Of a stretch of DNA of 64,000 nt, positions 1 to 64,000 are shown one piece after another (the first letter of the stretch is position 1; each line of letters starts with the position of its first letter). The notes beneath the pieces were generated by a model. It was not told the DNA's origin and did not search any database. It saw only the letters and a list, made by a program, of their open reading frames with translations. The DNA lies in the NCBI GenBank assembly GCA_016190665.1, contig JACPQD010000068.1, positions 1-64,000 on the forward strand, given 5' to 3'. The DNA comes from Chloroflexota bacterium. Lineage in GTDB: Bacteria; Chloroflexota; Dehalococcoidia; JACPQD01. The position numbers and the translations under genes were made by a program.

Positions 1-928
1 CCTGTCCCCCGTCTCGATCGTCATCGTAAGCTGGAATGTGCAGGATCTCTTGCGCCGCTGCCTGGAGTCTATCCTCGCCTCCGGCTCCGGAGCGGGCGCT
101 GAGATTGTCGTCGTGGACAACGCCTCGTCCGACGGCGCGATGGGCATGGTGCGGAAGCGGTTCCCCCAGGTGAGGCTCGTAGTCAACCAATCGAATCTGG
201 GATTCGCCGCCGCCTGCAATCAGGGGATGCGGCTGGCAGGCGGACGATACGTGATGCTCCTGAACCCGGATACAGAAATGCGCGGAGACGCGATCGACAG
301 GATGGTCTCCTACCTTGACGAGCACCCCGAGGTGGGTATGGTGGGCCCGAAGCTGTTGAACCCGGATGGCAGCATCCAGTCCTCGCGGCGCCGTTTCCCA
401 ACTCTGGCAACGGCTTTCGTGGAAAGCACCATGATCCAACAGTACTTGCCCAACTCGCCGGAACTGAAGCGATTCTACATGCTGGATCGCAGCGATGACA
501 CGGTGCAAGAGGTCGACTGGTTGGTGGGAGCATGCCTGATGGCGCGGCGAGAGGTGGTGCGGACGGCGGGCGTGCTCGATGAAAGCTTCTTCATGTACTA
601 CGAGGAGGTGGACTGGTGCTACCGGATAAGGAAGGCGGGGTGGAGCATCGTCTACCTGCCGGGGGCGGAAGTGATCCACTATTATGGGGGGAGCAGCCAG
701 AAGGACCTGTCTCGTCGGCACATTAATTTCAATACGAGCAAGTACCGTTTCTTTCGGAAGCATCATGGGAGGGTGAAAGCGGAGCTGTTGCGGGTCTTTC
801 TGCTGGCGAACTACCTTTTTCAAATCATCGACGAGGGAGCCAAGCTGGCGGTGGGACACAAACCGCTCCTCAGACGCGAGCGGCTAGCGCTCTTGTGGGA
901 AGTGGTCAGATCGGGGTTCAAGGGATGA
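1..928 (+). CDS. Family 2 glycosyltransferase (5' end outside window)
   Basis: Frame is open to the window edge (LSPVSIVIVSWNVQDLL precedes the called GTG at 38); GT2 motifs VVDNASSDG, NPDTEM, DESFFMYYEEVDWCYR. Confidence 0.9.
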   Translation, partial: LSPVSIVIVSWNVQDLLRRCLESILASGSGAGAEIVVVDNASSDGAMGMVRKRFPQVRLVVNQSNLGFAAACNQGMRLAGGRYVMLLNPDTEMRGDAIDRMVSYLDEHPEVGMVGPKLLNPDGSIQSSRRRFPTLATAFVESTMIQQYLPNSPELKRFYMLDRSDDTVQEVDWLVGACLMARREVVRTAGVLDESFFMYYEEVDWCYRIRKAGWSIVYLPGAEVIHYYGGSSQKDLSRRHINFNTSKYRFFRKHHGRVKAELLRVFLLANYLFQIIDEGAKLAVGHKPLLRRERLALLWEVVRSGFKG

Positions 929-2094
929 AGGTCTGTTTCATTACCGGCGAGTATCCCCCCATGCGAGGCGGCGTGGCCGATTACACGGAGACGCTGGCCC
1001 GTGCGCTCCACGACTTCGGTGCATTGCCTTGCGTCGTCACTTCGACCCGGGCGGCGCCAAAGGCGCCGTCCTCAATCCCCCTCTATCCGGCCGTCGATAA
1101 CTGGGGTTTTGGCGCTTGGGGCCGCGTCGAAAGGCTGGCCCTGGAGACGAAGGCGGATATTGTTCACCTCCAGTATCAAACGGCCGCCTATGGGATGCAT
1201 CCTGCCATCAACTTCTTGCCCTGGTGGCTGCATCGCCGGCTGAACTGCCGCGTTGTCAGCACCCTCCACGATTTGAGGGAACCGTATCTCTTCCCCAAGG
1301 CGGGGAGGCTACGCTCGTGGGTCAATGCCCGGCTCGTTGCTGATAGTGACGCCGCCATCGTCACCAATGGTGAGGACCTGGCGGAAGCGAGGCGACTGGC
1401 CGCCCGCGCCCGTCTCATCCTCATACCCATCGCCAGCAGCATCCCGGTGTCTTTGCCGCCTGCCTTCGACCGCGACCTCGTAAGGTCGCGTTTGGGCGTA
1501 AACGCTGGAGAATGCCTGCTTACCTACTTCGGGATATTGAATCAAAGCAAGGGGGTGGAGTTCCTGCTGGCCGCGCTCCGCGAAGTGGCCGACCGCGGAC
1601 AGCGCGTCAAACTGTTGATGTTGGGTGAGGAGATCGGCGACGCCGACCCCACGAACCGGGCGTACCGAGAGAAGGTCCTGACAATGATAGAAGACTTGAA
1701 GCTCGAGGAGATGGTGGTCCGGACGGGGTATGTGGCCGCCGACGCGGTGTCGGCTCACCTTCGCGCATCGGATGTCTGCGTGCTGCCCTTCGCGGATGGA
1801 GCTTCCTTTCGCCGCACATCGTTGTTAACGGCCCTGGAACACGGCCTGCCCGTGGTGACGACGTCGGGCGCCCCTGGCGGCCAGTCCCAGCTTGTCAGCG
1901 GCGAGAACTGCCTGCTGGCGCCACCCGGGGACGCCGAGACGCTGGCCAACGCCATCGGCGAGCTGATAAGCTCGCCAGCTTTGCGGGACCGTTTGGGGCG
2001 TGGCGCGGCCACGCTGGCGAAGGAGTTCTCCTGGGAAAGGATCGCCGAACAACACATGCAACTCTACCGGGCGTTGATGTCACGGGCGACGTGA
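925..2094 (+). CDS. Glycosyltransferase family 4
   Basis: MKVCFITGEYPPMRGGVADYTETLARAL start; GT4 C-terminal LPFADGASFRRTSLLTALEHGLPVVTT; ATG at 925 more plausible than the called 895. Confidence 0.88.
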   Translation: MKVCFITGEYPPMRGGVADYTETLARALHDFGALPCVVTSTRAAPKAPSSIPLYPAVDNWGFGAWGRVERLALETKADIVHLQYQTAAYGMHPAINFLPWWLHRRLNCRVVSTLHDLREPYLFPKAGRLRSWVNARLVADSDAAIVTNGEDLAEARRLAARARLILIPIASSIPVSLPPAFDRDLVRSRLGVNAGECLLTYFGILNQSKGVEFLLAALREVADRGQRVKLLMLGEEIGDADPTNRAYREKVLTMIEDLKLEEMVVRTGYVAADAVSAHLRASDVCVLPFADGASFRRTSLLTALEHGLPVVTTSGAPGGQSQLVSGENCLLAPPGDAETLANAIGELISSPALRDRLGRGAATLAKEFSWERIAEQHMQLYRALMSRAT

Positions 2095-2100
2095 ATGCAG

Positions 2101-2200
2101 ACACCCCAGAGACACCGAGAGCCCAGAGCTGGAAACACGCCTCGCCAACAGTTCCCGAGAGGACTCGGCGGACTCTGCGCCTCTGCGGTGAAAGGGGGGG
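2101..2200. repeat. CAGAGACACCGAGAG...CTCTGCGCCTCTGCGGTG word-type repeat
   Basis: Shares cgagaggac...ggactct-cgcctctgcggtg-aaag with 58780-58816. Confidence 0.7.
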
Positions 2201-2217
2201 GCCACGCAGCCTCAAAC

Positions 2218-4929
2218 ATGAGCGCCGGAACAGCGCGCGGCGTGGTGGCGCTGGCGTGCCTCCTTGCTTTCCTCTTGCGAGTCCTGCACGCCAGCGACCA
2301 GGGGATCTGGGGCGACGAGATCTTCAGTATCTGGTATTCCGGCATGAGCCTGCCAGACATAATAAGGCTGAATCTGGCCAACCTGGACGCGCACGCTCCC
2401 CTTTTTTATTACGTCCTCAAGTTCTGGACCATGGTGGCGGGCCAGAATGAGTTGGTCTTCCGCTTCCCTTCGGCCTTTTTCGGCGTGCTCGCCATCCCGC
2501 TAATCTATCTTCTGGGAAAGCATCTGGCAGACCAAAATACGGGAATAATAGCCAGCGTCATGATGGCGACGAATCCGTTCCAGGTCTGGTACGGCCAGGA
2601 GGCCAGAACCTACGCGCTAACGACGTTACTCACCCTTCTCTCGGTCTTGCTATTCTGCCGCCTGCTTCAGCAGAAGGGGCCCTTGTGGCTTTGGGCCGGC
2701 TATTGCCTCGTGACGTTGCTCAGTATCTCCTCTCACTACTACGCCTTCTTCATCCTCGCCGTCGAAGACCTCTGGTTGCTGCTACTGCTGAGCCGGGGTA
2801 AGCTGGAGTGGCGGCCGTGGGCTATCGCCCATGCTGTCCTTCTGGCGCCTCTTCTGGCAGGCTTGTGGCAAGTGGGTTACATGATGCTGCGCTATCGGGC
2901 GGAGCATCTGCCTCTAAACCCTCTGGGCACTGTTAGAGATTATCTGGTCCAGTACACCGTCGGTTGGTTTGTCGACCCTGTTTTCGGGGAGTGGGCCCTG
3001 GCGGCATTTGTCGCCTTCGCCGCGGTTGGCCTTTTGTGGCTATTCCGGGCGCGGAAGACCTGGTTGGGGCTCTTCCTTTCGTTCTACTTGCTCGTACCCA
3101 TCTCTGGCGCCCTGGCGTACTTCTGGACCACGTCCGGCTTCCCTCCCCGCGAGCGGTATCTCGTCATCGTCACACCTGCGCTCTACCTCCTCGTCGCGGC
3201 CGGAGTGGCAGCGTCGAGGCGGCTTTCGCCCCTGGTTATGGGCCTCGCGATTCTGGTTGCGCTATCGCCTCAGGCATACGCCTTGGGGAATTACTACGGG
3301 CAGAGCCGTTACGCCCGACCTGACTACCGAGCCGTGGCGCGCCATATCCAGTCATGGGAAGATAAGGGCGACGCCATAGTGGCCATAGGCCACCTCACCG
3401 CGGACGTCTTTCGCTATTACTACAAAGGAAGCGCGCCCATCACCCAGTTTCGCTATTACCCAGGTGAGAACAGTCGAGAGGAGATCCAGCGCAAGCTTCA
3501 CAGGCTGGCGCAAGAGAACAAACGGATCTGGCTGCTTCCTTCCGGCGACGGCCGCGACGACCCCGATGCTGAGGAGTGGCTCAATGACAACGCCTATGAA
3601 GTGGAGAACCATTGGCTGGCGCGAGCTAGGCTGGCCCTCTATGCGACAGGCCCGCTACCAAGCGAACAGCCATTGAATTCCGCGGCCAGACTGGAGACCA
3701 AGCTGGAACTGGCCAGCTACCGTATGTCATCCGGGCAAGCAATGTCGGGCGACATCCTGAGGCTGGCACTGAACTGGCGCCCCCTGGAAGACCTCGGTCA
3801 GCGCTACAAGGTCTCGGTCCGCCTGCGAGATGACCGGGGACATATCTTGCGGCAAGCTGACCGCTCATTGGGGGGCGCTCTGCGGAGCAACTTTCCCAAA
3901 GGTAGCGAGGTCATGGATAGAGTCGGTCTCCGAGTGCCTAACGGAATGATGCCCGGCGCCCTCTCAGTCGAGGTTGCCATCTACAGGGACAGTGATGGAC
4001 GTAGCCTGAGCTTCCTGGACGCCAACGGTGCGCCCAGCGGGACATGGCTGAGCTTAGGTCGGCTGCAAGTCGTGAAGGGGCCAGCCCCGGCGTCACTGGA
4101 CAGATTCGAGATACCCCAAGCAGCGAGCTACGATGTCAACGGCGACTGGCGCCTGGTGGGCTTCGGGCTGGGCCGGGACACACTCATGCCGGGAGAGAGG
4201 CTGACAGTCTCCCTGTTCTGGCAAGCGCTCACCAAAGCCCCAGACAACATAAAAGCGACCATCAAGCTGATCGACCAACAAGGCGCCGTGGCAGGGGAAT
4301 CCCCTGTGCCGACAGAGCGCCAAGCGGTCCTTGGCTGGACAGAAGGCGATGTCTTCAGGGAACTCATAGACCTATCTATACCAGCAAACGCGACCGGCGG
4401 TAGGTATGTGGTGAGTCTGGCGCCAGGACTTGGAAGTGAGCTATCACTGGGCCAAGTCGCCGTCAAGGCCAGGGAGCGGCGTTTCGATATGTCGGCGGTG
4501 CAGCAATCCTCCAGCGCTGCCTTCGGCGCCCTCGCCCGGCTGCGCGGTTCGGATCTGTCCCGTGAAGGGTCTGAACCCAAGAAGGGAGCACTGGAGACGA
4601 GACCAGGGGATAAACTCACTTTGGTCCTGTACTGGGAGGCTCTGGGGGCTAGCGCCGAGAGCTATACAGTGTTCACCCATCTTCTCGATGGGGGCGGGCG
4701 AATGTGGGGCCAGCACGACGGGATTCCAGCTTTGGGTACAGCGCCCACCCCCGGGTGGGTCACCGGAGAGATCGTCGCCGACCGCCACGACATTGTAGTG
4801 AAAGAAGACGCGCCAGCGGGGGAATATGTTATCGAGGTGGGCCTTTACGACCCCGGTACGGGCAGGCGCCTGAGGACGGAAGGTGGCGAGGACAGGGTGA
4901 TTGTGGGCAAAGCAGTAGTGAGGAAGTGA
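2218..4929 (+). CDS. GT39/ArnT-like integral membrane glycosyltransferase with large C-terminal soluble region
   Basis: GDEIFSIWYSG and multiple TM segments (dolichol-P-mannose mannosyltransferase-like); ATG at 2218 likely, since the upstream N-terminus is repeat-derived. Confidence 0.8.
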   Translation: MSAGTARGVVALACLLAFLLRVLHASDQGIWGDEIFSIWYSGMSLPDIIRLNLANLDAHAPLFYYVLKFWTMVAGQNELVFRFPSAFFGVLAIPLIYLLGKHLADQNTGIIASVMMATNPFQVWYGQEARTYALTTLLTLLSVLLFCRLLQQKGPLWLWAGYCLVTLLSISSHYYAFFILAVEDLWLLLLLSRGKLEWRPWAIAHAVLLAPLLAGLWQVGYMMLRYRAEHLPLNPLGTVRDYLVQYTVGWFVDPVFGEWALAAFVAFAAVGLLWLFRARKTWLGLFLSFYLLVPISGALAYFWTTSGFPPRERYLVIVTPALYLLVAAGVAASRRLSPLVMGLAILVALSPQAYALGNYYGQSRYARPDYRAVARHIQSWEDKGDAIVAIGHLTADVFRYYYKGSAPITQFRYYPGENSREEIQRKLHRLAQENKRIWLLPSGDGRDDPDAEEWLNDNAYEVENHWLARARLALYATGPLPSEQPLNSAARLETKLELASYRMSSGQAMSGDILRLALNWRPLEDLGQRYKVSVRLRDDRGHILRQADRSLGGALRSNFPKGSEVMDRVGLRVPNGMMPGALSVEVAIYRDSDGRSLSFLDANGAPSGTWLSLGRLQVVKGPAPASLDRFEIPQAASYDVNGDWRLVGFGLGRDTLMPGERLTVSLFWQALTKAPDNIKATIKLIDQQGAVAGESPVPTERQAVLGWTEGDVFRELIDLSIPANATGGRYVVSLAPGLGSELSLGQVAVKARERRFDMSAVQQSSSAAFGALARLRGSDLSREGSEPKKGALETRPGDKLTLVLYWEALGASAESYTVFTHLLDGGGRMWGQHDGIPALGTAPTPGWVTGEIVADRHDIVVKEDAPAGEYVIEVGLYDPGTGRRLRTEGGEDRVIVGKAVVRK

Positions 4930-5160
4930 CCGAAGGGGGATTGGCAAAGGCCCATCTTCATGGTAAGCTAGTCTCACATTGCAGCATTATATTGACAAGC
5001 GTTTTTGATCTTTGGCGCGTGAGGTCCCTCTGTGAAGTCATCAGAGTACGATTACTGACAAGAGTCCCGATCATGCGGCGCGTTAGTTTCTCACTGTAAA
5101 AGCCGTTATTGAATACTGGTGACTTGTGACGCCTGATTTGAACGGAACCTATTTGGACTG

Positions 5161-5304
5161 AACCACGGATGTCCCGACGCATCGGTATCCCGCACGGAGT
5201 CGGGAGACACCGATTCACACCGATTATCAAGGGTTCCATCTCGCGCCATCCTCAGGGATTGAGTCCAAATGATGTCCGTGTCTATCCGTGTCCATCCGTG
5301 GTTC
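5161..5304. repeat. AACCACGGATG...CATCCGTGGTTC word-type inverted repeat with nested CCCGAC hairpin
   Basis: aaccacggat[gtcccgacgcatcggtatcccgcacggagtcggga]gacaccgattcacaccgat...ccgtgtctatccgtgtccatccgtggttc. Confidence 0.8.
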
Positions 5305-5395
5305 TTAACGGTGTATGTGTCTCGCCTCACTATCCGAACCTATGGTTGTTAGGTGCTACTAGCACAGGCAACTGAAAACATGAATTGAGGGGTTT

Positions 5396-6868
5396 GTGGT
5401 GAGAGCCCAGTTAGTGAGTTTAAAGCGGCCGCCGGCCTGGGGAACTCCTCGCACCTGCGTAGCGATAGGGGCCAGCCTGGCGCTGGGGGCCGCCGGCGGC
5501 GTGCTCACGGCGGCGGTATCGCCTTTTGCTGGCTTCGCCGTCATCCTGGCGATGCTCCTCGTGGCAGCGGTGCTCATTAATACCCAGGTGGGCATTGTCA
5601 CTGTCATCACCATCGCCTACGTTTTGCCCTTCGCCGTGACGCCGGTGCCGGTGGGCGGCGTGAAGCTCACCTTCCTGGACGCCTCGCTTTCCCTGGTCCT
5701 GCTGGTCTGGATTCTCCGTCTTATGGCCAACCGCGAGGCGCGGCTAATGGCCACGCCCCTCGACAGATTTGTTCTCCTCTTTCTAGGCCTGGCATTGTTC
5801 TCCTTCGTGCTGGGCATGACCGGCGTGACTGGCGAGGCGGCGCGGTTCTTCATGAAGACCATCAACAGCATCCTTTTCTTCTTCACAATTATCAACTGCG
5901 TCCGGGACCGAAGGCAGTTAGAGGGGACTGTAAAGGCGCTCTTGTTGGGTGGAACTGTTGCCGCCCTGTTGGGCCTGGTCTTCTATTTCATGACTTCGGC
6001 GGCAACCGAGTCCGTGTTGCGATCCTTGCGGGTGCTGGGCTACCCGACTACCGGTATTCTACGCTACATCGCCGGAACGACTACCCTCCGGGCCATCGGC
6101 ACCAGCATCGACCCGAATATCCTGGGCGGCATGCTGATGGTGGTGATACCCCTGGGCGTGAGCCTGGTAATGAGCGGTTCATCCGCCTCCGGCCGACTGG
6201 ATCGCCGTCTCACGGGGCTCGCCGTGGGCGTTATGGTGTTATGCCTCGTGCTCACCTTCAGCCGGAGCGCGTGGGGAGGCGCTGCCGCGGGCGTTGCCTT
6301 CCTCGCCGCCTTCAGACACCGCAAGCTCTGGCTGCTACTGGCCATCTTCGCCATAGCTCTCCTGCTTCTTCCTCAGGGGCAGATGGTCCTGGGCAGGATC
6401 GAAGCGGGCTTGACGATGCAGGACCGTGCCTCCCAGATGAGGCTTGGAGAGTACAAGGATGCCCTCAGGCTCATTGCTATGTATCCGTGGTTTGGGGTGG
6501 GTTTTGGGGAGGCGCCCAGCGTCGATGTGTACGTGGCCGCTTCAAGCACGTACCTGATGATCGCTCAAGAGATGGGCCTGGCGGGACTCGCCGCGTTCCT
6601 GGCGACAATGATCGCCCTGTTCTGGCATGCCCTACGCGGGCTGAAACGGGCAGCGGATGAATCCTGGATCGTAGTCCAGGATGAAGGCCTCAAAAACATC
6701 CAGTTCGGCGCCCTGGCGGGAGTGGTGGCGGCTTTGACGGCGGGCCTTTTCGACCATTATTTTTTCAACCTCCGCTTCCCCCACGCGATGGCCGTCTTCT
6801 GGCTCCTGGTTGGCCTGACTCTGGTCGCCGGTCGGCTGGGAGGTGTCTCTTCGCCACAGACTTCATGA
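5396..6868 (+). CDS. O-antigen ligase family membrane protein
   Basis: Polytopic; conserved TFSRSAWGG...FGVGFGEAPS pattern of the Wzy_C family. Confidence 0.82.
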   Translation: MVRAQLVSLKRPPAWGTPRTCVAIGASLALGAAGGVLTAAVSPFAGFAVILAMLLVAAVLINTQVGIVTVITIAYVLPFAVTPVPVGGVKLTFLDASLSLVLLVWILRLMANREARLMATPLDRFVLLFLGLALFSFVLGMTGVTGEAARFFMKTINSILFFFTIINCVRDRRQLEGTVKALLLGGTVAALLGLVFYFMTSAATESVLRSLRVLGYPTTGILRYIAGTTTLRAIGTSIDPNILGGMLMVVIPLGVSLVMSGSSASGRLDRRLTGLAVGVMVLCLVLTFSRSAWGGAAAGVAFLAAFRHRKLWLLLAIFAIALLLLPQGQMVLGRIEAGLTMQDRASQMRLGEYKDALRLIAMYPWFGVGFGEAPSVDVYVAASSTYLMIAQEMGLAGLAAFLATMIALFWHALRGLKRAADESWIVVQDEGLKNIQFGALAGVVAALTAGLFDHYFFNLRFPHAMAVFWLLVGLTLVAGRLGGVSSPQTS

Positions 6869-6880
6869 TTGCGGAGTGAT

Positions 6881-7453
6881 ATGGACAATCTGGAGAGGTT
6901 GCGCGTACCCGTCATCGCGGCCCTGCTGGTGGTCTTTGTAGCCGGCCTGGCTATGCTGACGCTTCAGCGCGGCAGCGAAGGCCGCCAGATCGAGATCATC
7001 TTGCCCAGTCCCACGCCGAGGGTGGCCACTCAGCCCCGCGAGGTGAAAGTCTACGTCAGCGGCGCCGTGGCCAGGCCGGGTGTCTATTCCCTCAGAGAAG
7101 GGGACCGGATAGAAGACGCCGTCAAGGCGGCAGGGGGCGCGCAGCCGACAGCCAATCTTTCGCAGGTTAACCTGGCACGCCGCATCAAAGACGAGCTGCA
7201 AATTCACATTCCGCAGACTGGAGAGGCGCTGCCGGCCTCGGCGCCAGGTGGCCAATCGCAACTGATCAATATCAACACCGCTTCCAGAGAACAGCTCGAC
7301 ACCCTGTGGGGCATTGGCCCGACGCGAGCCAAGAACATTGTCGACTCCCGGAGCGAGAAGGGCCCCTTCAAGAAGATTGAGGAACTGGTAGAGAGGAAGC
7401 TGATTCCGCGCTCCACCTTCGACCGCATTAAGGACCTCATCACTGCGGACTGA
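6881..7453 (+). CDS. comEA: ComEA family DNA-binding protein (SLBB + helix-hairpin-helix)
   Basis: KVYVSGAVARPGVYSL...ININTASREQLDTLWGIGPTRAKNIVDSR. Confidence 0.92.
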   Translation: MDNLERLRVPVIAALLVVFVAGLAMLTLQRGSEGRQIEIILPSPTPRVATQPREVKVYVSGAVARPGVYSLREGDRIEDAVKAAGGAQPTANLSQVNLARRIKDELQIHIPQTGEALPASAPGGQSQLININTASREQLDTLWGIGPTRAKNIVDSRSEKGPFKKIEELVERKLIPRSTFDRIKDLITAD

Positions 7454-7466
7454 TCGGGACAGGCGC

Positions 7467-9890
7467 ATGAGGCTCATTTACTTGTCGGCCGCCCTCCTGG
7501 GCGGCGTCTACCTGGGCTCCTTAACAGCTCCGTCGCCGCCATTGATCCTGGTCACGGCGGCGGGAGCCCTTGCTGTAGCCCTCCTTCCTCACGACTGGCG
7601 CAAGAGCCTCCTCGTAATGCTATGCCTCGTTGCGCTCCTCCTCGGCATCTTCCGCTACCAGTCCACCAGATTTGTGGCGGATGAGAGCTCGATTTCCACC
7701 CATAATGGGCGTGATGCCGCCGAGGTCAAAGGCGTCGTCGCTGACGACCCGGAGATCAGAGACGCCGCCGTGAACTTGCGCCTGTCGGCTGCTGAGGGGA
7801 GATTCACCGATGGGTGGATGCCCGTCTCAGGCGTCATACTCGTCAGCGTCCGCCTTCTTCCGGTCTACCATTACGGCGATGTCCTCAAAGTTACTGGTGC
7901 GTTGGAGGCGCCACCAAAGTTTAGCGACTTCGATTACCGGGAATATCTGGCCCGCCAGGGCATCCGCTCCGTTATGCGTTACCCAAGGGTCCAGCTTCTC
8001 GAGAGCGGGCAAGGCTTCAAGCTGCTGGAATGGATTTATGGGCTGAGACGCTCGCTCGCGGATTCCCTCTCTGCCGCGCTTCCGGAGCCTCAGGCCGCCC
8101 TGGCGCAGGGTATAATCCTGGGAATCAGGGCCGGCATACCTGACGACTTGAACGAAGCCTTCTCCCGCTCCGGCACCATGCATATCATCGCCATCTCCGG
8201 CCAGAACATCAGCCTGATTGCCGGCCTCTTTCTGGTGTTCGCCGTCGCCCTCTTTGGGAGACACCGCCCATTCTACTTCATCTTTGTTTTGGCTATGGTT
8301 TGGCTCTACGCCCTTCTGACGGGCATGGCGCCGCCGGTGCAGCGCGCGGCGGTCATGGGCAGCCTCTGGCTCACCGCCGATTTCATAGGCCGACCGCGCA
8401 GCGCGGCGCCTGCGCTGGGCTTTGCAGCGGCGGCAATGGTGGGCATCAACCCGGACCTCCTCTGGGACGTATCCTTCCAGCTCAGTTTCGCTTCGATGGC
8501 GGGCCTGGCGGTAATCACGCCCGCGGTCCAGGAAGTCGTCGCGAAGTGGCAAGGCAACCCCGATGCAACTGAGGTCCGGGGCCCGCTCAGCGTGGTGGTC
8601 GACAGCCTGGCGGTCACCCTGGGCGCGACGCTGGCCACCCTGCCGATAATCGCTGTCGCCTTCCATCGCCTCCCGCTGGCAGTCCTGCCCTCCAACGTCG
8701 CGGCTTTGCCCGCGCTGCCCTTCATTATGGCCACCAGCGGCCTGGCATCGACAATGGGCGCCATCTTCCCGCCGCTGGGCGAGCTGGCTGGATGGGTCGC
8801 CTGGCCGTTCCTGACGTATCTCATGGTGGTGGCGACGTCCTTCTCGGCGCTTCCCATAGCATCGGCGGAAGTGGGCGGCGGAGCCCATTGGGGGTTCCTC
8901 TATTACTTGCTCCTCGGGGCGGCTCTCTGGGGGATACCGCAGTGGAGCGGGCTGAAGGCGAGCGCCTCCGGAAGTGGGGGAGCCGCCGCGCGGGCAATTA
9001 GAAGCGCGGGAAGCAGCGTCCGGAGATTGGGCGCCGCCCGGGTGGCCTTCGTGGCGCTGGCGGCAGCCTGTCTCGCCGTCTGGCTGGCCGTCGTTTTCGC
9101 CAGGGAGGACGGGCTTCGCGTCAGTTTCCTGGACGTCGGCCAGGGGGATGCCGCGCTCATTCAGACGCCCAGTGGCCGGAGAGTGTTGATCGATGGCGGC
9201 CCCAGCCCGCGGGCCATCGGCGCCCAGCTCGGCAAGAAGCTTCCTTTCTGGGACAACTCCATCGATCTGGTGGTGCTCACCCACCCGGACGACGACCACG
9301 CCAACGGTCTGACCGAGGTATTGCGGCGCTATCGGGTCCGTCAGGCGATGGACCCGGGCATTAAGCACGCCTCGCCGGTCTACCGTGAGTGGCAGCGACT
9401 CGTGAGAGACAAGAAGGTCGGCATCGTCATCGCCACCGCCGGCCAGCGAGTCGACCTGGGCGACGGTCTCACGATGGAGGTGGCCCATCCACAGGCGCAA
9501 TTGATCAGCACCGAGTCAGCGGACGCCAACAACAACTCCATCGTCTTGCGGCTGACCTCCGCGGACATGAGCTTCCTCTTCACCGGCGACCTCGAGGAAG
9601 AAGGCCAGAGGTATCTTTTGTCTAAAGCGAGCAACCTCGACAGCACAGTATTGAAGGTTCCGCATCACGGCGCCAAAAAGGGGCTCGCCCCCGAATTCCT
9701 GGAGGCGGTGAATCCGCAGATTGCCGTAATCTCCGTGGGCGCCGCCAACACCTTCGGCCATCCAGCGCGGGAGACCCTCGAGAAGCTGAACGCGAAGATT
9801 CCGGCGGATAGAGTCTACCTCACCGAGCGGCAGGGCACAGTTGACATAACGGTGAAAGAGGGAAGGGTGTGGGTGAAGACGGAGAGGTAG
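7467..9890 (+). CDS. comEC: ComEC/Rec2 DNA internalization protein
   Basis: IAISGQNISLIAG competence domain plus C-terminal metallo-beta-lactamase domain (FLDVGQGDAALIQTPSGRRVLIDGG, HPDDDHANG). Confidence 0.95.
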   Translation: MRLIYLSAALLGGVYLGSLTAPSPPLILVTAAGALAVALLPHDWRKSLLVMLCLVALLLGIFRYQSTRFVADESSISTHNGRDAAEVKGVVADDPEIRDAAVNLRLSAAEGRFTDGWMPVSGVILVSVRLLPVYHYGDVLKVTGALEAPPKFSDFDYREYLARQGIRSVMRYPRVQLLESGQGFKLLEWIYGLRRSLADSLSAALPEPQAALAQGIILGIRAGIPDDLNEAFSRSGTMHIIAISGQNISLIAGLFLVFAVALFGRHRPFYFIFVLAMVWLYALLTGMAPPVQRAAVMGSLWLTADFIGRPRSAAPALGFAAAAMVGINPDLLWDVSFQLSFASMAGLAVITPAVQEVVAKWQGNPDATEVRGPLSVVVDSLAVTLGATLATLPIIAVAFHRLPLAVLPSNVAALPALPFIMATSGLASTMGAIFPPLGELAGWVAWPFLTYLMVVATSFSALPIASAEVGGGAHWGFLYYLLLGAALWGIPQWSGLKASASGSGGAAARAIRSAGSSVRRLGAARVAFVALAAACLAVWLAVVFAREDGLRVSFLDVGQGDAALIQTPSGRRVLIDGGPSPRAIGAQLGKKLPFWDNSIDLVVLTHPDDDHANGLTEVLRRYRVRQAMDPGIKHASPVYREWQRLVRDKKVGIVIATAGQRVDLGDGLTMEVAHPQAQLISTESADANNNSIVLRLTSADMSFLFTGDLEEEGQRYLLSKASNLDSTVLKVPHHGAKKGLAPEFLEAVNPQIAVISVGAANTFGHPARETLEKLNAKIPADRVYLTERQGTVDITVKEGRVWVKTER

Positions 9891-9985
9891 CTCCACCCGG
9901 GAATGGACCACGAAATATACGAACGACACGAACAGGTCCTGGATTTCGCATGTTTGGTGTGGTTTGTAGTTAAGAGGAGCGTTTC

Positions 9986-11038
9986 ATGAAACCCGAGAAG
10001 AGTCAGCCAAACGAGCAGGAGCCCCGGGAAGGGGAGATTGTCCTCTACACCACACCCAGCGGCGTTGCCAGAGTGGAGGTCTCCTTTCAGGATGAAACCT
10101 TCTGGTTGACCCAGAAGCGGATGGCGGACCTCTTTGGCGTCGACGTACGCACGGTCAGTGAGCACCTTCAGAGCATCTTCCGAAGCGGCGAGCTAAACGA
10201 GCAAGCAGTTATCCGGAGAATCCGGATAACTGCCGCCGATGGGAAGGCATATCTCACCAGTTTCTACCATCTGGACGCCATCATTGCCGTTGGCTATCGC
10301 GTCAACAGCTATCAGGCCACGCAGTTCCGTATCTGGGCCACTAAGACGCTACGTGAGTTCATGATCAAGGGTTTCGTCCTGGATGACGAGCGGCTCAAAC
10401 AGGGCAAACGCTTCGGCAAGGACTATTTCGACGAACTCCTCGAACGCATACGCGAAATTCGCGCCAGCGAGCGGCGTTTCTATCTGAAGATCACCGACAT
10501 TTACGAACAGTGCAGCATCGACTACAACCACGACGCGGAAGTCACCCAGACCTTTTTCAAGACCGTACAGAACAAGCTCCACTGGGCAATCACCGGCCGA
10601 ACGGCGGCCCAGATTATCGCCGAGCGCGCCAACGCCTCCCAGCGGCACATGGGGTTGACCACATGGAAGAACGCGCCCCGTGGCAAGATTATGAAATCGG
10701 ACGTAGGCATCGCCAAGAACTACCTGGATGAAGACGAAATCAAAGGGCTGGAGCGCATCGTCTCCATGTTTCTCGACTATGCGGAGAACCAGGCCGCCCG
10801 ACACATCACCATGCGCATGGAGGGCTGGGTCAAAAAGCTGGACGCTTTCCTCCAGTTCAACGAATACGACATACTGAAGGACGCCGGCGCCGTTTCCCAC
10901 GAAGTGGCCAAGCGTCTGGCCGACGAGCAATATGAAAGGTTCCGGGTCGTACAGGACCATGACTATGAAAGCGATTTCGAGAGGGATGTCAAAAAGATCA
11001 CTCCCCCCAAAAAGCGTCGCGAGAAAGAGAGCAAGTGA
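9986..11038 (+). CDS. RhuM family protein
   Basis: GEIVLYTTPSGVARVEVSFQDETFWLTQKRMADLFGVDVRTVSEHL ... WATKTLREFMIKGFVLDDERLKQG. Confidence 0.9.
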   Translation: MKPEKSQPNEQEPREGEIVLYTTPSGVARVEVSFQDETFWLTQKRMADLFGVDVRTVSEHLQSIFRSGELNEQAVIRRIRITAADGKAYLTSFYHLDAIIAVGYRVNSYQATQFRIWATKTLREFMIKGFVLDDERLKQGKRFGKDYFDELLERIREIRASERRFYLKITDIYEQCSIDYNHDAEVTQTFFKTVQNKLHWAITGRTAAQIIAERANASQRHMGLTTWKNAPRGKIMKSDVGIAKNYLDEDEIKGLERIVSMFLDYAENQAARHITMRMEGWVKKLDAFLQFNEYDILKDAGAVSHEVAKRLADEQYERFRVVQDHDYESDFERDVKKITPPKKRREKESK

Positions 11039-11112
11039 AGCTGCAATTCGACTCCGAGCAGCAGTTCCAGGTTGACGCCGTTTCCGCTATTACCGAATTG
11101 TGCGATCGACAG
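11035..11112 (+). pseudogene. 5' remnant of type III restriction enzyme Res subunit
   Basis: MKLQFDSEQQFQVDAVSAITELCDRQ matches the characteristic N-terminus of type III Res proteins; GTG overlaps the rhuM stop as GTGA; reading then runs into comEC-like sequence. Confidence 0.7.
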
Positions 11113-11303
11113 CGGAGGCCGTCAGCCCGCAGATCGCCGTCATGTCCGTGGGCGCCACCAACACCCTCGGCCACGCGGCGCGGGAGACGCTGGCCAAGCT
11201 GGGCGCCCGGCCCGGCGCGGACCGGGTCTACCTCACCGAGAAGCAGGGGACTATTGACATAACTGTGAAGGACGGGAGAGTGAGGGTGAGGACGGAGAGA
11301 TGA
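11100..11303 (+). pseudogene. Duplicated/divergent 3' fragment of comEC
   Basis: AVSPQIAVMSVGATNTLGHAARETLAKLGARPGADRVYLTEKQGTIDITVKDGRVRVRTER aligns to the ComEC C-terminus AVNPQIAVISVGAANTFGHPARETLEKLNAKIPADRVYLTERQGTVDITVKEGRVWVKTER. Confidence 0.88.
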
Positions 11304-11415
11304 GTGGGGGAAGCGATGCCGGTACGGTGAAGCGGAGACGGACTGGACTTTGGGGATCGCCATCGCCCTGCCAACGTTTCCACCTTCGGGCGGTTCCCGC
11401 CGCGTTTGGACTAGC

Positions 11416-11444
11416 TTTACATAAACCCTAGACTGTGTTATGCT
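11416..11444 (+). promoter_or_regulatory. Predicted sigma70-type promoter TTTACA-N17-TATGCT
   Basis: Hexamers at 11416-11421 and 11439-11444, upstream of the 11536 gene. Confidence 0.6.
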
Positions 11445-11535
11445 ACAGAAAGCGACCGGGAGCTCGATCGTGGAGCACCGTCGAACCGCTTCCGGCCCCG
11501 CTTTGACTCCAGAATTCACCTGGAAGGAGACTCAA

Positions 11536-12276
11536 GTGCCACTCACTCCCAAACCGGAGCTAACCGTCGACAAGTTTCTAGCCGATGCCGTCGAAGCGTA
11601 CCTGTTCAACGACCTTGAGAGCATGGCGGCTCTCGACCGTCACCCCGGTGCCTGTGGTTACCCAATGCTCTTGGCTACGCTAGCTGGCATGGAACTACTC
11701 GGCGGACTCCTCAGCTCAGACGAATTCTGCAGCAAGCGCGGTGCTAGCAAACGCCTTGAAAGTTATTGGGAACACTACTTTGCAGATGGAACCCTCTACG
11801 CCGGGCTTTCGTGTATCATGATCAAGCTGGCGAGGAATGGACTTGCCCACAGCTCGCTTGTGAAGCTGGGAATAAAGGTCGCGAAGCATTCAGATGACCA
11901 CCTCGTCGTAGACGACGAAGACCCCCGAAACCCCCAACTGATCATCGACCCCATCCAGCTCTTCAGAGATTTCAAGGATTCTTACGTGCGGAGAATAAAG
12001 CCAATCCTTGTTGGCGGTGATAGCGAAACGAAACGCAAGATGCAGGGGAACCTCAACAACATGATTCGTATCTACGCTGCCGAACGGGATGGCCTGTTTT
12101 CAGAAACTAAGGTTTGCCTAGCCAACTTGCGGCGGCAACCGCCCGACGATGTCCGTCGGGCAACTGAAAGTACCGTCATCGCCAGGCACGTCGCAAGTGT
12201 TTCACCATACGTTTCGACCTCCGGCGGGAGTGTCACGCCTTTTGGCACTTCTGGCAGGCCGACATCCCACACGTAA
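11536..12276 (+). CDS. Uncharacterised protein with HEPN-like RNGLAH motif
   Basis: GTG at 11536 preceded by GGAAGGAG; the called start at 11440 lies in the -10 box. Contains KLARNGLAHSSLVKLGI (Rx4H). Confidence 0.6.
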   Translation: MPLTPKPELTVDKFLADAVEAYLFNDLESMAALDRHPGACGYPMLLATLAGMELLGGLLSSDEFCSKRGASKRLESYWEHYFADGTLYAGLSCIMIKLARNGLAHSSLVKLGIKVAKHSDDHLVVDDEDPRNPQLIIDPIQLFRDFKDSYVRRIKPILVGGDSETKRKMQGNLNNMIRIYAAERDGLFSETKVCLANLRRQPPDDVRRATESTVIARHVASVSPYVSTSGGSVTPFGTSGRPTSHT

Positions 12277-12531
12277 GGAGCAGTCGAAGCCTATCTCACC
12301 CGCCCCGTCAAGGGATCGCTTCGCTCGGCGCTTGCCCTAACACGCGGCCTCGGCTGACTCTGAGGCCGGTCTGGACTCGTCGAACAGCATGAACGCGCGG
12401 ACGGCCATTTGAGTATCCTCCGAGGCTATTGGTAGTAGTGTTGGTTCGACATGCTGTCTAGTGACAATTTGGTGCCTTCCCGTCATTGTCTTGGTACAAT
12501 CCAGTAGAACGAAGTAATCGCTCCGGGAATA

Positions 12532-13494
12532 ATGGCTAACGCGGGAGTCAAACCGATGAATGCGAATCACGTTCCACCAACTGCAGAAGTTGATCGTGAC
12601 GTTCAAAAGCTGTACGAAAAGGGGCACGAAGCTTTTGCCGCCTCTGCACTAAGATCGGCCGAAGCATCGTACAAAAAAGTGCTCGAACTCCTGAAGGAGG
12701 ACGAGAAAGGCCAACAAGAGAGAATTCACAAAGGTGCCCCCTACCACTACCTAGGGCTGACGTACCTTCTTGGGTATAAGAAGCCAGCCGAGGCGCTGGA
12801 ATACTTTATCAAGGCGTATATAGAAGATGTGCTGAGTCAAAAGGAGGGGACAGAGGACGCCGCTGACGCCGGGCCGGCCGCGACTATTCTCAAAAACGAG
12901 TTCCAGCTAGACAGCAAATTCCAAGACGAACTTAAATGGGCTGCAAGGCAGTGCAAAGCCGAAGGTGCCAAAATCTGGGACTCCTCAACTCTCCTGAGTC
13001 TTGTTAAAGACTTCCCGAAGGATGCCGCTTCTCTTCTCAGACACAAGCACGCGCAGGAGCCCGAGATGAAGTCGTCCGTGGACGACCCGCCGGGATCTTG
13101 GGAGAAAAGAGTGTTCATCGGGGGCGACTATCTTCGACATTCGCGACTTGTGGACATTAAGCAAGTGGTTTTGGAAGAGGACTTTGCGCCCATCGTTGCA
13201 AAGGAATTCGCCATCCCTGAGGGACTGACTAGGCACCATACGCTCCTTCTGCTGCATTATTGTCGACTAGCCATATTTGAAGTAACTACGAACGCGGGTC
13301 AGTTGACAGAAATCGAGAGACTCTCTGACTACGAGGTGATACCTTTGTTTCTCTATGATGGGGAATCACATCCCCAAATCTCGAAGATGGTAATCTCCCA
13401 TCACCTGTTTGAGAAACGCAGCAGGGGTTATCGAGATACTGGAGAACTCCAACAGGCTGTCAGGGATTTCTTGCGAGACCATGCCGGGTCGTGA
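12532..13494 (+). CDS. TPR-like N-terminus + TIR/nucleoside-deoxyribosyltransferase-like C-terminal domain
   Basis: N-term YEKGHEAFAASALRSAEASYKKVLELL...YHYLGLTYLLGYKKPAEALEYFIKAY; C-term RVFIGGDYLRH...LLHYCRLAIFEVTTNAGQLTEIERLSDYEVIPLFLYDG. Confidence 0.55.
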   Translation: MANAGVKPMNANHVPPTAEVDRDVQKLYEKGHEAFAASALRSAEASYKKVLELLKEDEKGQQERIHKGAPYHYLGLTYLLGYKKPAEALEYFIKAYIEDVLSQKEGTEDAADAGPAATILKNEFQLDSKFQDELKWAARQCKAEGAKIWDSSTLLSLVKDFPKDAASLLRHKHAQEPEMKSSVDDPPGSWEKRVFIGGDYLRHSRLVDIKQVVLEEDFAPIVAKEFAIPEGLTRHHTLLLLHYCRLAIFEVTTNAGQLTEIERLSDYEVIPLFLYDGESHPQISKMVISHHLFEKRSRGYRDTGELQQAVRDFLRDHAGS

Positions 13495-13665
13495 TCGCAA
13501 ACGCAGATTCATTGGCAAGCGAAGACACGCTCCTGCTAAATGCGCGCATGACCCCTGTGAGACAGAGGGGCAGCGTCCGCGAAACCGAGAGTCCGATGAA
13601 TGGCGCGTGTGGGGAGATGTTATACTAAGCTGAATGACGAGAGTAACTGAGCAAGGAGTCTCCTG

Positions 13666-14385
13666 TTGAAACGGTTTGATGGTCGTTCCAACGATGAACT
13701 GAGGCCGGTGAAGATAACGCCGGGATACTTGAGCTTTCCGGTGGGGTCGGCGTTGATCGAGATGGGGCAGACGCGGGTGCTCTGCGCCGTGACCCTGGAG
13801 GACAGGGTGCCCGCCTTCCTGAAGGGGAGCGGGTCGGGGTGGGTGACGGCGGAGTACTCCATGCTGCCGGCGTCGACGGCCACGAGAACGCAGCGAGAGT
13901 CCATGGCGGGTCGCCCCAGCGGCCGCACCCAGGAGATCCAGCGGCTGATAGGTCGTTCGCTGCGCGCGGTAACGGACCTCTCGGCGCTGGGCGAAATGAG
14001 CCTGACTGTGGACTGCGACGCCCTCCAGGCCGACGGCGGTACGCGGACCGCCTCCATCACCGGCGCTTACGTGGCCCTGCATCACGCCTTGCGCACGCTG
14101 CTGGAGAAGGGAGCGATCCGCGCTTTTCCGCTGCGAACGGAGGTCGCCGCCACCAGCGTGGGCATCGTGGAGGGCGAGCTGCTCCTTGACCTCAACTACG
14201 ACGAGGACTGCACCGCCGAAGTCGACTTCAATGTGGTGATGACCGGCGAGGGGAAGTTTGTCGAGGTGCAGGGGACGGCGGAGCACAATCCCTTCACGCG
14301 CACGGATGTGGACTCCATCCTGGACCTGGCGGGAAGCGGCGTCAGGCAGCTTGTCGAAATGCAGCGGGTGGCCTGCGGGTTGTGA
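13666..14385 (+). CDS. rph: Ribonuclease PH
   Basis: RNase PH signature across the length (GSALIEMGQTRVLCAVTLEDRVP, TRTASITGAYVAL, EVQGTAEHNPF); TTG start. Confidence 0.95.
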   Translation: MKRFDGRSNDELRPVKITPGYLSFPVGSALIEMGQTRVLCAVTLEDRVPAFLKGSGSGWVTAEYSMLPASTATRTQRESMAGRPSGRTQEIQRLIGRSLRAVTDLSALGEMSLTVDCDALQADGGTRTASITGAYVALHHALRTLLEKGAIRAFPLRTEVAATSVGIVEGELLLDLNYDEDCTAEVDFNVVMTGEGKFVEVQGTAEHNPFTRTDVDSILDLAGSGVRQLVEMQRVACGL

Positions 14386-14388
14386 GGA

Positions 14389-14960
14389 AGCTCGAAGCAC
14401 GGAGCGGGAAGCGAGAATCTCCAAAGCAGGCGCCCCTTTCGCTGTCTTTCCGAGTTCTCCAAGCCGGTGCGCCAGCCCAATGCGTGGCAATGAACCGGGC
14501 TTGACTGAAAGCGCTGGAAGGCAGCAGGAGCCCTCATCCCTGTCTTTCCGAGCGCGCGGTTGAAATAGTGCCAATAAGGACAGACTTTCTCGCGCGAGGT
14601 CCCGACTTCTTCGGGATCCCGATGCGTCGGGAAATCCGGCACCCTTGGCCAGCATCTCCCGGTTCATTGAAAGCGGGCGGTCGAATCTGGTCTGCCCTCG
14701 ACAGGCTCCGTCCCGCGAGGTCCCGACGCATCCCGACGTAGTCGGGAAGGAATCTGGAAATCCGACGTTCCGTTGCTGCGGACTGATCGCCAATCGCTGA
14801 TCGCGGGCCGGTGTTACGTCGGCTGCAGGCGGACAGGGACGTCCGCCGCTACGGTCGCAACGTGCGCCGAAAATCCGTTTATCCGTTGCCTGTCTATTGA
14901 CGCCTTTTCCCAGCTTTCAGCTTGATCATTCATCATTCCGCATTCATCATTCATCATTCC
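14389..14960. repeat. Repeat-dense intergenic region (several families)
   Basis: GAAGC type (14389-14425), CCCGA hairpins (14600-14632, 14721-14747), GGCGGAC-GTCCGCC (14828-14847), ATTCATCATTC (14925-14960). Confidence 0.75.
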
Positions 14961-15068
14961 CATGTGACTCAGGAACTGGCACGCGAATGTAAACGTCTGT
15001 TATAATGTTTCGAGCGTCTGGCATGGCTTGAGGGCGTTGAATTCTGGCACGAAAACGGAGGACGTACG

Positions 15069-16610
15069 TTGGACAAGATCGAGGAGCTTCTGCAGAAGCG
15101 CGCGCATATCATGGGGATGGGCGGCCCCAAAGCTGTCGAGGCGATGCATAAGCGGGGCAGCCTGACTGCTCGCGAAAGGATAGACTACTTCTTCGATCCC
15201 GGCACTTTCACCGAAATAGGCATGTTCGTTAAGAACCGCACCACCGCCTTCGGTATGGACAAGCGTGACATCCCGGCGGAAGGGGTCATTACTGGCTATG
15301 GCAAGGTTAACGGTCGGACGGTGATGGTGGGCGCCGAGGACTATACGGCCATGGCGGGCACCTTCGGCGAGTACCACGGTAAGAAGTTCTCCGCGGCTAT
15401 CGACATGGCCAAGGACATGGGCATCCCTTTCGTTGGCATGAACGACTCCGGCGGCGCGCGTCTCCAGGAGGGCATGGATACGCTGGAGTGCTACGCCTGG
15501 CTCTTCCGATCGCAGATCCTGGCCTCGGGCATCATCCCGCAAATCGCGCTGCTCATGGGCCCGTGTCTCGGCGGTCAGGCCTACCATCCGGTGATGCAGG
15601 ATTTCGTCCTCCAGTGCCGCGATACCGGCTTCATGGGCATCGCTGGCCCCGCCTTCGTGAAGACGCAACTGGGTGAGGATATCACCCTGGAGCAACTCTG
15701 CGGTTGGCAGGCCCACGCCATCAAGTCCGGCCAGACCCATATCGTCGTCGGCGATGACAAGGACTGCCTCGGCACGACCAGGGAGCTTCTCGACTTCCTG
15801 CCTCAGAACAACAAGGGGAAACCGGCTCGCCTGCCGATCACCGACGACCCGGACCGAGCGGACCCGGAGTTAAATACCCTGGTCCCTGAGCAGTCTAATA
15901 TAGCCTTCGATATGCACGACGTTATCAAGCGCATCGTGGACAATGCCCACTTCCTGGAGATATTGAAGGACCACGCCCCGAACATAATCGTTGGTTTCGC
16001 CCGCTTCGCCGGCCGGTCGGCCGGCATCGTTGCCAGCCAGCCGTCGTGGATGGCGGGGGTCATCGATTGCGACGCCGCGGACAAGATAGCCAGGTTTGTC
16101 CGCTTCTGCGATCTGTTCAATATCCCCCTGATAAATCTTCACGATACTCCGGGCTTTTTGATCGGGTCGCGAGAGGACTGGAAAGGCATGCTGCGCCACG
16201 GCGCCAAGACGCTCTACGCCTACATCGATGCCACGGTGCCCAAGATAACGGTTATCCTGCGGAAGTCCTACGCCGGGGCTTACCTGGGCATGTGCTGCAA
16301 GGACACCGGCGCTGACGTGGTCGCCGCCTGGCCCATTGCTAAGGTCACCATCGTCGGCGCCGACACCGCCGCCAGCGTCATCTTCGCCCGCGAGATCGGC
16401 AGCGCCCCCAATCCGGAGGAGATGCGGGCGCAGCGCATGAAGGAATACTCCGACCTGTATGAGAACCCTTACAAAGGCGCGGAGCGCGGCTACATCGACG
16501 ATGTCATCGTCCCCGCCGATACGCGGAAGTTCATCAACCGGTCGCTGGATATGCTGGAGAACAAGACCGTGGTGAGGCCCTTCAGGAAATACTCGAATAT
16601 CAACTTGTAG
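15069..16610 (+). CDS. Acyl-CoA carboxylase beta (carboxyltransferase) subunit
   Basis: PCCB/MMDA-type: GMNDSGGARLQEGMDTL, IPLINLHDTPGFLIG, CCKDTGADVVAAWP; TTG start with GGAGG. Confidence 0.92.
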   Translation: MDKIEELLQKRAHIMGMGGPKAVEAMHKRGSLTARERIDYFFDPGTFTEIGMFVKNRTTAFGMDKRDIPAEGVITGYGKVNGRTVMVGAEDYTAMAGTFGEYHGKKFSAAIDMAKDMGIPFVGMNDSGGARLQEGMDTLECYAWLFRSQILASGIIPQIALLMGPCLGGQAYHPVMQDFVLQCRDTGFMGIAGPAFVKTQLGEDITLEQLCGWQAHAIKSGQTHIVVGDDKDCLGTTRELLDFLPQNNKGKPARLPITDDPDRADPELNTLVPEQSNIAFDMHDVIKRIVDNAHFLEILKDHAPNIIVGFARFAGRSAGIVASQPSWMAGVIDCDAADKIARFVRFCDLFNIPLINLHDTPGFLIGSREDWKGMLRHGAKTLYAYIDATVPKITVILRKSYAGAYLGMCCKDTGADVVAAWPIAKVTIVGADTAASVIFAREIGSAPNPEEMRAQRMKEYSDLYENPYKGAERGYIDDVIVPADTRKFINRSLDMLENKTVVRPFRKYSNINL

Positions 16611-16641
16611 CAGTTGCGCAGGGGCGCACTTGGACCGACTC

Positions 16642-16686
16642 GGCCCCCCCTGAATCCCCCCGTGGACGGGGGGACTGAGGGGGGCC
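16642..16686. repeat. GGCCCCCCTGAATCCCCCC...GGGGGGACTGAGGGGGGCC palindrome
   Basis: Direct reading of inverted arms. Confidence 0.7.
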
Positions 16687-16775
16687 GGTCTGCAGGCCTG
16701 TTGCGCAAAGGGATACTCCAGTGCGATAATGAGGCGCCTCGATACGTCGGGGCGCTTCGGCTTTGGGAGAATGGA

Positions 16776-18050
16776 TTGTACATAAAGAAACGCAAGCTGG
16801 CAAGAGGGGTCGCCATTGTGGGCGCGGAAATGTCCAGGTTCGGCGCCTTTGACGATAGGATAACGCGCGACCTCTTCGTGGAAGCCTTCGGCGAGATGAG
16901 GAAAGCTGTGGACAAGGGTTTCGACCCGAGGGATATCGAGGCGGTCTACTTCGGCAACGCGGCCAACGAGCAGTTCGAGTTCCAGGGCCATCTGGCGCCC
17001 ATCCTGGCTGACTGGGTGGGCCTGGTGCCGCGGGCGATCACGCGCATCGAGGCCGCCTGCGCCAGCAGCGGCGTGGCCGTGAGGCAGGGGGTCCTGTCGG
17101 TGGCTTCCGGCGTCAACGATGTCGTGCTGGTGGCCGGCGTGGAAAAGATGACCGGCCTCTCCGCCGAGCTCACCACCTCGGTCATTTCCCTGGGCTGCGA
17201 TCAGGTTTATGAGGGCAAGGCGGGCTTCACCTTCCCCGGCCTCTATGCCGCCATGGCCACGGCCCACATGCATCGGCACGGCACGAGCGCCAGGCAGCTC
17301 ATGAGCGTGGCGCTGAAGAACCACCGAAACGGCGCCCTCAATGCCAAGGCGCAGTTCAACGCCACCATCGCGGACCTGATGGCGCGGCGGATAGCCCGTT
17401 GCCGGGAGAGGGGCGAGCCCGCGCCAGGCTGGAAAGCCGAGTGGGACTTTCTCGAGGATGCCGAAGCCAATCCGGTGGTTGCCTGGCCCCTGCGCTTGTT
17501 CGACTGCTCGCCGGTGAGCGATGGCGCGGCCTGCCTTCTGCTTGCGTCGGAGGACATCGCCAGGCAGTTCACCGATAACCCGGTGTATATCATCGGAACA
17601 GGGCAGGCCAGCGATCACGCGCTGCACGAGAGACCGGACATGACTGCCATCATGGCGGCGCGGCGCGCCGCCAGCGAAGCTTACGATATGGCCGGCGTCC
17701 GGCCGCAGGATATCAAGATAGCCGAGGTCCACGACTGCTTCACCATCGCGGAGATCGTGGCGACAGAGGACCTGGGTTTCTTTGCGCCCGGCGCGGGAGG
17801 CAGAGCGGCGGAGGAAGGGCTCACGGCCCGGGACGGGCCGAAGCCCATCAACACCTCCGGGGGATTGAAGGCTAAGGGGCATCCGGTTGGCGCTTCGGGC
17901 GCCGCCCAGATGGTCGAAATCTGGCGCCAGATGAGGGGAGAGGCGGGACCCCGGCAGGTGGCGGGCCGCGACATCGACCTGGCGCTGACCCACAATGTCG
18001 GGGCCACGGGCGGCACCTGCGTGGTCCATATTTTCGAGCGGCGGCAATGA
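16776..18050 (+). CDS. Thiolase family protein (SCP-x/acetyl-CoA acetyltransferase-like)
   Basis: RIEAACASSGVAVRQG, NTSGGLKAKGHPVGASGAAQ; TTG at 16776 behind GGGAG. Confidence 0.88.
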   Translation: MYIKKRKLARGVAIVGAEMSRFGAFDDRITRDLFVEAFGEMRKAVDKGFDPRDIEAVYFGNAANEQFEFQGHLAPILADWVGLVPRAITRIEAACASSGVAVRQGVLSVASGVNDVVLVAGVEKMTGLSAELTTSVISLGCDQVYEGKAGFTFPGLYAAMATAHMHRHGTSARQLMSVALKNHRNGALNAKAQFNATIADLMARRIARCRERGEPAPGWKAEWDFLEDAEANPVVAWPLRLFDCSPVSDGAACLLLASEDIARQFTDNPVYIIGTGQASDHALHERPDMTAIMAARRAASEAYDMAGVRPQDIKIAEVHDCFTIAEIVATEDLGFFAPGAGGRAAEEGLTARDGPKPINTSGGLKAKGHPVGASGAAQMVEIWRQMRGEAGPRQVAGRDIDLALTHNVGATGGTCVVHIFERRQ

Positions 18051-18055
18051 GATTG

Positions 18056-18210
18056 AACCACAGATGGACACCGATAAACTCAGATACTTGAAAGCGCGAA
18101 GCGCGGAGCGGGAAGCACAAAGCGGAGGGGAGGAGCTTCTTGGTTCGGGTCCCTACCCTCTGCAACCTATAACCTGCAATCTGTGTCTATCAGTGTTAAT
18201 CCGTGGTTCC
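18056..18210. repeat. AACCACAGATGGACACCGATAA...TCAGTGTTAATCCGTGGTTCC word-type inverted repeat with nested GAAGC-type repeat
   Basis: Arms as quoted; interior gcgaagcgcggagcgggaagcacaaagc. Confidence 0.8.
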
Positions 18211-18232
18211 GTTCCGAATGTAGGAGGCTTAA

Positions 18233-19084
18233 ATGCAGAGACTGGCGGGTAAGGTGGCCTTGATCACCGGAGCGGGCGGATGGCGGGCGATTGGCGAAGC
18301 TACAGCCCTGCGGCTCGCCTCGGAGGGCGCCGCTGTGGCCGTGGCGGACTTGAAGCGCCCTCCCTTTGATATAGAGGATGATTCCGGCAAACGCCTCTGG
18401 GAAGGCACCAGCAGCGTGACCCGCGAGGTGGAGGCGCTGGGCGCCAGGGCGTTCCCTATCAATTTCGATATCACGGCCGAGGATCAAGTAGATGAGGCAG
18501 TGAGGGCCGTGCTGAAGCACTTCGGGCAGATTGATATCCTGGTGAACAATGCCGGCGCTTCCCCGGGCGGCGACAGAGTGGCCACCGTGGACCTGCCGAA
18601 GGAAGAGTTTGAGCGGGTAGTGGATATTAACCTCATCGGGACTTTCCTGGTTTCGAGGGCTGTAGCGCGGGAAATGATCAAGGCCCGCCGGGGCGGGAAG
18701 ATCATTATTGTCTCCTCCGTGGCGGGCAGGCACGGGCGGCCGCTGCGGGCCGCCTACTCTGCATCGAAGTTCGGTCTGATCGGCCTGACGCAGGTGCTGG
18801 CCCGAGAGCTGGGACCGCACAACATAAACGTGAACGCTGTCTGCCCGGGCACCATCGACACTTCCCGCCTGGACAGCTCCGCCAGGGCGGTCTGCGCTGA
18901 GCAGGGCCTGCCCTGGCAGGAGGTGCGCGCCCGCATGGTGGCACAGCGAGTTGCGGCCACGCCAATTGGTAGGATAGGCACGCCGGAAGACATCGCCGGT
19001 GTTGTTGCTTTCCTGGCGTCGTCCGATGCGGATTTCATGGCCGGGCAAGCCGTCGTCGCCGACGGTGGATTCGTGACGATCTGA
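18233..19084 (+). CDS. SDR family oxidoreductase
   Basis: ALITGAGGWRAIGEATA, LVNNAGASPGG, YSASKFGLIGLTQ. Confidence 0.93.
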   Translation: MQRLAGKVALITGAGGWRAIGEATALRLASEGAAVAVADLKRPPFDIEDDSGKRLWEGTSSVTREVEALGARAFPINFDITAEDQVDEAVRAVLKHFGQIDILVNNAGASPGGDRVATVDLPKEEFERVVDINLIGTFLVSRAVAREMIKARRGGKIIIVSSVAGRHGRPLRAAYSASKFGLIGLTQVLARELGPHNINVNAVCPGTIDTSRLDSSARAVCAEQGLPWQEVRARMVAQRVAATPIGRIGTPEDIAGVVAFLASSDADFMAGQAVVADGGFVTI

Positions 19085-19126
19085 GAAGGGCCGAGGCCTT
19101 CCCCCTCCACCCTTCCCCCTACTCCT

Positions 19127-20437
19127 TTACGGCGGCACCAGCGTCCCTTGAGACGCGAGGAATATCCAGTAGCCTTTGCCCGCCTCCAGGTCTTTGAACC
19201 CCGATCCGTCTGGCTTCGCTACTCCCCATCCCCTTGTCGGGTCATAGCGGTAGGCCGCCAGCCACTTCCCCCGGACGGTGCTGAGGTAATTGTCCGCGGG
19301 CATGGTGGCTGCCGATGAAGTGTACCCAATCAAGCTCCAACCCCCCGGCAGTGCGTAAGCTGGCGGAGGCGAGAGTGGATTCGGCGGCCTCGGCCGCAGA
19401 GAGAGGGCCACCGGCGCCGTAGCGTACACGAAGTATCCCTGTCCATCCAGGATATCGGTGAGGGCGCCGTTCCAGCCCTCGTCGGTGCGGCTGGCGCTCT
19501 CCCAGCGGTCGTCGCGGAAGCCGGAGATCCTCGTGATGGCGGTAGCCTGCGCGAAGACCGATGCCACGGAGGAGTCCACCAGGGAACTGGGCACGGAGAT
19601 TATGTTCCATCCCGGGAGTATTTCAACTGCGCGAGGCGTAGCCGTTGGCGTTGGCGCTGGGGTACGCGTCGAGGTAAACGTAGGCGTGGGGGTGCGCGTG
19701 GGGCTCGCCGTTGGCGTTCTAGTGGCCGACGCCGTGGCCGTTATGGTGCCGGTAGGCGTAGCCGGCGGCGCGGGGGGCCCTCCCGGCGTCGGGGTGGAGG
19801 TAGGTGCGGGCGTAGCCGTCGGCCCAACTCCGTCATTGGAGGCATACCCATATATGGGAACGGAGACGCCGCTTCTGAAAAGGACGCCCCCTCCTTCCTG
19901 GCCGTCCGACCGCGCCTCCCAGCCTGAGAGCGTGACGGGGACGCTGCGGAAGTCGATCCATGAACCATCCCTCTTTATCGCGAGGTGGACGACGCGGCCG
20001 CTGGCCGAACCATAACACGAGGGATGGCCCAGGTTTGTGGTGTTGTCAACGCGCTGGCCGACAGAGGCCCTGATGTCGGATAAATGGTAGTACAACGTCT
20101 GCCAGCCATTCTCGTGGTCGATCTCAGTTCGATAGTTCCCCACGAAAATGACCTTGCCCGAGGCTACCGGGCGCACCCACCAGCCACTGGCTTCCGGAGG
20201 AGAGCAGCCAGTGGAGGATGGCGGCTGAAAATCCAGCGCTCCCCAGGGAGTGCCGTATCCCCAGGCTTGGTGAGGGCCGTTAGTGAAAAGCCAACTCTGG
20301 CCGACCGGCCAAGGAAGTTGAAACCCGGGGTCGGCAACGGCGAGGAATCCCTGTGTCCTGGCAACAGGTATTGAAAAGGCAAACGAAGTTAAGATTATTG
20401 CGGCGCTGAGAACTAAGATTCTGGCCTGATATCCCAG
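19127..20437 (-). CDS. Secreted M23-like peptidase with Thr/Pro linker and C-terminal GWN..IS repeat domain
   Basis: Called ORF begins at 20176, but the frame stays open to 20437 and adds a signal peptide and GPHQAWGYGTPWGALDFQP; likely CTG start at 20437 behind GGAGG. Confidence 0.75.
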   Translation of the reverse strand: MGYQARILVLSAAIILTSFAFSIPVARTQGFLAVADPGFQLPWPVGQSWLFTNGPHQAWGYGTPWGALDFQPPSSTGCSPPEASGWWVRPVASGKVIFVGNYRTEIDHENGWQTLYYHLSDIRASVGQRVDNTTNLGHPSCYGSASGRVVHLAIKRDGSWIDFRSVPVTLSGWEARSDGQEGGGVLFRSGVSVPIYGYASNDGVGPTATPAPTSTPTPGGPPAPPATPTGTITATASATRTPTASPTRTPTPTFTSTRTPAPTPTATPRAVEILPGWNIISVPSSLVDSSVASVFAQATAITRISGFRDDRWESASRTDEGWNGALTDILDGQGYFVYATAPVALSLRPRPPNPLSPPPAYALPGGWSLIGYTSSAATMPADNYLSTVRGKWLAAYRYDPTRGWGVAKPDGSGFKDLEAGKGYWIFLASQGTLVPP

Positions 20438-20470
20438 GGCTCACCTCCGTCCCACCTGTACGGGCCCTTC

Positions 20471-20491
20471 ACCCTGAACTTGATTCAGGGT
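20471..20491. repeat. CCCTGAA-TTCAGGG palindromic repeat, copy 1
   Basis: ACCCTGAACTTGATTCAGGGT. Confidence 0.7.
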
Positions 20492-20594
20492 TCAAAACAG
20501 GATAAGCCCAAGGCGTCCTTCAAGTCAAGTCCTATGCCCGAAGCTTTCAGCAACTTCGCAGCGGGGGATGTGGTCAGAGAGTGTCAAGACAAGA

Positions 20595-20634
20595 CCCGAG
20601 ACCGGCTCGGCCTCGAGACCGAGCCGGTCTCGGG
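20595..20634 (-). terminator. 16-bp perfect hairpin downstream of znuB-like gene
   Basis: CCCGAGACCGGCTCGG-cctcgaga-CCGAGCCGGTCTCGGG; no clear U-tract. Confidence 0.5.
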
Positions 20635-20655
20635 AGCATATCCAATTTCGAAGAG

Positions 20656-21465
20656 TCACTTCGAGATTTGAAGGCGCCTCCGAGCGAAGAGCGCGATAAA
20701 CAAGATGAAATTCACCAGCACGATGGTGGCTCCGGCAGGTATGTCGGCGTAGAACGAGGCAGTGATGCCGACGAGGACCGAAAAGACTGAAAGCATGGCG
20801 GCCAGCACCATCGCCGCTCTGAATCCCCTGGCGATCTGCAGAGCGCTTACCGCAGGCAGTACTAGCAGCGCCGAGGCAAGCATGATGCCCACTACTCTGA
20901 TAGCGAGCACTACGGTTATGGCGGTGAGGGACGTCAGGACGACGTTGATGCGCTCGGTCCTCACTCCCGTTATCCGGGCGTATTCCTCGTCGAAAGTCGC
21001 CGAAAAGAGATCGTGGTACAAGAAGATAACGACAAGCAAAACGACCAGAGACAACCCCACGGACAAGTACACCTCTTGAACGCTGATGGCCAGGATGTTG
21101 CCAAAGAGATAGCTGAATAGGTCTACGTTGAATCCCCGGGACAGGCTGGCCAGAATCACGCCGCCAGCGATGCCCACGGAAGACACGATGCCGATAGCGG
21201 CGTCGCCGTAAATTCTGGCCTTCTCGGTGAGCTTCAGTATGGCATAGGAAGCCAGTACTACCGCCGGTATGGCCACATAAAAGGGGTAGAGGCCAAGGAA
21301 CAGGCCGAGGGCGATGGCCCCGAAACTGACGTGGGACAGGCCGTCGCCGATGAGGGACAGTTTGCGGAGCACGAGGAAAAGCCCGAGCATGGCGCACAGC
21401 GCGGCGACGAAGGAGCCGGCCAGATACGCCCGTTGAATAAACTCGTAGCTGAAGAAACTTTGCAT
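20656..21465 (-). CDS. znuB: Zinc/manganese ABC transporter permease
   Basis: ABC-3 family membrane protein; adjacent to ATPase, SBP and Fur regulator. Confidence 0.88.
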   Translation of the reverse strand: MQSFFSYEFIQRAYLAGSFVAALCAMLGLFLVLRKLSLIGDGLSHVSFGAIALGLFLGLYPFYVAIPAVVLASYAILKLTEKARIYGDAAIGIVSSVGIAGGVILASLSRGFNVDLFSYLFGNILAISVQEVYLSVGLSLVVLLVVIFLYHDLFSATFDEEYARITGVRTERINVVLTSLTAITVVLAIRVVGIMLASALLVLPAVSALQIARGFRAAMVLAAMLSVFSVLVGITASFYADIPAGATIVLVNFILFIALFARRRLQISK

Positions 21466-21470
21466 GGTTT

Positions 21471-22223
21471 TCAGTCGTGCTGGTGGCAGATCAGATGCTG
21501 AGAGAAGGGCCCGAAATACTCCCCCATCTCCCGGGAGCGGCAGAAATCGATAAAGCGCCCGTAGAAAACGACCCTTTTGTCCAGGTAGAGGAGCTTATCA
21601 GCATAGAGTCCGATGTGGGCTGTATCATGGGTAATTATCATTATCGTGACGTGTTTGTCCTTGTTCAGCCTGTCCACGAGCTCGAAGAAATGCTCGCGGG
21701 TCTGCGGGTCCAGCGCAGTGCTGGGCTCATCCAAAATAAGGAGCTCAGGACCAGACACCAGAGCCCGGGCGAGGAAGACCCGCTGCTGTTGTCCGCCGGA
21801 GAGAACGCCGACCAGCTTGCCTCTAAGGTCGACAATGTCCATGAGTTCGAGCGTTTCCCTGATGCGGGCCGCGTCCGCCGGCGTGAACCTTCTCGGATAT
21901 CCTTTTCGGGACAGAAGCCCCAGTCCGACCACTTCTTCGACGGTGGCCGGAAACAGGGGATTGAAGACGTCAACTCGCTGAGGAAGATAGCCAATCCGTC
22001 CCCAGTCGTGGAAATGCCTGAGTTCGTGGCCGAACATCTTGACCGTCCCGAGCTGCTTGTTTTCGAGCCCCAGAATGACCTTGGCGAGGGTTGTCTTGCC
22101 GGCCCCGTTGGGGCCGGCCAAGGCCACGTAGTCACCCGCGCTCACGTCGAAAGACACGCCGGACAGAACTTCCGTCCCATCGTAGCTGAAGGACAGGTTC
22201 GATACCGTTAGCACGACGTCCAT
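21471..22223 (-). CDS. znuC: Zinc/manganese ABC transporter ATP-binding protein
   Basis: Walker A GPNGAGKTTL, signature LSGGQQQR; start within the first codons of the called ORF 21471-22235 is uncertain. Confidence 0.9.
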   Translation of the reverse strand: MDVVLTVSNLSFSYDGTEVLSGVSFDVSAGDYVALAGPNGAGKTTLAKVILGLENKQLGTVKMFGHELRHFHDWGRIGYLPQRVDVFNPLFPATVEEVVGLGLLSRKGYPRRFTPADAARIRETLELMDIVDLRGKLVGVLSGGQQQRVFLARALVSGPELLILDEPSTALDPQTREHFFELVDRLNKDKHVTIMIITHDTAHIGLYADKLLYLDKRVVFYGRFIDFCRSREMGEYFGPFSQHLICHQHD

Positions 22224-22225
22224 AA

Positions 22226-23161
22226 TCACTGGCAACCCAGGCCTATCCTTAGATTTTCCAGGTCTTTGTTCAAAATGTCGAAGAAGGAGATACCTCTTTC
22301 GATTTCGTCCCTGGCTGCGTTCTCGGCGGTATTCAGCAGCAGCAATTTGGCGCCGGTCTCGCTGGCGAGGGTCTCCCCTATCCTGGCACTGACCAGTTCC
22401 TCATAGAAAATGTAGGAGATCTTGTCCCGCTTGATTTGCTCCACCAGCTTCGCCAGATCCCCGGCCGTCGGCTCGGAATCGGGCGAGATCCCCTGGGCAG
22501 CCATGTACTTGAGGCTGAAGCGATTGGCCAGATAGCCGAAAGCGTAGTGTCCGGCGTAGATGATCTCTTTCGTCTTGCAAGCGCTGAATGTGGCCCGGAA
22601 GGAAGCGTCGAGTTCAGCCAGCTTCCTGGCGTAATCGTTAACATTCTTCTCGTAGGCGGCTCCATGGCCCGGGTCCCTGGCGATGAGAGCATCGCCGATG
22701 TTTCTGGCCATTATTCTGGCGTTGTCAAAATCCAACCAGATGTGGGGATCGAGCCCGCCGGCCGGCTCATCTTTGTCGCGGAACACAGCGGGGATCATCT
22801 TTGTTCCCTTGCTGGCATCAACGACGATAACATTCTTGTTAGAGACAGCGCTGATGACCTTCTCTGCCCAGGGTTCCATGAACTTGCCGGTGTAGACGAA
22901 GATATCGGCCTCGCTGATTCTCACCACGTCGCTGGGCTTAGGCTCAAAGCTATGGGGCTCCACGCCGGGGGGCACGAGCTTGAAAACGGTAGCCTTGTCC
23001 CCTCCGACGCTTCTCGCCATGTCGTAGAGCGGGAAAATCGTGGTAACGATTCTTATGCCCGGGGGCGCAGCCTGACGAGCGCAGCCCGCCAGGGGGACGG
23101 CAGATGCCAGAAGGAGCATAAGGGCAGGAATTGTGGCGTGTCCGAGTCGTCTCGGGGACAT
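22226..23161 (-). CDS. znuA: Zinc ABC transporter substrate-binding lipoprotein
   Basis: Lipobox LAGCA; VEPHSFEPKPSDV, DPHIWLDF; internal ATG at 23161 fits the signal peptide. Confidence 0.9.
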   Translation of the reverse strand: MSPRRLGHATIPALMLLLASAVPLAGCARQAAPPGIRIVTTIFPLYDMARSVGGDKATVFKLVPPGVEPHSFEPKPSDVVRISEADIFVYTGKFMEPWAEKVISAVSNKNVIVVDASKGTKMIPAVFRDKDEPAGGLDPHIWLDFDNARIMARNIGDALIARDPGHGAAYEKNVNDYARKLAELDASFRATFSACKTKEIIYAGHYAFGYLANRFSLKYMAAQGISPDSEPTAGDLAKLVEQIKRDKISYIFYEELVSARIGETLASETGAKLLLLNTAENAARDEIERGISFFDILNKDLENLRIGLGCQ

Positions 23162-23180
23162 AGAACTTGCTCCTCGATAT

Positions 23181-23609
23181 CTAGCCGTTACGGCAACTCG
23201 GGCAGCGGCCGAGGAACTCCAGAAGGTGACTATCGATGGCGAAGCCAGTCTCGTGAGCCAGCCTGCTTTCGAGACTTCCCAGGCCGCAGCCGGCAAAATC
23301 GACCACCTTGCCGCATTCGGAGCAGACCAAATGGTCATGGTGCTCCGCGGGACTGATCACGAAACTACGGCAGCTATCTCCAACGTGGACTTCGCAGACA
23401 AGGCCCAGGTCGACGAGCATATTGAGGGTGCGGTACACGGTGACGAGGCCCACGCCGGGCTGGACCTGGCGCACCCTCTCATGGACCGCCTCGGGCGTCA
23501 TGTGACCCTCACCGGAAGCAATGGCGGCCAGCACTGCCAGCCTCTGGCTGGTGAGTTTGTAGCCTTTGTTCTTGAGCCGCTGCGCAATCTCTTTCTCAAA
23601 CGATGCCAT
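23181..23609 (-). CDS. Fur family transcriptional regulator (probably Zur)
   Basis: KNKGYKLTSQRLAVLAAIAS...HDHLVCSECGKVVDF; C-terminal CPSC. Confidence 0.92.
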   Translation of the reverse strand: MASFEKEIAQRLKNKGYKLTSQRLAVLAAIASGEGHMTPEAVHERVRQVQPGVGLVTVYRTLNMLVDLGLVCEVHVGDSCRSFVISPAEHHDHLVCSECGKVVDFAGCGLGSLESRLAHETGFAIDSHLLEFLGRCPSCRNG

Positions 23610-23616
23610 AGATAAT

Positions 23617-23631
23617 TGAAAACATTTTTCA
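23617..23631. promoter_or_regulatory. Candidate Fur/Zur operator
   Basis: 6-3-6 inverted repeat TGAAAA-CAT-TTTTCA immediately upstream of the fur-family ATG. Confidence 0.5.
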
Positions 23632-23701
23632 TTTAGCATATCTGGCGGCTTGTTCGTTGTCAAGGGATATTTCAAACAGATTTGTTACGTCCCTCTAGGT
23701 G

Positions 23702-23818
23702 AAGCGAGGAGCACGGAGCGGGAAGCGGGAAGCAAAGGGTTGTGTTGCTGAACAAAGCACGAGGTTGGCTTCTCGCTTGAGATATTCTCGCTCCTTGCTT
23801 CCCGCTTCTCGCTTCGTT
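23702..23818. repeat. GAAGCGGGAAGC word-type inverted repeat
   Basis: gagcacggagcgggaagcgggaagcaaagg ... ctcgctccttgcttcccgcttctcgcttcg. Confidence 0.75.
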
Positions 23819-23872
23819 ATAATGGTGCTCGCCTCTGGAACGGGGTCCACAATTTGCGAGGGAGGTTTGCGC

Positions 23873-25090
23873 ATGAGCGAAAGGGCGCTGGCCCGCTTGA
23901 AGGTCCTGGAGTTCTGCGATACTGTCGCGGGGAGCTTCTGCTGCAAGCTGATGGGCGATCTTGGGGCAGAGGTGGTCAAGGTGGAACGGCCCGGCACGGG
24001 CAGCAAAGCCCGGCAGCGTGGGCCTTTTCTGAGGGATATCCCACACCACGAAAGAAGCGCCCTTTTCCTGTACCTCAATACCAACAAGCTGGGGATCACT
24101 CTGGACCCGAGGATCGAGACCGGCGCCCGGATATTCAAGGATCTGGTGAAGAAGGTTGACCTTCTCGTGGAGGACACGCGCCCGGGCACGATGAAGAAGC
24201 TGGGGTTGGACTACAAACCGCTGGCGGCGCCCAATCAACGCCTTGTGGTGACTTCCGTCACGCCCTTCGGCCAGACAGGTCCTTATCGGCGATACAAGGC
24301 TTACCACATGAACATCTATCACGCCGGTGGTGACGGCTATCTGCTGCCCAGCGGCCTGGGATGGGAGCTCTATCCCGATAGGGAGCCGCTCGCCGGCGGC
24401 GGTTACCTGGGCGAGTACCAGGCGGGCATAAATGCCGCCGTCGCTACTCTTGGCGCCCTCTACGCTCGCGATTCCCACGGCCAGGGCCAGCAGGTGGACG
24501 TGTCCATTCAAGAATCGTTGATCGCCTTGAACCGCCGCGACATGGCGCGCTACGGCAATGAAGGCGAGTCCGAGAGCCGGGCGACGGGGATATTCCCCGT
24601 GGGCGGCCTCTATGAGTGCAAGGATGGCTTTGTAGAGATATCACTGATCGAGGACCATGAGTGGGCAGGCCTGGTGGCGCTGATGGGCAGTCCCGACTGG
24701 GCCACCGAGGAGCGCTACAAAACCCGGGCCGGTCGGGACGCGGCGGCAGCCAAGCTGCAGCCTCTCATCCGGAAGTGGATGCTTCAGCATACCAAGGAGG
24801 AGGTTTACCGGGGCGCCCAGGCGAAGCGCTGCGCCGCGGGCAGGGTGAGCACTCCGGAAGAAGTGGTCAATTCCGAGCATCTGAAGGCACGGGGGTTCTT
24901 TGTCGAGGCAGAGCATCCCGAGGCGGGGCGGTTGAAATATCCGACGTCTCCCGCCCTTTTCTCCAGAACGCCGTTCTCGATCCAGCGCACCGCGCCTCTG
25001 CTGGGCCAGCACAACGAGAAGATATACACCGAATGGCTGGGGCTGGATAGGGAGGAGCTGGTGAGACTCGGTGGGGATGGCATCATCTAA
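23873..25090 (+). CDS. CaiB/BaiF family CoA transferase
   Basis: LKVLEFCDTVAGSFCCKLMGDLGAEVVKVERPG; ATG behind GGGAGG. Confidence 0.92.
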   Translation: MSERALARLKVLEFCDTVAGSFCCKLMGDLGAEVVKVERPGTGSKARQRGPFLRDIPHHERSALFLYLNTNKLGITLDPRIETGARIFKDLVKKVDLLVEDTRPGTMKKLGLDYKPLAAPNQRLVVTSVTPFGQTGPYRRYKAYHMNIYHAGGDGYLLPSGLGWELYPDREPLAGGGYLGEYQAGINAAVATLGALYARDSHGQGQQVDVSIQESLIALNRRDMARYGNEGESESRATGIFPVGGLYECKDGFVEISLIEDHEWAGLVALMGSPDWATEERYKTRAGRDAAAAKLQPLIRKWMLQHTKEEVYRGAQAKRCAAGRVSTPEEVVNSEHLKARGFFVEAEHPEAGRLKYPTSPALFSRTPFSIQRTAPLLGQHNEKIYTEWLGLDREELVRLGGDGII

Positions 25091-25104
25091 TGGAAGGGGG
25101 AATG

Positions 25105-26322
25105 AACATGAACCGGTCCGCTTTGGAGGGCATCAGGATAACCGATTTCACCTGGGCGGGCGCGGGACCCTACGCCACCCTGCTTCTGTCATTCCTGGGC
25201 GCTCAGGTGATTAAAGTGGAGAGCAACCGGCGGCTGGATACGAGCCGACGTTCGGGGAGCCGAGGCGGCAAGCCAGTCGAGAGCGTGGACCAGTCCGCAT
25301 CTTTTAACGATTTCAATCTCAATAAGATGAGTATCACGGCGGACCTGAAGCACCCTAAGGCGCTGGAACTCATCAAGCGTACCATCGCCGTCAGCGATGC
25401 CGTGATTGACAACTTCAGACCCGGCGTGCTGGACAGGCTAGGGCTGGGGTATCCCGTGTTGAAGGAGATAAACCCGTCCATCGTGATGCTATCTTCCTCA
25501 GCCTTCGGCGCCACCGGGCCGGACGCCTCTTACGGGGGCTGGGCCTTCATCTTCGCCGCGCTGGCGGGCCTGAGTCATATCACGGGCTACTCGGATGGCA
25601 TCCCTACCGAGCTGAGGCTGGTCATGGACCTGACCGTAGGCAGCATGTCAGCTTACTGCCTGCTCGGCGCCCTCCACCACAGGAGAAAGACCGGAGAAGG
25701 ACAGTTCGTTGACCTATCCTCCCGGCAGACGCTCAGTTGCTGCATGGGCGAAGTGCTTCTGGACTACGCGATGAATGGCCGGAACCAGGGCCGGCTGGGC
25801 AACAGCGACCCGTTCATGTGTCCTCACGGCTGCTATCCTTGCAAAGGGGACTACAAGTGGGTGACCATTGCCGTGGAGTCGGAGGAGGACTGGAGGAACC
25901 TCGTCACGGCGATGCGCCATCCTGATTGGGCCAGGGACGGGAGGTTCGCTGACGCTTACCTTCGCAAGAAGAATGAAGCGGAGCTCAATCGTTTGATCGG
26001 GGAGTGGACCAAGGACAAGACCGCCTACGAGGTAATGCAGGCGCTGCAGAAGGTCGGGGTAGCCGCGACGCCGACGATGAACGCGGAAGACCTTTTCAAG
26101 GATCCTCATCTGAGAGCGCGGAAGCTGTACACTCAGGTGAATCATCCTCTAATGGGCGCGCAGTATGTGGCGAATCCCCCTTTCAAACTATCCGGCACCC
26201 CGGCCACAGTCAGACGCCACGGCCCCCTGCTGGGGGAGCACAATGACTTCGTTTTCGGCGAGCTTCTGGGCTTGCCTGAGCAAGAGGTCAAGAACCTGGA
26301 GGAACAGCAGATACTGTTCTAG
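25105..26322 (+). CDS. CaiB/BaiF family CoA transferase
   Basis: IRITDFTWAGAGPYATLLLSFLGAQVIKVES. Confidence 0.92.
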   Translation, partial: NMNRSALEGIRITDFTWAGAGPYATLLLSFLGAQVIKVESNRRLDTSRRSGSRGGKPVESVDQSASFNDFNLNKMSITADLKHPKALELIKRTIAVSDAVIDNFRPGVLDRLGLGYPVLKEINPSIVMLSSSAFGATGPDASYGGWAFIFAALAGLSHITGYSDGIPTELRLVMDLTVGSMSAYCLLGALHHRRKTGEGQFVDLSSRQTLSCCMGEVLLDYAMNGRNQGRLGNSDPFMCPHGCYPCKGDYKWVTIAVESEEDWRNLVTAMRHPDWARDGRFADAYLRKKNEAELNRLIGEWTKDKTAYEVMQALQKVGVAATPTMNAEDLFKDPHLRARKLYTQVNHPLMGAQYVANPPFKLSGTPATVRRHGPLLGEHNDFVFGELLGLPEQEVKNLEEQQILF

Positions 26323-26355
26323 GACACGGCCCCCAAGCAAGAGGGTTGCGGCAAC

Positions 26356-26384
26356 TTGACTAGAGTAATCCACTGGAGTACACT
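26356..26384 (+). promoter_or_regulatory. Promoter TTGACT-N17-TACACT of a higBA-like module
   Basis: -35 at 26356-26361, -10 at 26379-26384, only 4 nt before GTG 26389. Confidence 0.55.
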
Positions 26385-26388
26385 AGTT

Positions 26389-26739
26389 GTGAACACGGTA
26401 GCAGAGACCTTGCAGTACCAGAGAAAGGCGAAAAGCCTTCTCTCAAGGAACGAGCAGGAAAAGCTAATCGATCATTTATCGAAGAATCCAAAGGCGGGGG
26501 TCCTGATTCGAGGGACCGGAGGAATCAGAAAGCTTCGCTGGGGCAGAAGCGATAGGGGGAAGAGGGCTGGGATCAGGGTTATTTACTACTACCACAGTGA
26601 ACTCATGCCCCTGTATTTGCTGACTGTATTCGGTAAGAGCGAGAAGGCCGACTTGTCGCAAGACGAGAGGCAGCTGTTGGCGCAACTTGTGAGACGGCTC
26701 GTACAGTATTGGAGAGGCAGCAATGAGTCAAGCATTTGA
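26389..26739 (+). CDS. RelE/HigB-like toxin
   Basis: VNTVAETLQYQRKAKSLLSRNEQEKLIDHL...GTGGIRKLRWGR...RVIYYYHSELMPLYLLTVF; the called start at 26356 overlaps the promoter. Confidence 0.8.
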   Translation: MNTVAETLQYQRKAKSLLSRNEQEKLIDHLSKNPKAGVLIRGTGGIRKLRWGRSDRGKRAGIRVIYYYHSELMPLYLLTVFGKSEKADLSQDERQLLAQLVRRLVQYWRGSNESSI

Positions 26740-27013
26740 CGAGATCCAGGCCGGCCTATTGGAAGCGATAGCCCATGCCTCTGGGGAGGAAAACCAGCTA
26801 GTTATCCATAAGGCGAAGCCCGTTGACGTAAGGGCGATACGCAAGAGGGCAGGCTTGAGCCAGCAACAGTTCTGTGCGCTGTTTGGCCTTTCCCTGGGCA
26901 CGCTCCGGCACTGGGAACAAGGTGACAGGGCGCCGGAGGGCCCAGCCCTGGTGTTGCTGAATGTTATGGACAAGAACCCCCGAGCCGTATTGGACGCTCT
27001 GGCTCCTGACTGA
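26723..27013 (+). CDS. HigA-like XRE antitoxin
   Basis: HTH IRKRAGLSQQQFCALFGLSLGTLRHWEQGDRAP; overlaps toxin 3' end. Confidence 0.85.
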   Translation: MSQAFDEIQAGLLEAIAHASGEENQLVIHKAKPVDVRAIRKRAGLSQQQFCALFGLSLGTLRHWEQGDRAPEGPALVLLNVMDKNPRAVLDALAPD

Positions 27014-27022
27014 AAAGGGACC

Positions 27023-27256
27023 ATGATCTTCGAATATTTTGCGGATACGGATATGCTTGTAATCAAGCTCTCGGATGTAGCCAGCATCGAGTCCGAGGAG
27101 ATTACGCCTGGAGTCGTGCTCGATTTCGATGAGCAGGAACACGTAGTCAGCATTGAGATAGAGGATGCCAGCAAACGAATCGACTTATCTCGCCTGGAAT
27201 TGAAGGCGATGCCGATCTCGAACCTGATCCTGTCAGAACGTGTTCCTGCGAGCTGA
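27023..27256 (+). CDS. DUF2283 family small protein
   Basis: YFADTDMLVIKLSD...ITPGVVLDFDEQEHVVSIEIEDAS. Confidence 0.8.
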   Translation: MIFEYFADTDMLVIKLSDVASIESEEITPGVVLDFDEQEHVVSIEIEDASKRIDLSRLELKAMPISNLILSERVPAS

Positions 27257-27455
27257 CCGCGTCTGTCGTTACCACTGAAGCGCGCCGTGTCACCCCTGCT
27301 CATCCTGTCCTCTGCCATGTTTGACGCCCGCTCCGCGCGAAACTCGCCTCGGCTTGCGCCTCGGCTTGCGTTGACAGCCCTCGCTGGCGATGCTACACTA
27401 AGGGACAATTTCTAAAGACTTTGGCCCTTAGTCAGCCTATCGGAGGCGAGAAGAG

Positions 27456-29123
27456 ATGACACCAAGAGCTATCGCGTGGTTCCCTTTCATCAGCATGTTG
27501 GCTGTTGTCGGTCTCATTTTGTCCGGCTGCGCTCCCACAGCGGCGCCCAAAACGGCGGGTGAGCCGGCGAAAGCGGCACCGGCAGCCACTCCCAAGCCGG
27601 CCGCCGACGCGGGACAGCCCAAATACGGCGGCATCCTGACGCGCTGGCAGACGGAGGACCCACCCAGCGGCGATCCGAATCAAGAGAACACGATTCAGCA
27701 ACAGCTCTCCTTGCGGCCCATCTACAGCGCCCCACTAAGGCTGGACCCTGAAAAGCTGCCCAAAGAGGCCGTGCTGCAAGGGGATTTGGCCGAGAAGTGG
27801 GAGAGCAGCGCCGATGGCAAAATCCTCACTTTGTATCTTCGCGACGGCGTCAAGTTCCATGATGGCAGCCCGCTGACGTCCGAAGACGTGAAGTTCACCC
27901 TGGAGCGTATGAAGAGCCCACCTGAGGGCGTCAAGAGCCCGAGCAAGGAGCTTTTCCAGCGCATCGCGAAGGTGGACGCGCCGGACGCCAAGACCGTTAA
28001 GATCGAGCTGGTGCGGCCCACCGCGTGGTTCTTGCAGTTGCTGGCCGACAGTATCAGCGGCATAGTCCCCAAGAGCATCGTAGCTGCCAATCAGAAGGCG
28101 CTGCTTCAGAAACCGATCGGGGCTGGTCCCTTCAAATTCAAGAAGTGGGACCGGGGCATCGCCTTTGAGACCACCAAGAACGAAAACTATTTCATAAAAG
28201 GCAAGCCCTATCTGGATGGCATTCGCTGCCTGATTATCCCTGACGCCACCACGCAGGTAGCTGCCTTCCGCACGGGCCAGGTCCTTTTCACCGGCCAGGG
28301 CACGCGGGGCTTGACCATGTCAGAATCGAAGCTGGTCGAACGGGACGTCCCGGGCACCAAAATAGTCAGCTACGTGAGTACCACGCGACAGGAACTCTAT
28401 ATGAACGTGCAAAAAAAGCCTTTCGATGATATTCGCGTGCGTAAGGCGATTCTCATGGTGCTCGATCAGAAAGCGGCCATTGATGCCGGCTACGAAGGGT
28501 CCGGTTCCAAGGGTGGCCCCCTGGCTGCTGAATGGGCGCTGCCCGAGACGGAGTTGAACAAGATGCCGCCTTACCGCGGTGTGAAAGACGAGGATGTCGC
28601 CGCCGCGAAGAAGCTGCTCGCTGACGCTGGCTACCCTAACGGCTTCGAGACCGGTTTCAACCAGGGCAGCACCCCCCAATACGAGGAGATGCAGCTCTCT
28701 ATCAGTAGTCAACTGAGAAAGATCGGCATCAACACCAAGGTTCGCGTTCTCGCCTACCCGGTGGAGATGCGAGCCGCCGCGGCTAAGGCCGATTTCGATG
28801 TTATGCAGATTCCGAAAATCTCTTCCCTCCACGACCCTGACTCCTACTGGACGTCCGCCATTACCGGCGGCTCGGACAACTTCGCCAAATTCTCCGACAA
28901 GACCATCGATGACCTTTACGCAAAGCAGGCGGCCACGTTAGACGTAGCTGCCAGGAAGAAGGTCAATGATGAGCTACAACTCAAGATTTGGGAGTTGGCG
29001 CCTTCGTGGCCGGTACTGTGGCCGCGCTATATCGCTGCTGCGTGGCCGACAGTAAAGGGCTGGAACGGGATGGCCGTATTGCGCCAGAACCTGGAGTTCG
29101 ACTATATCTGGCTCAGCAAATAG
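27456..29123 (+). CDS. Peptide/nickel-type ABC transporter substrate-binding lipoprotein
   Basis: Lipobox LSGCA; SBP family 5 pattern DLAEKWESSADGKILTLYLRDGVKFHDGSPLT. Confidence 0.92.
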   Translation: MTPRAIAWFPFISMLAVVGLILSGCAPTAAPKTAGEPAKAAPAATPKPAADAGQPKYGGILTRWQTEDPPSGDPNQENTIQQQLSLRPIYSAPLRLDPEKLPKEAVLQGDLAEKWESSADGKILTLYLRDGVKFHDGSPLTSEDVKFTLERMKSPPEGVKSPSKELFQRIAKVDAPDAKTVKIELVRPTAWFLQLLADSISGIVPKSIVAANQKALLQKPIGAGPFKFKKWDRGIAFETTKNENYFIKGKPYLDGIRCLIIPDATTQVAAFRTGQVLFTGQGTRGLTMSESKLVERDVPGTKIVSYVSTTRQELYMNVQKKPFDDIRVRKAILMVLDQKAAIDAGYEGSGSKGGPLAAEWALPETELNKMPPYRGVKDEDVAAAKKLLADAGYPNGFETGFNQGSTPQYEEMQLSISSQLRKIGINTKVRVLAYPVEMRAAAAKADFDVMQIPKISSLHDPDSYWTSAITGGSDNFAKFSDKTIDDLYAKQAATLDVAARKKVNDELQLKIWELAPSWPVLWPRYIAAAWPTVKGWNGMAVLRQNLEFDYIWLSK

Positions 29124-29130
29124 GCGTTGA

Positions 29131-29167
29131 GGGGGCGAGGCGCGGCAATCGCGCCTCGCCCCCTTTT
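29131..29167 (+). terminator. Intrinsic terminator-like hairpin inside the ABC operon
   Basis: GGGGGCGAGGCGCG-gcaat-CGCGCCTCGCCCCC-TTTT between SBP stop and permease start. Confidence 0.75.
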
Positions 29168-29183
29168 CCCGGTAGGGGAAAGC

Positions 29184-30143
29184 GTGAGACAATACATTGC
29201 CAAGCGGTTGCTCCTATTCGTACCGGTCCTGGCGCTGGTTTCCATCCTGATCTTCCTCATCATGCGGATAGCGCCCGGTGATGTGGCGATATACATCCTT
29301 GCCGGTCCCGAGGGCGAAGGCTCCTTCACGGAGCAGCAGCTCAACGACCTTCGCCGCAGCCTCGGACTGGACAGGCCGCTTTACCTGCAGTATCTCACCT
29401 GGGTTGGCGGCCTTCTGCGCTTCGACCTGGGGGACTCATTGGTCAGCCAGAGGCCTGTCCGGGAGGAGTTAAGCGAGAAGCTGCCCCTCACCATAGAGCT
29501 CGCTATGCTCACCCTGTTCTTCTCTCTCGTCATCGCCATCCCTTCCGGAGTTATCTCTGCTATCAGACAGGACACGTGGGCGGACTACCTCTTCCGCGTG
29601 GTGAGCATCGGTGGGCTGACCATGCCGACTTTCTGGACAGCGAGCATAATCATGCTCGGCCTCATTCTGGCTTTCCGCTGGATACCTCCCATGGGCTTCG
29701 TCTCCCTGCTGGAGAACCCCCTGCAGAATATCCAACAGCTCATTTTCCCTGCCGTCGCCCTGGGCTACTTCTTCGCCGCGGTGGTGGCGCGCATGACCCG
29801 CTCCACCATGCTGGAAGTCCTTCGCCACGATTACATAAGGACTGCCTGGGCGAAGGGTCTGCGCGAGGGGGTTGTGGTCAGCCGTCACGCGCTGAAGAAC
29901 GCTTTATTGCCGGTGATCACCATCAGCGGGTTTCAGTTTGGGACCCTCTTGGGGGGCACGGTGATCATGGAGTCCATCTTTGCCCTGCCTGGAATCGGCA
30001 GGGCACTGATCAACTCCGTGGTTTTCAGAGACTATCCAATGGTGCAGACCATCATCCTGCTGATGGCCATCTGGTTCCTTCTCATCAACCTGCTGGTTGA
30101 TCTCATCTACGCCTGGTTTGACCCGCGCATCCGTTATAGTTGA
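29184..30143 (+). CDS. ABC transporter permease (DppB-like)
   Basis: RQYIAKRLLLFVPVLALVSILIFL...; GTG at 29184. Confidence 0.9.
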   Translation: MRQYIAKRLLLFVPVLALVSILIFLIMRIAPGDVAIYILAGPEGEGSFTEQQLNDLRRSLGLDRPLYLQYLTWVGGLLRFDLGDSLVSQRPVREELSEKLPLTIELAMLTLFFSLVIAIPSGVISAIRQDTWADYLFRVVSIGGLTMPTFWTASIIMLGLILAFRWIPPMGFVSLLENPLQNIQQLIFPAVALGYFFAAVVARMTRSTMLEVLRHDYIRTAWAKGLREGVVVSRHALKNALLPVITISGFQFGTLLGGTVIMESIFALPGIGRALINSVVFRDYPMVQTIILLMAIWFLLINLLVDLIYAWFDPRIRYS

Positions 30144-30164
30144 GCCTAGTCGGACTTATCGGAC

Positions 30165-31070
30165 TTGCCGGTCATGAGACGTGAGACAGCTCTTGGTATG
30201 ACCCGATCTGACCTGAGACGACGGGTAAGCGCTTGGGCCGCCCTCTCGAGGTTTACCCGTCGCAAGCCTCTGGGAGCGGCCGGAGGCTTTCTCGTGCTGC
30301 TGGTCGTATTCGCCGCGCTTTTCGCGCCGTTTATCTCTCCTCACGACCCCATATTCATATACCGGGGCAAACAGTTCACGCCTCCGGGCGCCGAGTTCCT
30401 GCTGGGGACGGACAACGTGGGAAGAGACCTGCTGAGCCGGCTAATCTGGGGCTCGCGGGTCTCTCTCTATGTCGGGGCGTTTTCGGTGCTGATAGGCAGC
30501 TCCATAGGCGCCATGCTGGGGGTGACCAGCGCCTACTTTGGCAGGACCTTCGATACGGTGGTGCAGCGCGTTATCGATAGCATCATGGCCTTCCCCGCCC
30601 TGGTGCTCGCCATCGCCATCGTGGCGATGATGGGCGCCTCCACCAACAACGTAATGGCGGCCCTGAGCGTGGTCTTGATCCCGCAGGGCACGCGAGTCAT
30701 CCGCTCCACCGCGCTATCCGCCAAGGAGAATCAATACATCGAGGCCGCGCGGGCCATTGGATGCAGCGACCTGCGCATTATCCTCCGCCACCTGCTGCCT
30801 CAATGTGTGGCGCCTTTCATCGTTCTGGCGACGGCTTCGGTGGGCTGGGCGATAGTTATCGAGGCCTCGCTGAATTTCCTCGGGGTCGGCACTCCGCCGC
30901 CAACGCCCACCTGGGGAGGCATGCTCTCCGGCGCAGCGCGGCGCTATGCGGAGAGCGCCCCCTGGATGGCCATCTTCCCCGGCATCGCCATCAGTTTCGC
31001 TGTCTTCGGCTTCAACATGCTGGGAGATGCCTTGCGAGACGTCCTGGACCCGCGACTGCGGACGGGCTAG
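30165..31070 (+). CDS. ABC transporter permease (DppC-like)
   Basis: FLLGTDNVGRDLLSRLIWGSRVSL...; exact start uncertain. Confidence 0.9.
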   Translation: MPVMRRETALGMTRSDLRRRVSAWAALSRFTRRKPLGAAGGFLVLLVVFAALFAPFISPHDPIFIYRGKQFTPPGAEFLLGTDNVGRDLLSRLIWGSRVSLYVGAFSVLIGSSIGAMLGVTSAYFGRTFDTVVQRVIDSIMAFPALVLAIAIVAMMGASTNNVMAALSVVLIPQGTRVIRSTALSAKENQYIEAARAIGCSDLRIILRHLLPQCVAPFIVLATASVGWAIVIEASLNFLGVGTPPPTPTWGGMLSGAARRYAESAPWMAIFPGIAISFAVFGFNMLGDALRDVLDPRLRTG

Positions 31071-31099
31071 GCGACTCAAAATCGCCGTCCCCCGTCCGA

Positions 31100-31522
31100 T
31101 CACCCTCCGGGATGCCTGGGGAAGCGGAGCGCCACATACACAATCAGCGCGGTCGCAATGGCCAGGAAATAGAGGCCGGCCCCCACGGCCAGACCGATAG
31201 CTGAGACAGCCCAAACCGTGGCCGCTGTCGTCAACCCTATGACGGCACGCTCTTCCCGCATGATCGTCCCCGCCCCCAAGAACCCGATCCCTACCACTAT
31301 GCCCGCGGAGATCCGGGATGGGTCCGTGCCAGGGCCAAAGCCTGTCGCCGATGCAATGGTGAACAGGCACGCGCCCACGCAGACAAGCGAGTGGGTGCGC
31401 AAACCGGCTGGCTTGTGGGCTAGCTCCCTCTCATAGCCTATGATCCCGCCAATGACGGCAGCCAGAAGAAGGCGGAGCACCAAGTCCAATTCCGGCCATG
31501 GTGTGAGCTGCCATGCTTGCAT
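31100..31522 (-). CDS. MgtC/SapB family membrane protein
   Basis: LLLAAVIGGIIGYERELAHKPAGLRTHSLVCVGACLF. Confidence 0.88.
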   Translation of the reverse strand: MQAWQLTPWPELDLVLRLLLAAVIGGIIGYERELAHKPAGLRTHSLVCVGACLFTIASATGFGPGTDPSRISAGIVVGIGFLGAGTIMREERAVIGLTTAATVWAVSAIGLAVGAGLYFLAIATALIVYVALRFPRHPGG

Positions 31523-31688
31523 TCTCAATCTCCCTTTCGAATCGCGTCCAGACCAGGCCAAAGGCCAGCACCGGCCCAAGGGCTGATCAAGCGCACCCCT
31601 TGCGCAGCGGAGCGCCCCGCCGGTGTCGGCGCGCTGCGGGTAAGGGACGGAGCGCCGTGCCCTTATGCGGGGCGGCGATAACCCGTGG

Positions 31689-33389
31689 TTAACTCCCTAG
31701 CCAGACATGAGTGAACTTCTCGTCATCGTACTGAGCGTTGGGCAGCTTGTAGTCCTTCACCTTATTGTTCCAGGCCCGCCAGTACCCACCCCAGCACAGC
31801 GTAATAGAGATGTAAAGCGACTCGATCTTCTCGTTAGCCTCGCGCACCAGTTTCTGCCGCTTCTCCGGGTCCTGCTCCTTCGATTGAGCGTCTATCAGCT
31901 TGTCCAGCTCCGGGTCGCTGATGTTGCTCCAGTTGTCGTTGCCGCCCGTCCGATACTCGCGCATCAGGATATCATCAGCGTCGAGCACAGACACGGGACG
32001 CCGGTGGGTGAAGGTATCGTAGTTGCGCTTGTCGCGGATATCGTAGAAGGTGGCGTCATCCACCGTCTTGATAGAAACGTCGATGCCAATCTTGGCCATC
32101 TGGTCCCGGAAGAAGAGGGCCGCGCTCTCGTACTCCGTTCCTTTCCGGTAAAGCGTTGAGGTCTTGAAGCCGCTTGGAAAGCCAGCTTCCGCCAGGAGCT
32201 TCTTCGCCTCGGCGACGTCCGCGTCCTTGGGCTGCCGGTAACCCGGCCTCTTGAGCAGTTCTCCCACCGGGATGCCCCCGATGATCTCCGGGATTTGGCT
32301 GCCCAGCTCGGCCTGACCCCCCATGGTCACTTTGATGGAGTTCTGCCGGTCTACGGCCAGGTAAACGGCCTTGCGCACGCGGATATCTGTCCACGGCGCT
32401 TTATCGACGGGCAGGTAGATCGCCCGCCATTGGGAGTTCCTTACCTGCCCGGCGCTGGCCTCCTTGTACGTCTCCTTAACCGTGGCCGCCGCGGCATCAC
32501 TGAGGGGCGTCCTGATGAAATGCACCTGGCCCGTCCTCAATCCGGCCAGCGCTGTCGCTTGATCCGCGATGAAGTAGGTGCGCAGCCCATCCAAGTAGGG
32601 AAGCCCAGGGACGTAGTAGTCCTTATTCCTCTCCAGCTCCAGAAAGGAGCCTCGGCTGAACTGCTTGAGCTTGAACCCACCCGTTCCGACAATGTCATTC
32701 TTCATGTTGCCCTTTCTGTCAATGATGTGCTTGGGCATCATGGCTGACCAGGCGATCGCCAGGAAATTGATGAACACGGACGTGGAGTAGCGCAGGGTGA
32801 CCTTGACTGTGGAATCATCCGGCGCCTCGATGGTATTCACAGGCACCAGACCCGAACCTGACGTGGCATGTTTCTTCAGCCTCTCAAGGCTTAAGAGGAC
32901 ATCCGCAGTGGTGAAAGGATTTCCGTCGTGCCACTTCACGCCTTTCCTCAGATTGAAGGTGTAAACGAGGCCATCCGGACTCACCGTCCACTTCTCCGCA
33001 AGGTCGGGAACTATTTTGCCCGGGTTTAGAGAATCGAATTGGATCAGGCCGCTGTAGGCGGGGCCGACGGGGAACTGGACTATAGCTGAACTCTCCGTGT
33101 GCATATCGAAGCTGGGCGGTTCCGACCGCGTAGAGATGGTCATAATGCCCCCGGCTTTCGGTTGCGCCCCTGCCGGCTTAGATGTCGTGGCCGGCGTCCC
33201 GACTGAAGTCGGGATGGGTTTGGCCTCTGGCGAAGCCGCCGGCTTCGGGGCGGGAGTGGCGGCCGCAGGGGGGGGCGCGGTCGTAGGCTTGGGAACTGCC
33301 GACGGGGCCGCCGCGGGAGCACACCCAGCCAGGATTAAGCCAGGAACCAGGAGCCAGACAATTACCAATGATACCTTGTTAGTCGCCAT
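31689..33389 (-). CDS. Peptide ABC transporter substrate-binding lipoprotein
   Basis: Lipobox LAGCA, Pro/Ala linker, DLAEKWTVSPDGLVYTFNLRKGVKWHDG. Confidence 0.9.
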   Translation of the reverse strand: MATNKVSLVIVWLLVPGLILAGCAPAAAPSAVPKPTTAPPPAAATPAPKPAASPEAKPIPTSVGTPATTSKPAGAQPKAGGIMTISTRSEPPSFDMHTESSAIVQFPVGPAYSGLIQFDSLNPGKIVPDLAEKWTVSPDGLVYTFNLRKGVKWHDGNPFTTADVLLSLERLKKHATSGSGLVPVNTIEAPDDSTVKVTLRYSTSVFINFLAIAWSAMMPKHIIDRKGNMKNDIVGTGGFKLKQFSRGSFLELERNKDYYVPGLPYLDGLRTYFIADQATALAGLRTGQVHFIRTPLSDAAAATVKETYKEASAGQVRNSQWRAIYLPVDKAPWTDIRVRKAVYLAVDRQNSIKVTMGGQAELGSQIPEIIGGIPVGELLKRPGYRQPKDADVAEAKKLLAEAGFPSGFKTSTLYRKGTEYESAALFFRDQMAKIGIDVSIKTVDDATFYDIRDKRNYDTFTHRRPVSVLDADDILMREYRTGGNDNWSNISDPELDKLIDAQSKEQDPEKRQKLVREANEKIESLYISITLCWGGYWRAWNNKVKDYKLPNAQYDDEKFTHVWLGS

Positions 33390-33520
33390 CTCTTGCCTCC
33401 TTCGCTGTCTAGCGCTTGCCGTGCTGACCAAACACTGAGCCAGTCCCATAAGAGGACGCTATCCCGCGATCAATCGCCTCGTCCGCATTCTACACAAAGC
33501 CGTCACGGGCGTCAACACCT

Positions 33521-34333
33521 CTAGCCTTGACAGTCCGGGCAGAAGTAGGTCCCTCTCCCTCTGAGACGGATACGCTGGATGGACGTACCGCAGCGCGTGC
33601 AGGGAGCTCCCGGCCGCCGCGGCACGAGCAGCGCCTCCCAGTGGCGTCCCGGCTCGCCGTAGGCGTCGCGGTACCTGCTGAAAGTGGTGCCCCGGTTGGC
33701 CAGCGCCCGCTCCAGCGAGATCCTTATGGCGCAGTGCAACCGGTCCGCCTCCCAGGGCTGCATCTCCCGGGCAAGTCGCAGCGGATGGATACCGGCGTAG
33801 AAGAGAGCTTCGTCGGCGTAGATGTTGCCTATTCCAGCCAGGAAGTTCTGGTCGCAGAGCAGCGCTTTGATGGGCGTCCCGTGGCGCAACAGGCGCGTGT
33901 ACAGCTCCTGGGGCGTGAACTCGGGCTCCAGAGGCTCCGGGCCGAGCTTCCCGACGACCTCGTTCTCATCCGCCACCAGCCACAAGCGACCAAACTTGCG
34001 CGGGTCGTAGAAGCCGAGCCGGCGGCCGTCATCGAGGGTAAGGACGGCGCGAAGATAAGGGCTGGCGGCCTCGGCAGTGTCTCTCAGCACGAGCGAGCCG
34101 CTCATCTTCAGGTGGGCCAGCAGGGTCTCGCCGCTCTCCAGCCGGAAGAGAAGGTACTTGCCGCGCCGGGCCACTTCGGCAATGGTCTGGCCGGGAAGAC
34201 GGCGCTCGAGCTCTTCAGCGGTAGGCTGGCGCACGATCCCCGGCCAGAGCAGTTCCACGCTGACAAAGCGCCGCCCCACAAGGGTCGGCGCCAGATCGCG
34301 GCGGATGGTTTCTACCTCTGGAAGCTCAGGCAC
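33521..34333 (-). CDS. mutM: Formamidopyrimidine-DNA glycosylase
   Basis: MPELPEVETIRRDL N-terminus; C-terminal zinc finger CTRCGTSIQRIRLRGRGTYFCPDCQ. Confidence 0.96.
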   Translation of the reverse strand: MPELPEVETIRRDLAPTLVGRRFVSVELLWPGIVRQPTAEELERRLPGQTIAEVARRGKYLLFRLESGETLLAHLKMSGSLVLRDTAEAASPYLRAVLTLDDGRRLGFYDPRKFGRLWLVADENEVVGKLGPEPLEPEFTPQELYTRLLRHGTPIKALLCDQNFLAGIGNIYADEALFYAGIHPLRLAREMQPWEADRLHCAIRISLERALANRGTTFSRYRDAYGEPGRHWEALLVPRRPGAPCTRCGTSIQRIRLRGRGTYFCPDCQG

Positions 34334-34336
34334 AAC

Positions 34337-34738
34337 CTATCTGATGACCGGAAGGCCCTCCCGGTCAAAATCCTCATCGAAAGCAAAGACCAACGCATTG
34401 TATTTCTGAGCGACAACCGCTGTCGTCCAGTCCACGAGGCTCAGCCCGTTTCCCTTTCGAGCCACCATCTTCTCCCAGGCTAGCGAGTGAACGAGACGGT
34501 CGACCCAGACAATCCTGACCGCAGGCTGGATAGAATCCACCAAGGCTTGGAAGGGGATAAAGCCCAGGCGATGGACAATGAGAGCGGCACTCTCTACGAG
34601 GGTATAGGATGTGGTGAGGAGTTCGTCCTCTCTGTCAATGAGGGCCTGGTAAAGCAGCCGCGCCCTCTCATGATAGCGATCGGAGCGGGAAACCATAGCA
34701 TACAAAGCAGAAGTGTCGATCAGGACCGTATTCGGCAT
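34337..34738 (-). CDS. PIN domain ribonuclease (VapC-like)
   Basis: MPNTVLIDTSALYAMVSRSDRYHERARLLYQAL...LVDWTTAVVAQKYNALVFAFDEDFDREG; ATG at 34738 overlaps upstream stop. Confidence 0.85.
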   Translation of the reverse strand: MPNTVLIDTSALYAMVSRSDRYHERARLLYQALIDREDELLTTSYTLVESAALIVHRLGFIPFQALVDSIQPAVRIVWVDRLVHSLAWEKMVARKGNGLSLVDWTTAVVAQKYNALVFAFDEDFDREGLPVIR

Positions 34739-35361
34739 TAGACTATGGCTCCCGCCAGGTACTCGTCGTGACGTTCGGCTACGTCGCCTGCAGTGTCCTG
34801 ACCCATGCCGACGAATTTCATCGCCTTTTCTGCCTGGGCCAGTTTCCTGGGCTCCACCTCGACTCTTATCAGCTTCTTGTCCCAGGTAAGATACAGGCGG
34901 ACGCCACGGAGCAGGTTGACCGCCCGGGCCGGCTCTCCTTCCCGGCGAATCCACTGGGCAGGCTTGCCCTTCTTGCTAAAAGGGAACCCGGTAGCTATCT
35001 GGACCAGCCTGATAAGGTCTTCTCGTTTCATTGCGGAGAGGCCAGTAATGGACGCCTCGGCCAAGGCAGCAGCGTCCTCCAGTGCCTCCACAGCCGCCTC
35101 AGGAGAGAAGGCTTTCCGGTTCCTGTTCATCAGCGCCACCTTGGCTTGAAGGCTCCGAAGCCGCTCCTCTTTTTCCCTTTCCGTCAACGTGGGAAGAGGA
35201 TGCTCAGATGACCCCCGGCGCGGCGCAACTCGCTGCAATATTTCAGCGGCCTCGGGAAGAATGCTTTGCACCGTGTCCGGTTCTTCCCGGAACTTTGCCA
35301 CCAGGGCCTGCACCAGGGCATCCTTCTCCATCGAACTCAACCCATCTGCTCTCGTGGTCAT
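34738..35361 (-). CDS. Uncharacterised protein, candidate PIN antitoxin
   Basis: C-terminal DTAGDVAERHDEYLAGAIV is antitoxin-like; overlaps PIN gene. Confidence 0.6.
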   Translation of the reverse strand: MTTRADGLSSMEKDALVQALVAKFREEPDTVQSILPEAAEILQRVAPRRGSSEHPLPTLTEREKEERLRSLQAKVALMNRNRKAFSPEAAVEALEDAAALAEASITGLSAMKREDLIRLVQIATGFPFSKKGKPAQWIRREGEPARAVNLLRGVRLYLTWDKKLIRVEVEPRKLAQAEKAMKFVGMGQDTAGDVAERHDEYLAGAIV

Positions 35362-35373
35362 ATCCGCCTTGCC

Positions 35374-36393
35374 TCAGCCAGAGATTCCGGTCTTCTCCAT
35401 AAATTCCTGGACTAGCGCGCCAAGCCTTCGGGAGACCAAGTATTTCTTGCCTTCCTCAGTGCTTCTGTCAATAGCATACCCATCAGGGTTCGTCGCTTCT
35501 GCTCGAGCCCAACCACCCCACTTACGGGATGGAGTGTCAAAATATGGGTACGTCGGTCCATAAACCCACCGTGGTTCATCAATCTCAACCTCCCACTGGG
35601 ACAGCCTGCGGAGCGCCTCGGCATCTGGTATCCAGTAATCGACAGGGCGATACTGGTCAATTCGATACGGATCGATGTCCTTCCATCTTACGGCATTAAG
35701 CAGGTTCGTTTCCCTCAGATGAGTGGTCCGACGCATGAATTTGTTTATGATGCTGCCCGCAAAGTCTACAGTCACAGCGAGATCATCTCTCTTGATCCTC
35801 GCCACCCTGTCCTTCGTAAGGTCGACGCCTACAATGGAGAGGCGCTCCGGAATAACCGGGCAGACATAATAGTCGCTAGCCACCATAGCTGCTGTGGTGG
35901 GTAGGGACAGGACAGGGGGGCAGTCGATTATTATTGCGTGATATTGGGGTAGGGCCGGCAGCAACGCCTCTCTCAGGGCAAAACGAAGGCCCCCCGGAAA
36001 GGGCTTCCCTCCCTCCCACATCTTCAGCAGCTCATCGTCCAGGAAAGCAAGCTCGGCGCAAGAAACCACCATGTCTAGACATATTGCACTGCCACTCCTA
36101 TCTATATTAGAAACCCACTGACAGTTCGGACAAACATAGTCAGTAATGACCCTCTTTTCGCCATCCAGAAGATCCCTGAAGAACTTGTAGATGGTATATC
36201 CCTTTGGCACCAACTCCTCTTGAATATGTAGTCCTCTGACCATCGCTGCTGTGAGATTCGCTTGCGAATCAAGGTCGATAACCAGCACCTTCTTGCCATG
36301 CACAAAGGCCATATACTCGGCCAACATCATGGCAATGGTGCTCTTGCCCACGCCGCCCTTCAGGTTGAGGATGCTGACTACCTTTGCCGCCAC
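35374..36393 (-). CDS. ParA/MinD-like ATPase with cysteine-containing insertion
   Basis: Deviant Walker A LNLKGGVGKST, IDCPPVLSLPT; insertion CPNCQWVSNIDRSGSAIC. Confidence 0.88.
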   Translation of the reverse strand: MAAKVVSILNLKGGVGKSTIAMMLAEYMAFVHGKKVLVIDLDSQANLTAAMVRGLHIQEELVPKGYTIYKFFRDLLDGEKRVITDYVCPNCQWVSNIDRSGSAICLDMVVSCAELAFLDDELLKMWEGGKPFPGGLRFALREALLPALPQYHAIIIDCPPVLSLPTTAAMVASDYYVCPVIPERLSIVGVDLTKDRVARIKRDDLAVTVDFAGSIINKFMRRTTHLRETNLLNAVRWKDIDPYRIDQYRPVDYWIPDAEALRRLSQWEVEIDEPRWVYGPTYPYFDTPSRKWGGWARAEATNPDGYAIDRSTEEGKKYLVSRRLGALVQEFMEKTGISG

Positions 36394-36426
36394 GTCCAGC
36401 CTCCTCCTTTGACAGAAATCCGCCTG

Positions 36427-36456
36427 ATTCTAACCCGTCGCAGTAGCTCCTGTCAA
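36427..36456 (-). promoter_or_regulatory. Promoter TTGACA-N18-TAGAAT upstream of the parA-like gene
   Basis: Reverse complements TGTCAA 36451-36456 and ATTCTA 36427-36432; AAAGGAGGAGG precedes the GTG. Confidence 0.6.
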
Positions 36457-36514
36457 TTCGCATGCTCTGGCCCAGGGATCGCCACTCCATCTCCGCCGAG
36501 TTCCGCCCGTGAGA

Positions 36515-36957
36515 TCACGCCTCGGCATCGGTTCCCTTCGTCAGCTTTTCGCGAATCATGGCCACAAAGGCTTCAGCTTGTTCGAGGATGTTGCGGGCCT
36601 CGGTCTGGGTGATCAGACCCGCCGTCTCGTAGATGGCACGGTGGCGCTTGTTGCGCATTCTGTCGAAGTAGGTCATGAGGTCTTCAAGGTCTTTCCCCAT
36701 AGCCACCCGCATGAAAGCTAACGTTTTTTATCGCTTTCGTTGCTGGCCGTACGGAATCCTTGCGCGAACATAAAGGCCCGGGAAGCCTGCAACACGGCAT
36801 CATAAGCTATGGCAAAGCCCCAATCCCGGTCCTCTGCCATCATCACTCGGGCCGATTTCAGGTCCCGCTCCGCGCGACGGATGGCATGCTCGACTTCCTC
36901 AACAGACACCTTTTCCTGGTGAATTCGCCGCGCCTTCAGCAGCTCATCGTAGGTCAT
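36515..36957 (-). pseudogene. HEPN domain gene split by -1 frame change at an A6 tract (pseudogene or programmed frameshift)
   Basis: 36957-36718 encodes the HEPN N-half, 36712-36515 the C-half MRNKRHRAIYE; joining at A6 (T6 36724-36729 on +) restores one ORF. Confidence 0.75.
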
Positions 36958-37573
36958 CTAAACGACCCAGAATCATGATCTTCGGGCCTGAAAGGACGCG
37001 GGCCAAGAAGCCTCCATTCTCTGCGCTTCGCTGGCGAAATTCGGCCTCGTTCATGAGCGTGTAGTTGACGGGCCTGGCCAGCCTGTCTTCCACGCCCGAA
37101 AGGGCCCTGTGGAGGGCCATCTCGTCCGCGTTGCCCACTACCAGAAGGTCGATGTCGCTCGAGGCGACCGCCTCTCCCTTCGCCGTGCTGCCATAAACGA
37201 AGGCGCAGGCTATTCTCTCGTTGAATGGCGCCAGGGCTTCACGGAGCACGTCGGCCAGGCCGAAGGTCTTCGCCACAATCCCCTTAAGCTCCGGGTAGAT
37301 AGGGGAGCTCTCGTTCGCGCGGTAGTAGACTTGCTTCCCCTGGGCTTCGCGGATGATGACGCCTGTCTCCGCCAGGCTCTTCAGCTCCCGCTGCACCGTT
37401 CCCCGGCCCGTTTTCACCGCATCGAGTATCTGCCTGGTGTAGAAGGAACGGTCCGCCTGCCCGTAGAGAAGGGCCAGGACCGCCTGCCGGGTCTTGCCGA
37501 AGAGACCTCTATGTAGATGTGCGTTCGTCAGATTACCCATTTCGGGTATCATTGTACCCATTTTGGGTATCAT
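36944..37573 (-). CDS. HTH-fused MNT nucleotidyltransferase (antitoxin of MNT-HEPN system)
   Basis: wHTH (SFYTRQILDAVKTGRGTVQRELKSLAETGVI) plus ACAFVYGSTAKGEAVASSDIDLLVVG; true start possibly downstream of the operator. Confidence 0.88.
   Translation of the reverse strand: MIPKMGTMIPEMGNLTNAHLHRGLFGKTRQAVLALLYGQADRSFYTRQILDAVKTGRGTVQRELKSLAETGVIIREAQGKQVYYRANESSPIYPELKGIVAKTFGLADVLREALAPFNERIACAFVYGSTAKGEAVASSDIDLLVVGNADEMALHRALSGVEDRLARPVNYTLMNEAEFRQRSAENGGFLARVLSGPKIMILGRLDDLR
37534..37569. promoter_or_regulatory. Tandem palindromic operator of the MNT-HEPN locus
   Basis: TACCCATTTCGGGTA and TACCCATTTTGGGTA, 21 bp centre-to-centre. Confidence 0.7.
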
Positions 37574-37579
37574 AGTTCA

Positions 37580-37700
37580 ACAATGACCAATAACCAAGAA
37601 ACCAACACCAGACGGCTCAATAATTCGCGCTTTCCTCGGTTATTGTATCTTGTGTCCTGGTTATTGTACCTTGTATCTATATCTTGTATCCTGGTTATTC
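37580..37700. repeat. CCAATAACC / GGTTATTGTATCTTGT word-type inverted repeat
   Basis: accaataaccaag ... ggttattgtatcttgtgtcctggttattgtaccttgtatc. Confidence 0.6.
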
Positions 37701-37703
37701 GCG

Positions 37704-40478
37704 CTACTCCATCTCCGCCCAGTTACGCCCCACCTTGGTATCCACCTTCAAGGGGACGCTCAGCTCCAGGGCCTTGGGCATCCTCTCTTTGGCCAGCGCG
37801 GTCATCTCGGCCAGCTCGTCCTGGGGTACCTCGAAGAGAAGCTCGTCGTGTATCTGAAGGACCATCTTGCTGCGCAGGGTGCGGTGGTCCATCTCCCGCT
37901 GCATATCGATCATGGCCAGCTTCACGATGTCCGCCGAGGTGCCCTGCACGGGCATGTTGATGGCCATGCGTTCCGCCGCCGCCCTTATCTGCCGGTTGGT
38001 GGACTGTATTTCGGGGATGAAGCGTTTGCGCCCCAGCACCGTCTTGACATACCCCAACTCGCTGGCCTGGCGCTTGGTCGCGTCGAGGTACGCCCTTACG
38101 CCTTTGTACTTCTCGAAATAGGCGTCGATGAATGCCCTGGCATCTTCGCGCGAGAGGTCGGTGCCCTGCGAGAGGCCGTAGTCTCCCATGCCGTAGATGA
38201 CGCCGAAGTTCACCGTCTTGGCTACGCGTCGCATATCCGGCGTTACCTGGTCGATGGGGACACCGAAGACCTGAGCGGCAGTGGCAGCGTGGATATCCTC
38301 GTCGTTGGCGAAGGCGGCCAGCAGGTTCGGGTCCTGGGACAGGTGCGCCAAGGCCCTCAGGTCGATCTGCGAGTAGTCGCTGGCGAGGAGCACGGAAGGC
38401 GTCTCCTTGCCGTCCTCGATGAGGCGGGCCACGAAGGCGCGTCTCACGCGGCGGCCCAGCTCCGTCCGGATGGGGATGTTCTGGAGGTTGGGCTCGCTGC
38501 TGGACAGGCGGCCTGTCGCCGTGCCCGTCTGGTTAAAGCTGGTGTGCAGCCGGCCCGTCTTCGGGTTAATCAGGCCCGGGAAGGCGTCCAGATAGGTCGA
38601 TTTCAGCTTCGCTATCTGGCGGAAATCAAGAACGTGGGCCACCACCGGGTGCGTGTCGCGAAGGGACTCCAGAATCGAAGCCTCGGTGGAGTAGCCGGTC
38701 TGCGTGCGGCGGCCACCGGGGAGCCTCAGCTCGCCGAAAAGCACCGCCCCCAGTTGCTGCGTGGAGTTGATGTTGAACATATGCCCGACGCTGTTGTAGA
38801 TCTCAAGCTCCAGCCGCTGCATCTCCTCGCCCAGCTCACGGGACATCCGGCGGAGCACTCCGACATCGATAGCGATGCCGTTGGTCTGCATGCGCACCAG
38901 GACGGGCACCAGGGGCATCTCCACCCCGGAGAAGAGGTCCCAGAGGTCGCCCTTCTTCAGCATCGGTTCAAAGACACGTTTGAGCTGAAGGGTCATGTCG
39001 GCGTCGGTGCAGGAATAGTCGGCCACTTCGGTAATTTCCAGGTCGGCCATGGTGCCCGACTTCCCCGCCTTCTTCAGCAGACCGTCGATAGCGGGCATCT
39101 CAACTCCAAAGCGCCCGAAGGCTAGGGCCTTCAAGCCCAGCGACTTCTCGCCCAGAAGGTGGGCCGCCACCATCGTGTCGAAGCTGAGATTATTGATCTC
39201 CGCGCCGTAGTTGCTGAGGAGCGTCATATCGTAGTTACCGTTGTGGGCGACCTTAGGGACGGCAGCGTCGGCCAGCAAAGGGCGTACCTTGTCCAGCACC
39301 TGCGCCAGGGACAGTTGTGTCCCCGACCTATGGCCGACGGGCACGTAATAAGCCACCCCCGGCACGGCAGCGAAGGAAAGGCCGACCAACTCCACGCGCA
39401 TGGGGTCCAGGCCGGTGGTCTCCGTATCGACCGCGAAGCCTCCGCTGGCGGAAAGCTCGGCGATCATGGCGTCGAGGGCTTCCGGCGAGACGACCGTCCG
39501 GTAGTCCCTCTCCGTGGCGGGCGCCACCGTCGGGGCCGCTGGCCCCGGGCCCATGTCCAGCAGCGTCAATTGAGTCCCGATTCGCTCCGTCGGGGCGGCC
39601 GTCCCCGGCAGCTTATTGACCAGGGTGTTGAACTCCAGCTCGCGGAACAACTGGACCACGCGGCCGCGGTCGTAGTGGTTACTCAGGTGGGAGGCTTCCA
39701 GATCGAGCGTCATAGGGACATCGGTGACGATGGTGGCCAGCCGTTTGCTCTGCCGCGCGACGTCCTCCTTTTCTCGCAGAAGCTCCCGCAGCTTAACGGG
39801 CATCACTTCATCGAGATGGTCATAGATGCCCTCGACGCTGCCGAACTGCTGCAAAAGCTTGGTGGCCGTCTTCTCGCCGATGCCGGGCACGCCAGGGATG
39901 TTGTCCGAGGGATCCCCCTTCAGCCCCTTGAGGTCGGCGATCTGCTGCGGCGCGAGGCCGTATCGCTCAAGCACCGCCGCTTCGTCGTAGACTACTGTCT
40001 CCCCGAAGCGACCCTTGGAGGTCAGCACACGAACGTGGGGCGAGATCAACTGGAACGCATCGGCGTCGCCGGTGACGATGATAGTGTCGACGCCCTGAGC
40101 CGCCGCCTGGCGGCAGAGCGTACCTATGACATCATCGGCCTCGAAGCCGTCGATCTCGAAGATCGGGATGTTGAAGGCCTGGACCAGCTCGCGCACCCTT
40201 CCGAACTGGGTTACCAGGTCGTCGGGAGCGGCGGGACGGTGCGCCTTATAGGCCTCGAACTCAGTATGGCGAAAGGTGGGCGCCGGCCGGTCGAAGGCCA
40301 CCGCCCCGTGGGTGGGCTTGAGGTCGCCGAGCGTCTTCAGCAGCATGCTGGCGAACCCGTAGACGGCGTTTACGATCTCACCGGTCCGGGGCACCGTGAG
40401 CGGCGGCAAGGCGTGGTAAGCGCGGTGCACCAGCGCATGGCCGTCGATCAGCATCAAGAGACCGTGTTGTTCAGCCAT
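37704..40478 (-). CDS. polA: DNA polymerase I
   Basis: 5'-3' exonuclease, 3'-5' exonuclease (VDTETTGLDPM) and polymerase motifs (ASDYSQIDLRALAHLS, IHDELLFEVP). Confidence 0.97.
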   Translation of the reverse strand: MAEQHGLLMLIDGHALVHRAYHALPPLTVPRTGEIVNAVYGFASMLLKTLGDLKPTHGAVAFDRPAPTFRHTEFEAYKAHRPAAPDDLVTQFGRVRELVQAFNIPIFEIDGFEADDVIGTLCRQAAAQGVDTIIVTGDADAFQLISPHVRVLTSKGRFGETVVYDEAAVLERYGLAPQQIADLKGLKGDPSDNIPGVPGIGEKTATKLLQQFGSVEGIYDHLDEVMPVKLRELLREKEDVARQSKRLATIVTDVPMTLDLEASHLSNHYDRGRVVQLFRELEFNTLVNKLPGTAAPTERIGTQLTLLDMGPGPAAPTVAPATERDYRTVVSPEALDAMIAELSASGGFAVDTETTGLDPMRVELVGLSFAAVPGVAYYVPVGHRSGTQLSLAQVLDKVRPLLADAAVPKVAHNGNYDMTLLSNYGAEINNLSFDTMVAAHLLGEKSLGLKALAFGRFGVEMPAIDGLLKKAGKSGTMADLEITEVADYSCTDADMTLQLKRVFEPMLKKGDLWDLFSGVEMPLVPVLVRMQTNGIAIDVGVLRRMSRELGEEMQRLELEIYNSVGHMFNINSTQQLGAVLFGELRLPGGRRTQTGYSTEASILESLRDTHPVVAHVLDFRQIAKLKSTYLDAFPGLINPKTGRLHTSFNQTGTATGRLSSSEPNLQNIPIRTELGRRVRRAFVARLIEDGKETPSVLLASDYSQIDLRALAHLSQDPNLLAAFANDEDIHAATAAQVFGVPIDQVTPDMRRVAKTVNFGVIYGMGDYGLSQGTDLSREDARAFIDAYFEKYKGVRAYLDATKRQASELGYVKTVLGRKRFIPEIQSTNRQIRAAAERMAINMPVQGTSADIVKLAMIDMQREMDHRTLRSKMVLQIHDELLFEVPQDELAEMTALAKERMPKALELSVPLKVDTKVGRNWAEME

Positions 40479-40499
40479 TTACCTGTCTCTATTAAAGGT

Positions 40500-40900
40500 A
40501 TTAACCACGAACCACACGAAATACACGAAAAATGGGAATGACTTTAACATCGATATACAGGATGGACAGGATTAGGGTCGAAGGAATACTTGGTCCTGTC
40601 AATCCTGCTCATCGATGTGAGAGAACTGCCCGGTTCTGGTTATTCATTTGCGAAGTTGCTCCAATACTCGGGGACGATATTAACCACGAACCACACGAAA
40701 TACACGAAAAATGGGAATGACTTTAACATGGATATACAGGATAGACAGGATTAAGGTCGGAGGAATACTTGGTCCTGTCAATCCTGCTCATCGATGTGAG
40801 AGAACTACCCGTTTCGTGTGGTTCGTGTATTTCGTGGTTCCGTTCACTCTCTACGTTATCCTGTGAATCCTGTTCATCCATGTTAGAAAAGGGGGAAAGT
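40500..40900. repeat. Nested, partly duplicated word-type palindromic repeats
   Basis: Two ~180-bp copies beginning ttaaccacgaaccacacgaaatacacgaaaaatgggaatgactttaacat(c/g)gatatacaggat; right arms tttcgtgtggttcgtgtatttcgtggttcc and aatcctgttcatccatgtt. Confidence 0.85.
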
Positions 40901-40901
40901 C

Positions 40902-41123
40902 CTAAGCTACCTTCTCGAGAATCCTGCTCCTCGTTTGGGTCGGGAGTCTGACGGGCGCAAAGAACTCTGCCGGATAAAGGTAGTCCTCTCCGGACTCATC
41001 GATGATTCTCACCTGATGGTGGCGCTCAGTCTCCTTGTCCGGAATCGTTTCGTAGAGTTTCCGCAGTTCCAGCGAGGCTTCGTAGCCCCGGTTATCGACG
41101 CAAAGCAGGAATCTAGGTTTCAT
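40902..41123 (-). CDS. Small conserved-type hypothetical protein
   Basis: 73 aa ORF, MKPRFLLCVDNRGYEASLELRKLYETIPD... Confidence 0.55.
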   Translation of the reverse strand: MKPRFLLCVDNRGYEASLELRKLYETIPDKETERHHQVRIIDESGEDYLYPAEFFAPVRLPTQTRSRILEKVA

Positions 41124-41129
41124 GGCTGA

Positions 41130-41216
41130 ATGACTTTCACATCGATATCCAGGATGAACAGGATTGAGACAAACTTTATCATGTCAATCCTTTCCATCCA
41201 TGTGGGCAAAGGAATT
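41130..41216. repeat. Third copy of ACATCGATATCCAGGATGAACAGGATT word-type inverted repeat
   Basis: acatcgatatccaggatgaacaggattg ... tgtcaatcctttccatccatgtg. Confidence 0.7.
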
Positions 41217-41231
41217 AAGCCCGCGCGCGCG

Positions 41232-41450
41232 TTAGCGGCTGGAGCGGCCTGGTCGCTTTCCCATTTTCTTCTTCAGCTCATCTATTCCGATGGTCGGGGC
41301 GTCCTTTTCAGCTTCCTTAGCTTCTCGAAGAGTCCGAAGGTCCTCGAACTGTTCGAGTTGCTCCTGAACCTTCAAGAACTCCTCATAGGGCAGGACGGCA
41401 TACTGGTTCTTCCCGCCCTTCTTGATTATCTGGGCATGCAATGTAGCCAT
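41232..41450 (-). CDS. Phd/YefM-like antitoxin
   Basis: MATLHAQIIKKGGKNQYAVLPYEEFLKVQEQLEQFEDLRTLREAKEAE. Confidence 0.75.
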   Translation of the reverse strand: MATLHAQIIKKGGKNQYAVLPYEEFLKVQEQLEQFEDLRTLREAKEAEKDAPTIGIDELKKKMGKRPGRSSR

Positions 41451-41466
41451 GTCGCTGATCCTCCAT

Positions 41467-41715
41467 TCATCGGTACGCGGTACCCCGATGACGAATTCGA
41501 TAGATGATGACCATTTCTCCTTCAACGTCAAACAATACCCTGTAGTCTGTAACACGCAAGCGATACTCAGGGGAGAAGTCCGTGAGTCGCTTCACATCTC
41601 CCTTCAAATCGTTGCTCATTTCCTCAATCCTCGCAAGGACTCGGACTCGCGTGCGCGATGGCAGGCCCTCCATATCCGCCACTGCTTTCGGTTTGAATCG
41701 AACGTCGTATCTCAT
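41467..41715 (-). CDS. RelE-family toxin
   Basis: MRYDVRFKPKAVADMEGLPSRTRVRVLARIEEMSNDLKGDVKRLTDFSPEYRLRVTDYRVLFDVEGEMVIIYRIRHRGTAY. Confidence 0.85.
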   Translation of the reverse strand: MRYDVRFKPKAVADMEGLPSRTRVRVLARIEEMSNDLKGDVKRLTDFSPEYRLRVTDYRVLFDVEGEMVIIYRIRHRGTAYR

Positions 41716-42049
41716 GGCCCTGACGGCGCTTTCGCTGTATGGTTACGAATTCAAACGAACAGCCACGGCCTTGGGGCGGTTGCAGTCGACATGCTCCGAC
41801 TTTCTCCCGATGAAATCGGGATGCGTCGGGAAAACCGCGACCTGAGCCACCAGCACTGGCGTCTTGCTTACGAGATTATACCATTTCCAGAGAGGCGAAG
41901 GTATCAGACCGGCGCGGCTGGCGCTCCGGCGGCCATTCCCTGCCGGCGGCCTTCCGAAGAGAAGCAGGCGCCTGCCGCGAGCGGGCAATCCGCCCGCCAA
42001 ATGGTGGACAACAATTGGCGAAAATAGTAGAAAATTGGCCCGAAAACTA

Positions 42050-42079
42050 TTGACAAATTTGCGGGGGGGGGGGTAGACT
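42050..42079 (+). promoter_or_regulatory. Candidate phase-variable promoter: TTGACA - 18 nt with G11 - TAGACT
   Basis: -35 42050-42055; spacer aatttgcGGGGGGGGGGG 42056-42073; -10 42074-42079. Confidence 0.6.
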
Positions 42080-42181
42080 GATAGTCGTTTTCATAAAGCC
42101 ACGGCCATGAGGCGGATGATGAAGGGAGGTGGTGGCGAAAGCGGCCCGAAGTGACGGGCGTTCGAGAACGGAGGTGCAGCC

Positions 42182-45100
42182 ACGAGACGAGCACGCCCAG
42201 TCGGCATTGCTGGGGCCCTCTCTGCCGTTACCCTGGTCTTTCTCTTGCAGGCGACCGTGCTGTTGGGAACCGGTAGGGCAAGCGTCACGCCGTATTCGCC
42301 GTCAATCATTCCTAACGGCACGAGTGACTTCATCGCCGCGTTTCTGCCATACTCAAAGGAACAGTACCAGCTGTACGGAGTTCCCGTTTCGGTGCAACTG
42401 GCGCAGGGAGCGCTGGAGAGTGGCTGGAGCACCACCCGCAGCTACAACAGTTTCTTCAATATTACGAACGACTGGCATAACCCGCCCTCGGATGTAGTCA
42501 ACTCGCCCTATACAACCGCTGCCAACTGGTGGTCTTCTGCTAGCCACTGGTTTCGCTCGTATAGCGATGCCCGCAGTGCATGGCTTGACTACGGCTATTT
42601 TCTGAAGCACGATCCAAATTACACCTCAGCTTGGAACGATGTTGGGAATCCACGGCAGTTCTTGGTCGATGTGTTCCACACTTACGCACCTGATGGTAAC
42701 CTCACAACCATCCTGAGCATCTACGATACCTACACTTCTCAGTACGGAGCCGACGGCAACGGAGCCAGTCCTCCACCCCCCTCCAACTGTCCCGGCCCTT
42801 CCCTCAACAGCCCTTCGGACGGCTATGTCTCCAGCAGTCGAACGGTTACTTTCTCCTGGAATCCCTCCAGCGGCTGTACCTTCAGCGGGTATACCTTCCG
42901 CGTGAAGAACGTCGCAACAATGGACTCCGGCGGCGCAACACTGATCGATATGGGTGAAGGGGGCACGTCGCGCACCGAGACCATTAATGCTTACGATAAC
43001 ACGGACCTGTATTGGGGCGTCCGAACGGCAAACCCCCTGAGTCCTAACTGGTCGGTGCGAAGATTCAGGATTGAGCCGAGCATTTCGGCCCCCGCCCCGG
43101 GGCCAGCACCGGCCCCTGTCCCTCAGCCCCAGCCGGGCATCCCCACCCTTCTCAATCCGTCCGATGGTGCCTCTTTCCAAGTCGGCCAGACGATCGCCTT
43201 CTCGTGGTCGAACACCGGGGCAAGCCAGTACAAGTTCGAAGCTTGGAACGATTCCGCGCCGGGGGTGGGTCAGTGGCTTCGCGTTAATGCTACTGGCTAC
43301 TCCTTTGCCGCCGACCGTGCTGGGTCATGGCGCTGGCAAGTCCGCTCCATAAAGACGGACGGGGCGGAAGGGGACGCTCCTCCCACAAGAAGCTTCACAG
43401 TCCAAGCGACCCCTGTCATCGGCGCCTGTGATGTCGACTTTGTGGCAGAATCGGCGACCAGCGGCCCGGCTCCTCTGACCGTCCGGTTTGCTCATCGCAA
43501 CCCAAGTCCGGGGATCAGCAACTGGCGCTGGGATTTTGGAGACGGAGGTTCAAGCGCTGATCCCAGCACCAATCACATCTACCAGAACCCCGGAAGCTAT
43601 ACGGTCAGCCTGACTGTTTCAGGGCCTTGCGGCTCAAAGACGGTGACCAAGCCAAACATGATCACCGTCTCGCCATTCCCCGGGAACCCGGGCCTCGTGG
43701 GCTCGTGGAACTTCGACGAAGGCTCAGGGTCAACTTCGGCTGATCTATCGGATAACGGCAACACCGCGCAGCTTGTGAGCGCCACCTGGACAACCGGGAT
43801 CAGGGGCGGCGGGGTGCACTTCGGAGGCGAGCGCGCCGCCGGTGTTAGAATCAATGCATCATCCTCTCTGCAATCCAACACCTTCACTTTCAGCGCTTGG
43901 GTGCGCCCCAGCGCTTCTCCGGAGGTCATAGCAATCGGTACACAGGGGGAATCGAACGTTGGAGAGCGATGGGCACTCAACCAACGTAGCGACAAAGTGG
44001 AGCTTATGGTTTGGTCGAGCGGCGGGAGTAGCAGTGCGATGAGTGAGGGTGGGATGCTCGCCCAAGGACAATGGACGTTCATCGGGGTGTCCTTTGACGG
44101 TCTCAACGTTAAATTCTATGATCAAAAGGAACAACGGGGGGCCACGCGTACCCTACCAATCGGCGGCATAAATAGCGGCGTCTCGACTTTATACCTGGGC
44201 TCCACTTTCGGCAGTGTCCACAATCAGGAGTCGTTTAGAGGCGACATGGACGAGGTACGTTATTACAACTCAGTCGTGGTCCCGGTGCCTTCGACTCCAA
44301 CGCCAACACCTGCTCCTACCTTCACCCCAACACGAACCGCTACACCCACGCCGACTTTCACCCCTACGCCTACTCGCGTGCCCGCCACCGCCACTCCAAC
44401 GCCGTGCGTCCCGTCTACCGTGCCGCCAGCGCCCACATTGTTGGCACCGCCCGACGGTGGCAGCGTCAGCACGACTACGCCCAGTTTAGCTTGGGCGGCA
44501 GCGCCAAGCAGCTATTGCGTAGACTACTACAACATCCAGATCGACAATACCTCCGTTAATGCCTGGGCGGCCGGACAGAGCTACACGATACCCTCTGGAA
44601 TCCTGGCTTGGGGCAAACAGTACAGATGGTGGGTGTGGGCGCACAACTCGCAGGGCTTCGGCAGCGCGAGCGGCCAATCCTTTTGGGTGGGCGTCACTGC
44701 CACCCCTTCCCCGACGGCCACGCCGCAGCCCCCACCCTGGACACCCACTGCGACCCCACCCCTCCCCGGCGGAGGGGGAGGCTTCCCGCCAACGCCCACT
44801 CGGACGCCCATACCAACGCGGACGCCGACACCTACACCGACGCCGCCCACCGATCGAATTCGTCTCGCCGAAGGCTGGAATCTCATTTCCATCCCCAAAG
44901 CCGTGGCAGACAGCAGCGTATCCGGCATCCTCGCGGGCGTCGGCACGGTGGACAAAGTCTACACGTACTCTGGCGGGACATGGCAGGTGGCGACCTTCGC
45001 TGGTGGGGCTTGGAGCGGGAGCCTGACCGACCTCAAGCCCGGCCTTGCCTACTGGGTGAAGACAACCACAGCCACCACCGTAGCCTTGAGCTACAAGCCT

Positions 45101-45358
45101 GTGGACCCCTTGGAGCCGCTGCCGACCTACTCTCTGGAGGCGGACTGGAACCTCATCGGATACACAACCCTGTCTCTGCTGCCGACTCAGCCGGTGAGCG
45201 TCTATCTGAACAGCTTATCGGGAAAGTGGACGGCGCTGTACAATTTCGATTCGCAGACGGGCTATGGCATGGCAAAGCCCGGGTTCGGTTTCCCGAATGT
45301 GGAGCTTTTCCGGGGGTACAACATTTACCTGACGGAGCCGGGCACCCTGGTGCCGTAG
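42182..45358 (+). CDS. Large secreted glucosaminidase-like protein (PKD and LamG-like domains, Thr/Pro linkers, C-terminal GWN..IS repeat domain)
   Basis: GVPVSVQLAQGALESGWSTT glucosaminidase-type; WDFGDGGSSADPSTNHIYQNPGSYTVSLTVSG PKD; VGSWNFDEGSGSTSADLSDNGN LamG-like. Frame is open upstream of TTG 42245 to ACG 42182 and adds a full signal peptide. Confidence 0.8.
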   Translation, partial: TRRARPVGIAGALSAVTLVFLLQATVLLGTGRASVTPYSPSIIPNGTSDFIAAFLPYSKEQYQLYGVPVSVQLAQGALESGWSTTRSYNSFFNITNDWHNPPSDVVNSPYTTAANWWSSASHWFRSYSDARSAWLDYGYFLKHDPNYTSAWNDVGNPRQFLVDVFHTYAPDGNLTTILSIYDTYTSQYGADGNGASPPPPSNCPGPSLNSPSDGYVSSSRTVTFSWNPSSGCTFSGYTFRVKNVATMDSGGATLIDMGEGGTSRTETINAYDNTDLYWGVRTANPLSPNWSVRRFRIEPSISAPAPGPAPAPVPQPQPGIPTLLNPSDGASFQVGQTIAFSWSNTGASQYKFEAWNDSAPGVGQWLRVNATGYSFAADRAGSWRWQVRSIKTDGAEGDAPPTRSFTVQATPVIGACDVDFVAESATSGPAPLTVRFAHRNPSPGISNWRWDFGDGGSSADPSTNHIYQNPGSYTVSLTVSGPCGSKTVTKPNMITVSPFPGNPGLVGSWNFDEGSGSTSADLSDNGNTAQLVSATWTTGIRGGGVHFGGERAAGVRINASSSLQSNTFTFSAWVRPSASPEVIAIGTQGESNVGERWALNQRSDKVELMVWSSGGSSSAMSEGGMLAQGQWTFIGVSFDGLNVKFYDQKEQRGATRTLPIGGINSGVSTLYLGSTFGSVHNQESFRGDMDEVRYYNSVVVPVPSTPTPTPAPTFTPTRTATPTPTFTPTPTRVPATATPTPCVPSTVPPAPTLLAPPDGGSVSTTTPSLAWAAAPSSYCVDYYNIQIDNTSVNAWAAGQSYTIPSGILAWGKQYRWWVWAHNSQGFGSASGQSFWVGVTATPSPTATPQPPPWTPTATPPLPGGGGGFPPTPTRTPIPTRTPTPTPTPPTDRIRLAEGWNLISIPKAVADSSVSGILAGVGTVDKVYTYSGGTWQVATFAGGAWSGSLTDLKPGLAYWVKTTTATTVALSYKPVDPLEPLPTYSLEADWNLIGYTTLSLLPTQPVSVYLNSLSGKWTALYNFDSQTGYGMAKPGFGFPNVELFRGYNIYLTEPGTLVP

Positions 45359-45377
45359 CTCAGACGCCGCGCGGGCC

Positions 45378-45704
45378 TCATTTCTTACGAGTGGGCCCCT
45401 TCCCAGTCGGGAAGGGGCTCGCTGCATTACCCAAAACCGCTTGGCAGGCACCCTTATGCCCCTCGGCCCGGTCTGGTACCGCCCGCTGCACTACAATGGT
45501 TTCGTGCGCCAGCGAGCCCGCGGCACAGGCGAGGGCGGCCTGGATATCTTCCCGGGTCAACCGTGGGTACCCATCCAGTAACTCCTCGGTGGTCGCTCCC
45601 TCGCTGAGCTTGCGAGGGATAAGTTCGACCGTGATCCGCGCGCCGCGAATTACGGGCTTGCCCGGCACCTCGGAGGGGCCTGTTTCGATACGATCGGCAA
45701 TTAT
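45378..45704 (-). CDS. DUF433 family protein
   Basis: DRIETGPSEVPGKPVIRGARITVELIPRKLSEGATTEELLDGYPRLTREDIQAAL; the domain N-terminus lies upstream of the called GTG 45668; likely ATA/ATT initiation behind GGAGG. Confidence 0.7.
   Translation of the reverse strand: MIADRIETGPSEVPGKPVIRGARITVELIPRKLSEGATTEELLDGYPRLTREDIQAALACAAGSLAHETIVVQRAVPDRAEGHKGACQAVLGNAASPFPTGKGPTRKK
45395..45418. terminator. Bidirectional terminator-like hairpin between convergent genes
   Basis: GCCCCTTCCC-agtc-GGGAAGGGGC. Confidence 0.6.
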
Positions 45705-45855
45705 GGTTCAGTCCTCCCGGAGATCGGTCCCTAACGGCCTCAGCACGATTGTACCTCAGCGTGGCCCTTGAAACATGCGTATAGGACGGGGGTCTCACGC
45801 GAAGACGCGAACGACGCGAAGGGCTTCTTCGCGCAAGCGTGAGAGGGGAAGGAGG

Positions 45856-46125
45856 CATTCATCACTCATCACTCATCACTCATCATTTCAGACAGCTTTC
45901 AGCAATCAGCTTCCTCCCCTGCGGCATGGTGGCGCAAACGGCCTCAGCTCCCTCGCAGGACAAAGACTAACCAATGACGAGCCGGTTCAACCACCCGCTG
46001 TTCAGAAACTTCAAGTTTCTCTGCTCTGCACAGGGTTCCGGGAACCCTGGGGTACTCGGGATGACAGTATGGAGTGTCAATCAGCAATCATCATTCATCA
46101 CTCCGCATTCATCATTCATCATTTC
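45856..46125. repeat. ATTCATCATTC word-type simple repeats
   Basis: cattcatcactcatcactcatcactcatcatttc and catcattcatcactccgcattcatcattcatcatttc. Confidence 0.7.
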
Positions 46126-46177
46126 AAAGCTCCTATCGAATTCACTGCGCAATAAATGATATACTAACTTGCATACA

Positions 46178-46540
46178 ATGGCGGGAGACGAGTGGTCAAT
46201 TGTTTCCTATGTCCAGGAGAGCGGACGAAAGCCGGTCCAAGAGTTCCTGGAAGGTCTTGATGCCAGGACTCAGGCCCGTCTCATTGACTCGATCAGAAAG
46301 CTCAAGACGCTAAACGTCAACGCCAGCGAGCCGCTGGTCCGTCATCTCGAAGGGAAGGTCTGGGAGCTCCGGGAGATAAGCGCTGGAAACGCTTACCGAG
46401 TCCTATAGTTCCTTTCCAAGGGCCGACGAATTGTCCTGCTGCACGGTTTTCAGAAGAGGACGCCGAAGACGCCTCGCCGCGAGATAGCGACTGCTCTTCG
46501 ACGAATGAATGCTTTCATGCTGCGCGAAGGGGGTGGATGA
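46178..46540 (+). pseudogene. Gp49/HigB-family toxin interrupted by in-frame TAG at 46406
   Basis: AYRVL*FLSKGRRIVLLHGFQKRTPKTPRREIATALRRMNAF continues in frame to TGA 46538-46540, which overlaps the antitoxin ATG. Confidence 0.85.
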
Positions 46541-46890
46541 GGGCCATGAGGCCAAAACGGGACTACATTGCGGAGGGCCAACGGGCCTATGAGGAATACG
46601 AAGCGAAGTTCCTCTCCGATCCGGAGAATCGCCGAATCTACGAAGAGGAGTCCGCCAAGAAAGACTTGTGGCTTCAGCTTATTGAAGCTCGTCATGCCGC
46701 AGGTTTGACCCGGGCCGAGGTGGCCGAACGACTTGGTGTCTCCCCGGCGCAGATTGCCCGCATCGAAAACCGTGGCTATGACGCCTACAGTCTGAATACC
46801 CTGCGCCGCTACCTTCAGGCGCTGGGCGGCGGCTTCAGGCTGCGAGTCTCTGTGGAAGCGGTGGCCAAGGAGAAGGCAAGCGCGGCGTGA
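46537..46890 (+). CDS. XRE-family HigA-like antitoxin
   Basis: ARHAAGLTRAEVAERLGVSPAQIARIENRGYDAYSLNTLRRYLQALGG. Confidence 0.88.
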   Translation: MRAMRPKRDYIAEGQRAYEEYEAKFLSDPENRRIYEEESAKKDLWLQLIEARHAAGLTRAEVAERLGVSPAQIARIENRGYDAYSLNTLRRYLQALGGGFRLRVSVEAVAKEKASAA

Positions 46891-46934
46891 TATGTAGCGG
46901 CAGAGACTGTTCGGAGCGCTAGAGAACACACTCG

Positions 46935-47064
46935 GATCAACCAGGATGCGGTCCTCGATCTAACCTCCGCTTCTGGCGCCTCTGACCGCCTCCAGAAGTT
47001 CCTCGAAATCGGCGTCTTCCGGCCAGCGTCCCATCAGCCCCGGCCGCCACGCCCCCTCTAGGGT
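46935..47064 (-). pseudogene. Decayed VapBC-like remnant
   Basis: Reverse frame reads EGAWRPGLMGRWPEDADFEELLEAVRGARSGG* (antitoxin-tail-like), then ATC-initiated EDRILVDPSVFS (PIN start-like). Confidence 0.45.
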
Positions 47065-47154
47065 GCACTGCAGTCAACCGACACCAGCGCGTTTTCATCC
47101 TTCGTGGCGCCGGTGTCAGCCGGCATAGGCGATTCATCATTCAAGGAGAAACAG

Positions 47155-48273
47155 ATGGCGACTCACGGCAAGATCACGGAAGAGGGCCTCGAGGAGCTGA
47201 GAAGAAAGATCGGCGTCGAATACCCCATCAACGAGCCTTACAACGAGTACGCGGGCAAAGACCAGATACGGCATTTCTGCCGCGGCATCGGCGACACCAA
47301 CCCGCTGTACCTGGACGAGGAGTACGCGAAGCGGACACGCTACGGAGGTATCATCGCACCCCCCGGCTTCCTCTACAGTTTCTTCTGGGGGGCGTGGGAT
47401 ACGCGGCGCGGCAGCGGCCTCCCCGGCGTCCACGGCCTGCACTCGGGCGACGACTGGGAATGGTACCGACCCCTCAAGCTCAACGACCGCATAACCGGCA
47501 AGCGGCATCTCGCTGACATGGTGGAGAAGTTCGGCGAGTTCGCCGGGCGCTGTTTCATCCAGATAAGGCAGGTCAACTTCTGGAACCAGGACGGCGAATT
47601 GTTGGGCAAGCAGCGTCTCTCCAGCTTTCGCGTCGAACGACACGAGGGCAAGAGTCGCGGCAAGTACGCCGGCATCAAGAAAGCCTGCTACACGCCGGAG
47701 GAGCTGAAAGCTATCGAGGCCGACTACGACCGCGAGGAGATCCGCGGCGCCAACCCGCGCTACTGGGAGGACGTGAAGGTCGGTGATGAAATGACGCCGG
47801 TGGTCAAAGGCCCCTTGACCGAGGTCGATGGCATGGCCTGGGTGATGGGCGCCGGCTCGCCCCACATCCGCGCCTTCAAGTACCTGCTGGAGTACCGACG
47901 GCGCACCCCGGCGGTCTGCGTCCTAAATCCGGAGACGGGCGTGCCCGAGATCGTCGAGCGGGTCCATTGGGACAACTACCTGGCCACGGAGATCGGCATG
48001 CCCGCCGCCTACGACTATGGCTCCCAACGCGGCGGGTGGGCCAGCCACCTGCTCACCAACTGGGTCAGCGACGAGGGCTGGGTGAAGAAGATGGACGTCC
48101 AGTACCGGGGAATGAACTTCATGGGCGACACCACCTGGGTGCGCGGCAAGATCACCCGGAAGTACGTCGAGAACGGCGAGCGCCTCGTGGAGTGCGAGAT
48201 CACCGCCACGAACCAGCGGGGAACCGTGATCATGCCCGGGCATGCCACGATGGTCCTGCCGTCTAGTGTCTAG
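47155..48273 (+). CDS. MaoC/FAS1-like dehydratase domain protein
   Basis: FCRGIGDTNPLYLDEEYAKRTRYGGIIAPPGFLYSFFWG hot-dog fold motif. Confidence 0.85.
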   Translation: MATHGKITEEGLEELRRKIGVEYPINEPYNEYAGKDQIRHFCRGIGDTNPLYLDEEYAKRTRYGGIIAPPGFLYSFFWGAWDTRRGSGLPGVHGLHSGDDWEWYRPLKLNDRITGKRHLADMVEKFGEFAGRCFIQIRQVNFWNQDGELLGKQRLSSFRVERHEGKSRGKYAGIKKACYTPEELKAIEADYDREEIRGANPRYWEDVKVGDEMTPVVKGPLTEVDGMAWVMGAGSPHIRAFKYLLEYRRRTPAVCVLNPETGVPEIVERVHWDNYLATEIGMPAAYDYGSQRGGWASHLLTNWVSDEGWVKKMDVQYRGMNFMGDTTWVRGKITRKYVENGERLVECEITATNQRGTVIMPGHATMVLPSSV

Positions 48274-48296
48274 TTGCGCAGAAGAGCGCAAGTTTC

Positions 48297-48380
48297 CTCT
48301 CCCCTCCGCGGGAGAGGACTAAGGTGAGGGGGCTTTCCGGTTTCACCCTCACCCTACCCTCTCCCGTCGAGGGAGAGGAA
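48297..48380. repeat. CTCTCCC...CCCTCACCCT...GGGAGAGG-type intergenic repeat
   Basis: ctcccctccgcgggagaggactaaggtgaggg ... caccctcaccctaccctctcccgtcgagggagagg. Confidence 0.65.
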
Positions 48381-48499
48381 AGAGAAAGAACCGGCGTTTG
48401 GCCCGAAAACATGCTACGTCTACTTCTGCAACTTGGTACTAGGGAATCCGGGCCGGTGAGGTTGCCCACGGGGTAGGGGCGACATGCGCCCTCGGGTGG

Positions 48500-48537
48500 G
48501 GGAGGGTGTCAAACCTGAACGGGTTTGACACCCTCCC
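48500..48537. terminator. 16-bp perfect hairpin
   Basis: GGGAGGGTGTCAAACC-tgaacg-GGTTTGACACCCTCCC; no U-tract. Confidence 0.5.
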
Positions 48538-48751
48538 TTACAGCATCATTCCGCATACATGGCTGCTCATAACAGCAGTGTGTCTAAGGGCGGGAAGCTG
48601 GTACGTAGACAACCCCAACGGTCGAATCCCGCAATCCGAGCCTCGCCCGCCGTTTCATACCGCGGGTTTACTTTCCCCCGATTCCAGTGCGCTGAAAAGC
48701 CACGCCCGTATCTCCTCCCTGGGATTTCTTGCAGAGTACCAGTATACACTA

Positions 48752-48805
48752 TTACACTTAGTGTAAAAAGGACTATTGACAAACTACTCCGGCCTGAGTT
48801 AAGAT
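48752..48805 (+). promoter_or_regulatory. Operator and promoter of higBA-ImmA module
   Basis: Perfect palindrome TTACACT-T-AGTGTAA (48752-48766), then TTGACA (48776-48781) N18 TAAGAT. Confidence 0.65.
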
Positions 48806-48818
48806 ATAGCTGATAAAT

Positions 48819-49115
48819 ATGGATGTTGTCTTCGCGAGCGATGAACTTGATAAGTTGGAGACAGACCCCTCCTTTACCGCAGGATACGCTGAGGCAATAG
48901 TCAACGCATTCCGTAAGGTGATGCAACTGATTAGGAACGCGCCCGATGAGCGAGATTTCTACGCTTTGAGGGGCCTGCGTTTCGAAAAGCTGGCTGGGTC
49001 AAGACGGCGCCAACACTCCATGAGGCTCAACGACCAGTATCGCCTGATAGCTGAGCTTGACAAGAGGGCATCTGGTACCGTCGTAAAGATCGTGGGGATC
49101 GAAGACTACCACTAG
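48819..49115 (+). CDS. higB: RelE/HigB-family toxin
   Basis: YALRGLRFEKLAGSRRRQHSMRLNDQYRLIAELDKRASGTVVKIVGIEDYH. Confidence 0.85.
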   Translation: MDVVFASDELDKLETDPSFTAGYAEAIVNAFRKVMQLIRNAPDERDFYALRGLRFEKLAGSRRRQHSMRLNDQYRLIAELDKRASGTVVKIVGIEDYH

Positions 49116-49123
49116 GAGAGGGC

Positions 49124-50263
49124 ATGAATCAGAATAGAAAGCCGGCGAAAGTCTTTCCTCCTGGGGAATTCGTGAAGGACGAAATGGAGGCTCGGGGCTG
49201 GACGCAGACGGACCTGGCGGAGATCCTGGGGCGCCCGGTGCGAGTAGTGAACGAGATTATCTCTGGCAAGAGAGGGATTTCCCCGGAGACGGCTCAAGGC
49301 CTCGGCGCGGCCTTTGGCACCAGCGCCCAACTCTGGCTGAATCTCGAAGCCAGCTATCAGCTTTCGCGGATCGATTCCACGGATGGTCTCGTTGGAAAAC
49401 GCGGCGCACTTTACGCCAAAGGGCCGCTGAAGGAGATGGTCCGTCGAGGGTGGATCAAGGGCTCTGAGAACATCGATGACCTAACGAAGGGCGTCCTGGG
49501 CTTCTTCGAGATACACAGCATCGAGGACGAGCCCAGGTTCTCGGCGCACGCTGCCCGGAGGTCAAGGGCAAGTGAGTCACTTACTCCGGCCCAAACGGCG
49601 TGGCTATTCCGCGTGCGGCAGCTCGCCCGCGGGATTTCTCTTGATAACGACTACAGGAAAGACCTCCTGGACAAAGCAGTTGATAAGCTCCGCCGCCTTC
49701 TCCCCGGCGAAGCTGGCATTGCGCATGTTCCCAATGTTCTGGCCGAAGCGGGGATACGATTCCTGGTGGTCGAGCCCTTGCCAAGGACTGGCATAGATGG
49801 AGCGTGTTTCTGGCTTGACCGTAGGTCGCCGGTGCTGGTTGTCTCCTTAAGGTTCGATCGCATAGATTACTTCTGGCATACGCTGATGCATGAGATTGCG
49901 CACGTGAAAAACGGGGACGGCGCTACCCCAGCGCTGGATATTGATTTGGTTGGGCAGAAGGCTCGCCATTCCGACACAAAATCGGAGCCTGAAAGGAGGG
50001 CGGACGAGTTCGCAGCACAGGCGCTCGTCCCACAAGATTCTTTGGAGGACTTCATAGACCGCACTCGCCCCCTCTACTCCAAAGCGCGAATAGAGGTGTT
50101 TGCTAAGAAGGTGGGCGTGCACCCCGGGATCGTTGTTGGCCAGCTTCAGTATCGCGCCGAGATCAGCTATGCCTACAACCGTGAAATGTTGGTCAAAGTG
50201 CGTGACGCCATCACGCGGTCAGCCCTGACAGACGGGTGGGGACGGCTGCCGGCAGCGGCGTGA
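49124..50263 (+). CDS. HigA-type XRE regulator fused to ImmA/IrrE metallopeptidase
   Basis: HTH TQTDLAEILGRPVRVVNEIISGKRGISPETAQGLGAAFGT; LMHEIAHVKNG zinc motif. Confidence 0.88.
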   Translation: MNQNRKPAKVFPPGEFVKDEMEARGWTQTDLAEILGRPVRVVNEIISGKRGISPETAQGLGAAFGTSAQLWLNLEASYQLSRIDSTDGLVGKRGALYAKGPLKEMVRRGWIKGSENIDDLTKGVLGFFEIHSIEDEPRFSAHAARRSRASESLTPAQTAWLFRVRQLARGISLDNDYRKDLLDKAVDKLRRLLPGEAGIAHVPNVLAEAGIRFLVVEPLPRTGIDGACFWLDRRSPVLVVSLRFDRIDYFWHTLMHEIAHVKNGDGATPALDIDLVGQKARHSDTKSEPERRADEFAAQALVPQDSLEDFIDRTRPLYSKARIEVFAKKVGVHPGIVVGQLQYRAEISYAYNREMLVKVRDAITRSALTDGWGRLPAAA

Positions 50264-50318
50264 GGGAAGAGGCGAGGCAGAGCACCAATGGTTTGCCAGC
50301 CAATGTCGGTTTGGCAGA

Positions 50319-51224
50319 GTGACGGAGGAAGAAGGCATGTTTCCTTGGGATCACGGATCGAGCGGACAAGTTGAAGCTGTGTTGCGACGAAGGGGATTCA
50401 AGTACGGCGGAGAAGGCGACCCTAGGAAGCTCATCTTCCCAAGCAATAGGGGATTGAAGGATAGCGAAGAATACTACAAGTTGATGAGCAAGATCTCCTT
50501 TAGAAAGCTGCTCAAGCTGGTGGAAGAGAAGTCCGGCCTGGTTGAACGAGCAGACCTTGTCCGCATTTGCTCTGAGCCGAAACTAAGCCACCGTCTGAGA
50601 TTCCTTGAAGAAAACGGGATGGCGAACCGATCGGGGAACGATGCGTGGCAGCTTTCCCAAAGCGGAGCTGCCTTCGGGTACACGCTCGAAGCATACGTGG
50701 CCCAGGTATGCGAAGCAGAATTCGCGGGGCCGTCAAAATGGGGAGTTCAGATCGAGGGGTTGAAGTGTGGCGGCGACTTTGACGTGTTTTCATGGTTTGA
50801 CCCTGCCCTAGCCTACATCGAATGCAAGACAACGCTGCCGGACAAGGTGCCCGAGGCGCAAGTGCGCAATTTCCTCCAGCGGGCGGAAGAGCTTGCGCCT
50901 GAGTTAGCTATTCTGCTCGTGGACACTGACTCTTCCTTGAATCCTCTCTTGGAGACGATCAACAGGATCGTGCTTCCGATCATGCGCAAGGCGAGCGGCA
51001 TCGCAGACCCGGAATGGCAGCCGGGCCGGCCCTTTATGGTGCCTCCAAGGGGATTCGATGGAATTCACTTCGGGCTGCAGCGTGTGTTTGTTGTGAATGC
51101 CAAGCCCAGCATAGTCGGAAACATACGTTTGTGTCTGCGGTATTATTCGACGGTTGTGAGGCACAGTTCTTTTTGGGGAGGGCCCCGAAAAGACTACCTA
51201 ACAGGGGAGGTCTTCGATTACTGA
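50319..51224 (+). CDS. wHTH + PD-(D/E)XK nuclease-like protein
   Basis: GGDFDVFSWFDPALAYIECKTT fits D-Xn-ExK; preceding SHRLRFLEENGMANRSGNDAWQLS wHTH-like. Confidence 0.6.
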   Translation: MTEEEGMFPWDHGSSGQVEAVLRRRGFKYGGEGDPRKLIFPSNRGLKDSEEYYKLMSKISFRKLLKLVEEKSGLVERADLVRICSEPKLSHRLRFLEENGMANRSGNDAWQLSQSGAAFGYTLEAYVAQVCEAEFAGPSKWGVQIEGLKCGGDFDVFSWFDPALAYIECKTTLPDKVPEAQVRNFLQRAEELAPELAILLVDTDSSLNPLLETINRIVLPIMRKASGIADPEWQPGRPFMVPPRGFDGIHFGLQRVFVVNAKPSIVGNIRLCLRYYSTVVRHSSFWGGPRKDYLTGEVFDY

Positions 51225-51274
51225 GGCAGGCATCCGCCGCGGCCTGCACATGGATGGTGGGGATGGAATGTGGC

Positions 51275-51307
51275 AAGTCCCGCAAAACCGGCGGTTTTGC
51301 GGGACTT
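51275..51307. terminator. 33-bp near-perfect palindrome between convergent genes
   Basis: AAGTCCCGCAAAACCG-g-CGGTTTTGCGGGACTT. Confidence 0.6.
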
Positions 51308-51365
51308 CCCGTTTCCTATTTCCCCCTTCCCGCTTCGGGAAGGGGGCCAGGGGGTTAGGTTTTTC

Positions 51366-52223
51366 CTACCGCTTCCGCGCCGGCCTCACGCCGCCGCTCT
51401 GCGCCGCTCCTGAACTCCCGAAGGGCAGCCACCGAAGCAGGGGCAGTTTGAAGTACTCCGACCACGGGGTATCCTTGATCTCTTCTTCCTCTTCGGGGTC
51501 CAGGGCACCTCGCTTCTTCATGATGCGCAGGTACTCCAGAGGGAAAAGCTGCTTGTATTTGGCCGGGGAGAGGACGCCCGTGAAGATGGACGTATTCAGC
51601 GGGAACACCTCCGGCGCCAGCACCGCATAGTAGATGTGCACAACAATGATGAAAACGGCCAGGAAGAGCGCCAGACTGATGTGCAAGGCCACCAGTATGG
51701 CGATGAACAGGGGCGGAAAGAAGCGGCCCACCACCTCCGCATGGTACACGAGGATGCCACTCAGAGCCATCAAAGGCGCGCCCGCCACGACCACCCAGTA
51801 GTCGATCTTCGCACCGTAGCCGAACCGCCCGTACCTGGGCTCGCTCTTGAGCAAGCCCATGATGTAAAGGACGGAGTGGAGGAAGTCTTTGGCGTCCTTA
51901 AGGGTGGGCAGCATGGCCAGCGGCGGCTTCTTGTCCACGACGACCCACCGGAAGACCAGGTACAGGGCGTGGTAGAAGATGGTGAAATCGAGGAGGTACC
52001 CGATGTAGTGGTGCGCCACACCCGCCTTCTCCACGCCGCCGAAGAGCGCTATCCACCACTGGGCAGTGGGCCACTCCGGGAAGGCGCGGGGGAGGCCAGT
52101 CATGCCCAGCAGTATCATAGCTACCAGCAGAGTGATATGTTGAAGACGTTCGTGAAGGTCGAATCTCCGTATGGGTCTCTGCCTGTCCTCGTCTTTCACA
52201 AGTCCTCCTCGCAAACTAAGCAT
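51366..52223 (-). CDS. Cytochrome b-type integral membrane protein
   Basis: FDLHERLQHITLLVAMILLGMTGLPRAF...VAHHYIGYLLDFTIFYHALYLVF; spaced His residues in TMs. Confidence 0.8.
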   Translation of the reverse strand: MLSLRGGLVKDEDRQRPIRRFDLHERLQHITLLVAMILLGMTGLPRAFPEWPTAQWWIALFGGVEKAGVAHHYIGYLLDFTIFYHALYLVFRWVVVDKKPPLAMLPTLKDAKDFLHSVLYIMGLLKSEPRYGRFGYGAKIDYWVVVAGAPLMALSGILVYHAEVVGRFFPPLFIAILVALHISLALFLAVFIIVVHIYYAVLAPEVFPLNTSIFTGVLSPAKYKQLFPLEYLRIMKKRGALDPEEEEEIKDTPWSEYFKLPLLRWLPFGSSGAAQSGGVRPARKR

Positions 52224-52494
52224 GCTCTCGCCAGCGGCGATTGAGCGCCCAGCGCGTCAGCTCCATAAGTATCGTCACGGCCGTGGATAGCACCGTCATC
52301 ACCATCACGGCGTATACCAGCCAACGGACAACCGCCACGCTGACGTCGGCCGCTTCCTTCTCCGTGAAGAACTTGGCGTACTCGGCCTCCTCGGTGATGT
52401 GCATCGGTTTCAGCGGCACAACGTCGAGGAAGATCAGGACCATCACGACCAGTTCCACGATCATCACCAGAGTGGCGAAGGCCCACTTCTTCAT
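52216..52494 (-). CDS. Small membrane protein of the cytochrome b operon
   Basis: Two hydrophobic segments; overlaps cytochrome b gene start. Confidence 0.6.
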   Translation of the reverse strand: MKKWAFATLVMIVELVVMVLIFLDVVPLKPMHITEEAEYAKFFTEKEAADVSVAVVRWLVYAVMVMTVLSTAVTILMELTRWALNRRWREHA

Positions 52495-52528
52495 GTTTGC
52501 GCCTCCTGCGCTCCCGCGGTACCCCGGT

Positions 52529-52714
52529 TCAATCTATCCGCTCCTTGGGGAGGACGGCCAACAAGATAACGGAACAGATGATATAGATCACCACCGGGGT
52601 TACAAACTGGATGAGCTCACCCGTACTGATCCCAGCCTCTTTCATAGGGATGACCGAGCTCAGCCGGCGCAGCATTTCCGCCGAGGCAATCATGTCTCCT
52701 CCAATCGCGAACAA
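52529..52714 (-). CDS. Small membrane protein
   Basis: 61 aa; GELIQFVTPVVIYIICSVILLAVLPKE. Confidence 0.5.
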   Translation of the reverse strand: MFAIGGDMIASAEMLRRLSSVIPMKEAGISTGELIQFVTPVVIYIICSVILLAVLPKERID

Positions 52715-52936
52715 CCTGCAACCTTGCTATTTTAACACCGCGTCAATGGCGATGACAATGACTTGTCGGTTGTAACGAAAGGCCGCATCAGCTTCAGCGA
52801 GTCCTTGACTCCTGCTGCGCGCGATTGTACGATGGGTTCAGAGAGCCTCCCATGGGAAATGCGAAATGCAGAATAGGAAATGCGGAATGATCTTACCAGA
52901 GCGAAGAAGCGAGTGTTCCGGTATCAGGAGGTCAGC

Positions 52937-54091
52937 ATGAGAAGGCAGAATCTTTTTCGATATTGCGCGTTGGTCCTGGCGTTCACACTGATGCTTCTTT
53001 CAGTTCCGGCGTGTCAGGAGGAGGCAGGCGCGCCCGGGAGCAGCGCCCAGAACACATCAACAGGCGCCCGCCCTCAGCCTACGGCGCCTCCGAGGCCGGC
53101 AACCCCGCTGACCAGTGATTTCAGCGCTGCGGTCAGGCTGGTGGCGCAGCGCGTCAAGCCGGCGGTGGTGCAGATTACCAACGAACAGGTGCAGGTGGAC
53201 CTCTTCAACCGGGCGTTCAGGGTGCCGGCAGGCGTGGGCTCAGGCGTTATCTACGATAGCCGGGGATATGTCCTGACCAACAACCATGTCGTGGAGGGAG
53301 CCCAGAGGCTCCTCGTCTCGCTACCTGATGGCCAGTCCTTTGAGGGCAAGCTGCTGGGGCGTGATCCCCAGACGGACCTGGCGGTGGTGCGGATCGACAG
53401 CGCCAATTTGCCTGTGGCCGAGTTGGGCGATTCCGACCAGCTTCAAGTGGGCGATTGGGTCGTGGCCATAGGCAACGCCCTGGGCCTCACAGGTGGTCCC
53501 ACGGTGACGGCAGGCGTTGTTGGAGCCTTGGGTCGGACGATACAGGAGCCAGGTGGAATCAGTGGTACCGGCGGTCCTTTCCTTTTTGATGTTATCCAGA
53601 CCGATGCGGCGATCAATCCTGGCAATTCCGGCGGGCCGCTCGTGAATCTGGCGGGTCAGGTCGTGGGGATCAATACCCTGGTGGCGGGCGATTCGGGGTC
53701 AGGAGTGCAGGCGGAGGGCATTGGGTTCGCCATCGCCGTGAACACAGCGAAGCCGATCGCGGATCAACTGGTGTCCACAGGAAAAGCGGTGCATCCCTAT
53801 CTGGGCATCCAGTATCAGTTCTTGACCCCGGCTGTCGCATCCAGACTGGGCGTTCGCCAAGCCCAGGGCGTGTGGGTCGGCGCGGTCACCCCGAATTCGC
53901 CGGCTGCTTCGGCAGGCCTGAGACGCAATGACATCATCACGGAGATGGACGGAACGGCGCTAAAGGATGATTCGCAGCTTTCGAGAATCATAGATGGTCG
54001 CAAACCCGGCGACACCATCACCCTGACCCTGGTCCGCGACGGACAACCGGTTAAGGTCCAGGCAAAACTGGGGCAGTTGCCCGCGTCGTAG
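52937..54091 (+). CDS. htrA: HtrA/DegP-type trypsin-like protease with PDZ domain
   Basis: GSGVIYDSRGYVLTNNHVVEGA, DLAVVRID, NPGNSGGPLVN; lipoprotein signal. Confidence 0.93.
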   Translation: MRRQNLFRYCALVLAFTLMLLSVPACQEEAGAPGSSAQNTSTGARPQPTAPPRPATPLTSDFSAAVRLVAQRVKPAVVQITNEQVQVDLFNRAFRVPAGVGSGVIYDSRGYVLTNNHVVEGAQRLLVSLPDGQSFEGKLLGRDPQTDLAVVRIDSANLPVAELGDSDQLQVGDWVVAIGNALGLTGGPTVTAGVVGALGRTIQEPGGISGTGGPFLFDVIQTDAAINPGNSGGPLVNLAGQVVGINTLVAGDSGSGVQAEGIGFAIAVNTAKPIADQLVSTGKAVHPYLGIQYQFLTPAVASRLGVRQAQGVWVGAVTPNSPAASAGLRRNDIITEMDGTALKDDSQLSRIIDGRKPGDTITLTLVRDGQPVKVQAKLGQLPAS

Positions 54092-54134
54092 CGGTGTGAG
54101 AGCGCCTAACGCGCTCCGGTGGCGACGCGTGCGT

Positions 54135-55220
54135 TCACAGTCGGTAGTCATCTACGAGACGTTGAGACAGCTCCTGGAGAACGGCGAACGCCCCCTCCAC
54201 CAGCTCTTCTTCAGTGCTCGAAATGGGGCAAGCGCCCGGCCGCTCCCCACTTTCGCCTGCCGCGCCCACCCTGCCCACGTTCTTGAGACAGCAGCGCGCC
54301 GGAGCGATCAGGGCTTGACGGGCAATCTGCACCGGCGCAACTCCTGTCTCCTGTGAGACCACCGCCCAATAACCTTCGAGGCGCGAGGCGAGCGTCTCCA
54401 CTGTCTCAATGCCCAGACTGGCGGAGTCTGTAGGGACGATGCCCCAACAGATGACGCCTCCCTGCTTCAAGAAATCGGCCACGGAGCTGGCGTATGCCTT
54501 GGCCATGAACTGCATCTGGTAGGCATCGAAGGATAGGATGCGGGTGCCCAACTCCAGAAGATAGGCCAGGTTTACGTTGGCGCAGAGGTGGAGAGATGGT
54601 GGGCCCTCCAGACCTTCCAGAAACTCCCAGTATTCCTTTCTGGCTTGCACGTCGTCGTAGCCTGATAGGCCGCTGAAGACCCACCCCAGGCCAGGCTCAT
54701 CCGCCCAGACGAAGGCGTTGCCATTCCTGGCTCTCAGCTGGCGGCACTGGGCGTTCATCTTTCGCTGGATGAAATCGAAGAGGAGGGTCTTGACGCTCTC
54801 ATCGTAGATGATGGGCCTGAGGTTCTCGTCCACGACCCTAAAGCCGAAGCTGACCGGGCCGGTAATCTGACCTCTGATGGCGGTGCAGGCGTTCAGCTCC
54901 CGGGAGAGGAAGGCTTCGTAAACCGAGGAGTCCTCCGGGCTTAGCTCAAAGAAGGCAGGATCGGTCGTCCGCTCCGAGTAGGCGGCCAGCTCCTCCTGGA
55001 ACTTGCCGGAGTCGAAACTGACCCGCTTCGCCTCTACATCAATGGCGATCCCGGGAAAGCCCCGCGCCGTCTGGGCGTACATGTCCTCGTGGAAGCTGAC
55101 GTTGGGGAGCTGCGGCCAGAAGGGGATGTCCAAACTGAGGGCCAGGTCCAGGGCTTTTTGAACATCTTTGTGGGGCATTATCCCCATGGCCGTGGTCTTG
55201 CAGTTAGCCTCGAAAAGCAA
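54135..55220 (-). CDS. UROD/MetE-like (cobalamin-independent methionine synthase-like) protein
   Basis: TAIRGQITGPVSFGF, WADEPGLGW, LHLCANVN. Confidence 0.75.
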   Translation of the reverse strand: MLFEANCKTTAMGIMPHKDVQKALDLALSLDIPFWPQLPNVSFHEDMYAQTARGFPGIAIDVEAKRVSFDSGKFQEELAAYSERTTDPAFFELSPEDSSVYEAFLSRELNACTAIRGQITGPVSFGFRVVDENLRPIIYDESVKTLLFDFIQRKMNAQCRQLRARNGNAFVWADEPGLGWVFSGLSGYDDVQARKEYWEFLEGLEGPPSLHLCANVNLAYLLELGTRILSFDAYQMQFMAKAYASSVADFLKQGGVICWGIVPTDSASLGIETVETLASRLEGYWAVVSQETGVAPVQIARQALIAPARCCLKNVGRVGAAGESGERPGACPISSTEEELVEGAFAVLQELSQRLVDDYRL

Positions 55221-55221
55221 T

Positions 55222-56436
55222 CTACTCTCCGGAGACTAGCTGGGGGTTACCTTTGATGCGCCGGGCGAGAGTCTGGCCCAACTGCGCCGCTCTTTCGATG
55301 TCCTTCTCGTGAGGCGGCCCCGTGATGTCCAGGATATCAACGACCTCGAATCTGAGGGCCTCCAGGGCGCCCTTGGCCTGGGAGCCGGCGCCACCCCCCC
55401 ATCCGTAGGAGCCAACGAAGGCCGCAAGCTTCAGACGGGGACGAAGGGCCTTGACCAGCGTCAACCCGCTGGCGGCCACAGGATGCAAACCGCCCAGCAG
55501 AGTTGGCGATCCGAGGACGATGGCGCTGGCATCCACCAGGTCTCTGGAAATCTGGGATACGTTTAGCACCAACAGATCGTAGGGAACGGCCTCGATGTCC
55601 TCGGATGACAGGCTATCAGCCACCGCGTCTATTAGCTTGCGCGTGCTGTCGAACATGGTAACGTAGGGGAGCACCGCCTTCTTCTTCAATGGACCGCGAA
55701 TCCAGTCCTCGTAGGCGCGCAGTATCTCCGCCGGATCGCGGTGAACCGGGCCATGGCTGGGCGCGATCACCGCGGGGTTGACGGCCCTGGCCTTGTCCAG
55801 GCCCGCCGCGGCCATCTTGGTGTAGGGCATCATGATCTCGGCGAAGTAAGTCTTCGCTTCGGGAAGGACGATAGGGCCCACCTCGTCGGCAAAGAGCCGG
55901 TCCGAGGCGACGTGAGCACCAAAGAAATCGCAGGTAAAGAGCACCCTGTCCTCAACGGCGAAGGTGAACATGGTCTCCGGCCAATGAAGCCAGGGAGCCT
56001 CGATGAACTGAAGGGTCTTGCCCCCCAGGTCTATCGTATCGCCCGTCTTGACGGCGAGACATCTATCCTCCGGGACGCCGTGAAAGAGGCCGGCCATCTC
56101 GACGCCTTTCTTCGTGGCGATCAGCCTGGCGTTTGGCGCTGACGCCAGGACCCCAGGCATGCAGCCACCGTGGTCGGGCTCGGCGTGGTTCATTACCAGG
56201 TAGTCCAGCGTCTCCATGTTAGCCACCCCAGCTATCTTGGCCCGGTACTCTTGCTCAAAGGGGCTGTAACCGGTATCGATGAGGGCCAGTTTCTCGTTGC
56301 CCTTCACGAGGTAGGAATTGTATGAAGTGCCGTAGGGCAGGGGAATGAGGGCATCGAATACCCGGCGCTGGAAATCCTCAATTCCCACCCAGGTAATCCC
56401 GGAGGCGAGCTCCACTGCCTTAGGGGGTATGGCCAT
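55222..56436 (-). CDS. FprA-type flavodiiron protein
   Basis: YLVMNHAEPDHGGCMPG metallo-beta-lactamase domain + C-terminal flavodoxin domain GSYGWGGGAGSQAKGAL. Confidence 0.92.
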   Translation of the reverse strand: MAIPPKAVELASGITWVGIEDFQRRVFDALIPLPYGTSYNSYLVKGNEKLALIDTGYSPFEQEYRAKIAGVANMETLDYLVMNHAEPDHGGCMPGVLASAPNARLIATKKGVEMAGLFHGVPEDRCLAVKTGDTIDLGGKTLQFIEAPWLHWPETMFTFAVEDRVLFTCDFFGAHVASDRLFADEVGPIVLPEAKTYFAEIMMPYTKMAAAGLDKARAVNPAVIAPSHGPVHRDPAEILRAYEDWIRGPLKKKAVLPYVTMFDSTRKLIDAVADSLSSEDIEAVPYDLLVLNVSQISRDLVDASAIVLGSPTLLGGLHPVAASGLTLVKALRPRLKLAAFVGSYGWGGGAGSQAKGALEALRFEVVDILDITGPPHEKDIERAAQLGQTLARRIKGNPQLVSGE

Positions 56437-56814
56437 CTATCTCGACCTCCTATTTGGTCTCACCATCAATTCGTCAATGAGCTCTTGCAGCACCAAGGCA
56501 TTGTTATGGTCGGTGTCCCTGGCGCCGTACACAAGAGTCACGTTATCCCTGGCCGCCATTTCGGCTATTCGCTGTAGCAAAGGGGTCTTATCAGAGCCAC
56601 ACAATTCCTCGAGGTACCGGCGCCGGAACTCGGGCCATTTCTGCGGATCGTGGCCGAACGAGCGGCGGAGGACGTCGCTGGGCGCCAGGTCTTTCAGCCA
56701 CTCCTTTATGCTGGCATCTTCGGACCGGATGCCCCTCGGCCAGAGCCGGTCGACGAGTATCCTTGTTCCATCCTCAGGCTGGCTTGGCTCGTAGACCCGT
56801 CTTATCTGCAGCAT
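56437..56814 (-). CDS. DUF488 family protein
   Basis: TRILVDRLWPRGIRSEDASIKEWLKDLAPSDVLRRSFGHDPQKWPEFRRRY. Confidence 0.9.
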   Translation of the reverse strand: MLQIRRVYEPSQPEDGTRILVDRLWPRGIRSEDASIKEWLKDLAPSDVLRRSFGHDPQKWPEFRRRYLEELCGSDKTPLLQRIAEMAARDNVTLVYGARDTDHNNALVLQELIDELMVRPNRRSR

Positions 56815-56994
56815 CAGGCCTCCAGCCGCAAAAAACGACAAACCACAAGGATGTTAATATTAAGTATACCATCCATGTGGCCTGTCTATTTACCTAGTTC
56901 GCTCGTGGGCCTTGCGGAATCTGCGCTACGAAAAGCGGCTGACCGAGAAGTACAGCCAGAGAAGCGCAGCCCTTCCTGTGGAAGCTCATTGGTC

Positions 56995-57735
56995 TTAAGC
57001 GCGGACCTTCACGTCGCCCCCAATGCCGATGACCACCTCTTCCAGGGGGATATCTTTTCCACTCAGGGCTATCGCCTGTCTCGCCATATAAGCCAACCCG
57101 GAGCAGCAGGGTACCTCCATATGCGCCACGGTGAGGCTCTTGACATCGGCCTGGCGCAGAATCTGTGTTAGCTTGGCAACGTGCGCCTGGAAGTCGTCCA
57201 GCTTGGGGCACGCTATCAGGAGGGCATGATCCCTGAGGAAGTGCTGGTGAAATCCAGCGTAGGCGAAGGGGACACAATGGGCGGCCAGAAGCACGTCAGC
57301 CCCCTGGAGAAAGGGCGCTGTGGGTGGTACCAGGGTAAGCTGGATCGGCCACTGGCTGAGCGCCGACTCCGACGCCGCGGACGTCTTGAGCGCCGCGCCG
57401 TCCCTCTTCTCAAACCGCCTCACCGCCGCCGAAGGGCAGCCGTGAGCGACGCTGTGAGCGAAGGCTGCGGAAGGACAAACGCCTGCGGCGACCCTAGGTT
57501 GGGCCAGGTGGCGCTCCACCGCCCCCTCGTCGAAGTCCTCGGCCTCCCTTTCGATGATGGTGATGGCGCCCTGGGGGCACTCGCCGAGACAGGCGCCAAG
57601 GCCATCGCAATACCTGTCCGCGATGAGCCTGGCCTTGCCGTCGATAATCTGTATCGCGCCTTCGGCGCACGAGGGGATGCAGGCCCCGCAGCCGTTGCAT
57701 TTCTCCTCGTCTATGGTCATTATCTTGCGGAGCAT
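56995..57735 (-). CDS. 4Fe-4S ferredoxin-type protein
   Basis: CNGCGACIPSCAEGAI and CDGLGACLGECPQGAI; called ORF extends to 57867. Confidence 0.85.
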   Translation of the reverse strand: MLRKIMTIDEEKCNGCGACIPSCAEGAIQIIDGKARLIADRYCDGLGACLGECPQGAITIIEREAEDFDEGAVERHLAQPRVAAGVCPSAAFAHSVAHGCPSAAVRRFEKRDGAALKTSAASESALSQWPIQLTLVPPTAPFLQGADVLLAAHCVPFAYAGFHQHFLRDHALLIACPKLDDFQAHVAKLTQILRQADVKSLTVAHMEVPCCSGLAYMARQAIALSGKDIPLEEVVIGIGGDVKVRA

Positions 57736-57884
57736 TCTGGTTGTCAATTCACACCTCTCTGAAAACCGATTGGGATAAAGTCGACCAACTTTCTCCCCAC
57801 TGAGTAGATAATAGAGCAGAATGTGAAAGGCTTCCATGATCTGGATCATATTAAGAGGCGCGATCACCAGCAGGGTGGAAGTCT

Positions 57885-58565
57885 CTATTCTCGCGGCGGG
57901 CCTTCGCTCAGCAGGCTCAGTTTCGATTGATCGAGGATGACGATCTTCCCTCGGGCGGAACGAATTACGCCCCCTTGTTTCAGTCGGGCCATGAGCCGGA
58001 TCGCTGTCTCGGCGGTGGTGCCGGACATATCGGCTATCTCCTGTCTCGTGAAAGGCAGCGTGGGACCTAGCTTCGATGACAGCCGCAACAGTGTCCGCGC
58101 GAGGCGTTGCTCGACGCGCTCGCCCGCCAGGTCCATCAGGCGCGCGTGGGCATCGCGGAGACGGCCCGCCAGGACGCCAATGATTCTCAGCGCCACCTCG
58201 GGTCGCGCGGCCAGGAAGGACAGGAAATCCTCCCGCCTCATCGCCAACACCGTGGTATCCTCCTGCGCCTGGGCCGAGGCGGGATAAGCCTTGTTTTCGA
58301 AGACGGCCACCTCACCGATTATCTCGCCCCGGCCGAAGAAGGCTAAGATGACCTCCTTCCCCAACGAGGACTGCTTAACGACCTTGACCTTGCCCGCTGA
58401 GACCACATAGAACCAGTCGGGCGGGTCGCCTTCCCAGAAAATGAACTCGCCGGGGGGCGCCTTGCGCTCGACGGCGAGGCCGGTCAACTCGACCAGCTCT
58501 GCGTCGCTCAGGCCAGAAAAGATGAGAGATTGCCTTAATACCGTGGCCTTTGCGTAATTTGACAA
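57885..58565 (-). CDS. Crp/Fnr family transcriptional regulator
   Basis: cNMP-binding domain plus LPFTRQEIADMSGTTAETAIRLMARLKQGGVI HTH. Confidence 0.93.
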   Translation of the reverse strand: MSNYAKATVLRQSLIFSGLSDAELVELTGLAVERKAPPGEFIFWEGDPPDWFYVVSAGKVKVVKQSSLGKEVILAFFGRGEIIGEVAVFENKAYPASAQAQEDTTVLAMRREDFLSFLAARPEVALRIIGVLAGRLRDAHARLMDLAGERVEQRLARTLLRLSSKLGPTLPFTRQEIADMSGTTAETAIRLMARLKQGGVIRSARGKIVILDQSKLSLLSEGPPRE

Positions 58566-58680
58566 ATCGCCGCTCCGCCCGGACGGATCCGGTTTGAAGG
58601 AATTATATCATACCGTGCTTCGACAGGCGGCGGGACGCTGGCGGACACATGGAAGGGCATAGCTTCATGTCCTTCAAAGC

Positions 58681-58816
58681 GGTTACCGCAGAGACACAGA
58701 GAGCAAAGAGATAGAAATCAATAAGCTCACCGAGCAAGTCCCCGGAGCAGCTGGGCATCAAACGCATCGTCGACGGTCTCCGAGAGGACCAACCGGACTC
58801 TCCGCCTCTGCGGTGG
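58681..58816. repeat. ACCGCAGAGACACAGAGAG...CTCTCCGCCTCTGCGGT word-type inverted repeat
   Basis: Right arm closely matches 2155-2195. Confidence 0.75.
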
Positions 58817-58995
58817 AAAGAAGGGGCCTATGTCCTCGAAAGGCGGTCCTCCGCAGGTTCCGGCGCAGCAGTGCAGAAGACGCATGTTGACATAACACTC
58901 ATATTGACAGGAGAAGGGCCAGGGGTTAGCATGTCAGAGGGTCGGTTAGAGGCGGGGAGCCCAGCGGCGACAAAGCTGGAGGAAAGGAGCAGACA

Positions 58996-60354
58996 ATGAC
59001 GCTGAGACGCGTCCTTGGCATGGCCGGCGTGATAGCTCTTGTGCTTGCTATGGCGCCGGGGGCGGCTCTGGCCCAGGAGGGGCCGCCTGATTGGACTGAG
59101 TTCGGATTCGCTAAGGTTATCGGAACGCGTAAGATCGATCCGGCGCGGCCGCAGGCCCTGCGCGTCGGGCCTTACGCTATCACCATTCCGGCCGGGGCCT
59201 TTCGGAGGCCGGTCCGTTTCGAGGTGCTCGCCGGCGTGCCTCAGGATTTCGCCGCCGGGGCGCCAAAAGGGGAGACGCCGCTGCTGGCCTTCGCCTTCCG
59301 CGTCACGGACGAGGAGACGGGCAGGCTTGTGGCGCGCTTCGCGAAACGTATTGCCCTCATTGCTGATCACAACCGCATATCGCGGGACAGCAAGTTCCAT
59401 AACATTATGATCGATGGTTCGTATCGCGTGAACCCGGCCGGGCTTCGGGCGCGACCCGGGCAGTTGCGGCATCCCATCGCCGGGGCTGGGGCGTGGGTCA
59501 TAACCGTCCCCACGCCCGGATTCGCCTCCTGGCCGTACGTGGAGCCGGTACTGAGGATCTTGCAGCGGGGCAGGGTGGCCACGTTCGTCACGTGGTTACA
59601 GAACAACAGTTCTGAGAACCTCACGCAGGTTGACATAAGACTAAGGATACCGGAGGGCGCCATAGTCATCAAGACCTGGGCGGGCGATCCGGAGAGCAAC
59701 CGCGCCGCCAGCGACGGGACGTCCGTGGGCTGGATCAACACCTCCGTGCCCGCGGGCGGGCTCCAGGGCCCCTTTGTGATGCAGGTGAATACCGGAGGCA
59801 AAGCGGTGAGCACCAGCGCATGGATCCGATTCAAGGCCGGGACCTTCGGCGGCGAGGCCGTCTCGGAGACTGTTCGCAGCCGCGGCGCTGTGAGGCCGGG
59901 CGCTCGTCTGACGGCAGAGGCGCTCAGGAACGCGGAGTACCCCTCGGAGTTCACCAGGAGCCGCCGGGCGCGCCTCGTCGAAGGCGCCTACGAGGAGACC
60001 ATCGTGCCGGGCGCCGCCAGCAAGATCCGTGTCAGGCTCAGCGACTGGGTTGCCTCCGGGGACCTGGACCGCGATCGACTGGCCGATGCGGCCGTAGTTC
60101 TCGCGACCGACCCCGGCGGCAGTGGAACCTTCTATCACCTCATAGCGGTTCTTAATCGCAGGGGCGCTCCGGAACCTGCGGCCTCGGTGCTTCTCGGCGA
60201 CCGAGTGCAGATCAGGTCGGTCTCCATCGCGTCGCGGATGATTGTGGTGAACATGGTGACGCAAGGTCCCGGCGACCCCATGGCGCAGCCGACGCTGGAG
60301 GTAACGCGAAGATACCGGCTGGAAGGGAACGAGCTCAAGCTGGTCTCGATGTAG
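58996..60354 (+). CDS. Secreted protein of unknown function
   Basis: Signal peptide VIALVLAMAPGAALAQ; C-terminal FG-GAP-like SGDLDRDRLADAAVVLATDPGGSGTFYHLIAV. Confidence 0.75.
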   Translation: MTLRRVLGMAGVIALVLAMAPGAALAQEGPPDWTEFGFAKVIGTRKIDPARPQALRVGPYAITIPAGAFRRPVRFEVLAGVPQDFAAGAPKGETPLLAFAFRVTDEETGRLVARFAKRIALIADHNRISRDSKFHNIMIDGSYRVNPAGLRARPGQLRHPIAGAGAWVITVPTPGFASWPYVEPVLRILQRGRVATFVTWLQNNSSENLTQVDIRLRIPEGAIVIKTWAGDPESNRAASDGTSVGWINTSVPAGGLQGPFVMQVNTGGKAVSTSAWIRFKAGTFGGEAVSETVRSRGAVRPGARLTAEALRNAEYPSEFTRSRRARLVEGAYEETIVPGAASKIRVRLSDWVASGDLDRDRLADAAVVLATDPGGSGTFYHLIAVLNRRGAPEPAASVLLGDRVQIRSVSIASRMIVVNMVTQGPGDPMAQPTLEVTRRYRLEGNELKLVSM

Positions 60355-60518
60355 TTATGTCACGTTGACTGAGCCCGTTCTGCTTATTTGTCATAACATT
60401 TATTGTGCGAAGTTAAGGATGGACGGCGTCAGAGGCGCCCGGCCCACTCGGACTGGACTTGAGCTTGGACGGCGCTGAAAGCGTGACCGCTGAGGGCTGA
60501 TAGCTGACTGCTCCGCCA

Positions 60519-61619
60519 TCACACATTGAACAGGATGGTTATCACATCGCCATCCTTGACCTCGTAGGTCTTGCCTTCGAGACGCAACAGGCCTCGCTTG
60601 CGGGCCTCCGCCATGCTGCCGCACTTCATCATGTCCTCGTAGCTCACCACTTCCGCCCTGATGAATCCCTTCTCCAGGTCGGAATGGATCTTGCCCGCTG
60701 CCTTGAGCGCCGTGGTACCCTCCCGGATAGCCCAGGCGCGGTTCTCGTCCGGCCCCACCGTGAGGAAGGTTATGAGGCCGAGAAGCTCGTAGGAACCGCG
60801 AATCATCCGGTCCAGGCTTGACTCGCCGCTCAGCCCCAGGGCGGCGCGGAACTCGGCAGCCTCCTTCTCGTCCATTTGCGCCAGGTCCTCCTCTATCTTG
60901 CCGCACAGGACGCCCACCCGGCAGAGTGGCCTCTCGTGGCGCCGACGGGCCGCCTCCTCTATGGACGGCGCTTCCGCAAGCTGCGCTTCGCCTATGTTTA
61001 TCAGCAGGAAGAGCGGCTTCGCCGTCAGGAACTGGTAGTTTTCGACGGCCTTAGCCTCGTCAGCTTCCAGGGTCTGCTCGCGGATCGGCTTTTCCTTCTC
61101 CAGCCCATCCTTGATCCTGGCCAGGAGTCTCTGCTCCCAGAGCGCCGCCTCCCTATCCGACGCCTTGCCGCTCTTCAAAGAGTCCTGAAGTCGCTGAAGA
61201 CGCTTCTCGATGATGGCCATATCGGAGAAGGCCAGCTCCAGATTGACCGTGGCGATATCCCGGTCCGGGTCGATGGAGCCTTCGATATGAGGGACATTCT
61301 CGCCGGGGAAGGCCCGGACAACGTGGATGAGGGCATCCACCTTGGAAAGCTCAGTGAGGAACTGGCCGGCTATCCCCTCGCTCTTGCCAAACCCGGCGGC
61401 GGCGCCGGCGACATCGATGTACTTCACCTCGGCCGGGACGAGCCGCTTGGGCTTGAAAATCGCGGCGAGTGCCTGGAGACGAGGATCAGGGACCTTCACG
61501 ACCCCGATGTTCGGCGCTCCGCCCGCGGCATAGGCCGCCGTCTCGGCCTGGCTCCGGGTGAGGGCGTTGAAGACAGTCGTCTTGCCGCTCTTCGGCAGAC
61601 CTATGATGCCGAGTTCCAT
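60519..61619 (-). CDS. ychF: YchF/OLA1 family GTPase-like ATPase
   Basis: MELGIIGLPKSGKTTVFNALT; C-terminal TGS-like domain. Confidence 0.95.
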   Translation of the reverse strand: MELGIIGLPKSGKTTVFNALTRSQAETAAYAAGGAPNIGVVKVPDPRLQALAAIFKPKRLVPAEVKYIDVAGAAAGFGKSEGIAGQFLTELSKVDALIHVVRAFPGENVPHIEGSIDPDRDIATVNLELAFSDMAIIEKRLQRLQDSLKSGKASDREAALWEQRLLARIKDGLEKEKPIREQTLEADEAKAVENYQFLTAKPLFLLINIGEAQLAEAPSIEEAARRRHERPLCRVGVLCGKIEEDLAQMDEKEAAEFRAALGLSGESSLDRMIRGSYELLGLITFLTVGPDENRAWAIREGTTALKAAGKIHSDLEKGFIRAEVVSYEDMMKCGSMAEARKRGLLRLEGKTYEVKDGDVITILFNV

Positions 61620-61701
61620 CGCACCTTTCTCTTGCCTGGACGCCCATACAGATTACTCTCAGGATCACGTTGTGCTAAAATGGTGAGAGCCATGTCGCCA
61701 G

Positions 61702-62031
61702 CTATCGCACCGTCGTCCGCCCGAAACCTGCCAGATGTTCCTGTTTCACCTGCTTCGGGCAGAGGTAGATGAAAAGCCTCAATCCCAGGAGCACGATGGC
61801 CAGGTCATCCACCTGCCCCAGCAGGGGCACGAAGTCAGGCATGAGATCAAAGGGGAGGACCAGGTAGACAAGGGCCAGGGGCGGTATGATCTTGACAATC
61901 CCCGGCACCCGATCATCGCGCATGAGGCGCCAGGCTAGCCGAGCGTCCCTGGTGAGTTGAACGACAAATGAGATTACGTTGCCGAGGCTGGTTGGTCTCG
62001 CCACGCGCGGTCCTTTCTTAAGTGCCAACAT
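61702..62031 (-). CDS. DUF1232 (YkvA-type) membrane protein
   Basis: PPLALVYLVLPFDLMPDFVPLLGQVDDLAIVLLGLRLF. Confidence 0.9.
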   Translation of the reverse strand: MLALKKGPRVARPTSLGNVISFVVQLTRDARLAWRLMRDDRVPGIVKIIPPLALVYLVLPFDLMPDFVPLLGQVDDLAIVLLGLRLFIYLCPKQVKQEHLAGFGRTTVR

Positions 62032-62046
62032 TATACTCTAAGGACA

Positions 62047-62068
62047 GCCCTGAATCAAAGTTCAGGGC
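62047..62068. repeat. CCCTGAA-TTCAGGG palindromic repeat, copy 2
   Basis: GCCCTGAATCAAAGTTCAGGGC; matches reverse complement of 20471-20491. Confidence 0.7.
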
Positions 62069-62095
62069 AAGCCGATTATAAAGCCAGGTCCTGTT

Positions 62096-63115
62096 ATGTT
62101 CTACATTCTCTACGGTGATGACAGCTTCTCGATCCAGGGGAGATTGAGCGAAATAAGAGGCCGCCTCGGGCCGCCTGACGCTATCGTCAACAACACCTCC
62201 GTGTTCGACGGGCGGCGTGTATCTGTGGGCGAACTCACCAGCGCCTGCAATACAATGCCCTTCCTGGCCGAGAAGCGCCTGGTCGTGGTTGAGGGGTTGC
62301 TCTCCCGCTTCGAGCCGGCCCCAGGGCGCGGCGGACGCAAAGCCCCTGTTTCGGCGGAGGTCACGAAGGAGCTGACAGCATGGCTGCCTCTAGCGGACCG
62401 TGTCGCAGTCATGCCTCCCACCACAGCGCTGGTCCTCCTGGATGGCGCGCTGAGGGGAAGCAACAGGCTGCTCGCTGCGCTGAAATCCAAAGGCGAGGTG
62501 TGTCAGTTCCCCTTGCCCAAAGGGCCAGCCCTCCATGGCTGGATTCAGGAACGAGTGGCGAAGGGCGGCGGAACCATTTCACCCTCGGCGGTCCGACTGC
62601 TGGGCGACCTGGCGGGAGGCGACCTCTGGGCGCTGAGCAACGAGATTGATAAGCTGGCGCTTTACAGTGCGGGACGGACCATCGAAGACGGCGATGTCCG
62701 ATCGCTGGTCAGCAACGCTCAACAGGCCAACGTATTTGCCATGGTCGACGCCGTCGTCGCCCGCCGGCCCTCCGCAGCTATCTCGCACTTGCACCGGCTG
62801 ATGGACCAGGGGGCGGCCCCACCCTACATCTTGTCCATGATCACGCGGCAATACCGGATGCTGGCGCAGGCCAAGGAGCTGACCGCCCGGGCATCGTCGC
62901 CAGCAGAGATTGGGAGACAGTTGGGGCTCACCAATGACTTCGCCCTGCGCAAGACCCTGGAACAAGCCAGGGGCTATTCCCTGGCGCAGCTCGCCAGCAT
63001 CTACCAGAGGCTCCTGGAGACGGATGTCTCCATCAAGACCGGGCGCTGGGGAGGGGAGATCGCGCTGGATCTCCTTATTACGAACTTGTGCTCAACCCGG
63101 GGCGGCGCCACCTAG
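62096..63115 (+). CDS. holA: DNA polymerase III subunit delta
   Basis: FYILYGDDSFSIQGRLSEIR...ALSNEIDKLALYS...ILSMITRQYRMLAQAKEL. Confidence 0.92.
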   Translation: MFYILYGDDSFSIQGRLSEIRGRLGPPDAIVNNTSVFDGRRVSVGELTSACNTMPFLAEKRLVVVEGLLSRFEPAPGRGGRKAPVSAEVTKELTAWLPLADRVAVMPPTTALVLLDGALRGSNRLLAALKSKGEVCQFPLPKGPALHGWIQERVAKGGGTISPSAVRLLGDLAGGDLWALSNEIDKLALYSAGRTIEDGDVRSLVSNAQQANVFAMVDAVVARRPSAAISHLHRLMDQGAAPPYILSMITRQYRMLAQAKELTARASSPAEIGRQLGLTNDFALRKTLEQARGYSLAQLASIYQRLLETDVSIKTGRWGGEIALDLLITNLCSTRGGAT

Positions 63116-63272
63116 TGGCGTGTAACACTAATATCGGACAAGGGTATTTCAGCCGTAGGGAGGGTGGAGCCCTGACGAAATCGCGGGACAACCCACTGTC
63201 ACGTGCCGCGTTCTTTCTGATGGGTCACGCTTGGCTCCACCCGCCGTACGCATGAATCGATGTTACGTTGTA

Positions 63273-64000
63273 CTAGTCATGCCGCATCGGATTGTAGCAC
63301 GCGACCAGGTGGTTTGGCGCAATCTCCTTCAGGGACGGGGCGGGCGAGATGCGGCACTCGGTGACAGCTTTGATGCATCTGGGCAGAAAGGCGCACTGGT
63401 CAGGCATATCCACCAGATCAGGCGGCGAGCCTTTTATCGTGCGCAGTCCCTTCTTCGGACGGTCCAGGCGCGGCAGCGCTTCCAACAGGGCCCACGTATA
63501 GGGATGAGTGGGTCTCTTAAACAGCGTCACGGTGTCGGTGTGCTCGGCTATGGAGCCAGCGTACATGACCGCCACGTCGTCGGCCGTGTGCGCGATAACC
63601 CCCATGTCGTGAGTGATGAGGACGACAGACATGCGCCGTTCCTCTTTCAGGCGCCGGATCCTTTCCAGGAGCTCCGCCTGCAGGGTGACATCCAGGGCCG
63701 TCGTGGGCTCATCGGCGATGACTATCTCGGGATTTAATACCAGGGCCATAGCGATCATCACACGCTGGCACATGCCGCCGCTAAGCTGGAACGGGTAACT
63801 GGAGACCAGCTTACTGGCTGAGGGCATCCCGAGCTGCTCCAGAGCCTCAATGGCGGTTTCCCTGGCCTCCCTTCCTCGGAGCGAGGTATGACTTGTGATC
63901 ATCTCTTCCACCTGGCTGCCCACCGGCAGGACCGGATTGAGCCCGGTCATTGGGTCCTGGAAGATGATGGCGATCTTCTTGCCCCGGATATCCCTCATCT
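63273..64000 (-). CDS. Peptide ABC transporter ATP-binding protein (DppD-like), 5' part outside window
   Basis: FQDPMTGLNPVLPVGSQV, QLSGGMCQRVMIAMAL, IADEPTTALDVTLQAELL. Confidence 0.92.
   Translation of the reverse strand, partial: MRDIRGKKIAIIFQDPMTGLNPVLPVGSQVEEMITSHTSLRGREARETAIEALEQLGMPSASKLVSSYPFQLSGGMCQRVMIAMALVLNPEIVIADEPTTALDVTLQAELLERIRRLKEERRMSVVLITHDMGVIAHTADDVAVMYAGSIAEHTDTVTLFKRPTHPYTWALLEALPRLDRPKKGLRTIKGSPPDLVDMPDQCAFLPRCIKAVTECRISPAPSLKEIAPNHLVACYNPMRHD

Follow-up and report, generated by a model that had tools for sequence, protein, structure and literature searches.

General features of the locus

The stretch of DNA analysed here (the window, 64,000 nt) carries three genes between comEC and rph: rhuM, P0001 and P0002. 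The features referred to in the following paragraphs are:

9986..11038 (+): rhuM, intact; PADLOC candidate PDC-S05 (Pfam PF13310, E 3.2e-110; PADLOC, E 5e-153)
11114..11303 (+): duplicate (remnant) of the comEC 3' end, marking a recombination junction (78% identity over 188 nt)
11416..11444 (+): promoter-like TTTACA-N17-TATGCT (consensus scan)
11522..11529 (+): Shine-Dalgarno sequence GGAAGGAG, 6 nt before the P0001 GTG at 11536 (from the sequence)
11536..12276 (+): P0001, 246 aa, with RNGLAH (Rx4H) motif, candidate HEPN-like RNase (ORF, GTG start with Shine-Dalgarno, one relative)
11833..11850 (+): codons of the P0001 Rx4H motif, R100-N-G-L-A-H105 (RNGLAH identical in the relative at L011)
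12532..13494 (+): P0002, 320 aa, predicted helical TPR-like N-terminus and NDT/TIR-like Rossmann domain (ORF, relatives, model, Foldseek)
12595..12960 (+): P0002 helical region, residues 22-143, TPR-like (YHYLGLTYLL...AEALEYFIKA; DSSP of the model)
13099..13491 (+): P0002 NDT/TIR-like alternating beta/alpha domain, residues 190-320 (model E193-197 ... H303-318, Foldseek, alignment)
13279..13281 (+): P0002 E250 codon, acidic residue closing the third strand (D or E in all six sequences)
13309..13311 (+): P0002 E260 codon, candidate catalytic glutamate (invariant in 6/6, aligned to the TIR/NDT-like Glu)

The end of comEC is separated from rph by ~10-610 nt in six relatives compared with 3.8 kb here, and the GC content across this interval is 0.51-0.55 against ~0.60 for the window. 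Since comEC and rph are adjacent in the six relatives and the GC content is lower, rhuM-P0001-P0002 is an acquired 3.8-kb cassette, perhaps gained in more than one step. The genome carrying it comprises 5.0 Mb in 107 contigs and is of Chloroflexota type, judging by relatives of the same phylum and class that bear the title Chloroflexi. No RNA families or tRNAs were found.

The rhuM gene is an intact ORF of 350 aa, and a toxin function in multi-level defence loci has been suggested for RhuM (PMC3710099). Copies of the comEC 3' end lie at 9701-9887 and 11114-11303 with rhuM between them, a footprint of insertion or recombination at the end of comEC. The initial annotation had described the sequence upstream of P0001 as a "type III R-M/RhuM fossil". 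We have rejected its interpretation as an R-M remnant: RhuM is intact, the remainder is the duplicated comEC tail, and no R-M genes or remnants were recognised upstream of P0001.

Gene P0001

The gene containing KLARNGLAHSS is present as an ORF with a GTG start and the Shine-Dalgarno sequence previously assigned to it, and the promoter-like site is present too, sites of the TTTACA-N17-TATGCT type occurring at chance frequency (two found, 1.9 expected in shuffled sequence; no enrichment). The GTG at 11536 was preferred to the ATG at 11440 because the relative begins at approximately the equivalent of residue 9. Conservation in this relative (L011, positions 4243-4977; 42% identity over residues 10-191, E 8.6e-19, alignment A4) leads us to regard P0001 as a real gene. 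Within the class, 2 of 393 genomes have a member of the family, the genome of the window counted in, so that the family evidence consists of two sequences. Phages yielded no P0001 relatives, and a single plasmid match, with an E value of 4, looks like chance.

The proposal that P0001 is a HEPN protein stands as a suggestion at the level of its motif. HEPN RNases follow an Rx4-6H rule which includes an N after the R (PMC3710099), and RNGLAH, with its polar residue after R, obeys it in both sequences and lies in a block where their alignment is among the best conserved. When P0001 is shuffled, the loose form of the motif, Rx4-6H, turns up in 78% of the sequences and the stricter RNx2-4H in 3.6%; L011 retains the motif. 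The profile and structural parts of the proposal fared less well: no Pfam family, HEPN families included, matched P0001 at E 10; there was no match in NCBIfam, PADLOC or PHROGs; and a profile search against PDB sequences returned no HEPN and nothing useful. The structure predicted from the single sequence has a pLDDT of 38, too low to be used for recognizing a HEPN helical bundle. A HEPN-type RNase is thus a plausible assignment for P0001, judged by its motif.

The relative lies 21 nt upstream of a gene for an REase-NACHT-receiver protein. This 862-aa protein (L011, 1633-4221, minus strand) has an unusual architecture, with a restriction-endonuclease-like N-terminus (assigned by eye), a NACHT/STAND middle part matching PADLOC Avs2 (E 1e-28) and a response-regulator receiver domain. 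The pairing offers another starting point for work on STAND-type defence. It also raises the possibility that P0001 is some helical protein other than a HEPN RNase, for example an adaptor or regulator partner of a STAND NTPase, orphaned here without its NACHT gene. In keeping with this are the position of the sole relative, the lack of a HEPN family match, and the window itself, which holds no NACHT gene of that kind and in which no NACHT remnant was found behind P0001. On the other hand RNGLAH conforms to the HEPN rule, N after R included (PMC3710099), and falls within one of the best conserved blocks, and we consider the orphaned adaptor somewhat unlikely.

Gene P0002

The 320-aa ORF with VFIGGDY...AIFEVTTNAGQLTEIE exists at 12532-13494 as the initial annotation had claimed. 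No significant family match was obtained in Pfam, NCBIfam, PADLOC or PHROGs. P0002 is nevertheless taken to be a real gene because it is conserved in five relatives, with 28-45% best-segment identity, so that six sequences in all make up the family evidence. Relatives which include the N-terminal part come from Chloroflexi (L006, L010) and Curtissbacteria (L007). In two archaea the NDT/TIR-like domain occurs without the TPR-like part, at 9992-10336 of L008 (Methanophagales) and 9869-10489 of L009 (Nitrososphaeraceae). The family is sparse, being found in 3 of 400 Chloroflexota genomes (that of the window counted in) and, in the Curtissbacteria phylum, in 1 of 305. Viral contigs contained no relatives (queries P0002, A1, A2 and A4), and plasmids no credible relatives of P0001, P0002 or their relatives, in part at E values up to 10.

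The AlphaFold model of P0002, based upon a four-sequence alignment (mean pLDDT 68.8, pTM 0.47), has helices over residues 22-143 followed by strands at 193-197, 219-222, 246-251, 268-274 and 298-300 alternating with helices. The helices agree with the TPR-like N-terminus claimed earlier; the one TPR hit (TPR_1, E 0.063) scored 13.6 bits against a cut-off of 27.8 and is sub-threshold, and the pLDDT is below 50 for residues 1-35. A TPR-like helical N-terminus is plausible from this hit and the model. In the alignment of relatives this part has invariant R64, HKG66-68 and ED98-99.

The C-terminus of the model has a five-stranded alternating beta/alpha (flavodoxin-like) arrangement, a resemblance at the level of fold only. 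For this domain alone, Foldseek against the PDB gave as best whole-domain matches the nucleoside deoxyribosyltransferase (NDT) 2a0k, RCL/DNPH1 and several TIR domains (probability 0.9-1.0, TM by target 0.45-0.62, no E value below 0.001), and against a viral library phage NDTs and a CAP12/Pycsar-type TIR (all E >0.001). The sequence methods were less productive: the PF05014 model (Nuc_deoxyrib_tr) did not match P0002 even at E 10, neither did the TIR_2 and TIR family models, and the P0002 profile found nothing useful in the PDB. Alignment by hhalign with Chloroflexota TIR/NDT-like domains is weak (P 0.03-0.04) and in register; of the column-shuffled controls, 2/100 for NDT and 0/100 for TIR reached the score of P0002. 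The NDT/TIR-like nature of the C-terminus, as put forward in the initial annotation, is supported at fold level by AlphaFold and Foldseek, and not by significant E values.

Invariant in all six C-terminal sequences are RVF, GG, Y, C244, AIF, G256 and E260, and position 250 is acidic throughout (D or E); E260 and D/E250 are kept across Chloroflexota, Curtissbacteria and the two archaea. When the domains are aligned jointly, E260 coincides with the catalytic Glu and E250 with the NDT-type acid, and E260, like that Glu, belongs to the helix that follows strand 3. F195 corresponds to Tyr in a true NDT (L016) and to Phe in TIRs. The active-site Tyr of PF05014, which bonds the Glu and which we take to be the strand-1 Tyr of NDTs (NDT Tyr7), is absent from the P0002 family, Phe occupying the aligned place in 6/6. 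An active-site Tyr that hydrogen-bonds the Glu has been linked to deoxy-substrates, and Phe or Ala in its place to NADases (PMC11204291). Because of the Phe at the Tyr place we lean, by that rule, towards NAD+ or another ribo-substrate for P0002.

Gene neighbourhoods of P0002 relatives

The relative in L006 shares a likely defence island (1378-17416) with a type IIG R-M enzyme, a HEAT-like protein of 1354 aa and several proteins of no known function. In L007 (Curtissbacteria, 2293-6397) an apparent operon encodes a GHKL-type ATPase, the TPR-NDT protein and a DUF5677 protein, the genes for the latter two overlapping by 4 nt; neither the ATPase nor the DUF5677 protein matched PADLOC. ATPases of the GHKL paraMORC type are known to occur near R-M genes. 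Near the L010 relative there is an HTH-like ORF (by eye), and no obvious defence genes are located near the bare-domain copies of L008 and L009. The genome of the window has seven TIR_2 matches (contigs C39, C99, C90, C91, C43, C89 and C22), the highest number in a comparison of 31 genomes.

These neighbourhoods bear on whether P0002 could be an enzyme of nucleotide metabolism or signalling with no defence role, i.e. an NDT/DNPH1-like salvage or sanitising hydrolase whose N-terminus serves as a scaffold. NDT and DNPH1 are among its nearest solved folds and the archaeal copies stand away from obvious defence genes, as such a function would have it; against it, the patchy spread (3/400 and 1/305 genomes) and the location in an accessory cassette are ill-suited to housekeeping, and relatives adjoin R-M and GHKL ATPase genes. 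We regard a P0002 with no part in defence as unlikely. Given that relatives adjoin defence-type genes and that the stretch is an acquired cassette, a defence role for P0001 and for P0002, each separately, is reasonable.

Relationship between P0001 and P0002

The two genes are on the same strand with a gap of 255 nt. An operon is possible; the spacing does not point to one. The genome of L011, the other carrier of P0001, has no P0002 relative, and P0001 relatives are likewise missing from the five further genomes in which P0002 occurs, giving a co-occurrence of 0/6 other genomes. The initial annotation had joined the genes in one defence module and had named homologues that never co-occur as evidence to the contrary; this is what was found in the genomes checked. 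A two-gene system is unlikely, and we do not put it more firmly because six genomes are few.

In its explicit form such a system would be an abortive-infection module in which P0002 acts as the sensor, as the producer of a nucleotide signal, or as both, and P0001 is the RNase effector. The genes are adjacent, on one strand and in the same low-GC cassette, and both kinds of domain have separately been linked to defence before. Against it, the partner is absent both nearby and genome-wide in five P0002 genomes and one P0001 genome (that of the window excluded), the P0001 relative is tightly paired with an REase-NACHT gene instead, and the gap between the genes measures 255 nt. We consider this module quite improbable.

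The most likely reading, to which we give an even chance, is that P0001 and P0002 are two unrelated rare accessory genes in an acquired cassette, P0002 being a self-contained sensor-effector and P0001 a separate protein, likely a HEPN-type RNase. The following scheme is inferred as regards the activity of the enzyme and its substrate, the sensing step, the role in defence and the HEPN identity of P0001. The helical TPR-like N-terminus of P0002 would recognise a signal and restrain the C-terminal domain. Once released, the NDT/TIR-like domain would cut an N-glycosidic bond by means of E260 (with E250), in NAD+ or in a nucleoside or nucleotide, and cleavage would stop the infected cell. P0001 would act by itself, most likely as a HEPN-type RNase, or else be a component of a NACHT-linked system left without its partner.

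P0002 appears to define a sparse subfamily which four family libraries miss and whose members come from Chloroflexota, Curtissbacteria and two lineages of archaea. The alignment places a TIR-type Phe and an NDT-type acid together in one predicted active site, a combination that could reveal how enzymes of a shared fold diverged into those cleaving NAD+ and those cleaving deoxynucleosides. More speculatively, and in our estimation rather doubtful, the "RVF(I/V)GGxY ... AIF(D/E)x(T/S)...GxxxE" domain may be a new intermediate branch between NDT and TIR found in bacteria and archaea which, with a TPR-like front, would constitute a one-gene infection sensor with its own substrate.

Comparison with known systems

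P0001 resembles the HEPN superfamily (Rx4-6H RNases) in RNGLAH with N after R, and differs in having no family match, no confident structure and a single relative. Avs2-type STAND and REase-NACHT proteins are represented by the neighbour of its relative in L011, whereas the window has no gene of such kind.

With the NDT/DNPH1 proteins (PF05014 superfamily) P0002 shares the C-terminal fold (2a0k, 2klh, 8rps and phage NDTs), the small-residue loop after strand 1, and the acid after strand 3 with a Glu 10 residues on (11 in the NDT-like L017). Unlike them it gives no sequence match, has F195 at the place of the NDT Tyr and carries an extra N-terminal helical domain. As for TIR domains (ThsB, CAP12/Pycsar, bacterial TIR_2), the fold matches ThsB 8btn (Thoeris), PdTIR 3h16 and BtTir 7uxr, strand 1 is VFI with its Phe, and the Glu is in the helix after strand 3; in contrast, TIR models do not detect P0002, E/D250 stands where the aligned TIR domains have a hydrophobic residue before Ser, and GG replaces the S-Y/H loop.

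NDT domains behind Abi-type N-termini have been proposed as abortive-infection toxins (Anantharaman et al. 2013, PMC3710099). P0002 is like these Abi-NTD + NDT fusions in having a helical, sensor-like N-terminus followed by an NDT-like domain, and unlike them in that its N-terminus looks TPR-like. A helical Abi-type N-terminus joined to an NDT toxin is thus known (PMC3710099); the P0002 subfamily and its predicted mixed active site are new.
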